From NCBI RefSeq assembly GCF_016102285.1, contig NZ_JACFOY010000001.1, forward strand, positions 2,420,017 to 2,484,016: a stretch of DNA of 64,000 nt. The letters run 5' to 3'. Source of the stretch: Bartonella sp. M0177. GTDB taxonomy: Bacteria; Pseudomonadota; Alphaproteobacteria; Rhizobiales; Rhizobiaceae. Of this stretch, positions 1-64,000 are shown one piece after another. The notes beneath the pieces are model-generated. The model saw only the letters and a list, made by a program, of their open reading frames with translations. It was not told the DNA's origin and did not search any database. The position numbers were made by a program, and so were the translations under genes. Numbering within the stretch: the stretch's first letter is position 1; each line of letters begins with the position of its first letter.

Positions 1-581
1 TCATAGCTGCCGACAATATGGCCGATAATCAACATGCCGACAAGAAGCGCAAAGCCGCCGAACCCTGTCACTGTCAGAGCCATACGCGCACCATCACGTG
101 CACTCGCATTATGGTACCAGTAGCCGATCAAAAGAAAAGAGAAAATACTGGTGAGTTCCCAGAAGATAACGAGGAGAACAATGTTGCCCGACAACACCAT
201 TCCGAGCATCGAGCCCATAAAGGCAAGCAGGAATGAAAAAAAACGCGGAACCGGATCCGCCGGATTCATATAATAACGGGCATAGACAACAACGAGCAGG
301 CCGATACCCGTTATCAGAAGTGCAAACAACCAGGAAAAACCATCTATCCGCAAGGTGAAATTCAATCCCCATTGCGGCAACCATGAAATATCAAGTCTTA
401 TAACATTGTCGGCTGAAATGGCCGGATAGAGCATAATGGTGCAAAACAGCGCCATAAGCGCAATCGCACCGACAAACCATGCCTCATTATTTTTTGCTGT
501 GGAACGAAAAAAACCGATAATGGCACTACCGACAAAGGGAAGTATTACCAGCAATATCAAGATTGCTTCCCGTGTTGTCAT
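1..581 (-). CDS. Mrp/Mnh/Pha-type Na+(K+)/H+ antiporter subunit A, 5' part only
   Basis: The reading frame starts at an ATG at 579-581 and stays open to the left edge (193 codons visible), so only the N-terminal part is present. The protein is strongly hydrophobic with several membrane helices and matches the NuoL/MrpA antiporter family: an N-terminal proton-antiporter segment containing RIDGFSWLFALLITGIG (about residues 78-94) and then the signature FWELTSIFSFLLIGYW (about 140-155). The Glu at about 142 corresponds to the conserved membrane Glu of antiporter-like subunits. MrpA is the largest subunit of a multi-subunit cation/proton antiporter in the inner membrane; the other subunits would lie beyond the edge. 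NuoL of complex I is the main alternative, but the N-terminus and the lack of nuo neighbours favour Mrp/Pha. Confidence 0.8.
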   Translation of the reverse strand, partial: MTTREAILILLVILPFVGSAIIGFFRSTAKNNEAWFVGAIALMALFCTIMLYPAISADNVIRLDISWLPQWGLNFTLRIDGFSWLFALLITGIGLLVVVYARYYMNPADPVPRFFSFLLAFMGSMLGMVLSGNIVLLVIFWELTSIFSFLLIGYWYHNASARDGARMALTVTGFGGFALLVGMLIIGHIVGSY

Positions 582-770
582 TATCTGTACACCATCCTGT
601 TTTTCGGGGCCTCGTTTCTATATAGGTCACCGGAAATGAATCGGTATTACCTTAATTCCATATTGGATGGTTTCAAGCATATAACGCAAGCCTTTTCAAA
701 AGCTTAATAAAGAAAAATTTGCCGTTTTTTCCAAATTTTTCTCATTTCACCGGAATGGGGCGTTTATGAA

Positions 771-792
771 GTCCGATTGTCATCAATCGGAC
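771..792 (-). terminator. Stem-loop just downstream of the BA14K-like gene
   Basis: A 9-bp perfect stem (GTCCGATTG/CAATCGGAC) with a 4-nt loop lies 6 nt beyond the stop codon of the 798-1256 gene. There is no good T-run, so it may only protect the 3' end of the transcript. Confidence 0.35.
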
Positions 793-797
793 GATTT

Positions 798-1256
798 TCA
801 TTTCGGACTATAATAACGCGATACACATTGTTTTCGCGGACCGTCAAAAGGCTGATAGCTGTTATCGGAACTTGTATAGGACTTATATTTTGATGAACAA
901 AAATCGACATGGTTTTTGATAAGCCATGGCTTGTCGTCTTCTTTTCTGGATTTTTGTGACGCTTTTTTAGGTTTCACATTGGTGCTATCGGCATGTGCTC
1001 CCGGTTGAAATGCTGCTTCCGGATACCACCAGCCATCTGTATGCTTTCTATAACCGGTACGGTGATGACGATAGCCTTTGAAACCGTTCAATTCGCCACG
1101 ACTCGTGCTTGTAATGGCAGAGGATTCTGTTGTTTTTGCGTTTTGCGCAATCACGAGATTTTCATCGAGATCGGCAGCAAGTGACGAAAAAGTCGCAACC
1201 AAACCGATCACCGGCAGTCCGACAAACAAGCAAAAAGATTTATTGAATTTACGCAT
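798..1256 (-). CDS. BA14K-like secreted protein
   Basis: 152 residues from the ATG at 1256, chosen because GGAAGG sits about 7 nt upstream and a signal peptide begins there (MRKFNKSF, a hydrophobic core around residues 8-25, then SSLAAD). The mature part is basic and hydrophilic, with a His/Tyr/Arg-rich stretch and a C-terminal HVDFCSSKYKSY...YQPFDGPRKQC segment. That Cys-Ser-x-(Arg/Lys)-Tyr-(Arg/Lys)-Ser-Tyr pattern is the hallmark of the BA14K family, first known as a Brucella immunoreactive 14-kDa protein. It is likely a periplasmic or envelope protein; its molecular function is not known. The gene stands alone between the antiporter gene and the polyamine genes, which run the other way. 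Confidence 0.7.
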   Translation of the reverse strand: MRKFNKSFCLFVGLPVIGLVATFSSLAADLDENLVIAQNAKTTESSAITSTSRGELNGFKGYRHHRTGYRKHTDGWWYPEAAFQPGAHADSTNVKPKKASQKSRKEDDKPWLIKNHVDFCSSKYKSYTSSDNSYQPFDGPRKQCVSRYYSPK

Positions 1257-1432
1257 TAAGAATCCTTCCCGGAACGAGACATGAGAACTATAGCAGACAT
1301 CAAATCGAGAAAACTGCACTCTTTTTTGCTATAGTTAATGAAGAACATATTTGCGCTTATAGAAATGTGTTTCTATATGTGGTCGAGGCTTTAAGAGCCA
1401 TCGGAAAAAACCGGATATTGCAGGATTTAAAA

Positions 1433-2530
1433 ATGCTTCAAACGCCCTATTACCTTGTCGACAAATCGAAGTTGCTGCACAATATGGAAAAAATTGCACG
1501 TCTTCGTGAACTGTCGGGCGCCAAATCGCTTTTGGCATTGAAATGTTTTGCAACATGGGGCGTTTTCGATTTTATGGCGCGCTATATGGATGGCACCACA
1601 TCGTCGTCGCTTTATGAACTGCGTCTGGGAAAAGAAAAATTCGGCAAAGAAACCCACGCCTATTCGGTTGCCTGGGCCGATTACGAAATTGATGAGGCAA
1701 TCACTTATGCCGATACAATCATATTCAATTCCATCAACCAGCTTCACCGATTTGAAAAAAAATCCGAACATATCGGGAGAGGTTTACGATTAAATCCGGG
1801 GGTCAGTTGTTCAGGCTTCGACCTTGCCGATCCTGCCCGCCCTTTCAGCCGTCTTGGCGAAACAAGTTATGAAAAGATCGAAGCGGTTTTGCCGCTCTTG
1901 AACGGTTTTATGATTCATTATAACTGCGAGAATGGCGACTTTGCTTTGTTTGACCGGATGCTTTCCGATATAGAACAAAAATTCGGCCAACTTTTTCACC
2001 ATGTAGAATGGATCAGCCTTGGCGGCGGTATCTATTTTACCGGTAAAGATTATCCGCTTGAAGCTTTTGCCGACAGACTCAAGCGTTTTTCGGATAAATA
2101 TGGCGTTACGGTTTATCTTGAACCGGGTGAAGCTTCGATTACCAATAGCGCAACACTTGAAGTTACGGTTCTTGACACAATGCATAATGGCAAGGATCTC
2201 GCGATTGTTGACAGTTCCATTGAAGCCCATATGCTTGACCTTCTTGTTTATCGGGAAAAAGCAAAAATTTCGCCAAATCAGGGGGCGCATGAAATTATGA
2301 TTTGCGGCAAATCATGCCTTGCGGGCGATATTTTCGGAACCTTCCATTTTCCTGAAAAGTTGAAAATAGGCGACCATTTATCGATCGAAGATGCCGCCGG
2401 CTATACAATGGTGAAAAAAAATTGGTTTAATGGTCTTAATATGCCCGCTATTGCGATAAAAGAATTGGATGGAACCATTCGTGTTCAACGTGAATTCGGG
2501 TATAAAGACTATTGTGAAAGCCTTTCTTGA
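1433..2530 (+). CDS. nspC: Carboxynorspermidine/carboxyspermidine decarboxylase
   Basis: 365 residues from the ATG at 1433, preceded by AGGA at 8-nt spacing; longer upstream starts add a non-conserved leader. It is a PLP-dependent fold III (alanine racemase-like) decarboxylase: the N-terminus MLQTPYYLVDKSKL and the PLP lysine in LLALKCFATWG match NspC, with a phosphate-binding stretch around SLGGGIYF and YLEPGEA. It removes the carboxyl group of carboxyspermidine or carboxynorspermidine to give spermidine or norspermidine. The next gene encodes the enzyme that makes its substrate, so the two form the alternative, AdoMet-decarboxylase-independent polyamine route. Which polyamine is made cannot be read from the sequence. 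Confidence 0.9.
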   Translation: MLQTPYYLVDKSKLLHNMEKIARLRELSGAKSLLALKCFATWGVFDFMARYMDGTTSSSLYELRLGKEKFGKETHAYSVAWADYEIDEAITYADTIIFNSINQLHRFEKKSEHIGRGLRLNPGVSCSGFDLADPARPFSRLGETSYEKIEAVLPLLNGFMIHYNCENGDFALFDRMLSDIEQKFGQLFHHVEWISLGGGIYFTGKDYPLEAFADRLKRFSDKYGVTVYLEPGEASITNSATLEVTVLDTMHNGKDLAIVDSSIEAHMLDLLVYREKAKISPNQGAHEIMICGKSCLAGDIFGTFHFPEKLKIGDHLSIEDAAGYTMVKKNWFNGLNMPAIAIKELDGTIRVQREFGYKDYCESLS

Positions 2531-2587
2531 AAAAGGCTCCAAGTTTAACAAAAATTTTGAAAGCAGAATTTAGGAGACAAACCGGGA

Positions 2588-3826
2588 ATGAAAAAGAATA
2601 TCCTGATTATTGGCGCAGGTGGGGTGGCTCAGGTGGTTGCTCATAAATGCGCCCAACATAACGATATTCTCGGTGATCTTCATATCGCATCACGAACATT
2701 GCAAAAATGCGAATCGATCATTGCATCCGTCAAAGAGAAAAAATCCATGAAGGTAAAGGGTGTGTTCGAAACGCACCATCTTGATGCGATGGATGTAAAA
2801 TCGACGGCAGATCTTATTCGCAAAACAAAAAGCCGGATTGTTATCAATGTCGGCTCGGCTTTTCTCAATATGTCGGTTCTGTCGGCCTGTATCGAGACGG
2901 GTGCAGCCTATATTGATACCGCCATTCATGAGGACCCGTTAAAAATATGCGAGACCCCCCCCTGGTATGGAAATTATGAATGGCCACGCCGCGAAGAATG
3001 TGAAGCCCATAAAGTAACGGCCATTCTCGGAGCAGGATTTGACCCCGGTGTAGTCAATGCTTATGCAGCACTCGCCCATCAGGACTATTTCGACAAAATT
3101 AGCGATATTGATATTATTGATATCAATGCCGGTAGTCACGGGCGCTGGTTTGCCACCAATTTCGATCCGGAAATCAACTTCCGCGAATTTACCGGTCAGG
3201 TCTGGTCGTGGCAAGACAGCAAGTGGGTTTCAAACAAAATGTTTGAAATCGGTCATGAATGGGATTTGCCGGTTGTCGGTCGGCGCAACACCTACATGAC
3301 CGGTCACGACGAAATCCATTCTTTGTCAAAGAATCTTGATGTACCGAATATCCGCTTCTGGATGGGGTTTGGTGAACGTTACATCACCGTGTTCAATGTG
3401 TTGAAAAATCTTGGACTTCTATCCGAACAGCCCATAAAAACCGCTGAAGGTCTGGAAGTTGTACCGCTCAAAGTGGTCAAAGCCGTTTTACCTGACCCAT
3501 CTTCGCTTGCACCGGATTATACCGGCAAGACCTGTATCGGCGACCTTATCAAAGGTGAAAAAGATGGAAAACACCGCGAGGTGTTTATCTATAATATCGC
3601 CGACCACAAAGAGGCTTATCTTGAAACAGGTTCACAAGCAATTTCCTACACAGCCGGTGTTCCGGCTGTCGCGGCGGCTATATTGGTGGCGCTTGGTGAT
3701 TGGGATGTAAAAACCATGGCCAATGTGGAAGAATTGCCACCGGAACCATTTCTGAAGAAGCTTGATGAAATGGGGCTGCCCACCCGAATTCGCGAAGGGA
3801 AAGAAGACAAAAAGCTCGATTTATAA
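2588..3826 (+). CDS. Carboxynorspermidine synthase (saccharopine dehydrogenase family)
   Basis: 412 residues, ATG at 2588 after AGGAGAC in the 57-nt gap behind nspC. The N-terminal Rossmann motif is ILIIGAGGVAQVV (residues 4-16), followed by the saccharopine dehydrogenase-like domain with GAGFDPGVVNAYAA and DINAGSHGRW. The family condenses aspartate-semialdehyde with a diamine (putrescine or 1,3-diaminopropane) and reduces the imine with NAD(P)H, giving the carboxylated polyamine that the upstream decarboxylase finishes. Length and pairing with nspC fit CASDH well and argue against a lysine-pathway saccharopine dehydrogenase. Confidence 0.88.
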   Translation: MKKNILIIGAGGVAQVVAHKCAQHNDILGDLHIASRTLQKCESIIASVKEKKSMKVKGVFETHHLDAMDVKSTADLIRKTKSRIVINVGSAFLNMSVLSACIETGAAYIDTAIHEDPLKICETPPWYGNYEWPRREECEAHKVTAILGAGFDPGVVNAYAALAHQDYFDKISDIDIIDINAGSHGRWFATNFDPEINFREFTGQVWSWQDSKWVSNKMFEIGHEWDLPVVGRRNTYMTGHDEIHSLSKNLDVPNIRFWMGFGERYITVFNVLKNLGLLSEQPIKTAEGLEVVPLKVVKAVLPDPSSLAPDYTGKTCIGDLIKGEKDGKHREVFIYNIADHKEAYLETGSQAISYTAGVPAVAAAILVALGDWDVKTMANVEELPPEPFLKKLDEMGLPTRIREGKEDKKLDL

Positions 3827-3866
3827 CTTTATTGACTGACAAGTGCTGGCAAACGGGGAGGTGGTG

Positions 3867-4991
3867 ATGCAAAAGAAAAGCCGAATAAATTTCAGGACGA
3901 TCTCGAGACCGTTGAAACGTTTTGCTTTTGTTTTTGCTGTTTTTGCCGGCACTTTTTGCTTTTCTTCACCAGCATCGAGTGAAGACGAGATAGCACCACA
4001 GCCAAAATTTTTTGAAAAATTTTTACCGAAGGCGCTGCTTGAACAAAAAAAACAGGCGGAGCCGCCTGTCTGTTCGGGTGAGGATTTAACTAAAAAATTT
4101 TCAAAAGAAGAAAACCGGAAATTTATGGAGCGTGCCAGGAAAATAAAAAATGGCAATGCGCGATTCTGGAAGGTTGAAAAGAAAGGAACCAAACCATCCT
4201 ATCTTTTCGGTACAATGCACGTGACCGATCCGGAAATCGTCAATCTCGCTCCTAAAGTCAAAACAGCACTTGAAAATGCAGATCGTGTCGCCCTCGAATT
4301 GAGCGAGGCGGCGGATGATAACGGTAAAGCCATGGCTGCAAAACTTGCTGCCTCACCTGATTTTCTGACTGCCCAAAAAGGCGAGAGTTTCAAGGATGGA
4401 CTTTCACGGCAGGAATTCAATAAACTCAAAGCTACATTTGAAAACCATAACTTGCCTTTTGATCTTATCTCCAACAACAAACCATGGTTCGTCTGGATGA
4501 CATTGAGCCTACCGGCCTGCGAGGCACGTCGGGAAGCCTATGGATACCGTGCACTTGATGTAGAAATAGGGCAAAACGCCAAAAAACTCGGAAAACCGGT
4601 TATTGGTCTTGAAACATTTGATGAACAACTCTCTGCAATTGAAAAACTGCCTTTAAGTTTTCAGGCAAGATCAATTGAAGACTACCTCGAAAACCCCAAA
4701 TTTTACGTCAATATGTTTTATACCGAAACGCAACTTTATAAACAAAGTCGCATTGGAGAAATTCTGGTTCTTGATACTCTGTTCAAAACAACGATCAGCA
4801 AAAAAGACCAGAAAATTTTTAAAGATATTTTGGTGACAAAACGCAACTTACGCATGTCTGAACGCGCACTTCCTTTGATTGAACAAGGAAACAGCTTTAT
4901 AGCGGTCGGTGCGGCGCATATGGTTGGCGATAGCGGGCTTGTCGAACAATTACGCAAACATGGCTATCATGTCAGCCCCATCAAATTCTGA
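3867..4991 (+). CDS. TraB/GumN family protein, probably exported
   Basis: 374 residues from the ATG at 3867, chosen because GGGGAGG lies 6 nt upstream. A basic N-terminus is followed by a hydrophobic segment (about residues 15-32, RFAFVFAVFAGTFCF) ending near ASS, so it is likely exported or membrane-anchored. The TraB/GumN domain is shown by SYLFGTMHVTDPE near its start, an ALELSE segment and the C-terminal FIAVGAAHMVGD, i.e. the two His-containing GTxH and GxAH motifs at either end of the domain. The domain resembles metal-dependent peptidases of the Tiki type; no bacterial substrate can be assigned here. It stands 40 nt after the polyamine genes and could be co-transcribed. Confidence 0.78.
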   Translation: MQKKSRINFRTISRPLKRFAFVFAVFAGTFCFSSPASSEDEIAPQPKFFEKFLPKALLEQKKQAEPPVCSGEDLTKKFSKEENRKFMERARKIKNGNARFWKVEKKGTKPSYLFGTMHVTDPEIVNLAPKVKTALENADRVALELSEAADDNGKAMAAKLAASPDFLTAQKGESFKDGLSRQEFNKLKATFENHNLPFDLISNNKPWFVWMTLSLPACEARREAYGYRALDVEIGQNAKKLGKPVIGLETFDEQLSAIEKLPLSFQARSIEDYLENPKFYVNMFYTETQLYKQSRIGEILVLDTLFKTTISKKDQKIFKDILVTKRNLRMSERALPLIEQGNSFIAVGAAHMVGDSGLVEQLRKHGYHVSPIKF

Positions 4992-5374
4992 CAATTTTAA
5001 AAGCAACAAGACAGCCGAAGGTTTTCTTTTGCTTCCAATATTTAAGGCTCATGAAGGCGGGAAATTGCGACCTCACGCGCCCGATTGCGACCGGTACCGG
5101 ATAAATGTTTTTTTCGTTTTTCAGTCCGGTCATTTTCTCTTCAATCAATAATGGTTTCTTTGAATGGGAAAGCTTGAAGAGAATCCCTATCACGGCTTTT
5201 GTCGATACGATTATTATCGTTGTATTTTCCTTAAATTAAAAGCGGGAAGCACTGAATATAAGCCACTCCTATTCCAAGCCGACGCCGGAATTCCGGAGTG
5301 ACCTTATCAATCCGGTTTGATTTAAATAAAAAGGCCACCCGAAGGCAGCCTTTTTGAATGATATGTCAATTCAC
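4992..5374. other. Intergenic region between converging genes
   Basis: 383 bp between the TraB/GumN gene and lpdA, which converge. Apart from the lpdA terminator at its right end I see no gene, tRNA or repeat; short frames here have no family features. Confidence 0.5.
5327..5356 (-). terminator. Rho-independent terminator of the TCA operon
   Basis: On the minus strand AAAAAGGC-TGCCTTCGGGTG-GCCTTTTT forms a GC-containing stem followed by a T-run, 19 nt after the lpdA stop codon. It probably ends the mdh-to-lpdA transcript. Confidence 0.7.
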
Positions 5375-6781
5375 TTACATATTGATCGGTTTTGAAAAAG
5401 CGGCCAATGCAGCCTCTTTTACAGCTTCCGACATTGTCGGGTGAGCATGGCAGGTCCGTGCCAGATCTTCCGATGAACCGCCAAATTCCATCAAAACAGC
5501 AATTTCGTGGATCATTTCGCCGGCACCGAAGCCGAGAATATGGCCGCCCAAAACCTTGTCGGTCTTCGCACAAGCAAGGATTTTTACAAATCCGTCAGTC
5601 TTCAACATAGCACGGGCACGACCATTGGCAGAGAAGGGGAACTTGCCAACGCGATATTCGATTCCGGCGGCTTTAAGCTCTTCTTCGGTTTTGCCGACAG
5701 AAGCGACTTCCGGCTCTGTATAAACGACACTCGGGATCACATCATAATTGACATGACCTTTCTGGCCAGCAAGAATTTCGGCGAGAGCAACGCCTTCATC
5801 TTCCGCTTTATGGGCAAGCATCGGACCTTTTACAACATCGCCAATTGCGTAAATTCCGGCAATATTTGTTTGCCAATGTGAATCGATATTCACCCGACCA
5901 CGTTCATCCAGTGCTACACCGGCCTCTTTGAGACCAAGCCCTTCCGTGTAAGGACGACGACCGGTAGCAACGAGAACAATATCGGCTTCAAGAGTTTCAG
6001 CCGAACCACCCTTGACAGGTTCGAAAGTAACTTTTGCACCAGATGCAGTTTTTTCAACGCCGGTTACTTTTGCGCCGAGCTTATATTCAATGCCCTGTTT
6101 TTCCATGAGTTTCTGGAACTGTTTGGAAACTTCACCGTCCATTGGCCCCAGAACTTTGTCGAGGAATTCGACGACTGTTACCTTTGCACCAAGGCGGCTC
6201 CAGACCGAACCAAGCTCGGAACCGATCACACCGGCGCCGACAACAACCATGTGATGAGGTACTTTGGAAAGCGACAAAGCACCGGTTGAGGAAACAATAA
6301 CTTTTTCATCAATATCGATCTTCATTCCCGGAATACCGGCAACGTCGGAACCTGTTGCGATGATGATATTTTTGGTCTCAAGAGTCTGTTTCGAGCCATC
6401 TTTGGCGGCAACTTCGACTTTGCCTGCACCAAGAATTCTGGCCGTGCCGTAAACAGTGTCAATCTTGTTTTTCTTCATCAAAAAAGCGACACCGCTTGTG
6501 TTACCATCAACGGTTTTCTGCTTGTGGGCCATCATGCCGGCAAGGTCGAGTTTGGGTTTGGAAACCGAAACACCCAAAGCCTCGAAACCGTGTTGCGCTT
6601 CGGCAAAAATTTCCGAAGCATAGAGCAGCGCTTTGGAAGGAATACAGCCGACATTAAGACATGTACCACCCAATGTATCGCGCTTTTCCACGATTGCTGT
6701 TTTTAGCCCGAGTTGCGCTGCCTTGATTGCCGCAACATATCCACCGGGACCTGCTCCAATTACCACAACATCATAAGACAT
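5375..6781 (-). CDS. lpdA: Dihydrolipoamide dehydrogenase (E3)
   Basis: 468 residues, usual length. It reoxidises dihydrolipoamide on E2 with NAD+ in the cytoplasm. The N-terminal FAD site [12 protein letters not shown] (about 8-19) is followed by the redox-active disulfide in [13 protein letters not shown] (Cys41, Cys46), an NAD-binding [10 protein letters not shown] and the C-terminal catalytic His-Glu pair in HPTMSE (His447, Glu452). As the last gene of the sucCDAB group it is most simply the E3 of 2-oxoglutarate dehydrogenase, though it could serve other lipoyl complexes. Two unrelated membrane-protein genes separate it from sucB. Confidence 0.96.
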
Positions 6782-6827
6782 TCTTTTTCCTTTCGTTACG
6801 GCCGCTGAGACCTGAAAATTCTAAAAC

Positions 6828-7466
6828 TTAAGAGGCTTTCTGAAACATAAGCCTGATACTGAATGCGATGAAAACGGCTCCGCAAAGGCGATCAATCCAT
6901 TTGGCGGCGCGTTGATATAATGAGCGAATGGCAGGGGTTGTCATAAAAATGCCAACCAGAACAAACCATCCAATAAGAAGTGCCGACATCGACAGGCCAT
7001 AGCAAAACTTGACTGCCATAGGCGTTATCGGTGCGACAAATGTCGAGAAAATCGAAAGAAAGAAAAACACCGCTTTGGGATTAAGAGCATTGACGGTAAA
7101 TCCGGCAAAAAATGCTTTTTTCAAACTCTGCCGTGTTTTTTTACTTTTCATATTTTCGTTTTTTTCACCCGCAATACCACGCGAGGTAATGCTTTTAATG
7201 CCGATATAGAGAAGATAGAGAACACCCAGCCACTTAACGACATTAAACAGAATAAGGGATTTCGAGATGAGCAACCCAAGTCCCAGAATTGTGTAACTCA
7301 CGTGAAAGAGCAAAGCCGCGCCGATGCCGAAAGCTGTCGCAAAAGCGGCCTCACGCCCATGAACCAGAGATTGGCGTAAAATCAATGCGAAATCGGCTCC
7401 AGGCGTTACCGCCGCAATTGCGAATACTGCCATCAATGTTGACCATTCGACAAAATAAGGAGCCAT
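6828..7466 (-). CDS. LysE/RhtB family amino-acid exporter
   Basis: 212 residues from the ATG at 7466; GGAGA lies 6 nt upstream inside the end of the preceding gene, which favours it over the in-frame TTG at 7469. About six hydrophobic segments and the N-terminal motif AAVTPGADFALILRQSL (family pattern PGPxxxxV/L) identify the LysE/RhtB exporter family. The substrate is not predictable. The start codon is 3 nt from the stop of the MAPEG gene, so the two are translationally coupled and both sit inside the TCA operon between sucB and lpdA. Confidence 0.85.
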   Translation of the reverse strand: MAPYFVEWSTLMAVFAIAAVTPGADFALILRQSLVHGREAAFATAFGIGAALLFHVSYTILGLGLLISKSLILFNVVKWLGVLYLLYIGIKSITSRGIAGEKNENMKSKKTRQSLKKAFFAGFTVNALNPKAVFFFLSIFSTFVAPITPMAVKFCYGLSMSALLIGWFVLVGIFMTTPAIRSLYQRAAKWIDRLCGAVFIAFSIRLMFQKAS

Positions 7467-7469
7467 CAA

Positions 7470-7865
7470 TTATCTCCAGAAAGCAGCAAAAAGCATGATG
7501 ACCAATCCCAAGATGGAAACCAGCCAGACAATGCTGCGAATATAGGGGATACCCAAGAGGTAAAGCGGAATATAGATAATTCTTGCTATGACCCATATGG
7601 AACCACCGGCCACGGTCAACATGATGTTATTGGGTGCAAAATCACCAAGCAACATCAATGCCAGAAATGCCGGATAAGTTTCGCGAAAATTGGCACTCGC
7701 TCGCATTGCCCGACCGGCATAAACAGATTTCGGTGTTTCTCCGCCATCTCTTGGACCGGCGTTCCAGCTTCGTCCCAACTCACGTGTTGCGAGATAAGCC
7801 TGCAAAAAAATATGCACCAACAACAATATGACGCTTATGGCCAATAATGCTGCTGGTGCATTCAT
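7470..7865 (-). CDS. MAPEG family membrane protein
   Basis: 131 residues, four hydrophobic segments. The middle carries GRAMRASANFRETYPAFLAL, the conserved Arg/Asn/Glu-rich loop of MAPEG proteins (membrane-associated proteins in eicosanoid and glutathione metabolism), with ARIIYIPLYLLGIPYIRSIVW near the end also typical. Bacterial members are uncharacterised for the most part, some having glutathione transferase activity. The gene begins 17 nt after sucB and is followed directly by the LysE exporter gene. Confidence 0.82.
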   Translation of the reverse strand: MNAPAALLAISVILLLVHIFLQAYLATRELGRSWNAGPRDGGETPKSVYAGRAMRASANFRETYPAFLALMLLGDFAPNNIMLTVAGGSIWVIARIIYIPLYLLGIPYIRSIVWLVSILGLVIMLFAAFWR

Positions 7866-7881
7866 TTACGACTATCCTATT

Positions 7882-9102
7882 TTAAAGATCGATAACGAGA
7901 CGTTCCGGATCTTCAAGGCATTCTTTAACGCGAACGAGGAATGTAACAGCTTCCTGACCATCAACGATACGGTGGTCATAAGAGAGAGCCAGATACATCA
8001 TCGGACGGGCAACAACCTCGCCATTGACAACGACAGCACGTTCCTTGATGGCATGCATACCCAGAATACCCGATTGAGGAGCATTAAGGATAGGTGTCGA
8101 CATCAATGAACCATAAACACCACCATTGGTGATGGTGAATGTGCCACCCTGCATATCGGCGACAGCAAGCTTGCCATCACGTGCGAGACGACCGAGGCGA
8201 CCGATTTCTTTTTCGATCCCAGCAATTGAAAGCTGGTCTGCGTCACGAACAACCGGAACAACAAGGCCTTTGGCTGTACCAACAGCAATACCGGCATTGA
8301 CATAATTTTTGTAAATAATGTCGGTGCCGTCGATTTCGGCATTAACAGCAGGAACTTCTTTCAAAGCGTGGCAAACAGCCTTGGTGAAGAAGCCCATGAA
8401 GCCGAGCTTGACGCCATGTTTCTTCTCGAACATTTCCTTGTAGCGTTTACGCAAGTCCATAACAGCCGACATGTCCACTTCGTTGAAAGTGGTGAGCATT
8501 GCCATGGTGTTTTGTGCGTCTTTCAAACGACGGGCGATTGTTTGACGCAATTTTGTCATGCGGACGCGTTCTTCACGTGCAGCATCTTGCGGCTGGGAAG
8601 CCGCGCGCGGTGCAGCAACCGGAGCTGCGGCCGAAATGCCTTTTGCAAGAGCATCAAGAACATCGCCTTTGAGGACCTGTCCACGCTTGCCCGAACCATC
8701 AACCTGACCGGCTGACAAATTGTTTTCAGCCATGAGCTTGGCAGCAGAAGGAGCAGGCTGCATCGAGCCGGAAGCGGCTGCAGGTGCACTTGCTGCCGGT
8801 TGCGGTGCAGGAGCGCTCGGTGCCGGTTGGGCAGGTTTTGGCTGCGGAGCAACATTGCCGGCAGCTCCCGCCTCGATCGAACCGAGAAGCGCGCCAACTT
8901 CGACATTGTCACCTTCTTTGGCAACAATTTCTGTCAATTTTCCTGCAACAGGCGAGGGAACTTCGACTGTTACTTTATCAGTTTCAAGTTCAACCAAGGG
9001 CTCGTCCATAGCGACAGCATCGCCAACTTTTTTGAACCATTTCCCAATGGTTGCTTCAGTAACGGACTCGCCCAGAGTAGGAACACGGATTTCATTAGCC
9101 AT
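7882..9102 (-). CDS. sucB: 2-oxoglutarate dehydrogenase E2, dihydrolipoyllysine succinyltransferase
   Basis: 406 residues. The N-terminal lipoyl domain has the lipoylated lysine in [12 protein letters not shown] (Lys43); an Ala/Pro-rich linker (about 80-112) leads to the E3/E1-binding domain (about 115-150, [16 protein letters not shown]...GQVLKGDV) and then the catalytic domain with SYDHRIVDG (His377, Asp381). It transfers the succinyl group from E1-bound TPP via lipoate to CoA. sucA lies 33 nt upstream, so the two are surely co-transcribed. One lipoyl domain only, as is normal for SucB. Confidence 0.97.
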
Positions 9103-9135
9103 AATTTTTTTCCATACGTCAGAGTGATTTGAGAA

Positions 9136-12132
9136 TTAAGCCAACGCGTCTTCAAGGAACGCGGCAAGCTGTTGAAGATGTTGCGACATAAGCCCGGTTG
9201 CAGGCGAAGCACTTGCAGGACGACCGGCATAACGGGCGCGAGGATATTTCGCACCGATATGAGCCAGTACCCATTCAAGATACGGTTCGATAAATGACCA
9301 GGCACCCATATTTTTCGGCTCTTCCTGACACCAGACGATTTCCGCCTGCAAGAAGCGGGAAAGAACGGTGATCAAGGCTTTTGCCGGGAACGGGTAAAGC
9401 TGTTCAACACGCAACAGATAGACATCATCGATTCCGCGTTTTTCACGCTCTTCGTAAAGGTCATAATAGACCTTGCCGGAGCAGAGAACAACGCGACGGA
9501 TCTTGTTGTCTTTCTGCAACTTGATTGCCTGATCCTTGAGCTGTTGGGCGTCATCGAGCAACAAGCGATGGAACGTTGTATCGGCTCCCATATCGCTCAA
9601 CGAAGAAATGGCGCGTTTGTGACGCAACAAGGATTTCGGTGTCATCAAGATCAGCGGTTTGCGGAAATCGCGTTTGATCTGACGGCGCAAAATGTGGAAG
9701 TAATTTGCCGGTGTCGTACAATTGGCAACCTGCATATTATCTTCTGCACATAGTTGCAGATAACGTTCAAGGCGGGCTGAAGAGTGTTCAGGTCCCTGAC
9801 CTTCAAATCCGTGTGGCAACAGGCAGACAAGGCCGCTCATACGCAACCATTTGCGTTCGCCAGAGGAAATGAACTGGTCGAAAAGAACCTGTGCACCATT
9901 AGCAAAGTCACCGAATTGGGCTTCCCACAAGTTCAAGCCGAGCGGTTGTGCCAGTGAATATCCATATTCAAATCCCAATACACCTTCTTCCGAAAGCATC
10001 GAGTTGACAGGCTCGTAAATGGCCTGACCCTTTTTGAGATTATTCAACGGGATATAGCGGTTTTCGTTTTCCTGATCATAAAGAACAGAATGACGCTGGC
10101 TGAATGTACCACGTTCGACATCTTCACCGGAAAGACGAACCGGTGCACCTTCGATAACAAGTGAACCGAAAGCCAAAGCTTCACCGGTTGCCCAATCGAT
10201 TCCTTCACCTGTTTCAAACATTTTTGCACGGTTATCAAGGAAGCGCTTGATGGTCTTGTGAACATGGAAATCGGCCGGAATGTCAACCAGACGTTCACCA
10301 ATTTCTTTCAGTGTCTTGATCGGCACGCCGGTTGCACCACGACGTTGATCGTCGGCATTGTCGGCGGCTTTCAAGCCTGTCCATGTCCCGTCAAGCCAAT
10401 CGGCCTTGTTGGGCTTATAGGAAGTGGCTGCTTCAAATTCTTTTTCAAGTTTGTCGTGCCACTCGCGCTTTTGCTGGTCGAGTTCTTCGGCCTTGATAAG
10501 ACCTTCTTTTTCAAGCTTCTCGCCATAAAGTTCCAAAGTGGTTTTATGACCACGAATGGCTTTATACATCAATGGCTGCGTGAAGGACGGTTCATCACCT
10601 TCATTGTGACCAAACCGGCGATAGCAGAACATGTCGATAACAACCGGTTTATGGAAAATCATGCGGAATTCTGTTGCAACCTTGGCAACATAAACAACCG
10701 CTTCCGGATCATCGCCATTGACGTGGAAAATCGGCGCGTCGATCATCTTGGCAATATCTGACGGATAAGGCGTCGAGCGACCGAAACGCGGATTGGTTGT
10801 AAAGCCGATCTGGTTGTTGATGATGAAGTGGATCGAGCCGGCAACACGGAAACCTTTCAGCCCCGAAAGACCCAATGTTTCCTGAATAACACCTTGGCCT
10901 GCAAAAGCTGCATCACCGTGGATAAGAACCGGCATAACTTTTGCCCGCTCGCTGAGCGGAACAAGATCACTGCGGCTCGGACCGGCAAGCAAATCCTGTT
11001 TTGCACGGGTTTTACCGATAACAACAGGGTCGACAATTTCGAGGTGGGACGGGTTGGCAAGAAGTGACAAATGCACCTTGTTGCCATCGAACTCACGATC
11101 GGAAGAAGTACCCAGATGGTATTTCACATCGCCCGAACCTTCGACATCATCAGGCTTATAAGAACCACCCTTGAATTCATGGAAGATTGCGCGATGGGGC
11201 TTGGAGAGCACCTGAGAAAGAACGTTAAGACGTCCGCGGTGAGCCATGCCGAAAACGATTTCTTCAACACCGAGAGCACCACCGCGCTTGATGATCTGTT
11301 CAAGAGCCGGAATAAGCGATTCACCGCCATCAAGGCCGAAACGCTTTGTGCCCTTATATTTCGTATCAAGAAACTTTTCGAAACCCTCGGCTTCGACGAG
11401 CTTATGGACAATAGCCTTTTTACCTTCAGGCGTGAACGATACCCAATTATTCGGGCCCTCGATACGTTCCTGAATCCAGCTTTTTTCTGCCGGATCGGAA
11501 ATATGCATGAACTCGACACCGATTGTGTTGCAATAGGTGTTTTTCAATATTTCCAACATTTGCGGGATTGTTGCATATTCAAGCCCGAGAACATTGTCGA
11601 TAAATATCTTACGATCATAGTCAGCCGTTGTGAAACCATAGGTCTCAGGCGACAATTCGTTATAATCTTCCGGTGCTTCACGCAATTGTAACGGGTCAAG
11701 TTTCGCATGAAGATGGCCGCGTATACGATAAGCGCGGATCATCATAATTGCGCGCACTGAATCGCGTGTAGCCTGAATAATATCGGCATCGCTTACAGCC
11801 GAGCCGCCTTTTTTGGCCGCTTCTGCTGCTTTGCCTTTGAGCTTGTCGCCCATATGTTTTTCAACAGCCGACCAATCACCGTCCAGAGCCGATACCAGCT
11901 CGCCAACCGGTTTCACCGGCCAATTGTCACGCTGCCAGGATGCGCCTTCAGCATTTTTCAGCACATCTTCCTTGTTATCTTTCAAATTATCGAAAAATTC
12001 ACGCCATTGCGGATCTACGCCAGCGGGATTTTTCTCATATTCGGCATAAAGCTGATCTATATAGTCAGCATTGCCACCATATAAAAACGAAGTTTGTTCA
12101 AAAAGATCGTTTGTCTGGTCCTGCCTTGCCAT
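9136..12132 (-). CDS. sucA: 2-oxoglutarate dehydrogenase E1
   Basis: 998 residues, the usual length for SucA. It decarboxylates 2-oxoglutarate with thiamine diphosphate and passes the succinyl group to SucB. Visible features are the N-terminal E2-interaction segment (FLYGGNADYIDQLYAEY), the TPP-binding domain with EIVFGMAHRGRLNVL and HGDAAFAGQGVIQE, QIGFTTNP, and the C-terminal transketolase-like half with LLPHGFEGQGPEHSSAR. The start ATG agrees with family N-termini. A terminator-like hairpin lies between sucD and sucA, which may lower the amount of sucAB transcript relative to sucCD. Confidence 0.97.
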   Translation of the reverse strand: MARQDQTNDLFEQTSFLYGGNADYIDQLYAEYEKNPAGVDPQWREFFDNLKDNKEDVLKNAEGASWQRDNWPVKPVGELVSALDGDWSAVEKHMGDKLKGKAAEAAKKGGSAVSDADIIQATRDSVRAIMMIRAYRIRGHLHAKLDPLQLREAPEDYNELSPETYGFTTADYDRKIFIDNVLGLEYATIPQMLEILKNTYCNTIGVEFMHISDPAEKSWIQERIEGPNNWVSFTPEGKKAIVHKLVEAEGFEKFLDTKYKGTKRFGLDGGESLIPALEQIIKRGGALGVEEIVFGMAHRGRLNVLSQVLSKPHRAIFHEFKGGSYKPDDVEGSGDVKYHLGTSSDREFDGNKVHLSLLANPSHLEIVDPVVIGKTRAKQDLLAGPSRSDLVPLSERAKVMPVLIHGDAAFAGQGVIQETLGLSGLKGFRVAGSIHFIINNQIGFTTNPRFGRSTPYPSDIAKMIDAPIFHVNGDDPEAVVYVAKVATEFRMIFHKPVVIDMFCYRRFGHNEGDEPSFTQPLMYKAIRGHKTTLELYGEKLEKEGLIKAEELDQQKREWHDKLEKEFEAATSYKPNKADWLDGTWTGLKAADNADDQRRGATGVPIKTLKEIGERLVDIPADFHVHKTIKRFLDNRAKMFETGEGIDWATGEALAFGSLVIEGAPVRLSGEDVERGTFSQRHSVLYDQENENRYIPLNNLKKGQAIYEPVNSMLSEEGVLGFEYGYSLAQPLGLNLWEAQFGDFANGAQVLFDQFISSGERKWLRMSGLVCLLPHGFEGQGPEHSSARLERYLQLCAEDNMQVANCTTPANYFHILRRQIKRDFRKPLILMTPKSLLRHKRAISSLSDMGADTTFHRLLLDDAQQLKDQAIKLQKDNKIRRVVLCSGKVYYDLYEEREKRGIDDVYLLRVEQLYPFPAKALITVLSRFLQAEIVWCQEEPKNMGAWSFIEPYLEWVLAHIGAKYPRARYAGRPASASPATGLMSQHLQQLAAFLEDALA

Positions 12133-12213
12133 ATATTCTGCCGGAACACCTGTTCCGTCTCCTTAATATCCGCGGGAACACCCTACGAATTGGTGTTGAA
12201 GAAGCATTCGCTT

Positions 12214-12260
12214 CTGTTAAAAAAATCAAGCCACCCGAACCAGTCGCCCGGGTGGCTTTT
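12214..12260 (-). terminator. Terminator-like hairpin between sucD and sucA
   Basis: Minus-strand GCCACCCG (rc of 12249-12256) pairs with CGGGTGGC (rc of 12230-12237), 8 bp, followed by TTGATTTTTTT. It lies directly after the sucD stop codon and about 80 nt before sucA, so it either ends a shorter mdh-sucCD transcript or attenuates reading into sucAB. Confidence 0.65.
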
Positions 12261-12264
12261 ACTA

Positions 12265-13167
12265 TCAATCTTTGAGAAGCTCGACGAGGGTCTTGCCGAT
12301 TTGTGCAGGAGAGGGAGAAACACGAATACCGGCTGCTTCCATAGCAGCGATCTTGTCTTCTGCTCCACCTTTGCCACCGGAAATCACGGCACCGGCATGG
12401 CCCATTGTACGGCCCTTGGGCGCTGTACGACCGGCGATAAAACCGACAACCGGTTTTTTGCGCCCTTTCTTGGCTTCATCAATCAGGAATTGGGAAGCGT
12501 CTTCCTCGGCAGAACCGCCAATTTCACCGATCATAACGATCGACTTGGTTTCGTCATCTGCAAGGAACATCTCGAGTACGTCGATAAATTCGGTACCCTT
12601 GACCGGATCGCCACCAATGCCGACGGCTGTTGTCTGACCCAAACCTTCGACCGTTGTCTGATAAACAGCTTCATAGGTCAAAGTTCCCGAGCGCGATACA
12701 ACACCGACCGAACCTTTCTTGAAGATCGATCCCGGCATAATGCCGATTTTGCATTCATCAGGTGTCAGAACACCAGGGCAGTTCGGGCCGATAAGGCGCG
12801 ACTTCGATTTTCTCAATTTTGCCTTGACCTTGACCATATCGAGAACCGGAATACCTTCCGTGATACAGACAATAAGGCCAATTTCGGCATCAATTGCTTC
12901 CATAATTGCAGCAGCAGCACCTGCAGGCGGAACATAGATCACCGATGCGTCGGCACCGGTCTTGTCCTTACCTTCGGCAACAGTTGCGAAAATAGGCAGC
13001 TCTTCACCATTGGCACCATGCCAGGTCTCACCACCTTTTTTCGGGTTAACGCCACCGACCATTTTGGTTCCGTGATAGGCAAGTGCCTGCTCGGTATGGA
13101 AGGTACCTGTTTTGCCAGTCAAACCCTGTACGAGAACTTTGGTATCCTTGTTGATAAGAATCGACAT
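12265..13167 (-). CDS. sucD: Succinyl-CoA synthetase alpha subunit
   Basis: 300 residues. The CoA-binding Rossmann domain begins with [39 protein letters not shown] is the first family signature and the phosphorylated histidine lies in [16 protein letters not shown] (His257). Together with SucC it converts succinyl-CoA, phosphate and NDP to succinate, CoA and NTP. Only 4 nt separate it from sucC. Confidence 0.97.
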
Positions 13168-13171
13168 GACT

Positions 13172-14368
13172 TCAAGCTCCCTTCACGGCTGCGACAATTT
13201 TCTTGGCGGCATCGTCAAGATCATCCGCCGAGATTACATTCAGACCACTTTCATTAATAAGAGCTTTGCCCTTATCAACATTCGTACCTTCAAGACGAAT
13301 AACCAGAGGCACTTTCAAACCGACTTCCTTGACCGCAGCCAGAACACCTTCGGCGATAACATCGCAACGCATAATACCACCGAAAATATTCACCAATATG
13401 CCCTGAACGTGCGGGTCGGCTGTAATAATTTTGAAAGCGGCAGTTACGCGTTCCTTGGAAGCACCACCACCAACATCAAGAAAGTTTGCCGGCTCGCCAC
13501 CATAAAGCTTGATGATATCCATCGTCGCCATGGCAAGGCCTGCGCCGTTGACCATGCAACCGATATTGCCATCAAGAGCAATATAGGCAAGATCGTGTTT
13601 GGAAGCTTCGATTTCCTTCGGATCTTCCTCTGAAGTATCCCGCAACTCGACAATGTCGGGGTGACGGAAAAGTGCATTATTGTCGAATGATACCTTCGAG
13701 TCGAGCAACCGCAAATGACCGTTTTTCATGACGATCAGCGGGTTGATTTCGAGAAGGCTCATGTCTTTTTCGACAAAAGCTTTGTAAAGAATCGGGAAGA
13801 GTTTCAATCCGTCTTCACGAGCAACACCGTCAAGCTTCAGAGCATCGCAAAGTTTTGCGCTGTCTTCAGCGGTAACGCCCTTGTCCGGATCAATCGGAAG
13901 GGTGAGAATTTTTTCCGGTGTGTCATGAGCAACGGTTTCGATATCCATACCGCCTTCTGTCGAAACGACAAAGGCGATCTGTCCGACCGTACGGTCAACA
14001 AGGATCGACAGATAAAGTTCGCGTTCAATATCGGCACCATCTTCGATATAAAGACGATTTACCTGTTTTCCGGCCGGACCTGTCTGCTTGGTGACGAGTG
14101 TTTTGCCAAGCATTTCTTTGACATTGGCAACAACTTCTTCAACCGATTTTGCAAGACGGACCCCACCTTTAGCATCGGGACCAAGTTCTTTAAACTTACC
14201 CTTGCCGCGACCACCAGCGTGAATCTGGCTTTTAACGACATAAAGAGGTCCAGGCAATTTTTTTGCCCATTCCTCTGCCTGCTCTACAGAATAAACAGCA
14301 ACACCGTTTGCAATCGGTGCGCCATATTCATGAAGCAGACGCTTGGCCTGATATTCATGGATATTCAT
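13172..14368 (-). CDS. sucC: Succinyl-CoA synthetase beta subunit (ATP-grasp)
   Basis: 398 residues, family length. The ATP-grasp fold opens with [19 protein letters not shown] and contains the nucleotide-binding [14 protein letters not shown]; the C-terminal CoA-ligase domain has [28 protein letters not shown] and the [10 protein letters not shown] phosphate loop. The beta subunit determines nucleotide preference, which I cannot call. The gene lies 93 nt after mdh in the same direction and 4 nt before sucD. Confidence 0.97.
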
Positions 14369-14461
14369 TCATTTTTCCTTTTCTATTATGGGCCGAAAGT
14401 CCGGTCCCGGAAAATCGGTGTATCCGACTTAAGTGAATGAAAAAGTGGGGCCCACCCCCAC

Positions 14462-15762
<1,301 letters not shown>

Positions 15763-16905
15763 TTATTGGCCTTCTTTTTCGGTCCAATTGGCCAAATATT
15801 CCTGACTTTGCATTTCAAAAAGACGTGATGCAGTGCGTTCGAACTCGAATGTCTCGGTCGTCTGGTTCTTTCCCTGATAAAGTTTGTCAGGGGTAGCAGC
15901 CGCCGAAATAAACAATCTGATATGCCGATCGTAAAGCGTATCAATAAGCAGAATGAAGCGTTTTGTCTCGTTTCGGTGTTCATCGTCCATAATCGGGACA
16001 TTGTCGATGAAAAATGTATGATAGCGTTCTGACAAAGCGAGATAGTCGGACGCTGCCAACGGGATGGCACACAGATCAATATAGTCGAAACGGGCAGCAT
16101 CATTTACAACGCGCGGTACATGTACCGGATGTCCGCGAACTTCGACAATTTCGGATTTTGCGGTTTTTCCCTGTTCGATCAATGCCCAAGCAGCATCCAT
16201 CTTTTCCTGCGCGACATGGCCGAGAGGTGTGATATAGACAGGTTTACGGTCAGCCTTTTCCAACCGGTAATCGGTATCGGCATCCAGATTGAAAACCTCG
16301 ACATTGTCTTCGAGAATTTTGATAAAAGGCAAGAATAGCTGCCGATTGAGGCCGTTTTTATAAAGATTATCAGGCGCCACATTGGAAGTAGCAATAAGCG
16401 TCACACCTTCTTTGAAAAGAGCGGTAAAAAGTCTCGAAAGCACCATGGCATCGGCAATATCAGTAACCGTAAACTCGTCAAAACAAAGGACTTTTGCTTC
16501 TTTGGCAAGGCTTGCTGCAACCGGAGGAATAGGGTCGTTCTGTTTGGTTTCGCCACGTGTCAATGCCTGACGATGACGGTTGATCCGGTCATGGACATCT
16601 GCCATAAAATCATTGAAATGGGCGCGTCTTTTGTCGCCATCCGGCAGACATGAAAAAAACAGATCCATGAGCATGGTTTTTCCACGCCCGACTTCCCCAT
16701 AAATATAAAGACCACGGACACCACTGTGGTTATCTTTATTTTTACCGAAAAGCCAGCCGAGCGGCGAACTTTTCTGGGATATCCGTTTTACCGATAGTTC
16801 TTCAAGAAGGCGGTCAAAATGGGAAATCAACGCAATTTGCGCTTCATCACGGCTAATTTCGCCGTTTTCAACCAGAGCATCATAGCGCTCGCGCATTAAT
16901 CCCAT
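15763..16905 (-). CDS. zapE: Cell division protein ZapE (AFG1-like ATPase)
   Basis: 380 residues from the ATG at 16905, which has AGGAGG 9 nt upstream; two TTG codons directly before it are possible starts. The Walker A is GLYIYGEVGRGKTMLMDLFF (Gly70-Thr76 core), Walker B KVLCFDEFTVTDIADAM, followed by VTLIATSNVAPDNLYKNGL and the conserved FIDNVPIM region, all AFG1/ZapE-type AAA features. In E. coli ZapE acts at the divisome; mitochondrial AFG1 is a protein quality-control ATPase. It is separated from omp19 by that gene's terminator. Confidence 0.93.
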   Translation of the reverse strand: MGLMRERYDALVENGEISRDEAQIALISHFDRLLEELSVKRISQKSSPLGWLFGKNKDNHSGVRGLYIYGEVGRGKTMLMDLFFSCLPDGDKRRAHFNDFMADVHDRINRHRQALTRGETKQNDPIPPVAASLAKEAKVLCFDEFTVTDIADAMVLSRLFTALFKEGVTLIATSNVAPDNLYKNGLNRQLFLPFIKILEDNVEVFNLDADTDYRLEKADRKPVYITPLGHVAQEKMDAAWALIEQGKTAKSEIVEVRGHPVHVPRVVNDAARFDYIDLCAIPLAASDYLALSERYHTFFIDNVPIMDDEHRNETKRFILLIDTLYDRHIRLFISAAATPDKLYQGKNQTTETFEFERTASRLFEMQSQEYLANWTEKEGQ

Positions 16906-16925
16906 CAACAAGCCCCTCCTTGTAT

Positions 16926-16960
16926 CAAAAAACGAAGAGGCCGGACGTTGACGGCCTCTA
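16926..16960 (-). terminator. Terminator of omp19
   Basis: Minus-strand AGAGGCCG/CGGCCTCT stem (8 bp) with a short loop and a T-rich tail (TCGTTTTTT), 14 nt after the omp19 stop codon. It separates omp19 from zapE, whose own ribosome site lies just beyond. Confidence 0.75.
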
Positions 16961-16973
16961 CAAAAAAGTTTGT

Positions 16974-17516
16974 TTAACGACTCAGTATAACAGATTGACC
17001 GTTTATTGTATTGCCCTCGAATCGGCTTGGGCTAGCTGAATAAAGCGTGGCAACCGGACTTCCTGAACCATCATAGAAATTCAGTTGCTTGCCGCTCACT
17101 GCCCATGAAGCAACTTTCGAGAAGGCTTCCGGACAATGCAAAGGACCGGCGCGATAGCCTTGGCCATATTTTGTTTGCGGTGTCGCAATCTGACAATTCA
17201 GTCCGCCAACCGAGGCTTTCCATACACCGGCAATTGCTCCAGGTGTCAAGTCGGAAGCGTTTGAAGGTGGCTGAAGGCTGGCGACATCTGTTTGCGACTG
17301 CGGGACACTGCTACTTACGCTATTATTGGGCGCTGACGGAAAATTATCCGGCGGCGGCAACTCGGATTGGCTGACACCACCCGAACTTGCCGGACCCGGC
17401 ATAACCACTTGCGGTGGCTCACCACCGCCATTGTTGCCGAATCGTGAATTCGCACAACCGGCAAGCATTGTTGCCATAACGGTCAATACCAGAAGTGAAT
17501 TCTTCGAGACTGTCAT
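16974..17516 (-). CDS. omp19: Outer-membrane lipoprotein with AprI/Inh protease-inhibitor domain (Omp19-like)
   Basis: 180 residues. An N-terminal signal ends in the lipobox MLAGC, with the lipidated Cys at 21. A Pro/Ser/Gly/Gln-rich, low-complexity linker (about 25-85) leads to a C-terminal domain (about 90-180) with AGVWKASVGGLNCQIATPQTK and GYRAGPLHCPEAF, a pattern of the AprI/Inh beta-barrel inhibitor fold with its two cysteines. This layout is that of Brucella Omp19, which inhibits host proteases. Role in this organism is inferred from the family. Confidence 0.88.
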   Translation of the reverse strand: MTVSKNSLLVLTVMATMLAGCANSRFGNNGGGEPPQVVMPGPASSGGVSQSELPPPDNFPSAPNNSVSSSVPQSQTDVASLQPPSNASDLTPGAIAGVWKASVGGLNCQIATPQTKYGQGYRAGPLHCPEAFSKVASWAVSGKQLNFYDGSGSPVATLYSASPSRFEGNTINGQSVILSR

Positions 17517-18001
17517 ATTCCTACTTTCTTCATCGCATGATTGTGCAGTAAAAATCCGTACAAAGGAAAGGCACGATGGTTAAATTTTATTTAAAGACTA
17601 TACATAGCAAAAAAGTGTCAGAAAAAAAGAAAAACCTCCGCTTCTCTTCATGATTCACAAAGAAACTGGACAATGAACGGGACATTGTTGCGACCGGAAA
17701 AATTAATATTATTGATATATTTTTTATAACATATTGTTTTTATTAATGTTTTTTAAAACCAATCTATTCTGCAATGCTGTTTACCTTAAATCGAGAAATT
17801 ATCAGAAAGCGCAATAAAATATGACCGGAAACCGGCTTTGAACAACGGGAACTGCAATCATTTACAAAATCCGGACAATATTTTAGACATTTCCGGGTTA
17901 TATATATCTCTGGTCTATTCCGACCGTTAAGGTGCTTGTGCTGGAATTTTTTTAAAGTTTTAGTCATATTATCGCAATAAAGATCAGGTAGATGGCAAAA
18001 T
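17517..18001. other. Divergent promoter region between omp19 and dapF
   Basis: 485 bp, AT-rich (especially 17695-17765), separating two divergent genes, so it should hold both promoters. I do not see a gene, tRNA or repeat in it. Confidence 0.4.
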
Positions 18002-18847
18002 ATGATCCCTTTTGAAAAAATGAATGGCCTCGGCAATGAAATAATTGTTGCCGATATGCGCGAGGCCAAAACCGATATAACACCGGAAGCTGCTATCGCT
18101 CTGGCAAAGAAAAGCGATACGGCGTTCGACCAGATAATGGCGGTCCACAAGCCGACAAAATCCGGTAGTGATTACCACATCGTCATATGGAACTCGGATG
18201 GGTCCAAGGCTCAGGCCTGTGGAAACGGTACACGTTGCGTCGTTGAATGGCTCTATAAACAAAATCTCGGCGACAATTTCAAACTGGATACGGCTGCCGG
18301 TATTGTCAGGGCAACGCGCCGTGAAAACGGTTTGGTGTCGGTCGATATGGGGATTCCCCATCTTGAATGGCAGGAAATACCTGTGTCACATGCTATTGCC
18401 GACACAAACCATGCCGATATCGGTCGCGGGCCGCTTCGTGATGCCTCGCTGGTTTCCATGGGAAATCCGCACGCAATATTTTTCGTTGGCGATGATATTC
18501 AGAAAATAGCTCTTGATAAATATGGTCCCGAACTTGAACATGACCCGTTTTTCCCCGAGCGCTGCAATATTTCGATTGCCCATGTCACATCGCCCACATC
18601 CTTGACTTTGCGAACATGGGAAAGAGGTGCAGGACTTACACGCGCTTGTGGTACGGCTTCCTGTGCCGCAACTGTTGCCGCATCCAGACGCGAGCTCACA
18701 AAACGGCATGTGACTGTAACCCTACCCGGTGGAAAACTCGATATTTTATGGGATAAAGACAACCATATCATCATGACGGGACCGACGGAATTCGAATTTA
18801 GCGGTGAGTTCGATCCGGTTTCGGGTGAACATCAAAGGATTTCGTAA
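18002..18847 (+). CDS. dapF: Diaminopimelate epimerase
   Basis: 281 residues. It interconverts LL- and meso-diaminopimelate in lysine and peptidoglycan synthesis. The N-terminus FEKMNGLGNEIIVAD and the two catalytic cysteines in QACGNGTRC (Cys73) and RACGTASCAA (Cys216) are clear. It is the first gene of a plus-strand operon; its stop codon overlaps the mtaB start by one base (TAATG), so translation is coupled. Confidence 0.96.
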   Translation: MIPFEKMNGLGNEIIVADMREAKTDITPEAAIALAKKSDTAFDQIMAVHKPTKSGSDYHIVIWNSDGSKAQACGNGTRCVVEWLYKQNLGDNFKLDTAAGIVRATRRENGLVSVDMGIPHLEWQEIPVSHAIADTNHADIGRGPLRDASLVSMGNPHAIFFVGDDIQKIALDKYGPELEHDPFFPERCNISIAHVTSPTSLTLRTWERGAGLTRACGTASCAATVAASRRELTKRHVTVTLPGGKLDILWDKDNHIIMTGPTEFEFSGEFDPVSGEHQRIS

Positions 18848-20130
18848 TGGCAACTGAAATTGTCACCTTCGGCTGTCGGCTTAATGCATTTGAATCGGAG
18901 GTCATGCGCAAAGAAAGTGCTGCAGCCGGCCTTGATAAATTGGAAAACGGCGCTGTCATCTTCAATACATGTGCTGTCACGGCCGAAGCCGTTCGTCAGG
19001 CAAAACAGGCAATTCGCAAAGCAAGGCGCGAAAACCCGCTTGCACGTATCATTGTGACCGGCTGTGCCGCCCAAACTCTGGGGCAGGATTTTGCCGATAT
19101 GGATGAAGTTGATCTGGTTTTGGGGAATGAAGAAAAACTGCATGCCCATTCCTATCGTCAACTTCCGGATTTCGGTGTCAACAATTACGAAAAACTCAAA
19201 GTCAACGACATTATGGACGTGAAAGAAAATGCGCCCCATATGGTTGACTCGATCGAAGGTCATTCGCGAGCTTTTGTGCAAGTGCAAAACGGTTGCGACC
19301 ATCGCTGCACATTCTGCATTATCCCCTATGGACGGGGACCGTCGCGCTCGGTTCCAATGGGTGCGGTTGTCGAACAGATAAAACGCCTTAACGGAAACGG
19401 CTATCAGGAAGTTGTCCTCACCGGTGTCGATCTTACCAGCTATGGGCCGGATTTGCCCGGAAAGGCAACGCTCGGAAAACTTGTCGGTTCAATTTTGAGA
19501 AACGTTCCCGATCTTGCGCGTTTGCGCCTCTCTTCAATAGATTCGGTAGAAGTCGATGATGAATTGATGGAATTACTGGCTTATGAACCACGGTTGATGC
19601 CGCATTTGCACCTTTCACTTCAAGCTGGCGACAATATGATTTTGAAACGCATGAAGCGGCGCCATTTACGCGATCAATCTATCCGGTTTTGCAGTGATTT
19701 ACGCGAAAAACGTCCCGAAATGGTTTATGGCGCCGATCTTATTGCCGGTTTTCCGACAGAAACCGACAAGATGTTCGAAAACACATTGGCACTTGTTGAT
19801 GATTGTAAACTGACCCATCTTCATGTCTTTCCCTATAGCCCGCGGGAAGGCACACCGGCTGCCCGTATGCCACAGGTTGATCGCCACATTGTCAAACTGA
19901 GAGCGGAAAAACTGCGGCAAAAGGGACAAAAAGCCTATAAGAAGCATCTCGAGCATTTACAAAACACCGAACACATGATTCTTGTCGAACATGATGGAAT
20001 CGGCCGCACGGAAGATTTCACACTGACTAAAATCGACGGTGCAATTGCCGGAACCATCGTTAAAGGCCATATTGTCGGCCAGGATGGCGACAAGCTTATT
20101 GCCAAGCTCACCGAACGTAACGCTGCCTGA
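18847..20130 (+). CDS. mtaB: tRNA t6A37 methylthiotransferase MtaB
   Basis: 427 residues. Radical SAM methylthiotransferase that converts t6A37 to ms2t6A37 in tRNAs reading ANN codons. The N-terminal cluster-binding domain has Cys10, Cys42 and Cys73; the radical SAM CxxxCxxC is CDHRCTFC (Cys150, 154, 157), followed by GRGPSRSVP and EVVLTGVDLTSYG; a C-terminal TRAM domain follows from about residue 365. MtaB rather than MiaB or RimO is supported by GVDLTSYG and by the dapF-mtaB-ftsY order common in alphaproteobacteria. Confidence 0.94.
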   Translation: MATEIVTFGCRLNAFESEVMRKESAAAGLDKLENGAVIFNTCAVTAEAVRQAKQAIRKARRENPLARIIVTGCAAQTLGQDFADMDEVDLVLGNEEKLHAHSYRQLPDFGVNNYEKLKVNDIMDVKENAPHMVDSIEGHSRAFVQVQNGCDHRCTFCIIPYGRGPSRSVPMGAVVEQIKRLNGNGYQEVVLTGVDLTSYGPDLPGKATLGKLVGSILRNVPDLARLRLSSIDSVEVDDELMELLAYEPRLMPHLHLSLQAGDNMILKRMKRRHLRDQSIRFCSDLREKRPEMVYGADLIAGFPTETDKMFENTLALVDDCKLTHLHVFPYSPREGTPAARMPQVDRHIVKLRAEKLRQKGQKAYKKHLEHLQNTEHMILVEHDGIGRTEDFTLTKIDGAIAGTIVKGHIVGQDGDKLIAKLTERNAA

Positions 20131-20142
20131 CCGGGGATTTTT

Positions 20143-21486
20143 ATGGCTAAAGGTTTATTTAAAAAAGTTTTTTCTTTTGGCTCGAACCCGAAAACGGATT
20201 CTGAACCCGAAGGGACAAAAGACACCGCAACGCCCGCTTTGTCACCCTTTGAAGCCTATAAGGCAGCTCAGGCAAAAGAACAAAACAAAACCGCTAGTAC
20301 TGAAAAGCCTGTCGAAACGAAAGAAGAGCGGCTAAATACTCCGTCGGAAGCTAAAGAACCTGCTTTAGTCGAAAAGAAAAAGGCTGAAAATCAACCTGCA
20401 AAAAAACCGACAGTTCCGGAAGCGGAATTCGTCGATTCACAAACTGTAGAGGCAACAGAGACCGGAAGTAACCGCAAGGCCGAAAAAACCGTAACAATTA
20501 CCGACAAGGTAACGAGGAACGAAAACAAGGTTGTAAAACCGGATTTGCCGCTCCATGAACCCAAAAAAATGTCGTGGTTTGAACGGTTGAAATCGGGCTT
20601 GGCCCGTTCCTCCCGCCAACTTGGCGATTCGATCAGTTCCATTTTTACCAAGCGCAAGCTTGACGAAGCGACATTGCAAGATCTGGAAGATGTACTCATT
20701 CAGGCCGATCTTGGTCTTGAAACCGCTATCCGCATCACCGATACCCTAGCATCAAGCCGCTATGGCAAGGATATATCTACCGACGAAGTACGCACGATCA
20801 TGAGTGACGAGATCAAAAAAGTACTTGAACCGGTTGCCCGCCCGCTTGAACTCGACTTGAGCCGTAAGCCGCATGTCATATTGGTTGTCGGTGTGAATGG
20901 AACGGGAAAAACCACAACAATCGGAAAATTGGCGGCCAAGCTTACCGCCGGCGGATTAAAGGTGATGCTGGCGGCCGGTGATACTTTTCGTGCGGCGGCT
21001 ATCGAACAGCTCCATATCTGGGGAGACAGAGTCAATGCACCGGTTGTTTCGACAAAACTCGGTGCCGATGCAGCAAGCCTTGCCTATGATGCTTATGAAA
21101 AAGCCAAAGCTGCCGGAAGTGATGTTCTTATCATTGACACGGCAGGACGGTTGCAGAATAAAACCGAACTTATGGACGAGCTTGCCAAAATTGTGCGTGT
21201 TTTAAGCAAGCATGATCCGGATGCCCCACACACTGTTTTGCAAACACTGGATGCCACAACCGGCCAGAATGCGCTTAACCAGGTGGAAATATTCCGCAAC
21301 ATTGCCGGAGTGAACGGCCTTGTCATGACAAAACTTGATGGAACAGCACGCGGTGGCATTCTTGTTGCCATTGCGGCAAAATACAAATTGCCGGTATATT
21401 TTATCGGGGTAGGAGAGGGCATTGATGACCTCGAACCCTTTGCAGCTTCGGACTTTGCCGAAGCAATAGCAGGAAAACACGAATGA
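20143..21486 (+). CDS. ftsY: Signal recognition particle receptor FtsY
   Basis: 447 residues. A charged, low-complexity N-terminal A domain (about 1-140) precedes the NG domain. The N domain begins about [18 protein letters not shown] and the GTPase has G1 [10 protein letters not shown] (250-259), DTAGR and [10 protein letters not shown]. FtsY docks SRP-bound ribosomes at the inner membrane. Its last codons overlap the start of yciB by 4 nt (ATGA). Confidence 0.96.
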
Positions 21487-22157
21487 CCAATTCACTTTTT
21501 GAACCCGATCCGGAAGATACCAAAGCGGTAAAAGAGCTCCATATGTCACCGGCGCTCAAACTCATTCTGGAAATGGGGCCACTGGTGGTGTTTTTCTTTG
21601 CCAATTACAAGGGCGAATGGCTTATCAAACATGTCGGCCTGTTTCAGGGATTTGAAAAGCCGATTTTTCCCGCCACAGCAATTTTCATGGTTGCTATTGT
21701 TATTGCACTCGTTGCCTCATGGGTTATTGCACGAAAACTCCCGATCATGCCGCTTATTTCCGGTGTCTTTGTTTTGATTTTCGGGGCTTTAACGCTTTGG
21801 CTGCATAATGATACGTTCATCAAGATGAAACCGACAATTATCAACACACTCTTCGGTCTTATCCTGTTTGGCGGTCTCGCTTTCAATAAATCGCTTCTCG
21901 GTTATGTGCTTGATTCTGCCTTTCAACTTGATGATGAGGGGTGGAAAATTTTAACCCGTCGCTGGGCATGGTTTTTTATTTTTCTTGCCGTGTTGAACGA
22001 ATTGGTATGGCGCAATTTCAGCAATGATTTCTGGACGACATTCAAGGTCTTCGGTGTCATGCCGATCACCATTATCTTTATGATTGCACAAATGCCGATT
22101 GTGATGAAACACGCAACCTCGCCGATAGGCGTGAAACAGACAAAGCTCGACGAATAA
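21483..22157 (+). CDS. yciB: Septation protein A / inner membrane protein YciB
   Basis: 224 residues with about five to six membrane segments. After a short charged N-terminus the family signature [20 protein letters not shown] appears, then the conserved [16 protein letters not shown] and [21 protein letters not shown]. YciB (IspZ) is needed for normal septation and envelope integrity in some bacteria; its biochemical role is unsettled. It is translationally coupled to ftsY. Confidence 0.92.
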
Positions 22158-22191
22158 GTCGAGAATTTTAAAAACCGATGGGATTGAAACA

Positions 22192-22953
22192 ATGGAAATT
22201 ACACAGTTCATTTGCCGCAGTGATAATTTCGGAGTGCTGCTTCATGACGAGGCAAGCGGACTGACTGCGGCTATTGATGCGCCGGACGCAAAGGCAATCC
22301 GTGAAAAGCTTGACCAAAAAGGTTATAAGCTCGATGTTCTTTTCGTAACCCATCATCACATGGACCACATTGAGGGAATTGCGACACTTAAAGCCGTTTA
22401 TGGCACGAAAATCATCGGGCCGGAACGTGAAGCCGACAAAATTGGTGGACTTGATGAAGGGGTCGATGAACAATCAGGCTGTAAATTCGCAAAATTCGAT
22501 GTCAAAGTGCTTGAAACCCCCGGTCATACTCTTGGATCCGTCTGCTATTATTTTCCTGAAGAGAAACTGGTTTTTACCGGTGATACATTGTTTTCTCTGG
22601 GCTGCGGGAGGCTGTTTGAAGGAACAGCCGAGATGATGTTTTCTTCACTCGAAAAACTGAAAGCTCTTCCTGACGATACAAAGCTTTATTGCGGTCATGA
22701 ATATACCAAAGAAAATGCTCGGTTTGCACGCTCGGTCGATCCTGACAATGTCGCGCTTATCAATCGGGCTGCTGCTGTCGACCGGCTTATTGCAGTCGGT
22801 GAAACCTCGCTCCCGAGCTCGATCAAAAGCGAGAAAGCGGCAAATCCCTTTTTGCGTTGTAATGACCCTGATATACGCCGCACATTAAAGATGGAAAATG
22901 GCTCGGATGTCGCTGTTTTTGCCGAATTAAGAAAACGCAAGGATCATTTCTGA
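22192..22953 (+). CDS. gloB: Hydroxyacylglutathione hydrolase (glyoxalase II)
   Basis: 253 residues. Metallo-beta-lactamase fold with the binuclear metal motif THHHMDH (His54, His56, Asp58, His59), further ligands in TPGHTLGS and the Asp of TGDTLFSLGCGRLFEG, and the C-terminal HAGH domain with YCGHEYT and the lysine/arginine glutathione site near NPFLRCNDP. It hydrolyses S-lactoylglutathione to lactate and glutathione. Fifth gene of the dapF operon; the next gene starts immediately after its stop codon. Confidence 0.94.
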   Translation: MEITQFICRSDNFGVLLHDEASGLTAAIDAPDAKAIREKLDQKGYKLDVLFVTHHHMDHIEGIATLKAVYGTKIIGPEREADKIGGLDEGVDEQSGCKFAKFDVKVLETPGHTLGSVCYYFPEEKLVFTGDTLFSLGCGRLFEGTAEMMFSSLEKLKALPDDTKLYCGHEYTKENARFARSVDPDNVALINRAAAVDRLIAVGETSLPSSIKSEKAANPFLRCNDPDIRRTLKMENGSDVAVFAELRKRKDHF

Positions 22954-23439
22954 ATGTTTATCAAGCGATTTGTCATTGCCCTTTGTTTGATTGTTTTTCC
23001 GGTCGCCGCTTTTGGCGAAGATGCCTCGAAACAGGATAATAAGCAGAACGAATTCTATCTTTCACCAACCGGTAATCCCAAGGTTGTTGCCGAATATCCT
23101 CTCAACGAGGAATTTCTGGCGAAAATGGAAAATGTACAAAAAGAACTGTCGGATGCATCCATCAAACTTTCTGAGTCCGAAACCGGTAATGACGCGAGTG
23201 TTGATGGCCTTGTTAAAACAATTTCCAAAAATGAACGCATAATGAACATTTTGAAAAAAAATACACTTGAACCGAAAGATTACGTCCTCGGTTACTTAGC
23301 TTTGCAAGCTTCTCTTGCTGCGGCGTCGTCTCTCGATGATCAGGATGCACTTTTTGACGACAGCGCCACAGTTTCAAAAGAGAATCTTGAATTCGGAAAA
23401 CAATTTGCCGACCGCATCCGCAAACTACTTGATCAATAA
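22954..23439 (+). CDS. Uncharacterised exported protein
   Basis: 161 residues; the ATG follows the gloB stop codon directly (TGAATG), so it is the last gene of the operon. A signal peptide is clear (MFIKRFVIALCLIVFPVAAFG, about 21 residues). The mature part is acidic and predicted mostly helical, with no Cys. I do not recognise a family. The coupling to gloB and the signal peptide suggest a small periplasmic protein; nothing more can be said. Confidence 0.7.
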   Translation: MFIKRFVIALCLIVFPVAAFGEDASKQDNKQNEFYLSPTGNPKVVAEYPLNEEFLAKMENVQKELSDASIKLSESETGNDASVDGLVKTISKNERIMNILKKNTLEPKDYVLGYLALQASLAAASSLDDQDALFDDSATVSKENLEFGKQFADRIRKLLDQ

Positions 23440-23887
23440 AGATATATTGAAAACAATAGGTTAAGTAATTTTCGATAGAATACCAGATGTTTTACGGCAT
23501 AACCGGATAGAGACAATTGCGGCTAACGTCTCGTCACACTTTGAGGAGTAATCGGATCCGGAGAGAAAAATAGCAAAAGGCGGAGTCATTTTCCGCTATT
23601 TTCTAATGAATACGCCATTTGCAACTAAAACAATGCCCATGGCGACGCCATAACAAAATTCCGACAAAGCAAAGTCTTCCGGAAATATCTCGGAATAACT
23701 TACCTCAAGCAGTCAATGCCTGAATTGTTTGATAAAAACGCCCGTTTGGCAAAAATATTTTATGGAAAAACATTCTGTTTTTTCCCGAAGAACCATTTTA
23801 GCAATGCGACGCCAAGTCGTTGATCGGATTCCTTTAGCGAACCCGAAGCAAAACCGGTTTATTCATTCGTGAAACCTCGGAAAATTC
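23440..23887. other. Intergenic region between converging operons
   Basis: 448 bp between the end of the dapF operon and parB. Besides one hairpin I see no gene or RNA. It lies where two converging transcripts meet. Confidence 0.45.
23567..23602 (+). terminator. Possible bidirectional terminator
   Basis: AAAATAGC (23567-23574) and GCTATTTT (23595-23602) form an 8-bp outer stem around a GC-rich inner dyad, with T/A-rich flanks on both sides, so it could end transcription from either side. Confidence 0.45.
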
Positions 23888-24763
23888 CTAGTTCTGCAAA
23901 CGTCGGCAAATATCGTCGAGCTGTTCCAGCGAAGAATAGTGAATTTTTACATCCCCGCCTTTTTTCCCGTGTTTGATGGCTACTTTCATACCGATAACAT
24001 CGGCAAGAAGTTTTTCCAGTGACTTGGTATCGGCATCTTTTTCTGTCGGCGTGCGTCTTTTTGATTTCGCATTTGATTGACCATTTGCCAATGCTTCAGC
24101 CTGACGAACAGACAAGCCGTCACGGATAATTTTTTCTGCGAGTGCCAAGGGGTCTTCGACTGTTATCAGGCAACGGGCATGACCGGCTGACAATTGCCCT
24201 TCATTGATGAATTGCTGAACTTTTGCCGGAAGTTTCAATAATCTCAATGTGTTAGCAACGTGGCTGCGGCTCTTTCCGATCACCTGAGCGAGGTCAGCCT
24301 GCGTATAATCATGCTCGTCAATGAGTTGTTGGTAACCCATCCCCTCTTCCAGAGGATTAAGATCGCTTCTTTGAACATTTTCAATAATAGCAAGTTCTAG
24401 AGCGGTACGATCATCAACATCCCGGATAATGACGGGTATTTCGGTGAGGTTGGCACGCTGTGCAGCACGCCAACGACGTTCCCCTGCAATCAACTCGAAG
24501 CGGTTCGGATGGTCAGGCGAAGGACGAACGACGACCGGCTGCACAACCCCATGTTCACGAATAGACTGGGCAAGATCATCTAGCTCGGTTTCCGTAAAAT
24601 TACGTCTGGGATTTTGCGGATTACGAGAAATAAATTCAATTGGAACCTGCCGTTCCGACGAGGTATTTGGAGCTGCGAGCGGCTTATCAAGACCAAGATC
24701 AATATCGCCAATAAGAGCAGCAAGACCACGTCCAAGCCGTTTTTTCGATTGATCGTCACTCAT
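23888..24763 (-). CDS. parB: Chromosome partitioning protein ParB
   Basis: 291 residues. The N-terminus KKRLGRGLAALIGD is the ParA-interacting peptide; the CTPase/DNA-clamp domain carries the GERRWRAAQ motif and IIENVQRSDLNPLEEGMGYQQL; a helix-turn-helix (about TQADLAQVIGKSRSHVANTLRLL) reads parS; a C-terminal dimerisation domain follows. It binds the parS sites found 1.4-7 kb upstream and organises the origin region with ParA. Confidence 0.96.
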   Translation of the reverse strand: MSDDQSKKRLGRGLAALIGDIDLGLDKPLAAPNTSSERQVPIEFISRNPQNPRRNFTETELDDLAQSIREHGVVQPVVVRPSPDHPNRFELIAGERRWRAAQRANLTEIPVIIRDVDDRTALELAIIENVQRSDLNPLEEGMGYQQLIDEHDYTQADLAQVIGKSRSHVANTLRLLKLPAKVQQFINEGQLSAGHARCLITVEDPLALAEKIIRDGLSVRQAEALANGQSNAKSKRRTPTEKDADTKSLEKLLADVIGMKVAIKHGKKGGDVKIHYSSLEQLDDICRRLQN

Positions 24764-24808
24764 ATCTATTTCCTCGTCTATTTCCTCGTTTTTTTCTAAA
24801 TTAATATC

Positions 24809-25603
24809 TTAAGCTGCACGTAATTGGCGTTCGCGTTGAATGACTTCCGAAGCAAGTTGCAAATAGGCTTGACTTCCGGCACATTTCAAATCGTAAAGAA
24901 GAGCCGGTTTACCGAATGACGGCGCTTCCGATACACGAACATTGCGCGGTATGACGGTTTGGTAAACTTTATCACCCATAAATGATCGCACATCCTCTAC
25001 AACCTGATTGGAAAGATTATTACGGCCATCATACATGGTAAGCACAATACCTTGTATTTCCAGTGACGGATTGAGGGAGCCACGGACCTGTTTCACCGTT
25101 TCCAACAATTGACTTAGGCCTTCAAGTGCCAGAAACTCGCATTGCAAAGGTACCAGAACAGAATCGGCCGCCCCCATTGCATTAAGTGTTAAAAGATTGA
25201 GGGAAGGGGGGCAATCAATCAATATATATGAAAATTTCTCGGTTACTCTCGGATTTTTTCGCAAGGCATTTTGTAGCCTCTGAATACGGTCATTTGCCGG
25301 TGCAATTTCCATTTCTATTCCGAGAAGATCAAGGGTCGAGGGGACGACATAAAGATTGGGAACTTCCGTTTCCAATGCAGCGTCATTAACCGATGTGCCC
25401 GAAACAATAACATCATAGGAAGAAAGGAGACGTTGATCACGATCGATCCCAAGACCTGTACTGGCATTTCCCTGAGGATCAATATCCATCACCAGAACAG
25501 TTTCTCCAATTGCCGCAAGCGCTGTAGCGAGGTTAATGGCTGTCGTTGTTTTACCAACACCACCTTTCTGATTTGCAATGGCGATAATGCGTGTTTCGCT
25601 CAT
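24809..25603 (-). CDS. parA: Chromosome partitioning ATPase ParA
   Basis: 264 residues from the ATG at 25603 (AGGGG 8 nt upstream); an in-frame GTG three codons earlier is less likely. Deviant Walker A KGGVGKTTTAINLA (from about residue 13), Walker A' DIDPQGNASTGLG and Walker B YILIDCPPSLNLLTLNAM identify a chromosomal (type Ia-like, no HTH extension) ParA. It moves ParB-parS complexes to the poles. It overlaps the rsmG end region by spacing only and is 45 nt from parB. Confidence 0.96.
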   Translation of the reverse strand: MSETRIIAIANQKGGVGKTTTAINLATALAAIGETVLVMDIDPQGNASTGLGIDRDQRLLSSYDVIVSGTSVNDAALETEVPNLYVVPSTLDLLGIEMEIAPANDRIQRLQNALRKNPRVTEKFSYILIDCPPSLNLLTLNAMGAADSVLVPLQCEFLALEGLSQLLETVKQVRGSLNPSLEIQGIVLTMYDGRNNLSNQVVEDVRSFMGDKVYQTVIPRNVRVSEAPSFGKPALLYDLKCAGSQAYLQLASEVIQRERQLRAA

Positions 25604-25608
25604 TTTTC

Positions 25609-26256
25609 TCACCCCTTACGTGGATTGATCTTGCTAATTTCAAGAATAACAGATTGACTATCAATTTTACTTTGATGAATTACCGAATTGAATGTCCAGC
25701 TTTGTTCGGCTTCGGCCATTTCTTTTTTATAATCACGCCCTTTCTGGAATAGGGCCGTTGCACCTTGTTCAAACCATGGAAGCGTTAGTTCAAAGAGCTT
25801 TCCGAGCGATGCCAAAGCGCGTGACGTGATAATTTCCGGTTTTTTAATATGAATGTAACTGGTTTCAATGCGACATGTATGAACTATGGCAGGCAAATTG
25901 AATTCTGCGCTGACGCTTCTTAAAAATGCAGCCTTTTTGCTGTTACTTTCGACGAGATCAATGTGGAAACCACTTTGTTCTTTCAAAAGAATTGCCGTTA
26001 CTATCCCGGGAAAACCGCCACCCGAACCAATATCACACCAGTTTTTTGCATGTGGTTGAAGCGTTGCTATTTGTGCACTATCCAATATATGTCTGGTCCA
26101 AAGCTCGGGCAAAGTTGCATTCGCAATCAAGTTGATATGCGATTGCCACTTTTTGACAGCTTCCTCGAAAGCCATCAAACTGGCCGCTGTTTCACGTGAA
26201 ACAGAAGGCACAATTTCCTTCAACGTCAGATATTTTTCTTCAACCCATTCTGTCAT
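25609..26256 (-). CDS. rsmG: 16S rRNA (guanine-527-N7)-methyltransferase
   Basis: 215 residues. SAM-binding motif WCDIGSGGGFPGIV, further VESNSKKAAFLR and the ITSRALASL segment are typical of RsmG/GidB. It methylates G527 of 16S rRNA. The start codon overlaps the mnmG stop by one base (TGATG). A perfect 16-bp parS site lies inside its 5' coding region (26188-26203), encoding part of VSRETA. Confidence 0.94.
   Translation of the reverse strand: MTEWVEEKYLTLKEIVPSVSRETAASLMAFEEAVKKWQSHINLIANATLPELWTRHILDSAQIATLQPHAKNWCDIGSGGGFPGIVTAILLKEQSGFHIDLVESNSKKAAFLRSVSAEFNLPAIVHTCRIETSYIHIKKPEIITSRALASLGKLFELTLPWFEQGATALFQKGRDYKKEMAEAEQSWTFNSVIHQSKIDSQSVILEISKINPRKG
26188..26203. promoter_or_regulatory. 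parS site, perfect, inside rsmG
   Basis: TGTTTCACGTGAAACA, 16/16 to the ParB-binding palindrome, located 1.4 kb upstream of parB within rsmG. Confidence 0.92.
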
Positions 26257-28127
26257 CAGGCGCTTCTCCGGTTTTCGCGGTTCAAGCGCTGGATATGGGT
26301 AATGATGAGAGACAAAGCTGCCGGAGTCATTCCGTCAATTTTTTGAGCTTCTGCGATGGATTGAGGTGCACGTTGACGGATTTTTCCTTTGAGTTCATTG
26401 GAAAGGCCGGAAATCACATCAATGTCCAGTTCCGCCGGAATACGCAACCGTTCATCCCGTCGAAGATTAGCAATATCCTGAGCTTGTCGATCGAGATAAA
26501 CTGCGTATTGAGCTTCGATTTCCAATGTTTCCGCCGTTTTTTTATCAATCTCGCCAAGAATGGGCCAAATATCGCTTAAGCGGGACAGTGACATTTCCGG
26601 ATAAGCCAGCAAATCATAAGCACTGCGGCGAATTCCATCATGTTTTATCTGCAACCCTTTTTCCGTAGCCTCGTTCGGCGTGATCGCTACCGATTGACAG
26701 AGGTTACGCGCTTTAGTCAACAAGTCTTGCTTATGCTCAAAATTCTGATGACGTAGCGAGCCGACAATACCCCATTCCAATCCCAATGGTGTCAACCTTT
26801 CATCGGCATTATCCGCCCTTAAAGACAAGCGGAATTCGGCACGTGAAGTAAACATGCGATAAGGTTCACTGACACCGCGCGTAATCAAATCATCCACCAT
26901 AACACCAATATAAGCGGTCGAACGGCTGATAGTGATTTGATTTTTGCCGGAAGCTTTGTTGGCAGCGTTAAGTCCGGCAAGCAAACCTTGTGCCCCCGCC
27001 TCTTCATAACCGGTTGTTCCGTTTATCTGACCGGCGAGAAACAGACCTGAAACCGCTTTCAATTCCAATGTTGCATAGAGCTGGCGCGGGTCGACAAAGT
27101 CATATTCGATTGCATAACCGGGTTGTAAAACTTTTGCATGTTCCAACCCTTCAATGGTTTTGATAAAGTCGAGCTGGACTTCTTCCGGAAGAGAAGTCGA
27201 TATACCGTTCGGATAGACCGTATCGTCATCCAGTCCTTCCGGTTCCAGAAATATCTGATGTCCGTCACGCTCTCCGAATTTTACAATTTTATCTTCAATC
27301 GAAGGACAATATCTCGGACCTATACCTTTAATAGCGCCGGAATACATTGCCGAACGATGAATATTATCTTTTATGATCTGATGGGTTTTGTGATTTGTCC
27401 GTGTAACCGCACAGTCAATTTGAGGTTGGGTAATTGTTTCGGTTAAAAATGAAAATGGTACAGGATCTTCATCCGCAGTCTGCTTTGGAAGATTGTCCCA
27501 ATCAATTGTCTTTTTACTTAACCTTGAAGGGGTACCGGTTTTCAACCGTCCTAACCGGATACCATATTGTCCAAGCCGTTCTCCAAGGAGATTGCTCGGT
27601 TCTTCGCCCATTCTCCCCGCAGGCCATGTTTTTTCACCAATATGAATAAGCCCGCGCAAAAATGTACCCGTTGTCAAGACCACAGCACCGGCTTCAAGCT
27701 GTCCATGTGTCTTACAGATAACACCCGAGACAGCGTTATTTTTTACAATAATATCAATGACTTCGTCTTCTACCACTGTGAGATTGGGTTGTTCCGAAAT
27801 CAATCTCTGCATAGCTTTTTTGTATAATTTTCGGTCTGCCTGTGTACGCGGTCCCCTAACGGCTGGTCCTTTTCTCCGGTTAAGCAAACGAAACTGGATT
27901 CCGGCTTCATCTGCAGCACGGCCCATCAGCCCGTCGAGCGCATCAATTTCTCTCACAAGATGTCCTTTTCCGAGGCCACCAATTGCGGGATTACAAGACA
28001 TTGTTCCAATTGAAGCAAAATGGTGGGTAACGAGTGCCGTTTTTGCACCCGTACGAGCCGCTGCAGAAGCTGCTTCGCATCCGGCATGTCCGCCCCCAAC
28101 AACAATCACATCAAATTTATCAGTCAA
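26256..28127 (-). CDS. mnmG: tRNA U34 carboxymethylaminomethyl synthase, FAD subunit MnmG
   Basis: 623 residues from a TTG at 28127, chosen because it places the FAD motif [16 protein letters not shown] right at the N-terminus as in the family and gives the normal length; the frame is open further upstream to GTG codons at 28163 and 28184, and no start has a good ribosome site, so the start is uncertain. Other signatures are [23 protein letters not shown] and [11 protein letters not shown]. With MnmE it installs the cmnm5 group at U34 of several tRNAs. A parS-like site lies just upstream of the chosen start. Confidence 0.93.
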
Positions 28128-28155
28128 TTTATTATCAACACCGTTATCATCATCA

Positions 28156-28171
28156 CGTTTCACGTGAAACA
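28156..28171. promoter_or_regulatory. parS-like site upstream of mnmG
   Basis: CGTTTCACGTGAAACA, 15/16 to parS; mismatch only at position 1. In the leader of mnmG. Confidence 0.85.
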
Positions 28172-28233
28172 ATAGAAGAAACACCTTTTTTCGGAGAACT
28201 TCTAACCAATTAATAGTTCTCTAACATATGAGA

Positions 28234-28249
28234 TGTTTCACGTGAATCA
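28234..28249. promoter_or_regulatory. parS-like site with overlapping GANTC
   Basis: TGTTTCACGTGAATCA, 15/16 to parS; the one mismatch creates a GAATC (GANTC) site at 28244-28248. In the mnmG-mnmE intergenic region. Confidence 0.85.
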
Positions 28250-28283
28250 TTATTTTTGAAGATTGAACATCTAATTTCTAAAA

Positions 28284-28299
28284 TGTTTCACGTGAATCA
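28284..28299. promoter_or_regulatory. parS-like site with overlapping GANTC
   Basis: Identical to the 28234 copy (TGTTTCACGTGAATCA), 50 bp further along; GAATC at 28294-28298. Confidence 0.85.
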
Positions 28300-28308
28300 T
28301 CAATTTAC

Positions 28309-28324
28309 TGTTTCACGTGAATCA
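28309..28324. promoter_or_regulatory. parS-like site with overlapping GANTC
   Basis: Third identical copy, 25 bp after the previous one; GAATC at 28319-28323. Confidence 0.85.
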
Positions 28325-28366
28325 ATTTTGCTTAAAAAAAAATAGGATCCGATTTTTTTGAGCGAC

Positions 28367-29674
28367 TCATTTACCAATGCAAAATTGCGAAAAAATTACA
28401 TCCAGAATATCTTCCACATCAATATCGCCGGTAATACGACCAAGTGAGTCTGCAGCAAGTCGTAAATGTTCCGCTCTTAGCGTTAAATCACGGTCTTCAT
28501 ATCGAATCGCGTGATCAATTTCGGAGATAGCCGTTTTCAAAAGCGTTAATTGTCTTTTGCGGGCAGTGACCACTTCCCCGACATCATAAGAAAAGCAAGA
28601 ACAGAACGACGCAATTGCTTTTACAAAAGCATCAAATCCTTCGCCGGTTTTGGTCGAAAACTGGATTGGCCATTTTTCTAATGACCCTTTTGCCAAATCA
28701 ACTTTATTTCCAATATGCCAAATTTCCGAGCTTGTTTCCGGAAGCTCGATCGCAACTGGGTTTGATAAGTCATCAACCAGCAAAACAAGATCGGCATCTT
28801 TCAGCCGATTATAGGCAACCTCGATACCAAGTTTTTCAACCTTGTTCTCTGTCTCTCGCAATCCGGCAGTGTCGGTCAATAGAATTTGATATCCGTCAAT
28901 CACAATACGCGTTTCCAAAGCGTCCCGCGTTGTTCCTGCCTCGTCGGTAACAATAGCAACGTCAAAACCTGATAACTTATTGATAATACTTGATTTTCCT
29001 GCGTTCGGTGCGCCTGCAATGACAATTTTTATACCGTCGCGCATGGAGGCTACACGTTCGCTTTTTTCGACAAATTCGGAAATCGACCGGCTTAAATCTC
29101 GTAAATTATCCCAAACAATCTCGCTCACCGAACCCGGAACATCTTCTTCATCGGAGAAATCAAGCTCTGCCTCGATCATAGCGCGGGCCTTTATAAGATC
29201 GTTTCGCCATTCTCTATAAAGTGCCGCAAGTTTCCCGGTCGCTCCCATTATAGCCAGTCTTCTTTGGCTTTCGGTTTCCGCTTCGATTAAATCAGCCAGT
29301 CCTTCTGCTTCTGTCAAATCGAGCTTGCCATTGATAAATGCCCACCTTGAAAATTCACCCGGTTCGGCCAACCGACATGAATCGAACTTTGCAAGTTCAT
29401 TCAAAAACCGGTCCACAACGGCTTTGCCGCCATGAAGATGAAATTCCACGCTATCGTCACCGGTAAAACTATGTGGTGAAGGAAAAAACACTGTTAATGC
29501 ATTGTCCAGAAATTCGCCTTCACGAGACGTAAGTTTGCCATATGTCATTAAACGCGGTGCCGGAACTTTACCGAGCAATGTCTTGACGATCTCTTTCGTC
29601 ATATCTCCCGAAACGCGGATGACCGCGACCCCGGAGGGAAGTTTTCCGCTTGATAAAGCAAAAATAGTATCCAT
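28367..29674 (-). CDS. mnmE: tRNA U34 modification GTPase MnmE
   Basis: 435 residues. The N-terminal folate-binding domain starts MDTIFALSSGKLPSGVAVIRVSG; FTGDDSVEFHLHGG follows; the inserted G domain has G1 GAPNAGKSS (221-229), TTRDALE and DTAGLRET; the C-terminus ends FCIGK, the family C-(x)-G-K motif with its catalytic Cys. Works with MnmG on tRNA U34. The ParB-binding cluster lies just downstream of it. Confidence 0.95.
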   Translation of the reverse strand: MDTIFALSSGKLPSGVAVIRVSGDMTKEIVKTLLGKVPAPRLMTYGKLTSREGEFLDNALTVFFPSPHSFTGDDSVEFHLHGGKAVVDRFLNELAKFDSCRLAEPGEFSRWAFINGKLDLTEAEGLADLIEAETESQRRLAIMGATGKLAALYREWRNDLIKARAMIEAELDFSDEEDVPGSVSEIVWDNLRDLSRSISEFVEKSERVASMRDGIKIVIAGAPNAGKSSIINKLSGFDVAIVTDEAGTTRDALETRIVIDGYQILLTDTAGLRETENKVEKLGIEVAYNRLKDADLVLLVDDLSNPVAIELPETSSEIWHIGNKVDLAKGSLEKWPIQFSTKTGEGFDAFVKAIASFCSCFSYDVGEVVTARKRQLTLLKTAISEIDHAIRYEDRDLTLRAEHLRLAADSLGRITGDIDVEDILDVIFSQFCIGK

Positions 29675-29847
29675 AGTCGTAACCTCGTTATGGAATGAGC
29701 CTTACAGTCTCCACCGCTTCATTTTGAATGGACAAAAGTTCGCGTTCTATAATTCGACAAATGTTCTATAAGCCATTTGAAATAGAAGCGACCATTCATT
29801 TTTTAGAAAAACTTCTTTCAGCTTCGCTTTAAATCGTTGTTTGGCCA

Positions 29848-29886
29848 TTAAAAATAAAAACCGCCCGAAAAAATTTCCGGACGGAA
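29848..29886 (-). terminator. Terminator of rho
   Basis: Minus-strand CCGTCC...GGGCGG stem followed by TTTTTATTTTT, 77 nt after the rho stop codon. A second perfect small dyad (CCTGTCAGACAGG) and other dyads lie between it and rho. Confidence 0.7.
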
Positions 29887-29962
29887 AAAGCTACACATCT
29901 ATTTTAAAAACACCTGTCAGACAGGATCCGACGGGAAACATTCCCGATCGGGTTATTCGAGA

Positions 29963-31237
29963 TCAGGTATTCATTGAGTCGAAAAATTCGGCATTGGTTT
30001 TTGTCTGTTTTAATTTGTCGATCAAAAATTCGATTGCGTCGGTTGTGCCCATCGGAGCCAAAATACGACGCAAAACAAATATTTTCTGCAAATCCTGACG
30101 GGAAACCAACAAATCTTCCTTACGGGTTCCGGATTTCAAAATATCCATTGCCGGGAAAATTCGCTTATCGGCCACTTTCCGGTCGAGCACAATTTCAGAG
30201 TTACCTGTTCCCTTGAACTCTTCGAAAATGACTTCATCCATACGGCTTCCTGTATCAATCAGTGCCGTAGCGATAATCGTGAGCGAACCGCCTTCTTCAA
30301 TATTGCGGGCTGCACCGAAAAAGCGCTTGGGTCTTTGCAGAGCGTTGGCGTCAACACCACCGGTCAACACCTTACCTGATGAAGGAACGACAGTATTATA
30401 AGCGCGACCGAGACGGGTGATCGAATCGAGAAGAATGACAACATCGCGTCCCTGTTCAACAAGGCGCTTTGCCTTTTCAATGACCATTTCAGCGACCTGA
30501 ACGTGGCGGGAAGCCGGCTCGTCGAATGTTGACGAAACAACTTCGCCTTTAACCGAACGTTGCATATCGGTCACTTCTTCCGGACGTTCATCGATAAGCA
30601 ACACAATCAGAAAACATTCCGGATGATTGGCCGTAATTGAATGGGCAATGTTTTGAAGAAGAACTGTCTTACCGGTTCTTGGCGGTGCAACAATCAGTGC
30701 ACGTTGTCCTTTACCCAAAGGCGAAATGAGGTCAATGACCCTTGCCGACATATCCTTGTTTGTGGGGTCACTCAACTCCATCTTCAACCTCTCGTTCGGA
30801 TAGAGAGGTGTCAAATTATCAAAGTGGATTTTATGACGGATTTTTTCCGGATCTTCAAAATTGATCGTATTGATTTTTAACAGTGCAAAATAACGCTCGC
30901 CTTCTTTAGGACTGCGTATCGGTCCTTCTACCGTATCGCCGGTTTTTAGTGAAAACCGCCGGATTTGTGAAGGCGACAGATAAATGTCATCGGGGCCCGG
31001 AAGATAATTGGCATCGGCCGAACGTAAAAATCCGAAGCCGTCCAGCAAAACTTCCAGAACACCTTCACCGATAATTTCAACATCCTGAAGGGCAAGCTTC
31101 TTCAAAATGGCAAACATCAATTCCTGTTTGCGCATTAACGAAGCATTTTCGACTTCCAGTGTTTCGGCAAAAGCTACAAGTTCAACCGGCGTTTTGCTTT
31201 TCAGCTCTTGTAGTTTCATCTGTTGAATATTCTGCAT
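29963..31237 (-). CDS. rho: Transcription termination factor Rho
   Basis: 424 residues. The N-terminal Rho helical/RNA-binding domain ([14 protein letters not shown], then the cold-shock-like [20 protein letters not shown]) is followed by the RecA-like ATPase with Walker [14 protein letters not shown] (about 184-194), [16 protein letters not shown] and the R-loop/Q-loop region. A second ATG six codons in (31219) is a possible alternative start; neither has a strong ribosome site. Rho terminates transcription and limits antisense RNA. It is isolated from hemEJ by a terminator. Confidence 0.95.
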
Positions 31238-31307
31238 CCAATATAAACTCTTGTAATTATGGGAAAATATTTTCCTTGAAAAAGTGCCTTATTGAGAAAC
31301 TTTGGAA

Positions 31308-31343
31308 AATAAAAAAGGAGGGTGAATTTCATCTACCCCCCTT
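31308..31343 (-). terminator. Terminator of the hemE-hemJ transcript
   Basis: Minus-strand AAGGGGGGT pairs with ACCCTCCTT (9 bp, one G-U), and TTTTTATTTT follows. It lies 27 nt after the hemJ stop codon. Confidence 0.75.
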
Positions 31344-31369
31344 GTCTTAAGAAATCAAGCAATTTTCAT

Positions 31370-31915
31370 TCAGAACGGTTTTACAATGACATCAATCACA
31401 GCGATGATCATGAGCACTGTGGGCACTTCATTCAAAATCCGCCATGTCTTTTCAGAAAAGTTATTTCTATCTTCGGCAAAATGGCGAACTCCGCGGGATA
31501 ACAATCCGTGATAGCCGGAAAGAATAACCACAACGAGAAGTTTCAGATGCAGCCAACCACCCTGAAGCGCATAAACTTCCCACGCCAACCAAAGCCCCGT
31601 AACCCACGACGCAATCATCGCAGGATTGATAATTGCCCGCAACAACCGTCTTTCCATAACTTTGAATGTTTCGGATTGTTTGGAACCTACTTCTGCCTGA
31701 CAATGGTAGACAAACAAGCGCGGCAGATAAAACATACCGGCCATCCAGCAGATGATAGAAATCACATGAAAAGATTTAATCCACAACGTCGATTCCGGAT
31801 ATTTATCAGGATTCACGTGAAACAATCCCCATAAAACAACCACGACAATCAATAGTGAAACGATAGCGCGAAGCCAGATTGTCCCCGTTGTCATATGCGT
31901 TTTAGAATTCGTCAT
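31370..31915 (-). CDS. hemJ: Protoporphyrinogen oxidase HemJ
   Basis: 181 residues, about four to five membrane helices. The HemJ signature is seen in [28 protein letters not shown] (His and following Leu-Pro-Arg-Leu), MERRLLRAI and the second-half [18 protein letters not shown]. HemJ oxidises protoporphyrinogen IX to protoporphyrin IX in the inner membrane. Its start overlaps the hemE stop by 4 nt, so the two heme genes are coupled. A degenerate parS-like sequence lies in its coding region. Confidence 0.92.
31809..31824. promoter_or_regulatory. Degenerate parS-like site in hemJ
   Basis: GGATTCACGTGAAACA, 14/16 to parS; like the cluster copies it carries an overlapping GANTC (GATTC at 31810-31814). 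Coding constraint (FHVNP) could explain part of it. Confidence 0.6.
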
Positions 31916-32937
31916 TTGTTAAAATTCCTCACCAGTTTGACCAGTCTTTCGACGTTTTTGATAGGCGTTTGTGGTGTTATTCCATGCCCCAAATTAAAAA
32001 CCAAGGGTCCATTTCCCAAGTTTTCCAGAATAGTCTCTATTCCTTTTTCAAGAGCAGCACCACCCGAAACCAGCCGCAATGGATCAAGATTTCCTTGTAC
32101 GGGTGTTATTTTTTGTAGTTTTTTGGCAAAGGAAAGCGGTACGGACCAATCAAGTCCGATGGCTGTTACCCCTGTTTTTCGAGCAAAATTTTCATAAAGT
32201 GCACCGGCACCTTTTGGAAAACCGATTATCGGAACTTCGGGAAAAACTTTTCTAATACGCTCAACCATCCGGTTTATCGGATAAATGACATACTCATCAA
32301 AACTCTGTTCATCCAGAACACCTGCCCAGGAATCAAAAATCTGTAAAACGTCAGCTCCGGATTTGACCTGATTGACAAGATAGTCAGCCGAAACATCGGC
32401 AAGAAGTTCAAGAAGAGTTTTCATTGCTTCCTGATGATTGAAGCCGAACAATCTGGCAGGGGCCTGATCCGGAGTGCCATGTCCGGCAATCATATAGGTC
32501 GCAACTGTCCAAGGCGCTCCACAAAATCCGATCAGTGTTGTGTCATGAGGTAAAGCATTTTTGAGAAGAGAGAGAGTTTCAAAACTCGGAACCAGTTTTT
32601 CCTGAGCCTTTTCGACATTTAAATTTTCAATTTCGTTTACCGATAGAGGATCGAGAATTGGTCCCTTCTTTTCTTCAAAACGTAAATTCCTTCCTAAAGC
32701 ATGAGGAACAACGAGTATATCCGAAAAGAGAATTGCTGCATCAAAACCGAATCGTCTGATCGGCTGCATTGTAACTTCAAAAGCAAGTTCGGGGTTATAG
32801 CAAAGATCAAGAAAGCTCCCTGCTTTTTCCCTTACTTCACGGTATTCCGGCAGGAACCTTCCAGCTTGCCTCATCAACCAAATTGGTGGGGGAGATAATG
32901 TTTTACCACTTAGGACTTCGAGAACTTTTTTTGTCAT
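31912..32937 (-). CDS. hemE: Uroporphyrinogen decarboxylase
   Basis: 341 residues. Family signature [18 protein letters not shown] near the N-terminus and [14 protein letters not shown] in the middle; the substrate Asp/Tyr residues ([12 protein letters not shown]) are present. It decarboxylates uroporphyrinogen III to coproporphyrinogen III. The gene reads away from the adjoining region proposed as the replication origin, as hemE does in Caulobacter. Overlaps hemJ by 4 nt. Confidence 0.96.
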
Positions 32938-32986
32938 GGCTTATGTTGGCTTTTCCAAAGGAGGGGTTCAATAAAGAAATTATTTT

Positions 32987-33013
32987 GAATCTGGGATTCT
33001 GATTCTTAGAGTC
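32987..33013. promoter_or_regulatory. Cluster of four GANTC (CcrM) sites
   Basis: GAATC 32987-32991, GATTC 32995-32999, GATTC 33001-33005, GAGTC 33009-33013. GANTC is the target of the cell-cycle methylase CcrM in Hyphomicrobiales and Caulobacterales; such density by chance is unlikely. Confidence 0.8.
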
Positions 33014-33024
33014 TGTGTTTTCTG

Positions 33025-33039
33025 TTAATTATTTATTAA
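33025..33039. promoter_or_regulatory. CtrA-binding box
   Basis: TTAA-N7-TTAA with both halves exact (33025-33028 and 33036-33039), 7 bp from the DnaA box. CtrA represses initiation at the Caulobacter origin by binding such boxes. Confidence 0.75.
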
Positions 33040-33046
33040 CCTTTTT

Positions 33047-33055
33047 TTATCCACA
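33047..33055 (+). promoter_or_regulatory. DnaA box, perfect
   Basis: TTATCCACA, identical to the high-affinity DnaA box consensus. Confidence 0.85.
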
Positions 33056-33256
33056 GAATTGGCAAGATTTTTGCAAGCCGGAAAAACCTGCTCACAGCAA
33101 CCTTATATTTACCCGATTAATTTTAATTTGATATATAAAAACAACAGCTTTCGTCAAATTATGAAATAAAAATCGCAAAGCCGTTGAAATTCTAAAACAT
33201 AAGGTTTTCCCCGTAATTCAATTGCCCGCTTTTGAATTTCCCACAATGGCCTGGCT

Positions 33257-33265
33257 TGTGTATAA
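33257..33265 (-). promoter_or_regulatory. DnaA box on the minus strand
   Basis: TGTGTATAA on the plus strand, i.e. TTATACACA on the minus strand, matching TTWTNCACA exactly. Confidence 0.65.
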
Positions 33266-33350
33266 CATCATGGAGTTATCCTCACATTTTTTTGGTGTGC
33301 ACAAAACGATTGTTTCTTTGCACATCTATCAACAAGGGCTTGTGAATCCT

Positions 33351-34172
33351 GTGACAAAAGAAAAATTGGACTTTCATTTATATATGATTTCTGATGCGAC
33401 CGGAGAGACTCTCCTCTCGGCAGGTCGTGCAGTGGCCTCCCAATATGTAGAAGCGAACGCTATCGAACATGTTTATCCGCTTATTCGCAATGAAGCCCAG
33501 TTGCAGGAAGTAATCGGCCAGATCAACCAGAACCCTGGAATTGTGCTTTATACGATTGTGGATGAAAAAATTGCGCATTTACTGCATTCGGCATGTGAAA
33601 AAATGGGTGTGCCCTCGGTTTCTGTTCTTGATCCGGTTTTCAAAGCATTCCATTCCTATTTGCGGTTACCGGCAAACAGGCGCGCCAGTGCCCAGCACGA
33701 GCTTAACGCAAATTATTTCAAACGAATCGAGGCGCTTGATTACACAATGGATCATGATGACGGGCAATTGCCGGACGGTTTACAAAATGCCGATGTGATT
33801 CTTGTAGGAATTTCGAGAACGTCAAAAACGCCGACAAGTATCTATCTTGCCAATCGCGGTATCAAAACAGCCAATGTTCCGCTGGTTCCGGGTGTTGAAC
33901 CACCCAATCAGCTCTTTTTGTCAAAAAAGCCTATGATCGTCGGTCTTATTGCTTCTGCCGACCGGATCAGTCAGGTGCGGCAAAGTCGTAACATTGGTGG
34001 CGGGCTTTCCACCGAAAGCTATATTGACAGAGCAAGTATCGTGCAGGAACTCAATAATGCCAAACAGATTTGTATCCGCAACAATTGGCCGATTATTGAT
34101 GTTACACGCCGTTCTATCGAAGAAACGGCAACCGCGATTCTCGAGCTCTATTTGCGCGATCATCAAATCTGA
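33351..34172 (+). CDS. Pyruvate,phosphate/water dikinase regulatory protein (kinase-pyrophosphorylase, DUF299/RP001 type)
   Basis: 273 residues from the GTG at 33351. I chose this start because [26 protein letters not shown] then aligns from its first residue with family members; a GTG 9 nt upstream and an ATG at 33270 are also in frame but would run into the origin region. The P-loop-like [11 protein letters not shown] and the C-terminal [13 protein letters not shown] are conserved. The family both phosphorylates (with ADP) and dephosphorylates a PEP-cycling dikinase. The homologue (RP001) borders the Caulobacter origin. Confidence 0.9.
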
Positions 34173-34193
34173 ATTTTAATAAAAAGAAAAATT

Positions 34194-34790
34194 ATGCCTC
34201 AGAAACCGCTTATTCTCGCTTCTTTAAGCCCGTTCAGAAAATCGATTTTGGAAAATGCCGGTCTCGAATTCGATGTTGAAGGAGCAAAAATAGATGAGCG
34301 CGAGCTCGAAAAAACTTTAGGTAAAATTACACCGGAGGAACTTGCCAAAAAACTGGCAATAAAAAAGGCAGAAGATGTTTCCAGCCGGTTTCCCGATGCG
34401 CTTGTTATCGGATGCGACCAAACACTCGAGCTTGAAGGAAATGCACTTCATAAAGTGCCAAATCTTGAGGAAGTGCGTCAGCGTCTTGTCGCCTTATCAG
34501 GTAAAACACATTATCTTCATAGCGGCATCGCTTTGGCAAAAGCTGGTAAAGCCGATTGGGTCGGGCTTTCAACGGCAAAAATGACTGTCCGTTCATTATC
34601 GCCCGAATTTATTGATTATTATATCGATAAAGCCGGAGATGACGTTCAATCAAGCGTCGGTGCCTATCAGGTTGAAGGCTTGGGTATCCAGCTATTTGAT
34701 AAAATAGAGGGTGATTATTTTACCATTATCGGTTTACCCCTTTTATTATTGTTGCAGAAATTACGCGAGACAGGAATCATCATTCGATAA
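34194..34790 (+). CDS. maf: Maf family nucleotide pyrophosphatase
   Basis: 198 residues. N-terminal LILASLSPFRKSIL is the Maf substrate-binding S/T-x-S-P-x-R motif, KIDERELE follows, VIGCDQTLEL holds the catalytic Asp, and SVGAYQVEGLG and IEGDYFTIIGLPL are conserved. Maf proteins hydrolyse non-canonical or canonical NTPs to NMPs. Exact substrate not predicted. Begins 21 nt after the ppsR-type gene. Confidence 0.9.
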   Translation: MPQKPLILASLSPFRKSILENAGLEFDVEGAKIDERELEKTLGKITPEELAKKLAIKKAEDVSSRFPDALVIGCDQTLELEGNALHKVPNLEEVRQRLVALSGKTHYLHSGIALAKAGKADWVGLSTAKMTVRSLSPEFIDYYIDKAGDDVQSSVGAYQVEGLGIQLFDKIEGDYFTIIGLPLLLLLQKLRETGIIIR

Positions 34791-34791
34791 G

Positions 34792-35646
34792 ATGACAAAT
34801 ATAATACCAGAAATACCCCATGCTTTTGTAACCGGTTATCCGGTCGGACATTCGCTTTCACCGCAAATTCATCGCTTTTGGCTCAAAAAATATAATTTGG
34901 CCGGAACTTATGATGCAGTCGAGGTAAAGCCGGAAAATTTTGAAACATTTATCAATTCGCTGCAAAAAAAGGGTTTTTGCGGCGGCAATGTTACCCTTCC
35001 TCATAAAGAAGAAGCCTTCCGCCTTTCTGAAAAAAAAGATCAGGCTGCAACAAGGATAGGTGCTGCCAACACATTATGGTTCGAAAATAACATACTTTGT
35101 GCAAGCAATACCGATGGGTATGGTTTTGAAGCCAATCTTAACGATTTTGCTCCAGGTTGGGGCGGTAGTGCCGCACTTGTCATCGGCGCAGGAGGTGCGG
35201 CGCGCGCAATTATCTATACGCTTGAACAACGCGGTTTTGAGAACATTTATCTTGTAAACCGGACGAGATCACGTGCCGACAAGCTTGCCGGTTATTTTGG
35301 CAATCAGGTAAAATCACACAATTGGAGCGAAATAGATGATCTCGTCCCTCTGGCGGATCTAATCGTTAATACAACATCTTTGGGGATGACAAATCTTGTA
35401 GTGAAAGACAGCGAACCGTTTATTCACCTTGATCAGGCAAAGCCGTCGGTTCTCGTGACAGATATTGTTTATACTCCTTTGATGACGCCAATTCTCTTGG
35501 AAGCCAAAGCAAGAAATCTCAATTATGTTGATGGAATCGGAATGTTGCTTCATCAGGCTGTACCGGGGTTTGAACGGTGGTTTGGAGTAAGACCTGTTGT
35601 TGATAATGAATTACGACAAGAAATACTGGGTAAAATGGGCCAATAA
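34792..35646 (+). CDS. aroE: Shikimate 5-dehydrogenase
   Basis: 284 residues from the ATG at 34792, directly after the maf stop codon. The shikimate-binding AFVTGYPVGHSLSPQIHRFW and NVTLPHKEEAF (catalytic Lys), the NADP motif LVIGAGGAARAIIYTL with NRTRSRADKL, and GIGMLLHQAVPGFERWFG near the end are all present. Reduces 3-dehydroshikimate in aromatic amino-acid synthesis. Its stop codon abuts the coaE start. Confidence 0.95.
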   Translation: MTNIIPEIPHAFVTGYPVGHSLSPQIHRFWLKKYNLAGTYDAVEVKPENFETFINSLQKKGFCGGNVTLPHKEEAFRLSEKKDQAATRIGAANTLWFENNILCASNTDGYGFEANLNDFAPGWGGSAALVIGAGGAARAIIYTLEQRGFENIYLVNRTRSRADKLAGYFGNQVKSHNWSEIDDLVPLADLIVNTTSLGMTNLVVKDSEPFIHLDQAKPSVLVTDIVYTPLMTPILLEAKARNLNYVDGIGMLLHQAVPGFERWFGVRPVVDNELRQEILGKMGQ

Positions 35647-36234
35647 ATGATTATCCTCGGGCTTACTGGTTCTATCGGCATGGGAAAAACGACGACTGCC
35701 GGCTTTTTCGAAGAAGCCGGTGTTCCGGTTTATAATGCTGACAGGGCTGTCCATGAACTTTACGAAAGTAAGGAGGTTATCGAAAATTTAAGCCGTATTT
35801 TCCCCGATTGTCTGACAGATGGACACATAGACCGGTCAAAATTATCGAAAACAATTGTCAAGGATCCGTCAAAGCTTGCCATTTTGGAAAAGTTTATTCA
35901 TCCGCTGGTGCGAAAAAAGGAAAAAGACTTTGTAAAAATGCACCGCGATCGGGGTGACCCGCTTGTGGTTCTCGATATTCCTTTATTATTTGAAACAGGG
36001 CCAAAAGGGCGGGTTGACAAAATAGCGGTTGTTTCGGCACCGCATGAAGTTCAGCGGCAACGTGTACTTGCCCGCAGCGGCTGGGATGACGAGAAACTCG
36101 ACCGTATTTTATCGCGTCAGATATCGGACGAAGAAAAGCGAAGGCGTGCCGATTTTGTTATTGATACCGGCAAGAGCCTTGATGACGCCAGAGAACAGGT
36201 AAAACATCTGATTTCCCGTTTGACATTGAAATGA
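35647..36234 (+). CDS. coaE: Dephospho-CoA kinase
   Basis: 195 residues, P-loop GLTGSIGMGKTTT at the extreme N-terminus (5-17), VYNADRAVHELY holding the substrate Asp, and VLDIPLLFETG. Catalyses the last step of CoA synthesis. ATG follows the aroE stop codon without a gap. Confidence 0.95.
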   Translation: MIILGLTGSIGMGKTTTAGFFEEAGVPVYNADRAVHELYESKEVIENLSRIFPDCLTDGHIDRSKLSKTIVKDPSKLAILEKFIHPLVRKKEKDFVKMHRDRGDPLVVLDIPLLFETGPKGRVDKIAVVSAPHEVQRQRVLARSGWDDEKLDRILSRQISDEEKRRRADFVIDTGKSLDDAREQVKHLISRLTLK

Positions 36235-36568
36235 AACGCCTACCCATAAAAAATAAGGATAGTTTTGGGTGACAGTTTTTGTAAAATTGAAATGACGACT
36301 TAATCGCAGATTTCGGCGATGTTATATCCTGATTATCCATAGTTTCTTTCAAAAACATATCGATGTAAAAATTATCAACATGTCTTTCCGTCGATTAATT
36401 TAATAGCCTCCCTTCGGGGTAAGTTCGCACGAATATAGAGACCGGAAACGGGATTTGTTGTTTATTGCATCTTCAAAACGCAAGAAAGATGGGAAATAAT
36501 CCATTATGAAGGTGCAATTCGTGCAAAAATGCCGGTGCAATTTAAAGGGCTGATGAGAGCAGGTTTTT
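36235..36568. other. Intergenic region between coaE and dnaQ
   Basis: 334 bp, AT-rich. It should hold the dnaQ promoter. I see no gene, clear terminator or repeat. Confidence 0.4.
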
Positions 36569-37270
36569 ATGAGAGAAATTATTTTTGATACTGAAACAAC
36601 AGGTCTTCACAAAGAAACAGACCGTATTGTCGAAATCGGCTGTGTGGAGATGGTTGATCGTTATCTCACTGATAAAACATTTCACGTCTATCTCAATCCG
36701 CAAGGTGTGATTATTCCTGACGAGGTTGTAGCAGTCCACGGTCTTACCAATGAGCGCCTCAAGGATGAGCCGAAATTTGAAGAAATAGCCGATGATTTTC
36801 TTTCCTTTATCGAAGGCGCGACATTGATTGCCCATAATGCGAATTTCGACCTTGGATTTTTGAATGCCGAATTGGAGCGTATCCATAAACCGCTTATCAG
36901 TGTTGATCGTATCATTGATACATTGGCGATGGCGCGACGGAAATTTCCGATGGGGCCGAATTCTCTGGATGCTTTGTGCAAACGTTTCGGTATCGATAAT
37001 TCACGCCGGACGCTACACGGTGCTTTGCTCGACTCTGAAATCCTTGCCGATGTTTATATCGAACTTATTGGCGGCAAACAGGGGGCTTTGGGATTTGATG
37101 GAGCAAATGCCGACAGCAAATCAAACGAAAATGATGATCAGAATAAAATTGTTCTCAAAGCCCGCCCTGAGCCATTGCCAAGCCGTTTGAGCGAAGAGGA
37201 TAAAGCGGCCCACGACGCATTGCTTGCAAAAATCGGCGAAAAAGCCATGTGGAGCCACATAAAAAATTGA
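36569..37270 (+). CDS. dnaQ: DNA polymerase III epsilon subunit (proofreading exonuclease)
   Basis: 233 residues. DEDDh exonuclease: ExoI EIIFDTETTGL (Asp7, Glu9), ExoII LIAHNANFDLGFLNAEL, ExoIII with the catalytic His in RTLHGALLDSEILADVY. A C-terminal polar tail (about 175-233) would bind the polymerase subunit. Ribosome site is AGAGCAGG upstream of the ATG. Confidence 0.95.
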   Translation: MREIIFDTETTGLHKETDRIVEIGCVEMVDRYLTDKTFHVYLNPQGVIIPDEVVAVHGLTNERLKDEPKFEEIADDFLSFIEGATLIAHNANFDLGFLNAELERIHKPLISVDRIIDTLAMARRKFPMGPNSLDALCKRFGIDNSRRTLHGALLDSEILADVYIELIGGKQGALGFDGANADSKSNENDDQNKIVLKARPEPLPSRLSEEDKAAHDALLAKIGEKAMWSHIKN

Positions 37271-37525
37271 AGCGTCGGAAAAAGCCGAAATATCCTGACG
37301 CGGGGATTGGTTTTTTGTAAAATCTTCAAAGAAGATTAAATCAATATCTGACAGAAGCGATTTGAATTTTATAAAAACCGACTAACACCTTTGAAACTCT
37401 GCTCAAAAGGGAATTTACAATTGAGCGGCGTGTGCTCTAACGAATGATTTTATATATGTTTTTGAAATCGATTTTATTGCAGTTGGATCTGTTCGATCTT
37501 GTTAGAACCTGTTTTCAGGCGGTCT

Positions 37526-37680
37526 TTTGATAAAAATAGACCGTTGCGGAGAGGGGGAACCACAACGGTCTTTTTTACTGCACTCACTCAACAGTCCGGA
37601 GAGGGAAAGTAGACTGTTGTATCCGGTAAACGGCGGGGGACAAAGCCGGACAACCGGACATATCGACGCAGTGTCGATAG
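37526..37680 (-). ncRNA. Probable anti-Shine-Dalgarno sRNA with C-rich hairpin loops
   Basis: No protein gene fits the 609 bp between dnaQ and polA. Read on the minus strand, four stem-loops follow in order: TATCGAC/GTCGATA (37661-37679); TCCGG/CCGGA (37622-37658) with a TCCCCCGCC loop; CAACAGTC/GACTGTTG (37589-37619) with CCCTCTCC in its loop; AGACCGTTG/CAACGGTCT (37538-37571) with CCCCCTCTCC in its loop, then CTATTTTTATC as terminator tail. A sigma70-like promoter lies just upstream. Tandem hairpins showing C-rich anti-Shine-Dalgarno loops are typical of the CUCCUCCC-type trans-acting sRNAs of alphaproteobacteria. On the plus strand the last hairpin is also followed by TTTTTT, so direction is inferred from the promoter and the loops. 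Confidence 0.55.
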
Positions 37681-37683
37681 GTC

Positions 37684-37713
37684 ATATAAAAGAATTTAAA
37701 AATGGCTTTTCAA
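37684..37713 (-). promoter_or_regulatory. Promoter of the sRNA
   Basis: Minus-strand TTGAAA (rc of 37708-37713), 18-nt spacer, TTATAT (rc of 37684-37689). A start about 7 nt downstream coincides with the first stem-loop. Confidence 0.45.
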
Positions 37714-37879
37714 GGGCAACTATATTAACATTTTGTAACAAATGCGTGAAAAATGTCCGAAAAGGCTAATGATAAATTTTGCCTGCACCACATTTTCTAT
37801 CGTTTGCTAATGGGCTTTTCGGGTTCAATGTGCTTTTAAACTTATGTAATGTTTTCAAAATTCAATGTCAGGATTGACG

Positions 37880-40828
37880 ATGCAAAAAAATGATCACCTT
37901 TTTCTCGTTGACGGTTCAAGTTATATCTTTCGCGCCTATCATGCCTTGCCGCCATTAACACGGAAAAAAGACGGTTTGCCGGTTGGCGCGCTGGCCGGTT
38001 TTTGCAATATGCTCTGGAAATTGCTGTGCGATGCGCGTGATACTGCAGTTGGCGTCGTGCCAACGCATTTTGCGGTCATTTTTGATTATTCGTCGGAAAC
38101 ATTCCGTAAAAAGATATATCCCGAATATAAAGCGAACCGCCCTACTCCACCCGACGATCTTATTCCCCAATTCAGCCTTATCAGACAGGCGACCCGCGCT
38201 TTCAACCTGCCATGCATTGAAAAAGAAGGTTATGAGGCAGACGACATTATTGCAACTTATGCGTCCGAGGCCACCCGAAGTGGTGCGAAAACGACAATCA
38301 TTTCTTCCGACAAAGACCTCATGCAACTCGTCAATCAACAGGTCGGGATGTATGACGGCATGAAAGACCGACCGATCGGCATTAAAGAAGTGATCGAAAA
38401 ATGGGGCGTTCCGCCTGAAAAGATGATTGATTTGCAATCGCTTACCGGTGATTCGACCGATAATGTTCCAGGTGTGCCGGGTATTGGACCGAAAACAGCA
38501 GCCCAACTTCTTGACGAATTCGGCGATCTCGATACGCTTTTGGCTCATGCCGGTGACATCAAACAACAAAAACGTCGCGAAAATATTATCGAATTTGCCG
38601 ATCAGGCAAGATTGGCGCGTCAGCTTGTAACATTAAAAACCGATGTTCCGCTTGAAACCGGTCTTGACGGCCTCCTGTTGGAGCCAACCGACGGGCCGCG
38701 CCTTATCGGCTTTTTGAAAGCAATGGAATTCAATTCTTTGACGCGTCGTGTTGCAGAAGCGACCAATTGTGATGCGGCTTTGATCGAGCCGGTGGAGCTT
38801 GATGTCGAATGGGGCAAGAGTGCCCATGGGCCAGATCTTGAGGAAGGTTCGGATGTCGGCGGAGCGCCGGACGTGAATAACAATGGTCAACAAGAACAAA
38901 AAAGCGGCTCTGACGAAGTACAAGAAAACACCCCGCAGCTTCTTGCAGAAAAACGAAAAAAAGAAGCACTTACAGAAAAAATAGATACGACCGCTTATCA
39001 CACCATAACCGACGAAGCCGAATTGAAACAATGGCTTGATCGGGCGCTGGATCAGGGGTTTTTTGCATTCGATACCGAAACGACTTCGCTTGACCCTATG
39101 CAAGCGGAACTTGTCGGCTTTTCTATAGGTCTTAAGCCCGGTGAAGCGGCTTATGTGCCACTTAACCATGTCGATGGTAGCAATGATTTGCTGGGCGGCG
39201 GACGTCTGAAGGGACAAATTGATACCCAAAAAGCCGTCGCTTTACTGAAGCCGGTATTGGAAAATCCTGCAATTTTAAAAATTGCGCAAAATATGAAATA
39301 TGATTGGCTGGTGATGCGGCAATATCATGTCACAATCCGGTCTTTCGACGATACCATGTTGCTTTCCTATGTTCTCGATGCAGGAAATTTAACCCATGGA
39401 ATGGATGCACTTTCCGAGCGCTGGTTGGGGCATAAGCCGATTACATTCAAAGAGGTTGCCGGAAGTGGAAAAACGGCAACCGGTTTTGCTGCTGTCGATT
39501 TGAAACGGGCAACACAATATGCGGCCGAAGATGCCGATGTTACGTTGCGACTTTGGCGGGTTTTAAAACCCCAAATTGTCGCCCGCGGTGTTACCCGCGT
39601 TTATGAGCGTCTGGAGCGGCCATTGGTGACAGTTCTTGCCCGCATGGAAGAACGCGGAGTTCTGGTTGACCGGCAATTATTGTCACGATTATCCGGTGAG
39701 CTTGCCCAGTCGGCGGCCGCTTTGGAAGATGAAATCTATCAACTGGCGGGAGAAAAATTCAATATCGGCTCGCCCAAGCAATTGGGAGAAATTTTATTCG
39801 GCAAAATGGGCTTGCCCGGCGGCTCGAAAACAAAGACCGGCCAATGGTCAACATCGGCTCAGGTTCTTGAAGATCTGGCAGCAGAGGGGCATGAATTACC
39901 CCGCAAGATTGTTGATTGGCGCCAGCTCACAAAATTGAAGTCGACTTATACCGATGCACTCCCGAATTATATTTTACCTGAAACAGGGCGCGTTCATACG
40001 AATTATTCAATGGCGGCAACGTCAACCGGACGGCTTGCCTCGTCAGACCCGAATTTGCAAAATATTCCGGTTCGCACACCGGAGGGAAGAAAAATCCGTG
40101 CCGCTTTTATAGCCGGTCCCGGAAATTTGCTACTGTCTGCCGATTACAGCCAGATTGAACTGCGTGTTCTTGCCCATGTCGCCGACATCAAAGCTTTGAA
40201 AAAAGCATTTGCAGACGGCCTTGATATTCATGCAATGACAGCATCGGAAATGTTCGGTGTGCCGATCGAGGGTATGCCACCGGAAGTTCGTCGCCGTGCC
40301 AAAGCGATCAATTTCGGCATTATTTATGGCATTTCCGCTTTCGGACTTGCCAATCAATTGTCGATTCCGCGCGAGGAAGCAGCCCAATATATCCGTACCT
40401 ATTTCGAACGTTTTCCCGGCATTAAAGACTATATGGAAAAGACCAAAGCTTTTGCGCATGAGCATGGTTTTGTCGAGACAATTTTCGGACGTCGTGCACA
40501 TTATCCGGATATCAATTCCAAAAGCGCACAAGTGCGGGCTTTCAACGAGAGAGCGGCAATCAACGCACCAATTCAGGGGGCCGCTGCCGATATTATCCGC
40601 CGTGCCATGATAAAAATGGATGACGCGCTGAAGGAAGCCGGCTTATCGGCCAAAATGTTGTTGCAGGTTCATGATGAACTGATTTTTGAATTGCCTGAAA
40701 ACGAAGTTGAAAAAACCACCGCTCTTGTAAAAAATGTGATGGAGAATGCGACAATGCCGGCACTATCCTTATCTGTGCCACTTAAAGTCGATGCGCGCGC
40801 TGCTAAAAATTGGGATGAAGCCCATTAA
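37880..40828 (+). CDS. polA: DNA polymerase I
   Basis: 982 residues from the ATG at 37880 (AGGA at 6-nt spacing). Three domains: 5'-3' exonuclease at the N-terminus (LFLVDGSSYIFRAYHALPPL, then SSDKDLMQLV and GVPGIGPKTAAQLL); an acidic low-complexity linker (about residues 310-365); 3'-5' exonuclease with GFFAFDTETTSLDP, so the proofreading acidic residues are kept; and the polymerase with SADYSQIELRVLAH, RRRAKAINFGIIYGISAFGLA-type O-helix and QVHDELIFE. It processes Okazaki fragments and fills repair gaps. Confidence 0.97.
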   Translation: MQKNDHLFLVDGSSYIFRAYHALPPLTRKKDGLPVGALAGFCNMLWKLLCDARDTAVGVVPTHFAVIFDYSSETFRKKIYPEYKANRPTPPDDLIPQFSLIRQATRAFNLPCIEKEGYEADDIIATYASEATRSGAKTTIISSDKDLMQLVNQQVGMYDGMKDRPIGIKEVIEKWGVPPEKMIDLQSLTGDSTDNVPGVPGIGPKTAAQLLDEFGDLDTLLAHAGDIKQQKRRENIIEFADQARLARQLVTLKTDVPLETGLDGLLLEPTDGPRLIGFLKAMEFNSLTRRVAEATNCDAALIEPVELDVEWGKSAHGPDLEEGSDVGGAPDVNNNGQQEQKSGSDEVQENTPQLLAEKRKKEALTEKIDTTAYHTITDEAELKQWLDRALDQGFFAFDTETTSLDPMQAELVGFSIGLKPGEAAYVPLNHVDGSNDLLGGGRLKGQIDTQKAVALLKPVLENPAILKIAQNMKYDWLVMRQYHVTIRSFDDTMLLSYVLDAGNLTHGMDALSERWLGHKPITFKEVAGSGKTATGFAAVDLKRATQYAAEDADVTLRLWRVLKPQIVARGVTRVYERLERPLVTVLARMEERGVLVDRQLLSRLSGELAQSAAALEDEIYQLAGEKFNIGSPKQLGEILFGKMGLPGGSKTKTGQWSTSAQVLEDLAAEGHELPRKIVDWRQLTKLKSTYTDALPNYILPETGRVHTNYSMAATSTGRLASSDPNLQNIPVRTPEGRKIRAAFIAGPGNLLLSADYSQIELRVLAHVADIKALKKAFADGLDIHAMTASEMFGVPIEGMPPEVRRRAKAINFGIIYGISAFGLANQLSIPREEAAQYIRTYFERFPGIKDYMEKTKAFAHEHGFVETIFGRRAHYPDINSKSAQVRAFNERAAINAPIQGAAADIIRRAMIKMDDALKEAGLSAKMLLQVHDELIFELPENEVEKTTALVKNVMENATMPALSLSVPLKVDARAAKNWDEAH

Positions 40829-40915
40829 AAAGAGCCATATTGAAAGTATTATTCTGCTTATTGTGACTTGAAAACCGGCTGATGCTGCACTTGAAATAGA
40901 AAATAATGCTCCATA

Positions 40916-40945
40916 TTGCTCCCTATTACTTTGAGTAGGGAGCAA
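40916..40945 (+). promoter_or_regulatory. Hairpin that masks the ribosome site of the following small gene
   Basis: TTGCTCCCTA (40916-40925) pairs perfectly with TAGGGAGCAA (40936-40945), 10 bp, 10-nt loop. The right arm is the Shine-Dalgarno region (AGGGAG) of the gene starting at 40950. No T-run follows, so it is not a good polA terminator. Confidence 0.5.
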
Positions 40946-40949
40946 TTTG

Positions 40950-41102
40950 ATGAACCGGAATTTCCTTTTTCTTATTATTGGCGTTCTTATCGTTGTTGTT
41001 GCAGGTTTGGGTTATAAATTTTACCAACAGAAACAACAGCAAAAACCCTCAGGCATCGAAATGACAATCGATAAAAATGGTGTTTCGGTCGACCGTCACT
41101 AG
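40950..41102 (+). CDS. Small single-pass membrane protein
   Basis: 50 residues, ATG at 40950 with GGGAG 8-13 nt upstream. A hydrophobic helix near the N-terminus (FLFLIIGVLIVVVAGLGY, residues 5-22) is followed by a Gln/Lys-rich stretch and the polar tail GIEMTIDKNGVSVDRH. It resembles small hypothetical proteins of Rhizobiales with the same plan (one helix, then a GI(E)xxIxKxGxSxE-like end), but I know no function. The hairpin over its ribosome site suggests regulated translation. Confidence 0.65.
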   Translation: MNRNFLFLIIGVLIVVVAGLGYKFYQQKQQQKPSGIEMTIDKNGVSVDRH

Positions 41103-41216
41103 TGTTCCGATAAAACAATATTTAGAGAATGATAACAGCTAAAGGTGACGTGTTTTTCAATCGTCATTAATCTTATATTTGCATCGTTGTTCACGTCCCG
41201 ATCCGGTCAAGATATA

Positions 41217-41230
41217 ATCCCGATCGGGAT
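41217..41230. promoter_or_regulatory. Perfect 14-bp palindrome ATCCCGATCGGGAT
   Basis: Centred in an AT-rich stretch (ATATA on both sides) 140 bp upstream of the 41372 gene; a second half-copy (AATCGGGTT) follows at 41243. This looks like an operator for a dimeric regulator, but no regulator gene is near. Confidence 0.35.
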
Positions 41231-41371
41231 ATAATATAGTTCAATCGGGTTAACGATACTATTCTCAAAAAAAGAGGAGTATGGTATCTAAAAAAGCTTT
41301 TTGAAAAGGCGGGATTATTCACAGAAATTTGGTAATGACTCGAACAGCAATTTAGGGAAGAAGTAATAGAA

Positions 41372-41950
41372 ATGTTAAGTTACATTTTTTCTATTAAAGG
41401 TTTTGTTCTTTCACTGGATGGACTTCTACTTTCGTTCCTGGTTGGTGCTGTGCTCGCCTATTTTACCAATATCAGTTTGAAGACGCTTTATCGCATTCCC
41501 TATATGTTCATGCTTGCCGTTGCGTTTTTGGGCTATGTTTTATTAACTTATGCAATCAATTTGCTAGTGTTCAGATTAATTGGCACATTGCCACTGACAT
41601 TTCTGACTTTGCTCGCAGCTATCCCGCCATTTTTGTTCGGTTATATCGCCATGTATCTTTCTGTTTCCCGTGCGCGGGATGGATTCGGTAAAAAAGGCGC
41701 TGCCTGGCTTCTGGTCATACCACTTCTCAATCTTGGCTTATTCATTGTCACGCTTGATGATGATCCGGAAGATAAGGAAGAAAAGCCGATCAACCGGAAC
41801 CCGATTGAAACACCGGCTTTTATGAATGGTGCAACCGGTGTTATCGCCGCAACAATTCTTTTCACATTGAGTTTCACTGGCGGAATGATGTTGGTGACTT
41901 ATCCGAGCATCTACCGAATTCCGGAACTACTGTATATGGGAACCCGCTAA
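41372..41950 (+). CDS. Uncharacterised membrane protein
   Basis: 192 residues with about five hydrophobic segments (around 10-30, 44-66, 72-95, 108-127, 153-178). An acidic cytoplasmic-type loop (DDDPEDKEEKPINRNP) separates the last two. I do not recognise the family and see no motif pointing to activity. It is alone, with a possible operator 140 bp upstream. Confidence 0.7.
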   Translation: MLSYIFSIKGFVLSLDGLLLSFLVGAVLAYFTNISLKTLYRIPYMFMLAVAFLGYVLLTYAINLLVFRLIGTLPLTFLTLLAAIPPFLFGYIAMYLSVSRARDGFGKKGAAWLLVIPLLNLGLFIVTLDDDPEDKEEKPINRNPIETPAFMNGATGVIAATILFTLSFTGGMMLVTYPSIYRIPELLYMGTR

Positions 41951-41997
41951 CGGACTGAAGTTTTTGGGTCAATATAGCAAAGGGCAGAATCGTTTTA

Positions 41998-42195
41998 TCA
42001 GTGTTTCAAAGGGCAGCTTGACAGGCCGAATATTTTATAAAGCGGGCAAAAACCGATAATTGCGGTGATAAGTGGTATAAGGCCGATCAAGCCAAACCAG
42101 CGCGCACCACTATCAAGAAAGAAAATAAGAGAAAGTAGAACAATACCGATAATGATACGGATAATGCGATCAACGCTACCAAGATTTTGTGTCAT
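41998..42195 (-). CDS. DUF2892 (YgaP transmembrane-like) protein
   Basis: 65 residues. The N-terminus NLGSVDRIIRIIIGIVLLSL and the end LIGLIPLITAIIGFCPLYKIFGLSSC are the hallmarks of the DUF2892/YgaP membrane domain: two helices with a GFCPLY turn and a C-terminal Cys. In E. coli this domain is fused to a rhodanese; here it stands alone, as is common. Function unknown, possibly sulfur-related. Confidence 0.85.
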   Translation of the reverse strand: MTQNLGSVDRIIRIIIGIVLLSLIFFLDSGARWFGLIGLIPLITAIIGFCPLYKIFGLSSCPLKH

Positions 42196-42411
42196 CCGAG
42201 AAGCCTTTCCAATTTAGTTCTCTTGTAGATTTAGGCTTGCGGATTGGAAAAAACAATCCTTCAGCCGGTAATTCGGAGCCTTTCACCTTGGCACTTGGGA
42301 TGAAATGCGCTTGGTGATCGTTATCGGTATTTTTTTGTTTTGCAGGAATGTGTTAACGACGTAACTTGCCGGATTCGGAGACGATAAAAAGGCAATAAAA
42401 AGCTAAGACAA

Positions 42412-42445
42412 TAAAAAGCTCCGGAAAATTCATTCCGGAGCTTTG
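42412..42445 (-). terminator. Terminator of argG
   Basis: Minus-strand AAAGCTCCGGAA...TTCCGGAGCTTTTTATTG: a 12-bp-class stem with T-run, 23 nt after the argG stop codon. Confidence 0.8.
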
Positions 42446-42467
42446 GTAAAATCATAAATAAAAATGC

Positions 42468-43688
42468 TTATTTGCGGTCGCGCGCAGCAAGAGTGCGAAG
42501 ACGCAAAGCATTCAATTTGATGAAGCCGGCAGCATCTTTCTGGTTATAGGCACCGTGGTCATCTTCAAATGTAACAAGCGAACTCGAATAAAGCGATTTG
42601 TCACTCTTGCGACCTTCAATAATGACATTGCCCTTATAGAGTTTCAGCTTGACTTCCCCTTCAACATTTTCTTGCGACAGATCTATTGCTGCCTGCAACA
42701 TTTTGCGTTCCGGAGAGAACCAGAAACCGTTGTAAATCAACTCGGCATAACGCGGCATCAACTCGTCTTTCAGATGAGCGGCACCGCGATCAAGCGTGAT
42801 CGATTCAATTGCGCGGTGAGCTGCAAGTAAAATTGTACCACCCGGAGTTTCATAGACACCACGTGATTTCATGCCGACAAAGCGGTTTTCAACCAGATCG
42901 ACACGACCGATTCCATTATCATGACCATATTTATTGAGTTCGGTCAGCAATGTTGCCGGCGACATTTGTTTGCCATTGATTGAAACAGCGTCGCCTTTTT
43001 TGAAGCCGATGGTGATAATTGTCGGTTTATCGGGTGCATTTTCAGGCGAGACAGTGCGCAAATGCACATATTCTGGAGCCGGAAGTGACGGGTCTTCCAA
43101 CACTTTGCCCTCTGAAGACGAGTGAAGCAAATTCGCGTCGACCGAAAACGGTGCTTCGCCCTGTTTATCTTTCGTCACTGGAATCTGGTGTTTCTGGGCA
43201 AAATCCAGAAGTTCTGTACGGCTCTTGAAATTCCAGTCACGCCATGGCGCAATGATCTTGATATCGGGGTTCAAAGCATAAGCTGAGAGTTCGAAACGAA
43301 CCTGATCATTGCCTTTACCGGTGGCGCCATGAGCAATCGCATCTGCACCGGTTTTTTTGGCAATCTCGATCAGATGTTTTGAAATGAGCGGGCGGGCAAT
43401 TGATGTTCCAAGAAGGTAGACACCTTCATAAACTGCGTTGGCGCGAAACATCGGAAATACGAAATCGCGAACAAATTCTTCGCGCAGATCTTCCATAAAA
43501 ATCTGTTTGGCACCGAGCATTTCGGCTTTGCGGCGTGCCGGCTCAAGCTCTTCGCCCTGCCCCAGATCGGCTGTGAATGTGATAACTTCAGCACCGAGTT
43601 CGGTTTGCAACCATTTCAATATGATTGAAGTATCAAGGCCGCCTGAATAGGCCAGTACAACTTTTTTAACGTCTTTCCACTTTTCCAT
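42468..43688 (-). CDS. argG: Argininosuccinate synthase
   Basis: 406 residues from the ATG at 43688 (family length; the frame is open further upstream). The N-type ATP pyrophosphatase loop [18 protein letters not shown] lies at the N-terminus; [29 protein letters not shown] and the C-terminal half are typical. Joins citrulline and aspartate using ATP. argH is found at 51.8 kb rather than adjacent. Confidence 0.96.
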
Positions 43689-43866
43689 TTTTTCTGTCCG
43701 ATAATTAATGGCCCCAATTGATTGACCCGATTGAATTGATATGAGCTGTTTTATCAGGAGATAGCAACCATGCAAGCAATCAAAAATTTTTTCTTACATA
43801 AAACTTATAAAAACAGATTGAAATGGTTTGATAAAACAATAAGACAAAGATGATTAACGAGAGATC

Positions 43867-44514
43867 ATGATCATGTCTTTCTTGCCAGACGCCCATGTGT
43901 TTTTGGAATTTGCCGGTGCAGCAATCATTTTGACACTCATTCCTGGTCCCGATATGGCGCTTTTTGTTGGCCGCGCCATATCGCAGGGAAAAGCGGCTGG
44001 CCTTGCCTGTATTGCCGGTTGTACAACCGGCATTATCATTCAGGTTTTTGCGGTCTCTGTCGGCCTCTCGGCATTGATAATAGCTTCGCCAATGGCGTTT
44101 TTTATTCTCAAAGTGGCGGGCTCGGTCTATCTTCTATGGCTTGCTCTACAAGCGCTTTTGAACCGGTCGAATTTTTTGGTCGACGGAAAAAAGCAGAAGA
44201 AACTCAGTGTAAAACGGAATTACCTTACCGGTCTTGCGATCAATTTGTTAAATCCGAAAGTTCTTCTCTTCAATTTGACCTTTTTACCGCAATTTGTGGA
44301 TGCACTCGACCCGCATGCGCCTGAAAAGATATTTTTTCTCGGAGCTTCTTTCATTCCGATATCCCTTCCCTTCACGGTTTCGATGGTTTTAGCTGCCGAC
44401 AAATTTGCGAGAGCCTTAAAAGAAAACCCGCATTTTGTAAGAATACTTGATTTTTTAATGGCCGGAATTTTTACAGCCTTTGCAGTCCGGCTGATCGTGA
44501 CCGAAGTTAAATAA
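43867..44514 (+). CDS. LysE/RhtB family amino-acid exporter
   Basis: 215 residues, about six membrane segments; LTLIPGPDMALFVGRAISQG carries the family PGPD motif and GLAINLLNPKVLLF the conserved N-PK motif. Likely exports an amino acid or homoserine lactone-type compound; substrate unknown. Starts at ATG 43867 or 43873. Unlinked to the other LysE gene at 6.8 kb. Confidence 0.88.
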   Translation: MIMSFLPDAHVFLEFAGAAIILTLIPGPDMALFVGRAISQGKAAGLACIAGCTTGIIIQVFAVSVGLSALIIASPMAFFILKVAGSVYLLWLALQALLNRSNFLVDGKKQKKLSVKRNYLTGLAINLLNPKVLLFNLTFLPQFVDALDPHAPEKIFFLGASFIPISLPFTVSMVLAADKFARALKENPHFVRILDFLMAGIFTAFAVRLIVTEVK

Positions 44515-44678
44515 ATATCGGCTTCATCTCGTCGGGGAAAATGGCTATAAATTTGAAAATTGCAAACATGTGTATTCGGAAAAACGGCTAAAAACTTTAT
44601 AAAGTTTGATCTTCCATTGAAGCCGGTCATCCGGTTTTTCCGGCCTCGAAAATTTCTTTTAAACGAGAGGATAAAGAA

Positions 44679-45365
44679 ATGAGTGATTTCATATTTACGC
44701 CACCTGCAACTGTCGGCATCCCGATCAAAGGGAGCAGTAAAGTTTTTCCGGTTCACAGGATTTATTGCGTTGGTCGTAATTATGCAAATCATGCAATAGA
44801 AATGGGGCATGACCCGTCAAAAGAAGCTCCGTTCTTTTTCCAGAAAAATCCGGATAATCTGGTATTTGACGGTGTTTTCCCTTATCCGCCGAAAAGTCAT
44901 GATGTTGAACATGAAATAGAGCTTGTTGTTGCTCTTCAAAAAGGCGGACAAAACCTGACAACGAAAGAGGCAGAAGATTGTGTGTTCGGTTTTGCTGTCG
45001 GCCTTGATATGACGCGACGTGATTTGCAGGCCGAACTTAAAAAAGCGGGGCGTTCATGGGAAACGGCAAAAGCTTTTGAACATTCGGCTCCCTGTTCTCC
45101 TTTGACTGAAAAATCTGAAACCAAAGACATGAACGAAGGTTCGATTACCCTTTCGGTGAATGGTAAAAGTCGCCAATCGGGCAATTTGAACGAGATGATC
45201 TGGAAAATTCCTGAAATGATAGCCTATTTGTCGCAATTATTTGTGTTGCAGGCGGGGGACATTATCATGACGGGAACGCCGGCTGGCGTGGGACCGGTGC
45301 AAAAAGGTGACGAATTGGTAGGCCATATTGACGGGCTGGATGATCTGGTCGTGAAAGTGAATTGA
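44679..45365 (+). CDS. Fumarylacetoacetate hydrolase family protein
   Basis: 228 residues, AGAGG upstream of the ATG. The FAH fold is shown by RIYCVGRNYANHAIEMG, PFFFQKNPDNLVF, the metal-binding Glu residues in DVEHEIELVVAL and Asp in GFAVGLDMTRRDLQ, and GDIIMTGTPAGVGPV. Small stand-alone members hydrolyse acylpyruvates (for example fumarylpyruvate) or decarboxylate oxaloacetate; which applies is not visible. Confidence 0.88.
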   Translation: MSDFIFTPPATVGIPIKGSSKVFPVHRIYCVGRNYANHAIEMGHDPSKEAPFFFQKNPDNLVFDGVFPYPPKSHDVEHEIELVVALQKGGQNLTTKEAEDCVFGFAVGLDMTRRDLQAELKKAGRSWETAKAFEHSAPCSPLTEKSETKDMNEGSITLSVNGKSRQSGNLNEMIWKIPEMIAYLSQLFVLQAGDIIMTGTPAGVGPVQKGDELVGHIDGLDDLVVKVN

Positions 45366-45380
45366 GGGGTGGGGGTATCA

Positions 45381-45428
45381 CACGCACATCCCAAAAAGTG
45401 TGAACGGTTTTTGGACCAGATGTGCGTG
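45381..45428. repeat. Palindromic intergenic repeat, copy 1
   Basis: Ends CACGCACATC and GATGTGCGTG are perfect inverted repeats; the inside has CCAAAAA and TTTTTGG around GTGTGAACGG. The same design (CCxAAAAGTGTGAAACGGTTTTxGG flanked by inverted ends) is common between genes in rhizobia. Confidence 0.75.
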
Positions 45429-45440
45429 CACTTAAAAAGC

Positions 45441-45480
45441 CACATCCCAAAAAGTGTGAAACGTTTTTGGATAAGATGTG
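45441..45480. repeat. Palindromic intergenic repeat, copy 2
   Basis: Same core as copy 1 with ends CACATC/GATGTG. A third, decayed copy begins at about 45498. Together they follow the FAH gene and could also stop or protect its transcript. Confidence 0.75.
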
Positions 45481-45639
45481 CATATGTCTTAAAAACTACA
45501 TTCCGAAAAGCCGGTATGATTTTTTGTGAAAATTGTAGGTGTTAAACCGATATCCTGAAACAATATGACTGCGGATGGACATCAAAACCGGATAATTCTG
45601 TCGGTAGCAATTTGAAAGCCGCTATCAAAAGTAGAAAAA

Positions 45640-46233
45640 TCAGTTCTTGACGGTCTCGCCGGGATAGGCACCCCAAAGTTGATCTTGGGCTACATAACCG
45701 CGTGTATGGTTGACATCAAGTTCGCACCATTTACCGTCACATTTATGAATTGTGGCGATGACACCGGGCTCAAGTTCGGCAGCAAGCGGTGCATTTTCGC
45801 TTGGTTCCCGACGCATGGGGGCAAGCTTGGATTTGTCTTTTTGCCAAGGCGTTATCATTGCTGTGCGATGGCCTGATAAAAGGGACTGGTAAACCCAACC
45901 TTCATCACCATCCGAGTCGCGAATTTTGCGCCATTGGTCATATTCCTGTGTAATTTCCACAGGCAATCCCTGTTTTTGATAAGAGAACACAACCGTATAA
46001 TTACGTCCGGGACCAACGCGTACATTGACACGCGCCGGTTTGATAGAAACAAAACGCGGCAATGGCAAACCGCTAGGACCCACATTTTGGGAAGCTTCTT
46101 GCGCCGCTTCATCTTCTGCAAAGCCGGAAGCGGAAAAAAATAATAAACACAAACCCGTCAAAACCGAACAAATGCTTGCCAGGCAAAACATTCTTCCGAG
46201 GTTTGAAAAACGGAATTTGCTGAAACTGTCCAC
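45640..46233 (-). CDS. Exported bacterial SH3-domain protein
   Basis: 197 residues from a GTG at 46233, chosen because GAGAGG lies 8 nt upstream; the frame also has an in-frame TTG at 46266. A hydrophobic segment (about 15-38, ending ASGFAED) acts as signal peptide. The mature part has two SH3-like repeats: RFVSIKPARVNVRVGPGRNYTVVFSY... with WVYQSLLSGHR, then MRREPSENAPLAAELEPGVIATIHKCDGKWCEL. Such SH3 proteins usually bind peptidoglycan or partner proteins in the periplasm. Confidence 0.82.
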   Translation of the reverse strand: MDSFSKFRFSNLGRMFCLASICSVLTGLCLLFFSASGFAEDEAAQEASQNVGPSGLPLPRFVSIKPARVNVRVGPGRNYTVVFSYQKQGLPVEITQEYDQWRKIRDSDGDEGWVYQSLLSGHRTAMITPWQKDKSKLAPMRREPSENAPLAAELEPGVIATIHKCDGKWCELDVNHTRGYVAQDQLWGAYPGETVKN

Positions 46234-46382
46234 CGTATGTGCCTCTCTTCTCTTGTGTTCAATCAATTCTTTTCTGCTATAAGCAGACCAGACTCATGAC
46301 AGCCTGTTGATCCTATGCCATAGTGCTGGTTAAAGAGGTCTCAATAATCGCGAAAAATATTGGAAATATTTCGAGGTTTTCT

Positions 46383-47390
46383 ATGCAGGGGAAAAAATTA
46401 CCGTTGGTCATTTTGACACGCAAGCTTCCGGAACAGGTTGAAAGACGCATGTGCGAGCTTTTCAATACCGAGGTTGTCAAACAAGATCGGCCGATGTCAC
46501 GACAGGAACTGGTTGATGCTGTAAAACGTGCAGATGTTCTGGTGCCGACAATTTCCGATATCATCGACAAGGATCTTATTGATCAAGCGGGAGATAATCT
46601 CAGGATGATTGCCAATTTCGGCAATGGTACCGATAATATCGACATTAACGCGGCGACCGGTCGTAGTATCCTTGTGACCAACACCCCGAATGTTCAAACA
46701 GAAGATACCGCCGATATGGCAATGGCACTGATACTGGCGGTGCCGCGTCGCCTTGTCGAGGGTGCCAATGTATTGAATGAAAGCGGTATCTGGCCGGGGT
46801 GGTCGCCGGACTGGATGTTGGGACGGCGTATCTACGGAAGGAAACTCGGCATTATCGGTCTCGGGCGCATCGGTACAGCGGTTGCGCGCCGCGCCAAAGC
46901 ATTCGGTCTTTCGATCCACTATCATAATCGCACGCGTGTCAGCGAAAAAATTGAAGAACAGCTTGAAGCGACCTATTGGGCCGATCTTGATGAAATGTTG
47001 AAGACGATTGATATTCTTTCAATCAATTGCCCGCTTACCGAGAACACCTATCATCTCCTTTCAGCCGAACGTCTCGCTTTGATGCAGGAAACAGCCTACG
47101 TCGTTAACACGGCTCGTGGTGAAATTATTGATGAAAATGCCCTTGCCCGACAGATAGAAAATGGCAAACTTGCCGGCGCAGGTCTTGATGTCTTCGAAAA
47201 AGAACCGAATTTCAGTCCGTCGCTTGCCAAATTGGCAAAGCAAGGCAAGGTGGTGCTTTTGCCACATATGGCATCGGCGACGGTCGAAAGCCGGATCAAT
47301 ATGGGGGAAAAAGTCATCATCAATATCAGAGCTTTTATCGACCACCATCGTCCACCCGATCGCATTATCCCTGAAAAATTGCGTTACTGA
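46383..47390 (+). CDS. D-2-hydroxyacid dehydrogenase, glyoxylate/hydroxypyruvate reductase type
   Basis: 335 residues from the ATG at 46383 (GAGG 6 nt upstream). NAD-binding motif GIIGLGRIGTAVARRAKAFG, signatures LSINCPLTENTYHLL and YVVNTARGEIIDENAL with catalytic Arg, then the Glu of VFEKEP and the His of LLPHMASAT. NAD(P)-dependent reduction of glyoxylate, hydroxypyruvate or a related 2-ketoacid is likely; the exact substrate is not set by the motifs. Confidence 0.88.
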   Translation: MQGKKLPLVILTRKLPEQVERRMCELFNTEVVKQDRPMSRQELVDAVKRADVLVPTISDIIDKDLIDQAGDNLRMIANFGNGTDNIDINAATGRSILVTNTPNVQTEDTADMAMALILAVPRRLVEGANVLNESGIWPGWSPDWMLGRRIYGRKLGIIGLGRIGTAVARRAKAFGLSIHYHNRTRVSEKIEEQLEATYWADLDEMLKTIDILSINCPLTENTYHLLSAERLALMQETAYVVNTARGEIIDENALARQIENGKLAGAGLDVFEKEPNFSPSLAKLAKQGKVVLLPHMASATVESRINMGEKVIINIRAFIDHHRPPDRIIPEKLRY

Positions 47391-47871
47391 TTCGTTTTTT
47401 ACCGAGTCTTCGACCTTTGTAAAAAGCGGTTTGGATGCCAATTACGGCACACGGTTTAACGCATCTTGCCAAACTTTATGACTTGAAAACGCTTGAGTTT
47501 AGTGACCTATGTTTTGTTGCCAGCCGGTTTTAAAAGTGACCGATGTTTTGTTTTGGCCGTTAAGTTGAACAGCGCCAAAGTCATCAGCTTTACATGTCAT
47601 CAAATTCCCGAAGTGGACTATCTTCGAATTTCAAAGAAATGCAGGATTGAAAGACTCTTTAAAAAAGGCTTTTTCGGCGAGTCTTGTTGTTTTTCGCGAA
47701 CGGCTCATTGAGAGATTTTGTCCGGAAATCGGAAAAGAGCCGCTTTAACTCTTTTCCAAGGTGCAACGGTTTATTTCATTATGAGTCGTGAGATTTCTGA
47801 AGTCCAAAACCGTTATTTTAGCGTCTTTGGTTTTTGATTGGGCTTTATGCTCTCTCGCTTTTCAAGAAAAC
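47391..47871. other. Intergenic region with no recognised feature
   Basis: 481 bp between two converging genes. Short open frames here lack ribosome sites and family features; no RNA, repeat or clear terminator seen. Confidence 0.45.
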
Positions 47872-48744
47872 TCAACGCGTGGGGACAGGTGTTTCACCGC
47901 TATAATCGTAAAAACCGCGGCCACTTTTGCGCCCCAACCAGCCGGCTTCGACATATTTTATCAATAACGGGCAAGGACGATATTTCGAGTCTGACAATCC
48001 CTGATGCAAAACATGCATAATAGCAAGGCAGACATCAAGCCCGATAAAATCGGCAAGTTCCAATGGCCCCATCGGATGATTGGCACCGAGTTTCAAAGCT
48101 GTATCAATTGCATTGACATCCCCCACACCCTCATAAAGGGCGTAGATCGCCTCGTTAATCATCGGTACCAAGACACGATTGACGATAAAGGCCGGAAAAT
48201 CTTCGGTAACAGTAAAAGTTTTTCCGATTGAAGTGACGAAATCGCAAATTGTCGAGTAGGTCTCTTCGCTGGTTGCGATGCCGCGCACCACTTCAACGAG
48301 CTTCATTTGGGGCACCGGATTCATAAAATGTGTGCCAATGAATTTTTCCGGACGGTTTGTGGTTGCAGCAAGACGGGTAATTGAAATGGTTGATGTATTG
48401 GTGGCCAGAATGGTTGCAGGGGCAAGATTTTCGCATAGACTGATGAAAATATCTCTTTTGATATTCTCGTCTTCGCTTGCCGCTTCAATGATAAGGTCGG
48501 CATTTTTCAACTCATCCAAAGTCAGTCGGGTCGAAAGCCTTTTGATTGTATCAAGGCGGCTTTGCTCGCCCATTTTTCCGGCTTTGACGAGATGGGCAAG
48601 GTTTGATTTTATCGTCGAAATGGCATGTTCAATCTGTTCGGACGAAATATCGTAAAGAAGAACCTCGAAACCGGCAGTCGCAACAGCTTGGGCAATTCCT
48701 CCCCCCATTTGTCCTGCTCCGACAATAACGACCGTCTTTATCAT
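47872..48744 (-). CDS. 3-hydroxybutyryl-CoA dehydrogenase
   Basis: 290 residues. NAD-binding VVIVGAGQMGGGIAQAVATAG at the N-terminus, then LIIEAASEDENIKRD, NTSTISITRLA, the catalytic His in GTHFMNPVPQMKLVEVV, and the second domain with NRVLVPMINEAIYAL and GANHPMGPLELADFIGLD. A stand-alone FadB-like dehydrogenase of fatty-acid or polyhydroxybutyrate metabolism. Co-directional with the adenosyltransferase gene 15 nt upstream. Confidence 0.93.
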   Translation of the reverse strand: MIKTVVIVGAGQMGGGIAQAVATAGFEVLLYDISSEQIEHAISTIKSNLAHLVKAGKMGEQSRLDTIKRLSTRLTLDELKNADLIIEAASEDENIKRDIFISLCENLAPATILATNTSTISITRLAATTNRPEKFIGTHFMNPVPQMKLVEVVRGIATSEETYSTICDFVTSIGKTFTVTEDFPAFIVNRVLVPMINEAIYALYEGVGDVNAIDTALKLGANHPMGPLELADFIGLDVCLAIMHVLHQGLSDSKYRPCPLLIKYVEAGWLGRKSGRGFYDYSGETPVPTR

Positions 48745-48759
48745 GTGCTGATTCCTCCT

Positions 48760-49320
48760 CTAGCGATTCTTTCCCGGTATCCATAATACATCATTTTTAC
48801 CACAATCATTAGCATAACGGGCAGCAACAAACAGAAAATCCGAAAGCCGGTTGATATAGCCCAGAACATCCTTGCTGACATTTTCCTGTTTACTCAATGC
48901 AACAATGGTGCGTTCGGTACGTCTTGCAACAGTGCGGGCAAGGTGTAGAAAGGCGGAAGCTTTGGACCCGCCGGGTAAAACAAAGGATTTCAAGGGCGAG
49001 AGTTTTTCATTCAACCTGTCAATTTCATCTTCAAGCCGTTTTGTCTGGGTGGATAAAACACGCAAATCGGTTTTATTTTCGCTCTGTTCAGGGGTTGCCA
49101 GATCGGCCCCGAGATCGAACAGGTCATTTTGTATTTCTTCGAGCATTTTGTCGAGCTCGCTAACCGTTTCGAGACGGGCAAGTCCGATTGTTGCATTGGT
49201 TTCATCAATCAGGCCATAAGCATCAACGCGCAAATCGGCTTTCGAGCGTCTGGGGCCATTAACGAGGCCGGTTGTACCATCATCACCTGTACGCGTGTAG
49301 ATTTTATTGATTTTGACCAT
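48760..49320 (-). CDS. PduO-type ATP:cob(I)alamin adenosyltransferase
   Basis: 186 residues. The N-terminus IYTRTGDDGTTGLVNGPRRSKADLRVDAYGLIDE holds the ATP-binding TGDxGxT motif and the conserved Arg/Asp/Tyr/Glu residues; the second half has FVLPGGSKASAFLHLARTVARRTER and NRLSDFLFVAARYAN, typical of the five-helix PduO fold. Makes adenosylcobalamin from cob(I)alamin and ATP. Pairing with the acyl-CoA dehydrogenase gene is a common rhizobial arrangement. Confidence 0.93.
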   Translation of the reverse strand: MVKINKIYTRTGDDGTTGLVNGPRRSKADLRVDAYGLIDETNATIGLARLETVSELDKMLEEIQNDLFDLGADLATPEQSENKTDLRVLSTQTKRLEDEIDRLNEKLSPLKSFVLPGGSKASAFLHLARTVARRTERTIVALSKQENVSKDVLGYINRLSDFLFVAARYANDCGKNDVLWIPGKNR

Positions 49321-49517
49321 TTTGGACTCCTCGGGAAATCATCTGTCTCAGTTAAAAATATAGATAGATTTGCCTGTGGCAAAGTCCATTAAAGCAGTGT
49401 GATGTGATCAAATGACGGGAAAACATTGAAATCGCTATTGTAACGCTTGTATAGATTGCGTTCTCAATTAAAATAATTTTATTACGGTAGTCTGTGCGTT
49501 TAGCCCGTTAGTACGGG

Positions 49518-50489
49518 TTGATTAACGGGAAAGACATTGATTTGACGCTGAGACCCTTACGCTTTTGTTGGCGCATTTTATATAACGCTGTCAGCCATTA
49601 TTTCCGTGATTCTGGCAGTGCTTTTGCCAGTCATATAGCTTTGTCGGGTTTGATGGCGCTTTTTCCTTTCCTGATTTTTGCAACATCACTTGCAAGTTTT
49701 ATCGGTGCACGTGCCTATACCCAGCAAAGTGTCAATGCGCTTTTGAAAATGCTTCCCGATGCAATTGCCGGTCCGATTGTCAAGGAAGTCGTCAATGTCA
49801 TGACCATTCAGCGCGGTGGTCTGTTGACCATTTCGGTTATCGGAACAGCCTATTTTGCTTCAAACGGCGTGGAAGCATTACGAACCGCACTCAATCGTGC
49901 CTATCGCGTGGTCGATCGGCGCAGCCTGTTTTTCTGCCGGTTTCAAAGTCTGTTTTTCGTGATCGTCGGCACGATAGGGTTGATGGTTATCAGCTTTCTT
50001 CTGGTGCTCGCACCGCTTGTTATCAATATTCTTCAACATGATTATCCGGTTATCGGCCAATATGTCGGCACAATCCGCTTCTGGCGTTATGCCATTGCCG
50101 TTGTTGTTCTGTTAATCAGTCTGTTGATTGCCCATAAATGGCTTCCTGCCGGAAAGCGGAAATTGGCCGATATTTTGCCCGGTATCGGTGTAACCATGGT
50201 GGTTTGGGTTTTGGCTTCGATGCTCTTTGCACAATATCTGGCGACATTTGCCAATTATGTTTCCACTTATGCAGGGCTTGCCTCAATCATGGTGGCAATC
50301 ATTTTCCTTTATATGTTGAGTGCCATTTTTATTCTTGGTGGAGAAATCAACGCAGCCATTATGTTTTATCGCAACCGCCAGCAACAGCCTGGCCAATTGG
50401 TGCGCGCCATTGAACAAAAAGAGGAAAAAGAAGAAGGTCTCAAACAGCAAAACGATGACGGAGAAAATGATCATAAAGTTGTTTCTTGA
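49518..50489 (+). CDS. YihY/BrkB family membrane protein
   Basis: 323 residues if the TTG at 49518 is used; a second TTG at 49542 is possible and no ATG lies near, so the start is open. About six membrane helices. Family features are ASHIALSGLMALFPFLIFATSLASFIGA, SNGVEALRTALNRAYRV and the last third LASIMVAIIFLYMLSAIFILGGEINA. Once thought to be an RNase (RNase BN) in error; function unknown. A charged Glu/Lys/Gln tail ends the protein. Overlaps the next gene by 23 nt. Confidence 0.88.
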   Translation: MINGKDIDLTLRPLRFCWRILYNAVSHYFRDSGSAFASHIALSGLMALFPFLIFATSLASFIGARAYTQQSVNALLKMLPDAIAGPIVKEVVNVMTIQRGGLLTISVIGTAYFASNGVEALRTALNRAYRVVDRRSLFFCRFQSLFFVIVGTIGLMVISFLLVLAPLVINILQHDYPVIGQYVGTIRFWRYAIAVVVLLISLLIAHKWLPAGKRKLADILPGIGVTMVVWVLASMLFAQYLATFANYVSTYAGLASIMVAIIFLYMLSAIFILGGEINAAIMFYRNRQQQPGQLVRAIEQKEEKEEGLKQQNDDGENDHKVVS

Positions 50490-50952
50490 TGGTGATGCCT
50501 GTCCCGTCAAAACTGAAGCCTATCGGGTAGCCGAACGTTATCATATCAAGACTTTCATCGTCTCGAACAGTTTCATGAGGATACCGAACGAGGATTTTCT
50601 TGAAGCTGTCATTGTCGATCAAGGGTTGAACAAAGCAGACGACTGGATTGCAGAAAAGGCTGATGAGGCGAGTATTGTTGTTACCAATGATGTACCATTG
50701 GCCGATCGTGTGGTTAAAAAGGGTGGAGTAGCGATTTCCCCCTCCGGCCGGCTTTTTGATGCAGCCACAATCGGCGCGGCATTGGCCACACGCAATCTTT
50801 TTGAAAATCTACGGGAAAGCGGTGTTGTAACCGGTGGACCGCGCCCGTTTTCCGGCCGTGACTGCTCGGCATTTCTGGGCGCACTCGATTTGGCTGTGCA
50901 ACGCAAAAAACGTCAAGGTTTTGAGTCTGATTTTAGCAAAAACCGGCTTTGA
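50467..50952 (+). CDS. YaiI/YqxD family protein (DUF188, PIN-like)
   Basis: 161 residues from the ATG at 50467 (GGAG just upstream; an ATG at 50455 has no ribosome site). The N-terminus KLFLDGDACPVKTEAYRVAERY and VVTNDVPLADRVVKKGG match the DUF188 family, whose fold is PIN-like with clustered Asp residues. No function established. It begins inside the end of the YihY gene, so the two are co-translated. Confidence 0.9.
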   Translation: MIIKLFLDGDACPVKTEAYRVAERYHIKTFIVSNSFMRIPNEDFLEAVIVDQGLNKADDWIAEKADEASIVVTNDVPLADRVVKKGGVAISPSGRLFDAATIGAALATRNLFENLRESGVVTGGPRPFSGRDCSAFLGALDLAVQRKKRQGFESDFSKNRL

Positions 50953-50962
50953 CCGGTTTTTG
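50937..50962 (+). terminator. Terminator of the yihY-yaiI pair
   Basis: AAAACCGG (50939-50946) pairs with CCGGTTTT (50953-50960), then T; the stem starts inside the last codons of the gene. Confidence 0.6.
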
Positions 50963-51022
50963 ACCGGTCAATTTTACATTTTGATTAATTTAAAAGTGCT
51001 GTTCTGGATAAAAAGCCGATGA

Positions 51023-51727
51023 TCAGTCTTTTTTATCGGCTTCTATGGCAGCTTTCATCAGTTTTTCCGAATCGGCATTGCTCCATGGTGCCGAACCGTT
51101 ATAGGAACCGAGCAGGCAGCCATTTTTGTCAATCAACATGGTGACAGGAAGTCCCATAGCGAGCCCCTGTTTGCGCACTTCATTAAAAACATCCATCGAC
51201 TGGTCGCGATAGAAAACAATATTGTCGGCTTTTATGCTCTTTAAAAAGTCTTTCACTTTTTCATCGCTTGCTGTTTTATCAATATTGATCGCCATGACAT
51301 CGAATGTGTCATTACCAAGAGAACGTTTGAGATTGGCAAGTTCCGGCATTTCGGTGCGGCAGGGTATACACCAGCTTGCCCATAAGTTCACAAGTAAGGT
51401 TTTGCCGGAAAATTCTGCCAATCTATGATCTTTACCCGTTTCATCTTTGAAGGTGAGTTTGGTTGCATCATAAGGCTCTTCGGCAAAACGCATATTCTTG
51501 AAAAAGCCGTCTGCCGATTGCTTCAGTTTATCGATTTTTCCGGAATTTGCTGCGCACCCCGAACCGGTTTCGGCTTGGGCCACAGAAATCAGTGATGGAA
51601 AAGAGTAAACTTGGTTGTCAGAGGCCGTCATTATCGCGTATATGCTCAGTGTGCCAAGTGCAATCTTGGAAATTATTTTCCGGAATTTTCTAGAAAATTT
51701 CAGGTTTTCGGGAATTCTTGCAACCAT
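51023..51727 (-). CDS. TlpA-like thiol:disulfide oxidoreductase
   Basis: 234 residues from the ATG at 51727 (AAAGGA 7-8 nt upstream). One N-terminal membrane helix (about 20-35) or signal anchor precedes a periplasmic thioredoxin domain with active site WASWCIPC (Cys120, Cys123) and the cis-Pro in [12 protein letters not shown]. The insertion between helix and domain has one further Cys (CAANSGK). TlpA-type proteins reduce cytochrome-c or oxidase maturation partners. Divergent from argH with only 31 bp between the start codons. Confidence 0.88.
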
Positions 51728-51758
51728 TTTTTCGTCCTTTCGATGGGGGCTAACATAT

Positions 51759-53159
51759 ATGAATAACAGTGGATCAAGCAACCAGATGTGGGGTGGACGT
51801 TTTGCCTCGGGTCCGGCAGCCATTATGGAAGAGATCAACGCTTCGATCGATTTCGATAAAAAGCTTTATAAAGAAGACATAAAAGGTTCATCGGCTCATG
51901 CGGCTATGTTGGCCGCACAAGGCATTATATCGGCAGCCGATTATGACGAGATAGAAAAAGGTCTGAAAACGATCCTTTCCGAAATTGAAAGCGGCAAATT
52001 TGCTTTTTCCCGAAAGCTTGAAGATATTCATATGAATATCGAAGCCCGCCTTGCCGAACTTATCGGTTCTGCCGCCGGAAGGCTCCATACAGCCCGGTCG
52101 CGAAACGATCAGGTCGCGTTGGATTTTCGCCTTTGGGTGAGAAATGAAACAGACAAAACCATTCAATCCATCAGGCATTTAATCGAGACCCTGTTGCAGC
52201 GAGCCGAACAGGAAGTTGAAACGATTATGCCGGGATTTACCCATTTGCAGGTTGCTCAACCGATAACTCTGGGTCACCATTTAATGGCCTATGTCGAAAT
52301 GTTCGGGCGGGATTTATCCCGCATGTATGACGCACGCGAAAGAATGAACGAATCACCTTTGGGTGCGGCAGCTTTGGCGGGTACCAGTTTCCCGACAGAC
52401 CGTTTTATGACCGCTAAAGCACTTGGTTTCAGGGAACCTACCAGAAATTCGATCGACAGTGTTTCCGACCGCGATTTCGCATTGGAATTTCTGAGTGCAT
52501 CGGCAATTTGCGCGGTTCATCTTTCCCGCCTCGCCGAGGAAATTGTCATCTGGTCGACAGCACAGTTCAATTTCATCCATTTGCCTGATTCTTTTTCGAC
52601 CGGTTCGTCCATTATGCCGCAAAAGAAAAATCCCGATGCGGCAGAGCTGGTTCGTGCGAAAACCGGACGGATCAATGGGTCACTGATTGCTTTATTGACC
52701 ATTATGAAAGGCCTTCCGCTTGCCTATTCGAAAGATATGCAAGAAGATAAAGAACAGGTTTTCGATGCAGCCCAATCGCTTGAATTGTCGCTTGCTGCAA
52801 TGGCCGGTATGATTGCTGATATAGAAATCAACAAAAACGTAATGAAAAAGGCGGCCGGTACCGGTTATTCGACGGCAACCGATCTTGCTGATTGGCTTGT
52901 TAGAAAATTGGGAATACCCTTCAGAGAGGCTCATCATATAACCGGTCACGCTGTGGCTTTGGCAGAAAAGAAGAAGTGCGATCTTGCTGACCTCACCCTT
53001 GAAGATCTGAAGACAATTAATCCCGATATTACGGCAGATGTGTTTGACGTTCTGAGCGTTGAAAAATCGGTTCAGAGCCGCAAGAGTTATGGCGGTACAG
53101 CCCCTCAGGAAGTACGTCGCCAAATCGACTATTGGAAAAAACGCCTTGCCAAAGCTTGA
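51759..53159 (+). CDS. argH: Argininosuccinate lyase
   Basis: 466 residues from the ATG at 51759, as in the family ([15 protein letters not shown] follows). The fumarase-superfamily signature [12 protein letters not shown] with the catalytic serine loop is clear; the first His-region is HMNIEARL and TARSRNDQV. Splits argininosuccinate to arginine and fumarate. Promoter must lie within or next to the 5' end of the divergent TlpA gene. Confidence 0.96.
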
Positions 53160-53244
53160 ATTTGACCATTACACAAAGAGTAGATTAAATAGAGAATAGA
53201 TCAGATAGAGCGTAAAGCTTGCTATTTTTGAAAGAGACGCGATC

Positions 53245-53433
53245 ATGAAAAAAACTCTGACCGGTTTGGTGGTTGTCACAATCTGTGGCGTGGCTTTGGC
53301 CGGTTGCGGACGTAAAGGTCCGCTCGAACCGCCGCCGTCCACGATGATTGAGGACTCTAACGGCAAAATGGTTCAAAAACCGAAAGTAGAAAAACCGTTT
53401 ATTCTTGATCCATTGATTAAGCAGAGGCACTAA
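53245..53433 (+). CDS. lptM: LptM-like small lipoprotein
   Basis: 62 residues. Signal peptide with lipobox ALAGC (lipidated Cys21) followed at once by GRKGPLEPP, the hallmark of the LptM/YifL family, and a short Pro-rich tail. In E. coli LptM helps LptD maturation at the outer membrane. The lptM-lysA order is conserved in proteobacteria; the lysA TTG start follows its stop codon directly. Confidence 0.9.
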   Translation: MKKTLTGLVVVTICGVALAGCGRKGPLEPPPSTMIEDSNGKMVQKPKVEKPFILDPLIKQRH

Positions 53434-54708
53434 TTGCAGGCTTTTCAATATTCTAACGGTCATCTTTATGCCGAAAAAATTGCTGTCGCTGATTTGGCAA
53501 AAAAGGTGGGAACGCCGTTTTATTGTTATTCGGCTACAGCCATTCGGCAACAATTTGAACAGTATCGTCAGGCCTTTGCCGACACCAATGCGCTTGTCGC
53601 TTTTGCGCTGAAAGCCAATTCCAATCAGGCTGTTCTGACCCTTCTTGCAAAACAAGGCGCCGGTGCAGATGTTGTGTCTGGCGGAGAAATGCGTCGGGCG
53701 CTTGAAGCCGGTATTCCTGCCGACAAGATAGTTTATTCCGGCGTTGGCAAAACCGTTGAAGAAATCGACTTTGCCCTTGGTCACGATATCCACTGCTTCA
53801 ATGCCGAATCGGAACCGGAATTACAACAATTGTCTGCACGCGCCGTAGCGATGGGGAAAAAAGCACGTGTTTCTTTGCGCATAAATCCGAATGTTGACGC
53901 AAAAACACATAAGAAAATTGCCACCGGCAAATCCGAAAACAAGTTTGGTATTCCTATTGCGGTCGCACGCGAGGTTTATGAACAGGCAGCAAAACTCCCC
54001 GGTCTTGATGTTCATGGCGTTGATGTTCATATCGGCAGCCAGATTTGCGAATTGCAGCCGTTCGAGGATGCTTTTTCACTCGTTGCAGACTTTGTCCATG
54101 TTCTGCGGGGCGAGGGGCACGATATTCGCCATGTTGATGTCGGTGGGGGACTTGGTATTGTTTATCGCAAGGATAACTTGCCCCCGCCCTCGCCGGCCGA
54201 ATATGCAAATGTTGTCAAAAAACATTTCGCGCCTCTTAATGTCCAGATCATCATGGAACCGGGGCGTAATATCATCGGTAATGCCGGCATTCTGGTCACA
54301 TCCATCATCTATATAAAACATGGAGCCGGAAAAAATTTCGTTATTGTCGATGCAGCAATGAATGATCTTATTCGTCCGACTTTATATGATGCCTGGCATG
54401 ACATCGTACCGATTAAAGAACCGAATCCAAATGATGAACCGATGATGGCCGATATTGTCGGTCCCGTTTGCGAGACGGGTGACTATATGGGGCTTGCCCG
54501 CTATCTTCCTTCTCCAAAAGCCGGAGATTTATTGGCTGTTTGGAGTGGGGGAGCATATGGTGCGGTTATGGCAAGTACCTATAATACACGTCTATTGGTA
54601 CCGGAAGTGTTGGTGAGTGATAAGTGTTTTGACATTGTTCGTCCGCGTATTTCATATGAAGAGCTGATAGGGTTTGACCATGTACCGGAATGGGTGAAAA
54701 ACTCTTGA
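53434..54708 (+). CDS. lysA: Diaminopimelate decarboxylase
   Basis: 424 residues from a TTG at 53434, supported by GAGG 6-7 nt upstream and by the normal N-terminus YSNGHLYAEKIAVADLAKKVGTPFY. PLP lysine in VAFALKANSN (Lys60), HVDVGGGLGI phosphate site, EPGRNIIGNAG, and the dimer-interface active-site Cys in GPVCETGDYMG. Makes lysine from meso-diaminopimelate; dapF of the same pathway is at 18 kb. Confidence 0.95.
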   Translation: MQAFQYSNGHLYAEKIAVADLAKKVGTPFYCYSATAIRQQFEQYRQAFADTNALVAFALKANSNQAVLTLLAKQGAGADVVSGGEMRRALEAGIPADKIVYSGVGKTVEEIDFALGHDIHCFNAESEPELQQLSARAVAMGKKARVSLRINPNVDAKTHKKIATGKSENKFGIPIAVAREVYEQAAKLPGLDVHGVDVHIGSQICELQPFEDAFSLVADFVHVLRGEGHDIRHVDVGGGLGIVYRKDNLPPPSPAEYANVVKKHFAPLNVQIIMEPGRNIIGNAGILVTSIIYIKHGAGKNFVIVDAAMNDLIRPTLYDAWHDIVPIKEPNPNDEPMMADIVGPVCETGDYMGLARYLPSPKAGDLLAVWSGGAYGAVMASTYNTRLLVPEVLVSDKCFDIVRPRISYEELIGFDHVPEWVKNS

Positions 54709-54825
54709 GGTTTGAAACAAATATTTTCGAGTGAAGGTGATATAAAATATTTGCAAAGGGTCTCGCTTTTGCTTGTTTCATTGCTATGATGTGGCAAAAC
54801 CGGTGCGAAGGGAAGAACATATATC

Positions 54826-57264
54826 GTGCGGAATGATAAAGGCCCTTTTCATGGAACTATGACAGCGCTTGTAAGAGCAAGGGCATCGGCGTGGTGTATC
54901 CTGACATTCGAACGGTTGTGGCCACGCATTCTTCCAAGCATTCTTGCTTTGTTGATTTTGTTTTCTTTGGCATGGCTCGGCATTTTCGATCGCCTCTCCT
55001 ATTGGCCGCATGTTATCCTGTTATGGATTTTGCTTTTTATCGCTGTCGGTTCTCTATTCTTTGTTTCCGGTTTCCATTTTCCCGCTTTAAGCGAAATCGA
55101 TCGGCGGATAGAAAAAGCGAGCGGACTGCAAAATCAGCCACTCGAAGCGCTTTATGATGCACCGGCAAATAGCGATGCGAATGATTTTGTAAAAGTTCTA
55201 TGGAAAGAACATCAGCGGCGTATGGCTGCCGAACTCAAAAATCTGGAAGCAGGTGTGCCCGACACCGGAATTGCCCGTGTCGACCCTTTGGCACTGCGTT
55301 CATTGGTTGTCCTTTTTGCTGTTACAGCTTTTGCCTTTTCATTTGGTCCGTCCGGCGGGCAAATGGGTGATCTCTTGGATTTTTCGCAACCGGTCGATTT
55401 ATCAAAAATGCGCGTGGATGCTTGGGTCACTCCTCCCACCTATACCGGTGAAGCCCCTGTTTATTTGACCGAAGCCAATATCCGGAACGCCAAAGTGCCG
55501 GAAGGCAGCAAACTGACTATTCGTGTGGTCGATGGCGGCGATGCGACATTGAAGTCGACTGAAAGCCAATCGGGCAAGACTGCCAATATTGCTGCACAAG
55601 GTAGCTCTGACACTTTAAAACAGAATAGCAAAACATTCGAGACTGTGCTCGCAAAGTCGAGCAATGTGACATTGAGAACGCGCCATTATGACAGAAATTG
55701 GCATTTTGATGTTGTTGCCGACCGTGCCCCCACAATCAAATTGACCAAGGAACCGGGGCGTATTCTCAATGGGTCGCTGGAACTCAATTATGTTCTTGAT
55801 GATGATTATGGTGTCGAGAAAGCTTACGTCGAAATAACGCCCACATCCACTATCAAGGAAACCGGCCATCCGCTTTATGATGCACCGGAAATCAAATTGA
55901 TGATTCCGCGTGGTGGTAAAGGGGATGCGCGTACCGTGCAGGATGTCAGTATCCATCCTTGGGCAGGTTCGGAAGTGCGTTTGACACTGGTTGCAGAAGA
56001 TGGCGCCGGTCATCAGGGAAGAAGTGAAACCCGAACCATGACATTGCCGCAAAGAAATTTCGGCAATCCGCTTGCCCGTGCGGTGGTTGAACAACGTCGA
56101 CTTCTGGCTCTTGATACACTTTCTCGTAATCGGGTTCTTGATATGTTGTCGGCTTTAACGTTACGGCCGGAAGAAACGATCGATAATTTTACCCATTATC
56201 TGGCATTGCGGAGCATATGGACGCGGCTCCATCTCGCAGAAACCGACGAAGATCTGAAAAATGTTGCCGATTTTATGTGGCAGACAGCCATCGGTATCGA
56301 GGGCGACAATGTCAATCAGGCTGAAAAAAACTTGAAAGCGGCTCAAGCAGCCTTGCGTGATGCTTTGAGAAATGGTGCTTCGCCAGAGGAAATTGAACGT
56401 CTGACAGACGCTTTGCGTCAGGCGATGAATGACTATATTGCCGCCCTTGCCGAACAACAACAAAACGGCGGTCTTGGCCAAAAGCCTTCTCAACAGGCAC
56501 AAAATCTTTCAACTAATGAACTCGCCGAGAAACTGAAACAACTTGAAGATATGGCCAAACTGGGTAACCGCGCTGGTGCCGAGCAGCTTTTGTCCGAGCT
56601 AGAACAACTCATGGATAATCTTCAGGTAAGTCGTGGCGGATCGGGAGAAGGGGGAAGCCAAACAGGCGAAATGCAAAAGCAGCTTGACGAGCTTGGTAAT
56701 TTGATGAGGAAACAACAAGAAACCCTCAATGATACGCATAAGCTTGAAGCTGATCGTGAACGCGGCGAAAAAACTCCGGAGGAATATCGCAAAGATCTTG
56801 ATGACCTGAAAAAGAGACAAGATGAACTGCAGCAGGAATTGAAAAAATTCGGCAAGGATTTATCCGATAAAGGGTTCAAGTCGGGCGAGGGATTAAAAGA
56901 GGCTGAAAAAAAGATGGACAAATCCGGTGAGGCTCTTCAACAGGGAGATGCTGCCGGATCCGAAGGTCAGCAATCGCAGGCTTTGGATGCGATGCGCGAT
57001 GGCGCGAAAGAACTGATGCAAGAAATGCAGGAAGCCATGAAAAAAAATGGCGAAACAGGAAAAGACGGGGACGGCTCGTCCAAAGATCCACTCGGACGAA
57101 AACTTGGCTCTGCCGGACACCAGTCGGAAAAAGATGGACTTTCTCAAGAAAGTGAAATGCAACGGGCAAGACGCATTCTCGATGAAATCCGGAAAAAATT
57201 GGGGCAATCCGCGCTGCCTGATAGCGAAAAAGACTATCTTGAAAGATTACTGAAATTTTATTGA
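54826..57264 (+). CDS. DUF4175 (TIGR02302) family membrane protein
   Basis: 812 residues from a GTG at 54826 (GGAAG upstream); an ATG at 54859 is also possible. Two hydrophobic segments at about 35-55 and 63-85, a third at about 155-175, then a long extracytoplasmic part with WVTPPTYTGEAPVYL, and a C-terminal third that is a Gln/Lys/Glu-rich coiled coil (about 500-790) with repeated heptads. Known only as a conserved alphaproteobacterial family, possibly envelope-associated. It lies 117 nt after lysA, where it is often found in rhizobia. Confidence 0.88.
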   Translation: MRNDKGPFHGTMTALVRARASAWCILTFERLWPRILPSILALLILFSLAWLGIFDRLSYWPHVILLWILLFIAVGSLFFVSGFHFPALSEIDRRIEKASGLQNQPLEALYDAPANSDANDFVKVLWKEHQRRMAAELKNLEAGVPDTGIARVDPLALRSLVVLFAVTAFAFSFGPSGGQMGDLLDFSQPVDLSKMRVDAWVTPPTYTGEAPVYLTEANIRNAKVPEGSKLTIRVVDGGDATLKSTESQSGKTANIAAQGSSDTLKQNSKTFETVLAKSSNVTLRTRHYDRNWHFDVVADRAPTIKLTKEPGRILNGSLELNYVLDDDYGVEKAYVEITPTSTIKETGHPLYDAPEIKLMIPRGGKGDARTVQDVSIHPWAGSEVRLTLVAEDGAGHQGRSETRTMTLPQRNFGNPLARAVVEQRRLLALDTLSRNRVLDMLSALTLRPEETIDNFTHYLALRSIWTRLHLAETDEDLKNVADFMWQTAIGIEGDNVNQAEKNLKAAQAALRDALRNGASPEEIERLTDALRQAMNDYIAALAEQQQNGGLGQKPSQQAQNLSTNELAEKLKQLEDMAKLGNRAGAEQLLSELEQLMDNLQVSRGGSGEGGSQTGEMQKQLDELGNLMRKQQETLNDTHKLEADRERGEKTPEEYRKDLDDLKKRQDELQQELKKFGKDLSDKGFKSGEGLKEAEKKMDKSGEALQQGDAAGSEGQQSQALDAMRDGAKELMQEMQEAMKKNGETGKDGDGSSKDPLGRKLGSAGHQSEKDGLSQESEMQRARRILDEIRKKLGQSALPDSEKDYLERLLKFY

Positions 57265-58101
57265 GCTTTTGACCGCCTGTCGACACGACATGTTCGTTTA
57301 AAACAGGCTTTTGTCTACTCTCGCCGTTCGGCTTCTTATCGTAATTTCAGTTTTCTTGAAGAGGGGAGCCGCGCTTTTTTCATCAAGCGACAAAAACGGA
57401 ACAAAAATTCAAGCGGCAATTTCAATCCGGTTCCGATATATTGGATAAATTGCTTTAAGAATAGATATGTTTGCATGAGCGTAATAGCAGGCTACTTTGT
57501 TATCTGTTATCCGTAATTCAAATTAAGAAAAATAAAATTACATAAAATTTTCAAGAATTTTATTTAAGTGAATGTTTTTAAATCACGTAGAATTATTCGC
57601 ATTGATAAATAGATAGAACGGCTAAACAGTATATTAAAACCTATATTCCGGCAGTTTTGCTTATATATGAATAATGTCATTCGACAGTGATTTTTACTAG
57701 GTTTCGAGACGCACGTACCCATAGAAGTCGCGCGATAATGACTGTTAAAAAATGTCATTATAAAATTCGTGTGGCATTTCCGGTAAAATCGTTATGATTT
57801 TTTAGAAACCCAATGGAAGCCGATCTTACGAAAAATAGCTGACCTGTTGAAACCGCGGATTCATTGTTGGCTACTGCGTGAGAGAAAGTTTAGGCGGTTT
57901 CGAATGTGGACGCGCTTGAAAACAACCTAAGAAAGCACAAGAAAAAGGGCATTTTTCTAAAATTGATCTTCAATTCGATTTCGCCGAAAATTTTAATACA
58001 AATCTGAAATGAATATGAATGGACAAATAAATTGCATTATTTTGCTCTAAATATGGAACTATATTCTGTTCAACGTGTTTAACTGAAAAGAGGATTTGGA
58101 A
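57265..58101. other. Long intergenic region with no recognised gene
   Basis: 837 bp, AT-rich and without convincing coding frames, tRNA or repeats. The left end holds a possible terminator; the right end must hold the promoter of the DUF305 gene. A decayed gene is possible but I cannot name it. Confidence 0.45.
57275..57312 (+). terminator. Possible terminator after the DUF4175 gene
   Basis: GCCTGT (57275-57280) pairs with ACAGGC (57303-57308), followed by TTTTGT; the 22-nt loop makes it weak. Confidence 0.4.
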
Positions 58102-58485
58102 ATGAAAAAATTTATCGCAGCCTTATGCATTTGTTGTGCCTCAGTCAGCTATGCAGCAGCGCAAAGTGAGAACAGTAACATGATGGACAAGGCAAAAAGT
58201 GCAGCTTCGACAGCATCTCAGGCTTTATCGGCTTCCTCGTCGGCTTTGGATAAAGTCAATAAAACGATGATGAAAAACATGTCGATCAAGATGAGCGGTA
58301 ATGCTGATGTTGATTTTATAAAGATGATGTTGGCTCATCACCAAGGTGCCGTCGATATGGCAGAGGTTGAGTTGAAATATGGCAAAGATCCTGAAGCCAG
58401 AAAGCTCGCCGAGACGATTATTGCAGCTCAACAAAAAGAAATTGCCCAAATGCAGGATTGGTTGAAGGCGAACGAAAAGAAGTAG
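58102..58485 (+). CDS. DUF305 family periplasmic protein
   Basis: 127 residues from the ATG at 58102 (AGGA at 7-nt spacing). Signal peptide MKKFIAALCICCASVSYAAA; an Ala/Ser-rich helix follows; the DUF305 core is DFIKMMLAHHQGAVDMAEVELKYG...AETIIAAQQKEIAQMQDWL, with the paired His and the second-helix EIxxM pattern of this four-helix ferritin-like, metal-associated family. It carries one DUF305 repeat. Often linked with copper handling; nothing nearby confirms that. Confidence 0.85.
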   Translation: MKKFIAALCICCASVSYAAAQSENSNMMDKAKSAASTASQALSASSSALDKVNKTMMKNMSIKMSGNADVDFIKMMLAHHQGAVDMAEVELKYGKDPEARKLAETIIAAQQKEIAQMQDWLKANEKK

Positions 58486-58622
58486 TTTTCCTGAACAAGC
58501 CTACATGCTGGGGAGGCTTTTTAAAATGACAAAACGTCGAACTTCTCCAGTTATGAAAGGCCATGTTTCATGGATAATAAAACACGCTCCTCACAATTAT
58601 ACTCCGACGAACAAGTGCTACG

Positions 58623-58757
58623 CCCGAACCTCATCACTTTCTCGAGGGGAAATGCAAGGCACTTCCGCCCGAGGCGTTCGCTGACGACAAACCGTATCGG
58701 GTCATCTATTTCGGTAAAGTCTTTTGTTGGTCAAGCAGGGCGGATCAATGGGCGTAA
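58623..58757 (+). pseudogene. Possible gene remnant
   Basis: One frame reads PEPHHFLEGKCKALPPEA then DKPYRVIYFGKVFCW and stops at TAA 58755-58757; codon third positions look coding-like, but there is no start or ribosome site in this frame. I do not recognise the family. It may be the tail of a lost gene between the DUF305 gene and cysK. Confidence 0.25.
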
Positions 58758-58796
58758 GCGGTTGAAATCCGCCCGTGAAGTTTGACCGGCAAAGTT

Positions 58797-59768
58797 TTAA
58801 TCGAGTCCTTCAAATAATTGGGTTGAAAGATAGCGCTCGGCAAAATCCGGAATAATGATCACTATATTTTTTCCGGCATTTTCGGGGCGCTTTCCTATTT
58901 CGATTGCTGCTGTTAACGCCGCACCGGCTGAAATTCCGACAGGAATACCTTCAATATGCGATAGATCGCGGGAATTTTGAAAAGCATCATCGCTTGAAAC
59001 GGTAACAATTTCATCGATAATCTTTGTATTCAGTATCTTTGGAACAAATCCTGCACCGATGCCCTGAATTTTATGGGGCCCCGGTTGCCCACCCGACAAC
59101 ACCGGCGAGTCTTTAGGCTCTACCGCCACAACTTTGAAATCGGGTTTGCGTTGCTTGATGACTTCTCCGATACCGGTGATAGTACCACCTGTACCAAATC
59201 CGGCTACGAGAAAATCGACATTGCCATTTGTATCGTTCCAGATTTCCTCGGCCGTTGTCTGGCGATGGATTTCAGGATTTGCCGGATTTTCAAACTGTTG
59301 CGGAATAACTGCATCCGGATTATTGGCGGCCAGTTCTTCGGCTTTGGCGATAGCGCCTTTCATGCCCTTTGCACCTTCGGTCAATACCAGTTCGGCTCCG
59401 AGAAACTTCAATAATTTGCGGCGCTCGACGGACATGGTTTCCGGCATTGTCAAAATCAGCTTATAACCTTTTGCTGCTGCCACAAATGCGAGTGCAATTC
59501 CGGTATTGCCCGATGTCGGTTCAATCAATACGGTTTTTCCCGGCTTTGCTTTTCCTTGTTTTTCAAGGGCTTCGATCAGAGCAAGACCAATACGGTCCTT
59601 GACACTGGCCAAAGGATTAAAAAATTCAAGCTTTGCAAGAAGATTGGCCTTAACACCTTTCTTTTTGGCGAATTTGTCAATCCGGACGAGTGGTGTGTTG
59701 CCAATTGTCTCCAAAACAGAGCTATAAATAAAGCCGCGTCCTTTGCGAGATGAATTTTTATCAGTCAT
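58797..59768 (-). CDS. cysK: Cysteine synthase A
   Basis: 323 residues. PLP lysine in [14 protein letters not shown] (Lys57), substrate loop [20 protein letters not shown], phosphate-binding [14 protein letters not shown], and [11 protein letters not shown] near the end; the last residues [13 protein letters not shown] are the CysK type. Makes cysteine from O-acetylserine and sulfide. It is the last housekeeping gene before the accessory region. Confidence 0.95.
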
Positions 59769-60034
59769 GACCGGTCTCCCTGGTGAAATTATCCGGATTA
59801 ATCAGCTAGGCTCCGAATTGCGATAGCCCTTGTTTTAATAAATACTTGTCTTGATAAATATCAGGATAGAACCAATTCCTAGAATGATATAGCGATTATA
59901 TACTTTACAGACGATTATAATAAAAATTTTTTCTACAAAATTCGGAAAAGTAAGAAAATTAACCCTGATTAAAAGAACGGGGAAGTTACCGGATTGTTTT
60001 CCCCGTCCTTTCCGGTTTGATATTTGGCAGAGCT
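59769..60034. other. Intergenic region between cysK and a gene remnant
   Basis: 266 bp, AT-rich, contains the cysK promoter. GGGGAA/TTCCCC dyad at about 59981-60005 is a possible terminator. No gene seen. Confidence 0.4.
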
Positions 60035-60163
60035 TTAATAGCTGCTTGCCTCATTAAGAGCGTCAATATCCTCTTTACTCAAATTTATCATTGTTGCTTT
60101 GACGAGGCTATAAAGTTGGTCAAGCCTTGTTGCGCTGGCAACATTAATAAATAAATTGACAAT
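60035..60163 (-). pseudogene. Aldo/keto reductase C-terminal remnant
   Basis: The minus strand encodes INVASATRLDQLYSLVKAT then INLSKEDIDALNEASSY and a stop (60035-60037). This is the usual C-terminal end of aldo/keto reductases (family pattern IPGATSxEQLxxNxxAxxxxLSxEDxxALDxAS). The rest of the gene is missing: the upstream DNA is the AT-rich hxs region. It marks the left border of that region. Confidence 0.55.
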
Positions 60164-60183
60164 ATCTCATATTTAGAATAACT
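60156..60183 (+). promoter_or_regulatory. Candidate promoter of the hxs operon
   Basis: A perfect TTGACA (60156-60161) is followed by AT-rich sequence with weak -10 candidates (AATAAC at 15-nt spacing, TAGAAT too close). It sits 50 bp upstream of the first hxs gene. Confidence 0.3.
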
Positions 60184-60216
60184 CAAAAAAATAAAGATGT
60201 TTGTGAGAGGGCTCTC

Positions 60217-60507
60217 ATGAAAAAAAGGCTTTTTTTTGCTTCTATAGCTGCTTTAACTGCTGGCCTGACCGGCGGGGATGCGACAGCTTCTACGAATATC
60301 AATACCAAAGTAGAATCTGCTTCAGAGACTGGAATTAACAATAGTCTTACATCTAAAACCATGATGATTTCTAACGGAAATGATCCTTTTTCTTTTATTC
60401 TGAAAACTTCAGCTCCGGCAAATGCTATGGATTATCATATGTCACATAGCTCACATAGCTCACATAGTTCTCACGCCTCTCATAGTTCACATTATTCAGG
60501 TTATTAA
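60217..60507 (+). CDS. hxsA: His-Xaa-Ser repeat precursor peptide (HxsA-type)
   Basis: 96 residues, ATG with GAGAGGG 6 nt upstream. The N-terminus MKKRLFFASIAALTAGLTGG looks like a signal or leader segment; a polar Ser/Thr/Asn-rich middle follows; residues 74-94 are seven uninterrupted His-Xaa-Ser triplets (HMS, HSS, HSS, HSS, HAS, HSS, HYS), ending GY. This is the substrate of the Hxs peptide-modification system, whose maturases HxsB and HxsC and helper HxsD follow. The peptide differs from typical exporters' substrates in having no protease or transporter gene nearby. Symbol given by analogy: it may be one of the HxsA variants. Confidence 0.85.
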   Translation: MKKRLFFASIAALTAGLTGGDATASTNINTKVESASETGINNSLTSKTMMISNGNDPFSFILKTSAPANAMDYHMSHSSHSSHSSHASHSSHYSGY

Positions 60508-60526
60508 TAACCAGGTTATTAATAAT

Positions 60527-60829
60527 ATGTCTAACAGAGTGATATTAGAGTTTGATTGTGTAATTTATAGTTCCACTGCAATTCAAAAGGCTGCATACAG
60601 AGCTATGAATTTTATGCTCGTGCACATTGATCTAAATGAAGAGAAAATTATTTGCATTTGTGAGCCTACATCTGAAACGGATAATGACCAATTCGAGAAA
60701 GCAATACAAGAATTTAAAAAAGACGTATTGGACTATAGCTTACGTGAAAAAATTCGAGATGAAACTACTCCGATACGGAATTTAATATTAGGTATTGCTT
60801 TTTCAAGAACAGGTGCGGGAAGTGAGTAA
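60527..60829 (+). CDS. hxsD: His-Xaa-Ser system protein HxsD
   Basis: 100 residues from the ATG at 60527, 19 nt after the precursor gene; only a weak AGG 11 nt upstream. Features fit HxsD: NRVILEFDCVIYSSTAIQKAAYRAM at the N-terminus, then an acidic middle and a helical end. HxsD is always found with HxsB and HxsC and probably serves as the peptide-recognition partner or adaptor; this is not shown biochemically here. Its stop codon lies inside the hxsB start region (8-nt overlap). Confidence 0.88.
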   Translation: MSNRVILEFDCVIYSSTAIQKAAYRAMNFMLVHIDLNEEKIICICEPTSETDNDQFEKAIQEFKKDVLDYSLREKIRDETTPIRNLILGIAFSRTGAGSE

Positions 60830-62279
60830 ATTTAAAAGTATTGATTCCTATACTCCAAAAAAAGAATATGAACTTTTACCATTTAAATTTGATCATTTTG
60901 ACGATAAGCGTTGTATCATTACAAATATGGTAGGTGAATATCTATTATTAAATAATAATGATTTATATAGGCTAATAAATAAAAAAATTTCGTCTGATAG
61001 TTCTATATTTTCTTCATTACGTAGTAAGCACTTTATTCGTTATGAAGGTGAAAATTCACCTTTAGAACTTTTAGCTTTAAAATATAGGACTAGGCTTTCT
61101 AAGCTGGTTAACTTTACTAATTTACATGTTTTTGTAGTCACATTACGGTGTGATCATAGTTGTCCTTATTGTCAAGTATCACGGCAATCAGAAGATAAAA
61201 ATCAATTTGATATGACGTATGAGATGGCTGACAAAGCATTAGATTTTGTTTTTAAATCGCCAAATCCAGCCATTAAAATTGAATTTCAGGGCGGCGAACC
61301 GTTATTAAATTTCCCAATGGTTCAATATATTGTTGAACAGGCAGAATTTCGGAATAAATCGGAAAACCGTAATTTACAGTTTGTTATTGCTACTACACTT
61401 TCGTTATTAACGGATGAAATCCTTGAATTTTGTCGTGACCACTCAGTTATGTTGTCCTCATCTCTAGATGGCCCTCAAAATTTGCATAATGCAAATCGTC
61501 CAAGACCCTCAAAAAATAGCCATCAGCTATTTGAGGACGGATTAAATAAAGCGAGAGCAGTTTTGGGTTATGACCAAGTGTCAGCGTTAATGACAACAAC
61601 AGACAAGAGCCTATCCCGTGTTCGTGATATAATAGATGAATACGTTAGACTTGGATTTAACAGCGTTTTTTTACGCGCACTCTCGCCTTATGGTTTTGCG
61701 ATCAAAACAAAACGTTACATGATGTATGACGTAGATCGCTGGCTAAAATTTTTTAAAGAGGGTTTGGATTATATTATATTTTTGAATAAGTCAGGCATTC
61801 CTTTTGTCGAGGTTTATTCGGCATTGATATTAAAAAAGATGCTAACATCTGACGATCCAGGCTTTGTCGATTTAATGAATCCTGCTGGAGCAGGTATAGC
61901 CGCGATTGTTTTTAACTATGATGGTTATGTCTATGCCTCAGATGAAAGTCGCATGTTAGCCGAGATGGGCGATTTTAAATTTAGATTAGGGAATATATTA
62001 ACGCAATCTTATGAAGATATTATCTTTTCGGATCAACTTCTAGATGCTTTGGAAGACTCATTTACGCTCAGTGTTCCTATGTGCTCTGATTGTGCCTTTG
62101 AACCATATTGCGGTGCTGAACCTGTCTTTCATTATGCCGTCTATAAAGACATGGTTGGACGAAAACCAGAATCTGCTTTTTGTAAAAAAAATATGTCGAT
62201 TTATAAGCACTTAATAACACTGATGGAGAACGACGAAGAAACGAAAAGTATATTTCTTAGATGGGCAACTCAATGTTAA
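60822..62279 (+). CDS. hxsB: Radical SAM maturase HxsB
   Basis: 485 residues from a GTG at 60822, chosen because AGG lies 8 nt upstream and the overlap with hxsD couples translation. The radical SAM cluster motif is CDHSCPYC (Cys110, Cys114, Cys117), followed by FQGGEPLLNF (SAM-binding GGEP). A C-terminal SPASM-like domain has Cys421, Cys424, Cys430 and Cys454 (MCSDCAFEPYCGAEP, then SAFCKKN). Length, SPASM domain and the partner genes identify HxsB, one of two SAM enzymes thought to act on the His-Xaa-Ser region. Strongly AT-rich codon use sets it apart from the neighbouring housekeeping genes. Confidence 0.92.
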   Translation: MSKFKSIDSYTPKKEYELLPFKFDHFDDKRCIITNMVGEYLLLNNNDLYRLINKKISSDSSIFSSLRSKHFIRYEGENSPLELLALKYRTRLSKLVNFTNLHVFVVTLRCDHSCPYCQVSRQSEDKNQFDMTYEMADKALDFVFKSPNPAIKIEFQGGEPLLNFPMVQYIVEQAEFRNKSENRNLQFVIATTLSLLTDEILEFCRDHSVMLSSSLDGPQNLHNANRPRPSKNSHQLFEDGLNKARAVLGYDQVSALMTTTDKSLSRVRDIIDEYVRLGFNSVFLRALSPYGFAIKTKRYMMYDVDRWLKFFKEGLDYIIFLNKSGIPFVEVYSALILKKMLTSDDPGFVDLMNPAGAGIAAIVFNYDGYVYASDESRMLAEMGDFKFRLGNILTQSYEDIIFSDQLLDALEDSFTLSVPMCSDCAFEPYCGAEPVFHYAVYKDMVGRKPESAFCKKNMSIYKHLITLMENDEETKSIFLRWATQC

Positions 62280-63433
62280 AGTTATTTGGAAATATAAAGA
62301 ATCATATTTTTGATGACAATTTGTTTGTGAATCCAATTAAAATTTCGACTAACGCGAATTTACCAAACGTTTTAAAAAATAAATATGCCTATTTAATTAA
62401 TGATAATAATTACAGCGAGGGGTTTTTTCATTATATAGTTTTTAATGATTTTTTTGAAAAAAATAAAGAAGTTTTAGAGACAAAAAGTTACTCTATAATT
62501 CCCGACGATTTTAAATATTTATCTAACGATGATATCGTAAGTATTAATCCGAATCAGAACAAAATAAGAGTTCTTTTTAGATCGCATTCAAATTTTAATA
62601 GTATATTAGTCACAGAACAATGTAATCATTATTGTTTAATGTGCTCCCAACCGCCGAAGCCGAAAGACGATTCATATCTTCTGGACGAAATCGAAAATTT
62701 AATACCTTTGATACCAAGGTATACAAAGGAAATCGGGTTTACGGGAGGAGAACCTACTACAAATCGTGATCGATTTTTGAAAATACTCCGTCTAACTAAA
62801 AGCTATCTACCAGAAACGAGTATTCACATATTATCAAACGGCAGGAGTTTTCGGGATTTCCATTTTGCACAAAGTTATGCAGATCTAGAGCTTACTGATA
62901 GTATGGTGGGTATTCCTCTTTATTCTGATGACCCGAGTTTGCACAATTATATTGTGCAGTCAGATAATGCTTTTGATGAAACTGTACAGGGCATAATAAA
63001 TTTAAAAAGGTTAAACCAAAAGGTTGAAATTAGAATCGTACTTCACCGGTTATCTGTAAAACGTTTAATTCAGTTATGCGAATTTATAGGTAGAAATTTG
63101 CTTTTCGTGGACCATGTGGCTCTTATGGGGCTTGAAATAATGGGTTTTACTCGAGCGAATTTACAAGAGTTATGGATAGACCCGTTTGATTATAAAGATA
63201 AATTAAGCCAAGCGACATCCATTTTAAAATCGTATGGTCTAAATGCCTCTATATACAACCATCAACTATGTGTTGTGAACGAAAATGTTTGGCCGTTTTG
63301 CCGCCAATCCATTAGTGACTGGAAAAATGAATTTGCGATTGAATGTCAAACATGCACCAAGCGTTGTGATTGTGGCGGTTTTTTTTCTTCGGGCCTATTA
63401 TACAAACACAGCGACCACTTACATCCGTTGTAA
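62273..63433 (+). CDS. hxsC: Radical SAM maturase HxsC
   Basis: 386 residues from the ATG at 62273, preferred because MLKLFGNI resembles HxsC N-termini; an ATG at 62261 adds four residues, and neither has a good ribosome site, so coupling to hxsB (7-nt overlap) is likely. Radical SAM motif CNHYCLMC (Cys117, Cys121, Cys124) and FTGGEPTTN are clear. The C-terminal Cys cluster (FCRQSISDW, CQTCTKRCDCGGFFSSG) is the HxsC-type ending and could bind further metal centres. Second maturase of the system. Confidence 0.92.
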   Translation: MLKLFGNIKNHIFDDNLFVNPIKISTNANLPNVLKNKYAYLINDNNYSEGFFHYIVFNDFFEKNKEVLETKSYSIIPDDFKYLSNDDIVSINPNQNKIRVLFRSHSNFNSILVTEQCNHYCLMCSQPPKPKDDSYLLDEIENLIPLIPRYTKEIGFTGGEPTTNRDRFLKILRLTKSYLPETSIHILSNGRSFRDFHFAQSYADLELTDSMVGIPLYSDDPSLHNYIVQSDNAFDETVQGIINLKRLNQKVEIRIVLHRLSVKRLIQLCEFIGRNLLFVDHVALMGLEIMGFTRANLQELWIDPFDYKDKLSQATSILKSYGLNASIYNHQLCVVNENVWPFCRQSISDWKNEFAIECQTCTKRCDCGGFFSSGLLYKHSDHLHPL

Positions 63434-63443
63434 GGAAGTTGAT

Positions 63444-63509
63444 ATGAGAGGAAATTTTTCTCAAATCGCAATTAATGGCAGGATCAAAACTAATAAAAGC
63501 GAAGAGTAA
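63444..63509 (+). CDS. Candidate 21-residue peptide after hxsC
   Basis: ATG at 63444 with AAGGAAG 5 nt upstream, the best ribosome site in this operon; 10 nt after the hxsC stop codon. The peptide begins MRGNFSQIAINGRIKTN and ends KSEE. It has no Cys or His-Xaa-Ser. It could be an unannotated part of the operon or a chance frame. Confidence 0.35.
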   Translation: MRGNFSQIAINGRIKTNKSEE

Positions 63510-63538
63510 AATGCATTTAATGGATTTATATAATCGTA

Positions 63539-64000
63539 TTATTTAATTCCATAACTTAAAACTTGGGTGCCGCATATTTTGACCATTGATACGACTATAG
63601 CTGCTGCATCATATCCGGTGCAGTTTCCTGTAAAACTGCATATGGCTTCAGAAACACTAACATTGGCGCATTGGTTTCGATTACCACCTAAAGCTAAGCA
63701 TATACCTATGCCTAAGCCGTTATCTCCTATTCCGGTACAGTCGTAGCTGGCTCTCCCCCCTGAAATGCAAATAGCTTCGCCTAAGCTCATCTGGCTGTTA
63801 CATCGCAATGATGAACCTGTTCCAGCAGCACAGATGCCGGCTCCCAAGCTCATCTCGCTGTTACATAGAAATGATGAACCTGTTCCAGCAGCACAGATGC
63901 CGGCTCCTAAGCTCATCTCGCTGTTACATAGAAATGATGAACCTGTTCCAGCAGCACAGATGCCGGCTCCCAAGCTCATCTCGCTGTTACATAGAAATGA
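63539..64000 (-). CDS. Cys-rich tandem-repeat protein, C-terminal part (cut by the right edge)
   Basis: The frame is open from the edge to a TAA at 63539-63541 (153 residues visible; start outside). It consists of 21-residue repeats of the form SFLCNSE-MSLGAGICAAGTGS, nearly identical in the first three visible units, then diverging (SLRCNSQMSLGEAIC, SYDCTG...GLGIGICLALGG, NQCANVSVSEAICSFTG) and ending in a short unique tail with one more Cys. Each unit has two Cys 10 residues apart and a Leu-Gly-x-x-Ile-Cys core. The regular spacing suggests a solenoid or a chain of disulfide or modified loops. I do not recognise the family. It converges on the hxs operon. Confidence 0.7.
   Translation of the reverse strand, partial: SFLCNSEMSLGAGICAAGTGSSFLCNSEMSLGAGICAAGTGSSFLCNSEMSLGAGICAAGTGSSLRCNSQMSLGEAICISGGRASYDCTGIGDNGLGIGICLALGGNRNQCANVSVSEAICSFTGNCTGYDAAAIVVSMVKICGTQVLSYGIK
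63786..64000 (-). repeat. 63-bp coding tandem repeat
   Basis: Units start at 63786, 63849, 63912 and 63975 (last one cut by the edge). Units at 63849 and 63912 differ at one base; the 63786 unit has a few changes. Exactly 21 codons each, so reading frame is kept. The array continues beyond the window. Confidence 0.92.

Follow-up and report, generated by a model that had tools for sequence, protein, structure and literature searches.

The hxs operon and its precursor

The window, the whole 64,000-nt stretch of DNA analysed (C1:2420017-2484016 of Bartonella sp. M0177, a 2.62-Mb genome in three contigs), has as its last base the end of contig C1. Towards this end it carries four forward-strand genes: hxsA (60217..60507), encoding an HxsA2-type precursor of 96 aa with no cysteine; hxsD (60527..60829; 100 aa); hxsB (60822..62279; 485 aa), encoding a radical SAM maturase with a SPASM-like C-terminus; and hxsC (62261..63433; 390 aa), encoding a second radical SAM maturase. 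A gap of 19 nt separates hxsA from hxsD, hxsD overlaps hxsB by 8 nt, and hxsB overlaps hxsC by 19 nt; with junctions this tight or overlapping, the coupled starts reported in a preliminary description of the locus are real. The hxsB start is GTG, with an in-frame TTG at 60795. Predicted promoters and terminators showed no excess in the shuffle comparison (14 vs 16.5 in shuffles, and 3 vs 2.9).

A profile search had been proposed in the preliminary description, and all four products exceed their NCBIfam cut-offs: the precursor with HxsA2 (NF038296; 62.3 bits, cut-off 48), HxsD (TIGR03976; 62.8 bits, cut-off 50), HxsB (TIGR03978; 639.8 bits, cut-off 370), and HxsC (TIGR03977; 388.5 bits, cut-off 267.9). 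From these sequence matches it is virtually certain that the operon is a complete member of the known Hxs system, of the HxsA2 type, as had been described for 60217-63433. The accompanying assignment to TIGRFAM HxsA-D holds for HxsB, HxsC, and HxsD, but the precursor is HxsA2 and not the classical HxsA (TIGR03979; 15.8 bits, cut-off 121.65). It is the sole HxsA2 match in its own genome. The HxsD of B. choladocola is already so named in a source database, therefore the operon member itself is not new to databases.

Haft and Basu are credited with identifying the His-Xaa-Ser motif, the maturation of which putatively depends on HxsB and HxsC (PMC9062424); hxs genes are also listed in P. aeruginosa (PMC8446631). 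A survey of 744 bee-gut gene clusters names five RiPP classes, Hxs not among them (PMC10673953). None of the papers listed in the literature searches dealt with the chemistry of this product.

Seven tandem His-Xaa-Ser triplets (60436..60498, forward strand; residues 74-94) stand at the end of the precursor, confirming the earlier account of a 96-residue protein with such an array. The triplets are in register, as HMS HSS HSS HSS HAS HSS HYS, followed by GY, and are directly preceded by a conserved stretch, FSFILK in the window precursor. When the same 96 residues were shuffled 200,000 times, the longest in-register run was four, seen once; together with the four curated family matches, this rules out an artefact or a chance array. 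Pfam gave no match for the precursor, including no peptidoglycan-binding domain.

Codons 1-24 (60217..60288, forward strand) form a signal-like segment ending Ala-Thr-Ala, as judged by a heuristic, not a trained predictor, that asks for at least one basic residue, a hydrophobic stretch, and then a small-x-small motif. The preliminary description considered such a start unusual; it is instead family-wide. Within 36 related loci, in which HxsA was found by phmmer in 33 and HxsB in 34, all 32 complete precursors have a signal-like N-terminus by the same heuristic, with Ala-x-Ala behind the hydrophobic stretch in 26 (L021, in which the gene is cut by its contig, was left out of the count).

The radical SAM enzymes and the candidate chemistry

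The CxxxCxxC motifs of both enzymes are intact, as previously noted, and invariant: that of HxsB (C110, C114, and C117; 61149..61172, forward strand) is identical in 34 of 34 alignment rows, and that of HxsC (C121, C125, and C128; 62621..62644, forward strand) in 35 of 35. These rows include the window and near-identical Bartonella sequences, HxsB proteins below 400 aa and HxsC proteins below 340 aa having been dropped. Eight of the ten cysteines of HxsB are invariant (110, 114, 117, 204, 421, 424, 430, and 454; 34/34 rows), as are seven in HxsC (121, 125, 128, 337, 362, 365, and 371; 35/35 rows). The window HxsB has no cysteine between 204 and 421, and has proline at 434. The auxiliary-I cysteines given for anSMEcpe (255, 261, 276, and 330; PMC5715301) have no counterpart in it. 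Judged by its sequence, HxsB keeps the cysteines for one auxiliary cluster and is without those for the other, auxiliary-I.

One His-Ser crosslink per triplet is the likeliest chemistry, by analogy with the triceptides, although it falls a little short of being probable. In the triceptide systems HaaB, YhhB, ScaB, and MscB, an aromatic residue at position i is accompanied by a crosslinkable beta-carbon at i+2 (PMC11002830), and the HxS triplets have this arrangement (aromatic at i, beta-carbon residue at i+2, repeated). Under this proposal, HxsB, through a predicted N-terminal domain built like a RiPP recognition element, would together with HxsD hold the stretch before the array (FSFILK); HxsB would abstract hydrogen from the serine beta-carbon, and the radical would be trapped by the imidazole of the histidine two residues earlier, giving a three-residue ring as in triceptides. 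HxsC would either make a second change or share the triplets. As to a PqqD-like winged-helix domain at the HxsB N-terminus, strands and then helices are predicted in residues 16-97; 5why and 5wgg align from residue 20, and this region is barely tested by the fold comparison. HxsD has a predicted strand-helix-strand-strand-helix fold (pLDDT 90.4); a PqqD-like role as a RiPP recognition element is possible for HxsD but gained no support.

Several observations count against the crosslink proposal. Among non-Hxs NCBIfam families, the HxsB scores for PapB (111.3 bits) and CcpM (91.6 bits), which are thioether-forming or related maturases, are far below cut-off, and still rank above those for the cyclophane formers YhhB (64.1 bits, cut-off 445), AmcB (48.8 bits, cut-off 425), and GrrM/OscB (47.8 bits, cut-off 310). 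The Pfam SPASM score of 18.8 bits lies narrowly under the cut-off of 21.5, and the best structural match of the predicted HxsB model (pLDDT 81.4) is a sulfatase maturase, for which anSMEcpe (4k38) was compared. Nor does the proposal account for the need of two radical SAM enzymes.

A different possibility is that HxsB acts like an anaerobic sulfatase maturase and converts the serine of each triplet to formylglycine, with the histidine serving for recognition or for a metal beside the aldehyde, and with no crosslink. A loss of 2 Da alone cannot separate a His-Ser crosslink from such oxidation. This conversion is improbable, as HxsB scores 69.3 bits with the anaerobic sulfatase maturase family (TIGR03942; cut-off 349.45), the auxiliary-I cysteines of anSMEcpe are lacking, and serine oxidation alone would not account for a histidine kept strictly in each third position.

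The array might otherwise undergo another change (epimerisation, a histidine-only or backbone modification, or a crosslink between triplets) and act as a metal-binding histidine cluster in the envelope. Seven histidines within one short array would suit such a role, no characterised protein is close to HxsC (outside the Hxs families, its highest NCBIfam score is with WgkB, 41.6 bits, cut-off 650), and two enzymes may produce two different changes. However, this leaves unexplained why the serine at i+2 is as strict as the histidine, and why auxiliary-cluster cysteines are conserved in both HxsB and HxsC; it is considered unlikely, if slightly less so than formylglycine formation. Crosslinking of His to Ser within each triplet is retained, tentatively, as the leading proposal.

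A direct-repeat cassette and its very probable movement between species

The operon lies in a cassette of approximately 4.2 kb, made up of the hxs genes and a gene for a secreted Cys-rich repeat protein, between direct repeats of about 290 bp. The left repeat (59850..60139) duplicates the 3′-terminal 35 codons of an aldo/keto reductase (AKR) gene together with the sequence downstream; the right repeat (C1:495-784; locus L005) is 88.6 % identical to it. Within the window the cassette occupies 60140..64000, where contig C1 stops, and its remainder is at C1:1-494. The C-terminal part of the Cys-rich repeat protein, which bears a signal peptide and is built of 21-aa repeats (63 bp of DNA each), is encoded on the reverse strand at 63539..64000, with its start at C1:380 (L005). 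Contig C1 thus begins and ends inside the 63-bp array, and the assembly may therefore have collapsed or cut this array. C1:1-194 is 99 % like 63807-64000 of the window. As both contig ends lie in the array and may overlap, the total length of this cassette (3861 bp before the contig end and 494 bp from the contig start) is unsure; by its borders the cassette is 4191 bp in genome G062 and 4269 bp in G014.

The flanking genes were searched in six genomes. In the window's own genome (G000) and the other carriers, G014 and G062 (the latter an 85 % complete assembly), the order is cysK, repeat, hxsADBC, the repeat-protein gene on the other strand, and a repeat inside an intact AKR gene, and the left border of the cassette is identical in all three. 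G045, of the same species as the window, and the other non-carriers G003 and G044 have empty sites, with cysK, a single repeat, and AKR. Across the genus, HxsB is over its cut-off in three of 71 genomes, and the same three have the repeat protein. In the G014 cassette, hxsADBC, the repeat-protein gene, and frames overlapping these account for all open reading frames, leaving no room for a recombinase.

It is very probable, from sequence comparison, that the cassette has moved between Bartonella species, because synonymous divergence is low in hxsD, hxsB, and hxsC and high in the flanking genes. Between G000 and G014, dS is 0.051 in hxsD, 0.055 in hxsB, and 0.072 in hxsC vs 1.54 in cysK and 2.25 in AKR; DNA identity is 97.7-98.6 % in the four hxs genes vs 80.9 % in cysK and 78.5 % in AKR. 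Between G000 and G062 the dS values are 0.044-0.069 vs 0.19-0.20. Few differences between cassette copies change amino acids, as in hxsB of G000 and G014 (16 synonymous and 4 nonsynonymous changes). The movement is likely to have been recent. The G+C content of the cassette part is 35.3 % vs 45.5 % in positions 1-58000 of the window.

The repeats themselves allow a different history, in which the ancestor of this Bartonella group already had the cassette and recombination between the direct repeats removed it many times over, the cassette interior later being homogenised between species. All three carriers share one left border, even though each species has its own version of the repeats (in G014 the two are 95.4 % alike and 60.6-68.6 % like all others), and each empty site has one clean repeat copy, as excision would leave. 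In G000, however, the left repeat is 96.2 % like that of G045, whereas the right repeat resembles its G062 counterpart (93.8 %) more closely than the G045 repeat (88.3 %), which fits import, with part of the repeats, into an empty site; ancestry with repeated loss is thus rather unlikely. Homologous recombination with a donor resembling G062 would be expected to leave the G000 pattern. Under either history, gain or ancestral loss, the cassette interior moved between species.

The nearest named relative of HxsC is that of B. choladocola BBC0122 (99 %), a species that lives in honey bee guts. Of 397 genomes from the order, 11 (the window's own included) encode an HxsC over the cut-off. In an HxsC tree of 43 rows (L021 and L047 taken out, L054 and L056 too short, L090 not added), the three from Bartonella cluster with 12 from Pseudomonas (99/96), separate from the ten that other genomes in this order supply. 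Identity with Pseudomonas is only 60-62 % and long branches were flagged, therefore no donor of the operon is named, Pseudomonas included.

Beyond these genomes, HxsC relatives of below 60 % identity occur in 429 of 72,556 plasmid records (330 from Klebsiella), 344 of the 429 being typed as conjugative and 23 covering 80 % of the query. HxsC relatives are also present in two of 50,697 phage records, the Leptospira phage KF114877.1 and the unannotated faecal phage contig MT837156.1. Three other loci have possibly broken operons: hxsB is split into two open reading frames in L038, approximately 2 kb lies between hxsD and hxsB in L055, and hxsC has an in-frame TGA in L090. A 3551-bp contig filed under a Gilliamella metagenome-assembled genome (L021) carries the cassette, with an HxsC 99 % identical to that of the window; misbinning is the likely cause, and transfer to another bee-gut genus is possible.

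Few relatives of the repeat protein were found. Ten related database proteins were recovered from the 7994 candidates sharing most words, which were the ones scored, and its own genome is the only one of the 397 of the order to have it. Pfam gave nothing over cut-off for three repeat proteins, including the full-length G014 copy, and NCBIfam gave no match for the part in the window. It was not found in the non-Bartonella loci among L021-L056, and in the loci of the long-HxsA search only its own locus had it. Given this absence from the non-Bartonella Hxs loci compared and from the other genomes of the order that were searched, it was rejected as a general Hxs partner. That the operon and the repeat-protein gene share a cassette is a weak sign that they work together.

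Likely export, significance, and comparison with known systems

The crosslinking of His to Ser would precede export by the general secretory pathway, after which the signal segment would be removed and the array displayed in or beyond the periplasm. Display outside the cytoplasm, proposed in the preliminary description, gains support from longer relatives of the precursor, export itself being likely. Beside hxsC, seven loci from the same order and one from Veillonella encode long HxsA relatives, and all eight have PG_binding_1 over the Pfam cut-off behind the array; six pass the TIGR03979 cut-off (121.65), L084 (99.7) and L052 (45.3) falling below it. A domain that binds peptidoglycan is to be expected outside the cytoplasm, therefore the array is probably displayed there, as far as sequence can indicate. 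No HxsA was found beside hxsC within flanks of approximately 1 kb in L079, L082, L083, and L085, and two short HxsA2 precursors (L072 and L026) had no Pfam match and are without a peptidoglycan anchor. A Tat RR motif is absent from the first 12 residues of all 32 complete HxsA2-type precursors; among the eight long relatives, RR was noted by eye close to the N-terminus in L088 and L089, for which Tat export is possible.

The missing transporter or protease, also described before as unusual, proved to be a family-wide trait, as no neighbour cluster among 259 open reading frames spans more than five loci. Pfam was run on 106 of these (the nearest two per side, of at least 90 aa, leaving out the near copy L023 and the L052 precursor), giving methyltransferase five times, phage integrase four, and MFS three; of the 74 neighbour families, the 25 displayed include neither an ABC exporter nor a leader peptidase. 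Four loci (L044, L046, L048, and L049, in Limnohabitans and Neopusillimonas) share three genes downstream of hxsC, one of them for a carbamoyltransferase, which may extend the Hxs pathway.

A fuller picture would have all seven contiguous triplets closed as His-Ser rings into a rigid cyclophane rod, shown extracellularly with the Cys-repeat protein as a two-part product and traded horizontally as a trait of Bartonella symbionts; as a whole this is doubtful, and no more probable than formylglycine formation. Transfer of the cassette between species does suggest a trait worth having. The chemistry and role of the operon are directly testable, since it is compact, the genus has an engineered bee-gut species in B. 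apis (PMC11389375), and a same-species genome is without the cassette. Both the relatives that bind peptidoglycan and the lack of auxiliary-I cysteines place concrete constraints on the Hxs mechanism. Beyond the preliminary description, this analysis adds the borders of the cassette, the secreted repeat gene next to the operon, and the very probable interspecies transfer; the Hxs system is of a known kind, and the example is of value for its cassette, the evidence on the envelope, the lack of an auxiliary-I site, and the testable setting.

Compared with classical HxsA (TIGR03979), the window precursor has in common the signal-like start and the HxS array, but it ends with the array, whereas classical HxsA continues into a C-terminal PG_binding_1 domain. 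In comparison with anSMEcpe (4k38), HxsB is below the family cut-off, is without the auxiliary-I cysteines, and has a different substrate motif. The triceptide systems likewise use a radical SAM enzyme with an auxiliary cluster domain; Hxs differs in having two radical SAM enzymes and HxsD, in scoring below the YhhB, AmcB, and GrrM/OscB cut-offs, and in that its rings are only predicted. From the known Hxs system, including the Pseudomonas loci in which the gene order is likewise A-D-B-C, the operon differs in setting only, a small direct-repeat cassette with a secreted Cys-repeat gene, which among the loci compared belongs to Bartonella alone.
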